A stretch of 8,632 bases of DNA, from contig JAADDU010000104.1 in NCBI GenBank assembly GCA_013153755.1, forward strand, positions 1 to 8,632. The letters run 5' to 3'. The translations under genes and the position numbers were made by a program. Each line of letters begins with the position of its first letter. The stretch's first letter is position 1. The notes under the pieces were generated by a model. It was not told the DNA's origin, did not search any database, and saw only the letters and a list, made by a program, of their open reading frames with translations. This document shows, in pieces, positions 1-8,632 of the stretch. This DNA is from Campylobacterota bacterium. Its GTDB lineage: Bacteria; Campylobacterota; Campylobacteria; Campylobacterales; Sulfurimonadaceae.

Positions 1-315
1 GATACTGCCCATGAAAAATCGATCAAAGAGAAGAAAGCTCTTATGGTTTTTTTAATAAAAAAAGATTGTAAATTATGTATAAATACTATCCAAAAAACTT
101 TTATGAATCAACCATATATAGATGTTATAAATAATAAGTTTATTCCTATATTAATCACAAAAAATCAAAAAAGTAGTTACCCTTTAGAACTATTGTATAC
201 TCTTGAGTATCCAGCGTTATTTTTTTTAGATAATACAGAGCTTTTTATTTGTAATCCAATAAGAGGGGAGATAACTCCAAATAGATTAGAAAATTATTTG
301 GAGAAATGTAAATAG
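1..315 (+). CDS. Thioredoxin-fold protein, 5'-truncated by window edge
   Basis: The reading frame is open from the first base, and the residues before the first Met (position 43) already look like the helix that precedes the active site in thioredoxin-like proteins (AHEKSIKEKKAL). The Met at 43 is therefore probably internal and the gene starts upstream of the window. About 104 residues are visible. A CxxC redox motif (CKLC, residues 23-26 of the visible part, nt 67-78) follows a hydrophobic strand (MVFLI). Near the C-terminus YPALFFLD fits the cis-Pro loop and following strand of the fold. No signal peptide can be judged because the N-terminus is missing. The family resembles periplasmic SoxW-like or thioredoxin_2/7 proteins that keep cysteines reduced, for example for cytochrome c maturation; this role is inference. 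It converges on the lipoprotein gene with one base between the stop codons. Confidence 0.75.
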   Translation, partial: DTAHEKSIKEKKALMVFLIKKDCKLCINTIQKTFMNQPYIDVINNKFIPILITKNQKSSYPLELLYTLEYPALFFLDNTELFICNPIRGEITPNRLENYLEKCK

Positions 316-316
316 A

Positions 317-700
317 TTAGTGGCTAGATTGATTAGTTTCACACTCTTCTTTTATAGCATCACGAAGATTAGAAGTAGCCTCTGGATTTGAGAATTCTAT
401 ATGTCCATCAGAAAAAAGTATACTTGAAGATACAGTTTCTTCATTTGTAGTTTTTTCAGCTAGTACTTCATTACGTTTAAATTCAGTTATTTTCCAGCCA
501 GTCTTATCTCCAGCTTTTTTTATAGCATGAAGTATTTTTTTGTTGTTATGTGTATTTACATAAAGTGCTTCTTTAGAAACTTTTGCATCAAGAGTAGTAG
601 GTTTTGCAGAAGGTGTTGCATCTTCACTTTTTGAGCTACAACCCGTAGAAAGTACTAAACTAAGTGTAGAGATAAGTGCAATAGATAAAATTTTGTTCAT
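317..700 (-). CDS. Small putative lipoprotein, uncharacterised
   Basis: This 127-residue protein begins with a short Lys-containing n-region and a hydrophobic stretch ending in a lipobox-like LSTGC. Cys21 is the probable lipidation site; the -3 residue is Ser, or Leu one position earlier, so the box is imperfect. A Ser/Thr/Pro-rich linker (about 22-36) follows, then a compact domain of about 85 residues containing AIKKAGDKTGWKITEF and a short strand pattern (EVLAEK, SSILFSDGHIEFS). That pattern resembles small bacterial lipoproteins with an 'I..A....GW' helix-strand motif, whose function I do not know. The start is supported by AAGGAA eight bases upstream on the minus strand. A candidate FNR-type promoter lies upstream (box 806-819, -10 at 778-783), which would place it under the same anaerobic/nitrogen-oxide control as nirS. 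A function in denitrification would be inference from that site only. Confidence 0.8.
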   Translation of the reverse strand: MNKILSIALISTLSLVLSTGCSSKSEDATPSAKPTTLDAKVSKEALYVNTHNNKKILHAIKKAGDKTGWKITEFKRNEVLAEKTTNEETVSSSILFSDGHIEFSNPEATSNLRDAIKEECETNQSSH

Positions 701-777
701 GTTTGAGTTCCTTTTTTTATTTCTTCAAGAAGAGTTCCAACATAAAATTTACTTGAAGAAATTAATTTAATTATTTA

Positions 778-783
778 ATCATA
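778..783 (-). promoter_or_regulatory. -10 element for the lipoprotein gene
   Basis: On the minus strand this reads TATGAT, five of six matches to TATAAT. If it occupies -12 to -7, the start site is at 771 and the FNR box at 806-819 is centred at -41.5, the classic class II position, with a leader of about 70 bases. The exact spacing is seen in the sequence; use as a promoter is inference. Confidence 0.55.
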
Positions 784-805
784 TAATAAGAAGTATCAAA
801 ATAAA

Positions 806-819
806 TTGATATGTATCAA
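806..819 (-). promoter_or_regulatory. FNR/NnrR-type box facing the lipoprotein gene
   Basis: TTGATATGTATCAA is a perfect TTGAT-N4-ATCAA palindrome, the consensus for Crp/FNR-family activators that switch on anaerobic and nitrogen-oxide genes. Its centre (812.5) is 41.5 bases upstream of the start site predicted from the minus-strand TATGAT. It is 427 bases from the nirS start, so it more probably serves the lipoprotein gene. Which family member binds (FNR, DNR, NnrR or a campylobacterotal NssR-like protein) cannot be told. Confidence 0.7.
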
Positions 820-865
820 GTTTGTTTGAATTGTAAAATTAAATTAGTAGATAAAATCTAAAAGT

Positions 866-881
866 AACCTATTTATAGGTT
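866..881. repeat. 16-base dyad between the two FNR boxes
   Basis: AACCTATTTATAGGTT has perfect 6-base arms around a 4-base centre. It lies between the divergent promoters and could be an operator for another dimeric regulator or a small hairpin. Nothing else supports a role. Confidence 0.3.
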
Positions 882-985
882 TAGTCCTTGCTTATCGTAA
901 GTTAAATATCAATTATTTATATACTTGTTTCATAAAGTTACATGCTTTATAAAACTATACTTAATTTTTAAATTAATCCAATAAA

Positions 986-999
986 TTGATTTAAGTCAA
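986..999 (+). promoter_or_regulatory. FNR/NnrR-type box for nirS
   Basis: TTGATTTAAGTCAA matches TTGAT-N4-ATCAA with one change in the right arm (G for A). Its centre at 992.5 lies 41.5 bases upstream of the start site (1034) implied by TAGAAT at 1022-1027, which is the class II activator position. Control of nirS by FNR-family regulators responding to low oxygen and NO or nitrite is well established in other denitrifiers; binding here is inferred. Confidence 0.72.
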
Positions 1000-1021
1000 T
1001 TTTTTTTTGTCAAAATAGAAA

Positions 1022-1027
1022 TAGAAT
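1022..1027 (+). promoter_or_regulatory. -10 element of FNR-dependent nirS promoter
   Basis: TAGAAT matches TATAAT in five of six bases and sits correctly relative to the FNR box at 986-999. No good -35 hexamer is present, as expected for an activator-dependent promoter. A start near 1034 would give a leader of about 206 bases before the nirS ATG. Confidence 0.55.
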
Positions 1028-1088
1028 ACACCTGATTCTGAAAAACTATGATAAATAAATTTTAGTATTTAAACCTAAATTTTATATA

Positions 1089-1116
1089 TTGATAGTCTTT
1101 GGGAAGATTCTATAAT
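1089..1116 (+). promoter_or_regulatory. Second sigma70-like promoter upstream of nirS
   Basis: TTGATA (1089-1094) and a perfect TATAAT (1111-1116) are 16 bases apart, predicting a start near 1123 and a leader of about 117 bases. There is no FNR box at -41.5 relative to this start. It could provide basal expression or be the true main start, with the upstream FNR box (about 130 bases away) acting from a distance. AT-rich sequence makes chance matches likely, so confidence is moderate. Confidence 0.4.
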
Positions 1117-1168
1117 AATATGTTTTATTTATTGTTATAGATAAATCACTTTGATATTCAAGGTTGTT

Positions 1169-1213
1169 TATAGTTTGTACAAGCTATAGTTTGGTAAATT
1201 TTAAATTTTACCA
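1169..1213 (+). promoter_or_regulatory. Two tandem hairpins in the nirS 5' leader
   Basis: Hairpin one (1169-1188) pairs TATAGTTT with AAGCTATA (one G-U) around a GTAC loop. Hairpin two (1192-1213) has a 7-base stem, TGGTAAA with TTTACCA, and is followed by seven T residues (1218-1224) just before the Shine-Dalgarno. The second element resembles a weak intrinsic terminator or attenuator, but its stem is AT-rich. It may instead protect the messenger 5' end. A 9-base direct repeat, TATAGTTTG (1169-1177 and 1185-1193), overlaps both hairpins. Confidence 0.35.
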
Positions 1214-1224
1214 TGTCTTTTTTT

Positions 1225-1230
1225 AGGAGG
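1225..1230 (+). promoter_or_regulatory. Strong ribosome-binding site deciding the nirS start
   Basis: AGGAGG, a full Shine-Dalgarno core, lies nine bases before the ATG at 1240. An in-frame ATG at 1213 lies upstream of this site, has no ribosome-binding site of its own, and would put an unlikely MSFFRRKNK extension before a normal signal peptide. The start is therefore 1240. Confidence 0.9.
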
Positions 1231-1239
1231 AAGAATAAA

Positions 1240-2877
1240 ATGAGATTAAATAAATTAGTTATGTCAGTTGCTGCATTAGCAGTTGTTAGTTCTGGACTTT
1301 TTGCTGGAACATCAAACATGAATGTAGAAAAAATGTTTGAAAAAGAGTGTCAAGGTTGTCACGGTCCTAACCATGAAGGTGGTGTTGGTTCAGATCTTCG
1401 TCCAAATGTAATAGCTAAGAAAAACTCTAACTTTTTAGCAGAAACAGTTTTAAATGGTCGTCCAGGTACGGCAATGCCACAATTTGCTGATAAAATGAAT
1501 AAAGCAGATGCACAAAAAATGGTTGATTATCTTCAACATTTTAAAGGCAAAAAAATGGCTGTTCTTTCAATGGAAAATGTGAAAGCTGGCTGGAAAAAAC
1601 TTAATAACAGAGCAGCACTTTTAAAGAAATATCCAAGTGCAGTGGATGTTAAAAATGTAACTGATATCTGTTTCGTAACAGAGCGTGATGCTGAACGTGT
1701 TGCTTTTGTTGATGGTACAACAGGTAAAGTTTTATCTAAGCACCCAGCTGGTTTTGCTGTTCATGTTACAGTAACAAACAAGCGTCAACCTCGTTATGCT
1801 TACTCTATCTCTCGTTCAGGTTTAGTAACTATGTTTGACCTTGCATCTAAAGGTCAACAAAAAATTGCTCAAGTTCAAGTTGGTTCAGATTCTCGTGGTT
1901 TAGCAGTATCTCCAGATGGTAAATACCTAATGGCAGGAAACTATGTACCAGGTGGAGCAATCCTAATGGACGCAATGACTCTTGAGCCATTAAAAGTTTA
2001 CCCAACTTCATCTGTAATTGATATGGATGGTAACATTGCTTCTTCTCGTGTTGCTGGTATCTATGACACTCCATATGGTCCATACATTGCATTTGCTCTT
2101 AAAGATGCAGGTCATGTATATATCGTAGATTACTCTAAACCAGGTTTCCCAATCGTTGGTGATATTCCAAACATCGGTAAAATCTTACACGATGGTTTTG
2201 AAAATGAAGGTAAAGAGATTGGTCGTTACTTAATGCAAGCATCTCAAGGTTCAGATGTTATGGGTGTTGTTGACTTTAAAACTAAAACATTAGTTGCTAA
2301 AGTTTATACAGGTCCAGGTTCTAAGCCACACCCAGGTCAAGGTTCTTCTTGGTATAATGAGCAATATGGTCAAGTTCATGCTACAAACAGTATGAATGTT
2401 GGTGATGTTGTAATTTGGGATAACAACTGGGATGTTGTTCGTCATGTTAGAACTGCTGGTGGTGGTTTATTTGTTGGTACAAGTGAGCATACACCATTTA
2501 TCTGGTCAGATTGTGTTCTTGGTGGAAAAGCTAACTGGAATAAAATCTACTTAATCAACAAACAAACTCTTGAAACTGACAGAATTTTAACTGTTGGTAC
2601 AAAAAGAGGTACAATTACAGACCCTGTAACTCATAAAACTCTTTATAGCTGGAAAGTTCCAACTGTTAAAGGTAAAAATGGTAAAGCTATAGTTCCTCGT
2701 ATCTTACATGCTGAGCCTGCAAATCATGGTCACTGGACAATGGTTTCTGAGTGGAATGCTGGTCGTATCGGTATCTATGAAGCTAAAACTGGTAAATTTG
2801 TTAAATACATCAAAGGTTTAACAACTCCAACTTTTACTTACTCTATCGAGCATAGACAAACTATACCTGGTGCATAA
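1240..2877 (+). CDS. nirS: Cytochrome cd1 nitrite reductase NirS
   Basis: This periplasmic respiratory enzyme reduces nitrite to nitric oxide using haem c and haem d1. The 545-residue precursor (family usually about 560-600) starts with a Sec signal peptide, MRLNKLVMSVAALAVVSSG, probably cleaved near residues 22-24. Residues about 27-105 form a cytochrome c domain with CQGCH (37-41) and a probable axial Met79 (TAMPQF). The remainder is the eight-bladed d1 propeller. Its expected histidines are all visible: proximal ligand His175 (FAVHVT), and active-site His317 (KILHDGF) and His364 (KPHPGQG), matching His182, His327 and His369 of the Pseudomonas enzyme as I recall them. Having both distal histidines favours NirS over the paralogue NirN. 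A further His490 (RILHAEP) looks NirN/NirF-like. Arg is mostly CGT and Ile often ATC, unlike the AGA/ATA-rich neighbours, consistent with high expression. It is likely controlled by the FNR box at 986-999. Confidence 0.9.
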   Translation: MRLNKLVMSVAALAVVSSGLFAGTSNMNVEKMFEKECQGCHGPNHEGGVGSDLRPNVIAKKNSNFLAETVLNGRPGTAMPQFADKMNKADAQKMVDYLQHFKGKKMAVLSMENVKAGWKKLNNRAALLKKYPSAVDVKNVTDICFVTERDAERVAFVDGTTGKVLSKHPAGFAVHVTVTNKRQPRYAYSISRSGLVTMFDLASKGQQKIAQVQVGSDSRGLAVSPDGKYLMAGNYVPGGAILMDAMTLEPLKVYPTSSVIDMDGNIASSRVAGIYDTPYGPYIAFALKDAGHVYIVDYSKPGFPIVGDIPNIGKILHDGFENEGKEIGRYLMQASQGSDVMGVVDFKTKTLVAKVYTGPGSKPHPGQGSSWYNEQYGQVHATNSMNVGDVVIWDNNWDVVRHVRTAGGGLFVGTSEHTPFIWSDCVLGGKANWNKIYLINKQTLETDRILTVGTKRGTITDPVTHKTLYSWKVPTVKGKNGKAIVPRILHAEPANHGHWTMVSEWNAGRIGIYEAKTGKFVKYIKGLTTPTFTYSIEHRQTIPGA

Positions 2878-2885
2878 TTTGCACT

Positions 2886-2915
2886 TTCTCTCCTTCGGGA
2901 GAGAACCTTTTTTTT
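2886..2915 (+). terminator. Intrinsic terminator after nirS with UUCG tetraloop
   Basis: A perfect 8-base stem, TTCTCTCC with GGAGAGAA, encloses TTCG closed by a C-G pair, the very stable cUUCGg tetraloop. Two C residues and eight T residues (2908-2915) follow. It starts eight bases after the nirS stop codon. It should end most nirS transcripts while allowing some read-through into the genes downstream. Confidence 0.88.
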
Positions 2916-2937
2916 AACCTATAAAAAGAGAAATATT

Positions 2938-4050
2938 ATGAAATCAATTTTTTTAATCCTTAGTATTTTAACCTCACTTTTGTCTGCAAAATATTTATCA
3001 AATGAGTCTTGTAAAGAATGTCATGAAGATATTTACTATGAATATCAAACTTCTTACCATTCTAAGACATATTTTAACGATGAGTTGCATAGAAAAGTGG
3101 CTGATAAAGTTAATAAAAACAAGTATGATTGTGCTGTATGTCATATGCCAGGTGCAGATAATCTAAAAGAACTTGTAAGTGGTGAAGCTCATCCTAGTGA
3201 ACTTTATGAAGAACAAACAGATGCTATAAGTTGTTTTTACTGTCATCAGATAGGATATGTCAGAAAAGCTCATGAGCGAAATATAAACTATCTTTCTAAA
3301 AAACCAGCTGGTTATAAACCATCTATGTTTGGTTCACTCGAAGATGCAGATGATAGTGATAAGCATGAGATGCTAAATAACCCTATATATAAAAAGAATG
3401 TTTGCCTTGGTTGTCATTCACATAAAAGAAATACGCATGATGTCATGATTTTTGACGCGATGAAAGATAATCAAGATGCGACCGAATGTATAAAATGTCA
3501 TATGCCTTATGTAGCAGGTGCAGTTGAAAAAACAAATAAAAAGGGACGAGAAGAGCATAGAAGTCATGATTTTGCTGGAATTCATGATAGTGAGATGATA
3601 AAAAATAGTGTTGATATATCACTTATGACACAAGCAAATACTATAGAAGTAACTATTACAAATAAGATGCCTCATCCTCTTATCATTCAAGCATCAAGGT
3701 TAAAGTATCTTGAATTGACTTTAACAAGAAACGGCAAGGTAATTTATAAAAACTTTAAGAAGTCACCTATGGAAGATAAACAAGGTGCTTTCGTTACAGA
3801 ATTTGTAGATGAGAATGATAAATTTGTATCTATTCCTGCATTTGCATATAAAAGAGGTTTTGTAAATAATCTAGCACCAAAAGAGACAAAAGTTCTAAAA
3901 TATAAAGTTTCATCTATACAAAAAGGGGATATTGTAAAAGCATCTTTTTATGTAATACTAGCAAAACCTAGCTGTTCTGATGAGTTAAATCTAAAAGATA
4001 AATCTTTAACTAAACCTACTCTTATGAAGAGTGTTATTTATAAAAAATAG
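2938..4050 (+). CDS. Periplasmic pentahaem c-type cytochrome
   Basis: A 370-residue protein with a Sec signal peptide (MKSIFLILSILTSLLSA, cleavage near Ala17) and five CXXCH haem-binding motifs: CKECH (25-29), CAVCH (65-69), CFYCH (99-103), CLGCH (156-160) and CIKCH (184-188). The haem domain resembles the cytochrome c554-type multihaem family: an SCKECHEDIYYEY start, a helix with extra histidines (His41, His51), and HRSHDFAGIHD (207-217), which could supply distal ligands. Residues about 220-345 have no haem motif and look like an all-beta domain (VDISLM, EVTITNKMPHPLII). No CXXCK motif is present, so it is not an NrfA-type nitrite reductase. The ribosome-binding site is weak (AAGAG). It sits 23 bases after the nirS terminator, with no clear promoter of its own, so read-through is likely. 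Being placed inside a nir cluster suggests electron delivery to NirS or a nitrogen-oxide redox role; that is inference. Confidence 0.85.
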   Translation: MKSIFLILSILTSLLSAKYLSNESCKECHEDIYYEYQTSYHSKTYFNDELHRKVADKVNKNKYDCAVCHMPGADNLKELVSGEAHPSELYEEQTDAISCFYCHQIGYVRKAHERNINYLSKKPAGYKPSMFGSLEDADDSDKHEMLNNPIYKKNVCLGCHSHKRNTHDVMIFDAMKDNQDATECIKCHMPYVAGAVEKTNKKGREEHRSHDFAGIHDSEMIKNSVDISLMTQANTIEVTITNKMPHPLIIQASRLKYLELTLTRNGKVIYKNFKKSPMEDKQGAFVTEFVDENDKFVSIPAFAYKRGFVNNLAPKETKVLKYKVSSIQKGDIVKASFYVILAKPSCSDELNLKDKSLTKPTLMKSVIYKK

Positions 4051-4090
4051 CACTTCTTTATAAAAAATTATAAATATCTCTTTTTTCTTG

Positions 4091-4102
4091 AGCTTTAAAG
4101 CT
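4091..4102. repeat. 12-base perfect palindrome at the nirC promoter
   Basis: AGCTTTAAAGCT is a perfect palindrome that ends on the first base of the -35 element TTTACA. It could be an operator, or, with flanking CTTG (4087-4090) and CAAG (4109-4112), part of a weak terminator for the pentahaem gene. It does not match the FNR consensus. Confidence 0.3.
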
Positions 4103-4129
4103 TTACAACAAGTTTTATTTTGCTAAAAT
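4102..4129 (+). promoter_or_regulatory. Internal sigma70-like promoter for the nirC-J-F-E-kinase run
   Basis: TTTACA (4102-4107) and TAAAAT (4124-4129) are 16 bases apart, each matching consensus in five of six positions, with an extended -10 TG at 4121-4122. The predicted start is near 4136, leaving a leader of about 18 bases and AAGG (4144-4147) before the ATG at 4154. No FNR box is visible here, so the haem d1 genes may have expression independent of the nirS promoter. Confidence 0.6.
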
Positions 4130-4153
4130 AGCATATAAAAATTAAGGTTATCT

Positions 4154-4462
4154 ATGAAAAGTTTATATTTAATAATCATATTTTTGTTTGTTTCATTGTC
4201 TGCTCAAACATTAGATGGAAAAAAAGTTTTTGAAACTTACTGCTGGGGATGTCATCATCAAACTGCTGTTGCTTTTGGACCACCATTTTCAGAGATAGCA
4301 TCAAAAAGAACTTACGAAGAGATTCAGGCATACATAATAAGCCCTAAATCTATGTATAAACAGTTTGGATATAAAAGAAGTGTTATGACTCAGTTTCATC
4401 TTAGTGATGATGAGAGAGAAGCCATAGCAAAATATATACTCTCATATAAAGGTAAAAAATAA
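4154..4462 (+). CDS. nirC: Small monohaem cytochrome c, NirC-like
   Basis: A 102-residue protein with a Sec signal peptide (about 1-17, ending SLSA) and one haem c site, CWGCH (30-34). A class I cytochrome c pattern follows: GPPF (42-45), a probable axial Met78 in SVMTQF, and a C-terminal helix LSDDEREAIAKYILSY. Size and position, directly before nirJ, match NirC of other nir clusters, a periplasmic cytochrome proposed to donate electrons to NirS or to serve haem d1 maturation. Such small cytochromes are hard to assign by sequence, and it could equally be a general c55x donor. AAGG lies six bases before the start. Its stop overlaps the nirJ start by one base (TAATG), indicating translational coupling. 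Confidence 0.7.
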   Translation: MKSLYLIIIFLFVSLSAQTLDGKKVFETYCWGCHHQTAVAFGPPFSEIASKRTYEEIQAYIISPKSMYKQFGYKRSVMTQFHLSDDEREAIAKYILSYKGKK

Positions 4463-5580
4463 TGTTTAGACTGTCAAATCTTATATCTTCAGTAGTTGAA
4501 GAAAAAAAAGAGAGAGTTTTAGATGGTAGCATAGCTATTTGGAATTTCACAAATCGTTGTAATTTATCATGTCTTCATTGTTATTCAAAATCAACTTTAG
4601 ATGAAGTTGATACTTTAACAACACCACAGATAAAAAAAACAATCTTACAGATGAAGGAAAATGGTGTTAAGTTTATTATCTTTTCAGGTGGAGAGCCACT
4701 TACAAGAAAGGATCTGTTTGAAATAGCTGATTTTTGTAAAGATAATGGAATTATTACTTACCTTTCTAGTAATGGTTTGTACTTCACAAAGAGTAATGTT
4801 AAGCGTATAGTAGATACTTTTAACTATGTTGGTGTTAGCATAGATGGAGATGAACCTACCCATGATTACTTTCGTGGGCTTAAAGGTGCATTTAAAGAGA
4901 CTCTAAAAGCTGTTCAGTTAGCAAATTCAACTGGTGCAAAAGTTGGTATAAGATTTACTATGACAAAGGATACTATAGGTTCTTTAGAGTATATCTTTGA
5001 TTTGGCAGAAAAAGAAAATATACCTAAAATATATGTATCTCATCTAGTTTATTCTGGCCGAGGACTTGATAATTTAAAGATGGATTTAACAAAAGAACAA
5101 AGAAGAAAAGCTGTTGAATTTATCTTAAAAAAAGCTTTTGAGTATTATGAGAGTGGTAGAGATATAGAGATAGTAACTGGAAACATGGAGATGGATGCTG
5201 TACTCTTTTTAGAAGAGTTTACAAAACGTTATCCTAAATATGCAGACACTATGAGAGAAAGACTTGTAAAATGGGGTGGGAATTCTGCTGGACGCAAACT
5301 TTTAAATATAAACAGTGAAGGTGATGTAAGACCTGACCCATTTTTCCCACTAATAGTTGGAAATATTATAAACCAAGACTTTGGAGATATTTGGCAAAGT
5401 GGAGAGCTTTTAGATAAGCTAAGAGTACATCCAAGAGAGATAAAAGGTATATGTGGTGAATGTAAGCAAATAGATATATGTAATGGTGGTTCAAGAGCTA
5501 GAGCCTATGCTATTAGTGGAGATTTATGGGATGAAGACCCATCATGCTATTTGAGTAAAGAAGAGAGAGGAAATATATAA
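4462..5580 (+). CDS. nirJ: Radical SAM haem d1 biosynthesis protein NirJ
   Basis: A cytoplasmic enzyme that, in the known pathway, removes two propionate side chains from 12,18-didecarboxysiroheme on the way to haem d1. The 372 residues are close to the family size. The radical SAM cluster motif CNLSCLHC lies at 33-40 (Cys33, Cys37, Cys40), and the SAM-contacting SGGEPL follows at 75-80. The C-terminal SPASM-type region has Cys331, Cys334, Cys340 and Cys362 in ICGECKQIDICNGG and DEDPSCYL, expected to hold a second iron-sulphur cluster. The segment GDVRPDPFFPLIVGNI (288-302 region) resembles the corresponding NirJ segment. AhbC or other SPASM proteins are alternatives, but flanking by nirC and nirF favours NirJ. 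The start overlaps the nirC stop by one base, with AAAGG nine bases upstream. Confidence 0.9.
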   Translation: MFRLSNLISSVVEEKKERVLDGSIAIWNFTNRCNLSCLHCYSKSTLDEVDTLTTPQIKKTILQMKENGVKFIIFSGGEPLTRKDLFEIADFCKDNGIITYLSSNGLYFTKSNVKRIVDTFNYVGVSIDGDEPTHDYFRGLKGAFKETLKAVQLANSTGAKVGIRFTMTKDTIGSLEYIFDLAEKENIPKIYVSHLVYSGRGLDNLKMDLTKEQRRKAVEFILKKAFEYYESGRDIEIVTGNMEMDAVLFLEEFTKRYPKYADTMRERLVKWGGNSAGRKLLNINSEGDVRPDPFFPLIVGNIINQDFGDIWQSGELLDKLRVHPREIKGICGECKQIDICNGGSRARAYAISGDLWDEDPSCYLSKEERGNI

Positions 5581-5582
5581 TT

Positions 5583-6680
5583 ATGATGAAAAAAATACTT
5601 TTTGGTGTTATAGCTACAGCAACACTAATGACAAGCATAAATGCAACAGAAAAAATATTTGTTGTTGAGAGAGAGAGCAGTTCTTTAGCGATTATTGAAA
5701 ATGGTTTACCAAGAAGTCATATGGAAAATATGCACAATATGAATCATGGTGTTGTAAAATTTGATGGTAAAGATGGTTATGTAATTAGTAGGGATGGTTT
5801 TGTTGTTAAGTTTGACCCTATAAAAGAGAAGATACTAAAAGAGTATAAAACAAGTGATAGTGCTATTGGTTTTGTTATAGGTAAAAATTACGTTGCTGTT
5901 GCAAATTATGATGATAAAAGTGTAGATATATTAGATAGAGATTTAAATCCTATTAAGAAGATAGTAACTGGAAGTAAAAATGTAGGTATAAAAATTTATA
6001 AAAATTATCTTATATTTTCACAAATGGATAACGATAAAATCACTGTTTTAAAAGATAAAAATAAAGGTAAAGGTCTTCCAGATTTTGAGATATATAAAGA
6101 GTTTAAAGATGTTGGAGTTATGCCTTTTGATGCGATGATAAAAGATAATAATTTTATAACAGGTTTCTTTCAAAGTCCATGGTTTGGTGTGGTTGACCTA
6201 GATAAAATGGAGTATAAAAAGATAGATATACTTTTAGGAGACAGAAAACCAGTGCTTAAAGTTCCACATTTTGGTTTTTGGTCCATAAGTGATGGTAATG
6301 TTTTTATACCAGCTGTTGGAGATAATAAAGTTTTAGTTTATACACCTGATTTTAAATTTGTTAAAAATATAGAGACGGAAGGATTACCAGTATTTACTTC
6401 TTTAAGTCCTGATAAAAAATATTTAGCTGTAACATTTAGTGGTAAAAAATTTCCAGTTATTCAAATCATAGATACTAAAACTTTAAAGATTATCAAGAGA
6501 TTTGAGTTTGATGGAAAAGTACTACATGTTAGATGGAGAAAAGAGAAACCTGAACTTTATGTATCTGTAAATGATACAAATAAAACTGCTGTATTAGATA
6601 CAAAAGATTGGTGGTTAAAAAGAGAGATTTTTCAAATCAAAAAACCATCAGGTATATTTATTTATGAGGATAAAAAATAA
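5583..6680 (+). CDS. nirF: Haem d1 biosynthesis protein NirF
   Basis: A 365-residue periplasmic protein resembling the d1 propeller of NirS without its cytochrome c domain. In the known pathway it acts late, giving dihydro-haem d1. The N-terminus MMKKILFGVIATATLMTSINA is a Sec signal with an A-x-A-like end (INA). No lipobox Cys is present, unlike some NirF proteins that are membrane-anchored. Family-like features include MNHGVVKF with His55, probably the essential histidine known as His41 in the Paracoccus protein, then QSPWFGVVDL (197-206), KVPHFGFW (226-233, His229) and KVLHVRW (312-318, His315). Strand repeats fit an eight-bladed propeller. The start could be Met1 or Met2; an AGAGG lies twelve bases before the first. 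It lies two bases after nirJ and overlaps nirE by one base. Confidence 0.88.
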   Translation: MMKKILFGVIATATLMTSINATEKIFVVERESSSLAIIENGLPRSHMENMHNMNHGVVKFDGKDGYVISRDGFVVKFDPIKEKILKEYKTSDSAIGFVIGKNYVAVANYDDKSVDILDRDLNPIKKIVTGSKNVGIKIYKNYLIFSQMDNDKITVLKDKNKGKGLPDFEIYKEFKDVGVMPFDAMIKDNNFITGFFQSPWFGVVDLDKMEYKKIDILLGDRKPVLKVPHFGFWSISDGNVFIPAVGDNKVLVYTPDFKFVKNIETEGLPVFTSLSPDKKYLAVTFSGKKFPVIQIIDTKTLKIIKRFEFDGKVLHVRWRKEKPELYVSVNDTNKTAVLDTKDWWLKREIFQIKKPSGIFIYEDKK

Positions 6681-7420
6681 TGGGTAAAGTTTATTTAACA
6701 GGTGCTGGTCCTGGAGATATTGAGCTACTGACTTTAAAAGCACTTAGAGTTATAAGAGAAGCGGATGTTGTTATATATGACCGCTTAGCAAACCCAGATA
6801 TACTTAAAGAAGCAAAAGATGGTTGTGAGTTTGTTTATGTTGGTAAAGAGGATGGAAGACATATAATGCCTCAAGATGAGATAAACGAAGTTATCTATCA
6901 AAATGCACTTAAACATGATGTTGTTGTTCGCTTAAAAGGTGGGGATCCATTTGTTTTTGGTAGAGGAGGGGAGGAAGCTATATATCTTTTAGATAGAGAT
7001 GTAAAGTTTGATATTATCCCTGGAATTACTTCTGCTATTTCTGCTCCTGCTTATGCTGGAATCCCAGTAACACACCGTGGTGTAGCAGTTAGTTTTAGAG
7101 TTGTAACAGGACATGAATCACCAAATAAAAAAGTTTCTCAAATCCCTTGGGAGAACTTTAAAACAGACGATACTATAGTATTTTTGATGGGACTTCATAA
7201 TTTACCTCAAATAAGTAAAAAACTTATGGAGATAGGAAAATCAAAGGATTACCCAGTTGCAGTTATATCAAGAGGTACAACAAAAGAGCAACAAGTTATA
7301 GTTGGAACACTTGAGGATATAGTTGAAAAATCTAAAGATATTCCTACTCCAGCACTTATTGTAGTTGGTCGAGTAGTTGAACTTAGAGAACAACTAAAAT
7401 GGTTTGGGGCAGATGCCTAA
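6680..7420 (+). CDS. nirE: Uroporphyrinogen-III C-methyltransferase NirE
   Basis: A cytoplasmic SAM-dependent methyltransferase that methylates uroporphyrinogen III at C2 and C7 to give precorrin-2, the first committed step to sirohaem and haem d1. The 246 residues cover the whole SUMT/CobA domain with no CysG-type dehydrogenase extension. Diagnostic motifs are GAGPGD (8-13), YDRL (33-36), RLKGGDPFVFGRGGEE (84-99) and PGITSAISAPAYAGIPVTHRG region (114-134), followed by GH (144-145). On sequence alone cobA or the methylase for sirohaem cannot be excluded; the position behind nirF supports NirE. GAGGA lies nine bases upstream, and the start overlaps the nirF stop as TAATG, the same AAAAAATAATG arrangement seen at the nirC/nirJ junction. 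Its last eight bases overlap the start of the sensor kinase. Confidence 0.9.
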   Translation: MGKVYLTGAGPGDIELLTLKALRVIREADVVIYDRLANPDILKEAKDGCEFVYVGKEDGRHIMPQDEINEVIYQNALKHDVVVRLKGGDPFVFGRGGEEAIYLLDRDVKFDIIPGITSAISAPAYAGIPVTHRGVAVSFRVVTGHESPNKKVSQIPWENFKTDDTIVFLMGLHNLPQISKKLMEIGKSKDYPVAVISRGTTKEQQVIVGTLEDIVEKSKDIPTPALIVVGRVVELREQLKWFGADA

Positions 7421-8632
7421 AATACAGGTTGAGTATAAACAATCCATAGAGATAGCATCAAATATTTTTTGGGTTGGGATGTATCTTGAGAATGATCCTT
7501 TTCAGTGTCATCCTTATTTTATCAAGAATGGTGATGAATCTATACTTATAGATCCAGGTTCTATGCTTGAATTTGATGAGACTGTTAGAAAAGTAAAAAC
7601 TCTTTGTGATTTAAAATCTATAAAATATATAGTATTGCATCATCAAGATCCCGACCTTTGTGCAGCTGTACCAGAGATAGAAAAACTTATAGATAGAGAT
7701 GATTTACAAATAGTAACTCATTCTAGGATGTCAGTTTTAATCAAGCACTACTTAATTAAATCAGAATATTATGAGATAGATAAACAAGATTATAAACTAA
7801 TTACATCAAATGGATATAAACTAGATTTTTTAAGTACGCCGTATTGTCATTCACCAGGTGCGTTTGTTAGTTATGAACCATCTACAAAAACACTTTTTTC
7901 TGGAGATATTTTTGGTGGCATTGAAGAGAGTTGGGAGTTTTTTGCTGATGAGACATACTTTGATAAAGCTAAAAAATTCCATCAAGAATATATGCCAAGT
8001 AAAGATATATTTAATTATGCTCTTAGTAAGATAGAATCACTAGATATAAATATTATAGCTCCACAACATGGTTCCATCATAAAAAAAGAGTATATAAAAA
8101 ACCTTATAAATGATATGAAAAATCTTGATTGTGGTCTTTATATAGAGGATAAATATAACCTTGAACTTTTAGATACTATAAACGAACTAAAAGTAAAAGA
8201 AAAAACGATTCAAGAGAGAGATAAGCAACTTTTTGAACAATCAAAAAGAGCTGAAATAGGGGAGATGATAGGTAATATTGCTCATCAATGGCGTCAGCCA
8301 CTAGCTATAGTGAGTACAGTTCTAGCTATTTTAAAAGAGAAAAATGAGGCTGAAGTTTTAACTAAAGAAGATATAGCTAAAAAAGTGGATAGTATAGAAA
8401 AAAGAGTAAGTTATATGTCTGATACTATTGAAGATTTTATGAATTATTATAAGCCCAATAAAAATAAAACAGCATTTAGTATATATAAAGCGATAAAAAA
8501 AGCTCTTGAAATTTCAAATTATACTAAAGAGAGTCAAAAGATAGATATAAAAGTAGAAGTAGTAGAAGATCTAAAGATATTTGGTCTTTTAAATGAGTTT
8601 GTACAAGTTATAGTTTCTATACTCTCAAATAT
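7413..8632 (+). CDS. Diiron (ODP-type MBL-fold) sensor histidine kinase, 3'-truncated by window edge
   Basis: The frame runs open from ATG 7413 to the window end (406 codons plus two bases) without a stop. Residues about 10-240 form a metallo-beta-lactamase fold of the flavodiiron/ODP kind, with metal ligands His77, Asp79, Asp81 (HHQDPD), His146 (CHSPG), Asp165 (SGDIFGG) and His219 (PQHG). The residue after Asp81 is Leu, where flavodiiron enzymes have a further His ligand, and there is no flavodoxin domain. Both points suit a sensor rather than an NO/O2 reductase. Residues about 245-280 look like a coiled-coil linker. HisKA follows with phospho-acceptor His291 (NIAHQWRQPL), and the ATPase domain is cut near its N-box (SILSN, ending Asn406). 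There is no signal peptide or membrane segment, so it is cytoplasmic. It overlaps nirE by eight bases (ATGCCTAA), with only GGGG three bases upstream, so coupled translation is likely. Sensing O2, NO or iron state is inferred. Confidence 0.85.
   Translation, partial: MPKIQVEYKQSIEIASNIFWVGMYLENDPFQCHPYFIKNGDESILIDPGSMLEFDETVRKVKTLCDLKSIKYIVLHHQDPDLCAAVPEIEKLIDRDDLQIVTHSRMSVLIKHYLIKSEYYEIDKQDYKLITSNGYKLDFLSTPYCHSPGAFVSYEPSTKTLFSGDIFGGIEESWEFFADETYFDKAKKFHQEYMPSKDIFNYALSKIESLDINIIAPQHGSIIKKEYIKNLINDMKNLDCGLYIEDKYNLELLDTINELKVKEKTIQERDKQLFEQSKRAEIGEMIGNIAHQWRQPLAIVSTVLAILKEKNEAEVLTKEDIAKKVDSIEKRVSYMSDTIEDFMNYYKPNKNKTAFSIYKAIKKALEISNYTKESQKIDIKVEVVEDLKIFGLLNEFVQVIVSILSN

Follow-up and report, generated by a model that had tools for sequence, protein, structure and literature searches.

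According to the accessible parts of two reports, the oxygen-binding diiron protein (ODP) that serves chemotaxis as an oxygen sensor is a stand-alone protein coupled to a chemoreceptor (PMC7666581, PMC6978683). The available text on QseEF-GlmY of Proteus mirabilis describes a regulator that controls the promoter of a small RNA gene beside its two-component system (PMC8745638), and the available text on Campylobacter jejuni BumSR describes a PAS input that senses branched short-chain fatty acids, the conserved autophosphorylation residues being absent (PMC11796366). According to a 2019 review, Campylobacterota have no known orthologues of ArcA, FNR or NarP, and an oxygen-responsive regulator was still to be identified in C. 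jejuni (PMC6682613). Our search of open-licence papers returned no description of an ODP-kinase, of its response regulator (RR) box or of the RNA reported here.

The present locus lies in an 8,632-nt stretch of DNA from a marine Sulfurimonas-type bacterium, analysed as a whole and called the window, which carries an operon in the order nirS, multihaem cytochrome, cytochrome c, nirJ, nirF, nirE and kinase ORF. On the forward strand are nirS (cytochrome cd1; 1213..2877, with ATG 1240 the likelier start; PF02239 at 1.4e-62 plus cytochrome c), a cytochrome c gene (4154..4462; PF00034), a gene for a nirJ-like radical SAM protein (4462..5580; TIGR04051, 380 bits, below the cut-off of 515), one for a nirF-like cytochrome d1-domain protein (5583..6680; PF02239) and one for a nirE-type uroporphyrinogen-III methyltransferase (6680..7420; NF004790/TIGR01469, above cut-off). 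The multihaem cytochrome c554-like gene between nirS and the cytochrome c gene (2938-4050; Pfam) occurs in the same arrangement in L059, L086, L133 and L142 and is missing from most of the relatives read. NorC/NorB-like genes (cytochrome c, COX1-family), which precede nirS in most relatives, are absent from positions 701-1212, a region that nonetheless keeps a nor-type promoter with an FNR-type palindrome.

The ODP-histidine kinase gene (7413..8632, forward strand; ORF, Pfam and alignment) begins with an ATG at 7413, inside the end of nirE as the first-pass annotation had it; the overlap is 8 nt (7413..7420, forward strand, the nirE stop occupying 7418-7420). Counting the window, 39 of 43 loci have an in-frame ATG in the final 25 nt of nirE, and 34 of the 43 share the offset of the first such ATG. 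The reading frame is stop-free through 8632 and yields 406 aa; the 3' end of the gene, the ATPase domain and the regulator gene lie outside the window.

Residues 30-220 (7500..8072, forward strand) form an ODP domain (PF19583, E 1.4e-62; 211.4 bits against a curated cut-off of 27.2). The best PDB sequence matches are the oxygen-binding diiron proteins 6qrq (E 1.6e-27) and 6qnm (E 1.1e-19), which we take to be the ODP of Treponema denticola/Thermotoga maritima; flavodiiron enzymes rank behind both, and the flavodiiron NCBIfam profile gives 46 bits, far under its cut-off of 635. The ligand motif H77-x-D79-x-D81 (7641..7655) is followed by H146 (7848..7850), D165 (7905..7907) and H219 (8067..8069), all on the forward strand. 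An alignment of 44 ODP-containing proteins shows no variation at D81, H146, D165 and H219, and at least 90% conservation of H77 and D79. In flavodiiron sites the equivalent of D165 is the bridging ligand, and a second His occupies the position equivalent to 82. The window kinase has Leu there, its HxDxD not matching the flavodiiron HxExDH motif, and Pfam found no flavodoxin domain in its 406 aa or in the full-length relative L002. Members of the ODP family bind two irons and, reversibly, O2; on these sequence features the domain is predicted to hold a six-ligand diiron site that binds O2.

The linker that follows (8073..8258, forward strand; domain annotation and alignment) is direct in the clade of the window and holds a PAS domain in an ODP-PAS-HK clade. 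It leads to a HisKA dimerisation/phospho-acceptor domain (residues 283-347; 8259..8453, forward strand; PF00512, E 4.9e-08), whose H-box, AHQWRQPL, contains the phospho-acceptor His291 (8283-8285). HisKA scores 33.4 bits in the window against a cut-off of 26.9 and 26.7, slightly under it, in full-length L002; HATPase_c is present in L002, and the full-length kinases of relatives are about 500 aa long with kinase motifs intact. The first-pass annotation had named the same six ligands with exact numbering, the missing flavodoxin domain and extra His after the third ligand, and the junction of ODP to HisKA, and on each point alignment and Pfam agree with it. An ODP-PAS-GGDEF-EAL fusion and a stand-alone ODP gene directly before a PAS-GGDEF-EAL gene were also seen (L099:7912-10770; L120:7836-10510), so ODP looks like a general input module in the Campylobacterota group examined.

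Relatives of the kinase with 67-80% identity are encoded on 12 genome contigs (ten Sulfurimonas sp., one Helicobacteraceae and one Campylobacterota), and 51 kinase loci were fetched from a family set of 228 genomes. The first-pass annotation had suggested looking for a response regulator next door, here beyond the end of the window, and for the same domain pairing beside nir genes elsewhere in Campylobacterota; nirE is directly upstream of the kinase gene in 42 of the 51 loci, and an RR gene is directly downstream in 41, the contig ending in one (two further nirE-linked loci, L002 and L010, stand outside this count). The RR of relatives consists of a receiver and Trans_reg_C (OmpR-type), and its gene overlaps or abuts that of the kinase. 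In five loci (L047, L053, L054, L060 and L088, the last kinase having been missed by the ORF caller and placed by a separate genome search) the kinase stands before nrdD in place of nir. In the PAS clade (L104-L108) the ODP-PAS-HK gene is followed by the RR gene and, in four of five loci, by nrdD, which in L105 (G005) is on a different contig; nrdG is not in every locus, some loci being cut. The same system thus adjoins nrdD, encoding the anaerobic ribonucleotide reductase, in two other clades, and the expected association with anaerobic genes extends from nir in one clade to nrdD in others. Eight genomes of another family have the kinase/RR pair beside a ppx-type gene (named from reading the sequence), with neither nir nor nrd adjoining. 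In a tree of 66 N-terminal ODP regions each genomic context stays together, and the nir-linked kinases form a single clade (support 95/94) that also contains L074, which has no nir genes.

Comparison of the sequences upstream of nrdD yielded a direct-repeat box, TTGACA-N4-TTGACA-N11-TATAMT; OmpR/PhoB regulators use direct-repeat boxes in place of a -35 element. Counting matches with up to three mismatches, 24 of 59 distinct regions have the box in the 130 nt that follow the RR stop, compared with 7 of 3000 random windows. The lineages with the box just 3' of the RR gene are Sulfurovum, the nrdD-linked ones and part of the basal nir-linked ones. Genome-wide the box is rare: across the 228 genomes, 33 boxes with at most one mismatch were counted against four for the reversed pattern. 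Of the 33, 24 adjoin the 3' end of an RR gene, belong to the small RNA or precede nrdD. By our tally such boxes occur in 15 of 56 genomes with the system and in six of 172 without it; one of the six (G032) has the box at nrdD, although ODP-HK was not found in that genome, and the rest look like chance, some being inside genes. The box is so placed that it could drive transcription of a structured small-RNA candidate, and in several genomes that of nrdD too. An activator would bind at such a position, and one box type serves both nrdD and the RNA; hence we read the RR as an activator.

Two nrdD genes unlinked to the system are nevertheless boxed, in G031 (one mismatch), where an RNA of this kind is on a separate contig, and in G005 (two mismatches). 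A box without mismatch precedes nosZ in one genome of the Sulfurovum-type set that belongs to another family (G485), and another precedes a porin gene in one genome. NIT (nitrate/nitrite-sensing) genes are boxed upstream in three genomes (L246:1130-1981; L250:1010-1861; L251:3090-5084), the domain being confirmed by Pfam in L246 and L251 and L250 being a look-alike of L246. Between RR and nrdD, L104 (10423-10892), L106 and L108 each have two RNA-like units in tandem, both boxed, and one box more. We rejected nrdD as a universal target of the RR, most of the 30 nrdD loci read having a different TGACA repeat; this repeat, with a spacing of about 11 bp (by eye, unscored), precedes nrdD in L171, L173 and L175-L195, with and without an ODP kinase. 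Close to the window, L072, L075 (on the same contig as L001) and L084 have the box with two or three mismatches, and L002/G001 has none at the RR; nine readable basal loci also have no RR-adjacent box.

The small-RNA candidate was read from seven stretches downstream of the RR gene in the Sulfurovum-type set (eight loci, L152 being omitted as nearly equal to L148). All have a hairpin at the 5' end and, towards the 3' end, a long helix in which six pairs are compensated. Helix covariation is 0.265 against 0.137 in shuffled alignments, and 93.7% of helix cells pair against at most 43.8% when slid, the helices having been named from the same sequences that were scored, which favours them. Four of five covariation measures exceed most shuffles; the exception is the count of further pair types, 8 as against 9.7 in shuffles. 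In other clades the predicted transcript is shorter, often with a terminator-like hairpin at its end, and Rfam returned no match in eight loci. The sequence ATTCAAAGC is exact in 10 of 27 post-box stretches, second and third boxes leading nrdD included, against 8 of 3000 controls, the ten being related lineages and not independent. The seed of the RNA is AAGATTCAAAGC.

The seed complement, GCTTTGAATCTT, has 19 sites in 12 chosen genomes: five in RNA genes, seven just upstream of a protein that starts MENRPLEYDY and seven elsewhere. That protein is CcoN of the cbb3 oxidase (TIGR00780, 682 bits). Seed and ccoN ribosome-binding region are complementary, with one seed/target pair in Sulfurimonas and another in Sulfurovum; in Sulfurovum-type genomes the RNA loop CCCCCUUGU pairs with the genome's own ccoN SD, ACAAGGGGG, by at least nine pairs in seven of eight. 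The ccoN gene was found in 24 of 28 genomes, 22 of them with its start, and at least nine contiguous pairs can form between the genome's own RNA and ccoN in 17 of these 22 box-positive genomes, one G-U pair being allowed and counted half. Scored against 200 control RBS regions, contiguous pairing reaches the top 1% in 12 of 22 genomes, and duplex energy is in the top 1% of controls in nine of 22; the energies are noisy, and contiguous complementarity was adopted after the first result had been seen. In G043-G045 the exact 12-nt seed complement was not found outside the RNA gene itself.

We propose that the kinase is the sensor of a cytoplasmic two-component system in which O2 would bind the ODP diiron site, the ligand state setting the activity of the joined kinase on its OmpR-type partner. 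Without O2 the kinase would be on, and the phosphorylated RR would bind the direct-repeat box standing in for the -35 element, activating the small-RNA gene just 3' of its own gene, in some lineages nrdD, and rarely nosZ or nitrate/nitrite-sensing genes. The RNA would then pair with the ccoN ribosome-binding region and turn the cbb3 oxidase off. O2-bound ODP reportedly lowers CheA phosphorylation in the 2019 work of Muok. The domains, ligands, gene order, box, structured RNA candidate and seed complementarity entering this proposal are direct observations; from them we infer O2 as the signal, the direction of switching, RR binding and ccoN repression. As a whole we hold this explanation to be somewhat more probable than its negation. 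The outputs best predicted from sequence are the small RNA next to the RR gene and nrdD, with ccoN reached by way of the RNA. We infer that the genome of the window, cut before the RR, has the same outputs as its relatives.

The system may be real and its link to ccoN incidental, the RR-downstream transcript being a leader or terminator and the ccoN element serving another regulator, which we consider unlikely but deserving of weight. Among 14 genomes that lack the system, 13 retain an exact copy of an element beside the ccoN SD, GCTTTGAATC (L305-L334). It is therefore independent of this RNA, and other RNAs or factors must use it in those genomes, which weakens it as proof of the ODP-kinase system. 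The derived nir clade (23 rows) has no RR-adjacent box in any of 22 readable loci, L069 being cut there, and G095 and G218, which are among the nearest readable relatives of the window, belong to the five of 22 genomes with weak pairing (also G011, G037 and G575), the G095 RNA being able to pair with ccoN in two blocks with a gap (by eye). Against an incidental link, two clades have different seeds that each match their own ccoN, exact seed complements are few and seven of the 19 are at ccoN, and the RNA helix has compensated pairs. Among 15 box-less nir-derived genomes the ccoN element has drifted in seven, which fits loss of the RNA without proving it.

The first-pass annotation had the kinase reading O2 or NO and adjusting denitrification from inside the operon, an adjustment that our results do not support. 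In a rival reading of this kind NO, bound at the diiron site, or a nitrite-derived stress would be the signal. In its favour, one clade has the kinase as the last gene after nirS-nirJFE, ODP and flavodiiron NO reductases are related, and one nosZ and three NIT-domain genes are boxed. The nor-nir promoters point elsewhere: with or without the kinase, all 30 distinct promoters (33 rows minus copies) have the FNR-type palindrome TTGAT-N4-ATCAA. It has no more than one mismatch in 29 of them, a level reached by 84 of 2000 random windows, and two mismatches in the last; in 29 of 30 it lies 40-95 nt before the first ORF. In the window it occurs upstream of nirS as TTGATTTAAGTCAA (986..999, forward strand; one mismatch) and in perfect form at 806-819, both by motif scan, the three matches in the window being unremarkable (22 of 200 shuffles). 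The RR box was not found at nor-nir promoters except for one two-mismatch site (L076), and a box inside the operon of the window was rejected, none occurring at up to three mismatches. An FNR-type regulator therefore probably switches the nor-nir operon, and the kinase with it.

The distribution of NirS also weighs against this role in denitrification. NirS is present in 111 of 228 genomes, and by our tally 67 of the 111 lack any of the 56 kinases (46 + 5 + 5; G003, G132 and G184, with fragments or ~50% relatives, counted as without). In the nir-linked kinase clade 39 of 46 genomes have NirS (tally); in five of the other seven the contig breaks off near the kinase, and the remaining two (G090, G101) seem to lack NirS; NirS also occurs in two nrdD-linked and three PAS-type kinase genomes. 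Of 20 nir loci without a nir-linked kinase, 12 could be read past nirE, the following gene being on the opposite strand, and among the remaining eight four are cut by contig ends, one has a same-strand next gene and three have diverged. The ODP-kinase is not needed for nir. Because other lineages have the system beside nrdD, the anaerobic ribonucleotide reductase gene, in place of nir, O2 fits better than NO, a preference given by genomic context only. The eight genomes with the pair beside a ppx-type gene also count against NO, and we regard NO sensing as improbable. A sensor of iron or of redox state, reading Fe(II) occupancy at the site instead of O2 itself, we likewise find doubtful, for although the Treponema ODP is said to have been described as an Fe[II] and oxygen sensor, the outputs named, few as those known are, are oxidase and anaerobic genes and not iron genes.

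The oxygen-switch explanation can be extended to free-living Campylobacterota at large, with anoxic expression of nrdD and of a cbb3-silencing RNA, co-evolution of seed and ccoN in Sulfurimonas and Sulfurovum, and a single capture of the module by nir; we hold this wider account tentatively, as falling just short of an even chance. If the RNA silences the high-affinity oxidase, the ODP-kinase would be a candidate for the oxygen switch that this group has so far been missing, and would explain how bacteria abundant at vents and redoxclines change over between O2 and nitrate. It would also add a kinase-coupled class to the ODP sensors. Testable sites exist in the cultured kinase carriers S. gotlandica GD1, S. 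hongkongensis, Sulfurovum NBC37-1 and S. lithotrophicum.

Compared with known systems, the window kinase shares with the Treponema/Thermotoga ODP the domain family, the six ligands and HxDxD without the flavodiiron extra His. In contrast to the chemotaxis ODP, as presented in the accessible parts of those reports, its ODP and a HisKA kinase form one polypeptide, partnered in relatives by an OmpR-type regulator. It resembles flavodiiron NO/O2 reductases (flavorubredoxin, FprA) in its metallo-beta-lactamase-type domain and ligand pattern, but has neither a flavodoxin domain nor a second His after the third ligand. The QseEF regulator is of a different class from OmpR-type. Within the available description of QseEF-GlmY, both are two-component systems beside a small RNA gene, with promoter control by the regulator predicted for the ODP system, but signal and target differ, and the RNA gene is upstream there and downstream in the ODP system. 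Like BumSR, so far as the available text goes, the ODP-kinase would be a cytoplasmic campylobacterotal sensor with a partner regulator; unlike it, the window kinase has an ODP input and an H-box with its His, and identity with BumS was rejected because the input of BumS is PAS (PMC11796366). ODP sensors and kinase-RNA circuits are already known, and what is new, within the open-licence literature searched, is an ODP-kinase with this predicted output.
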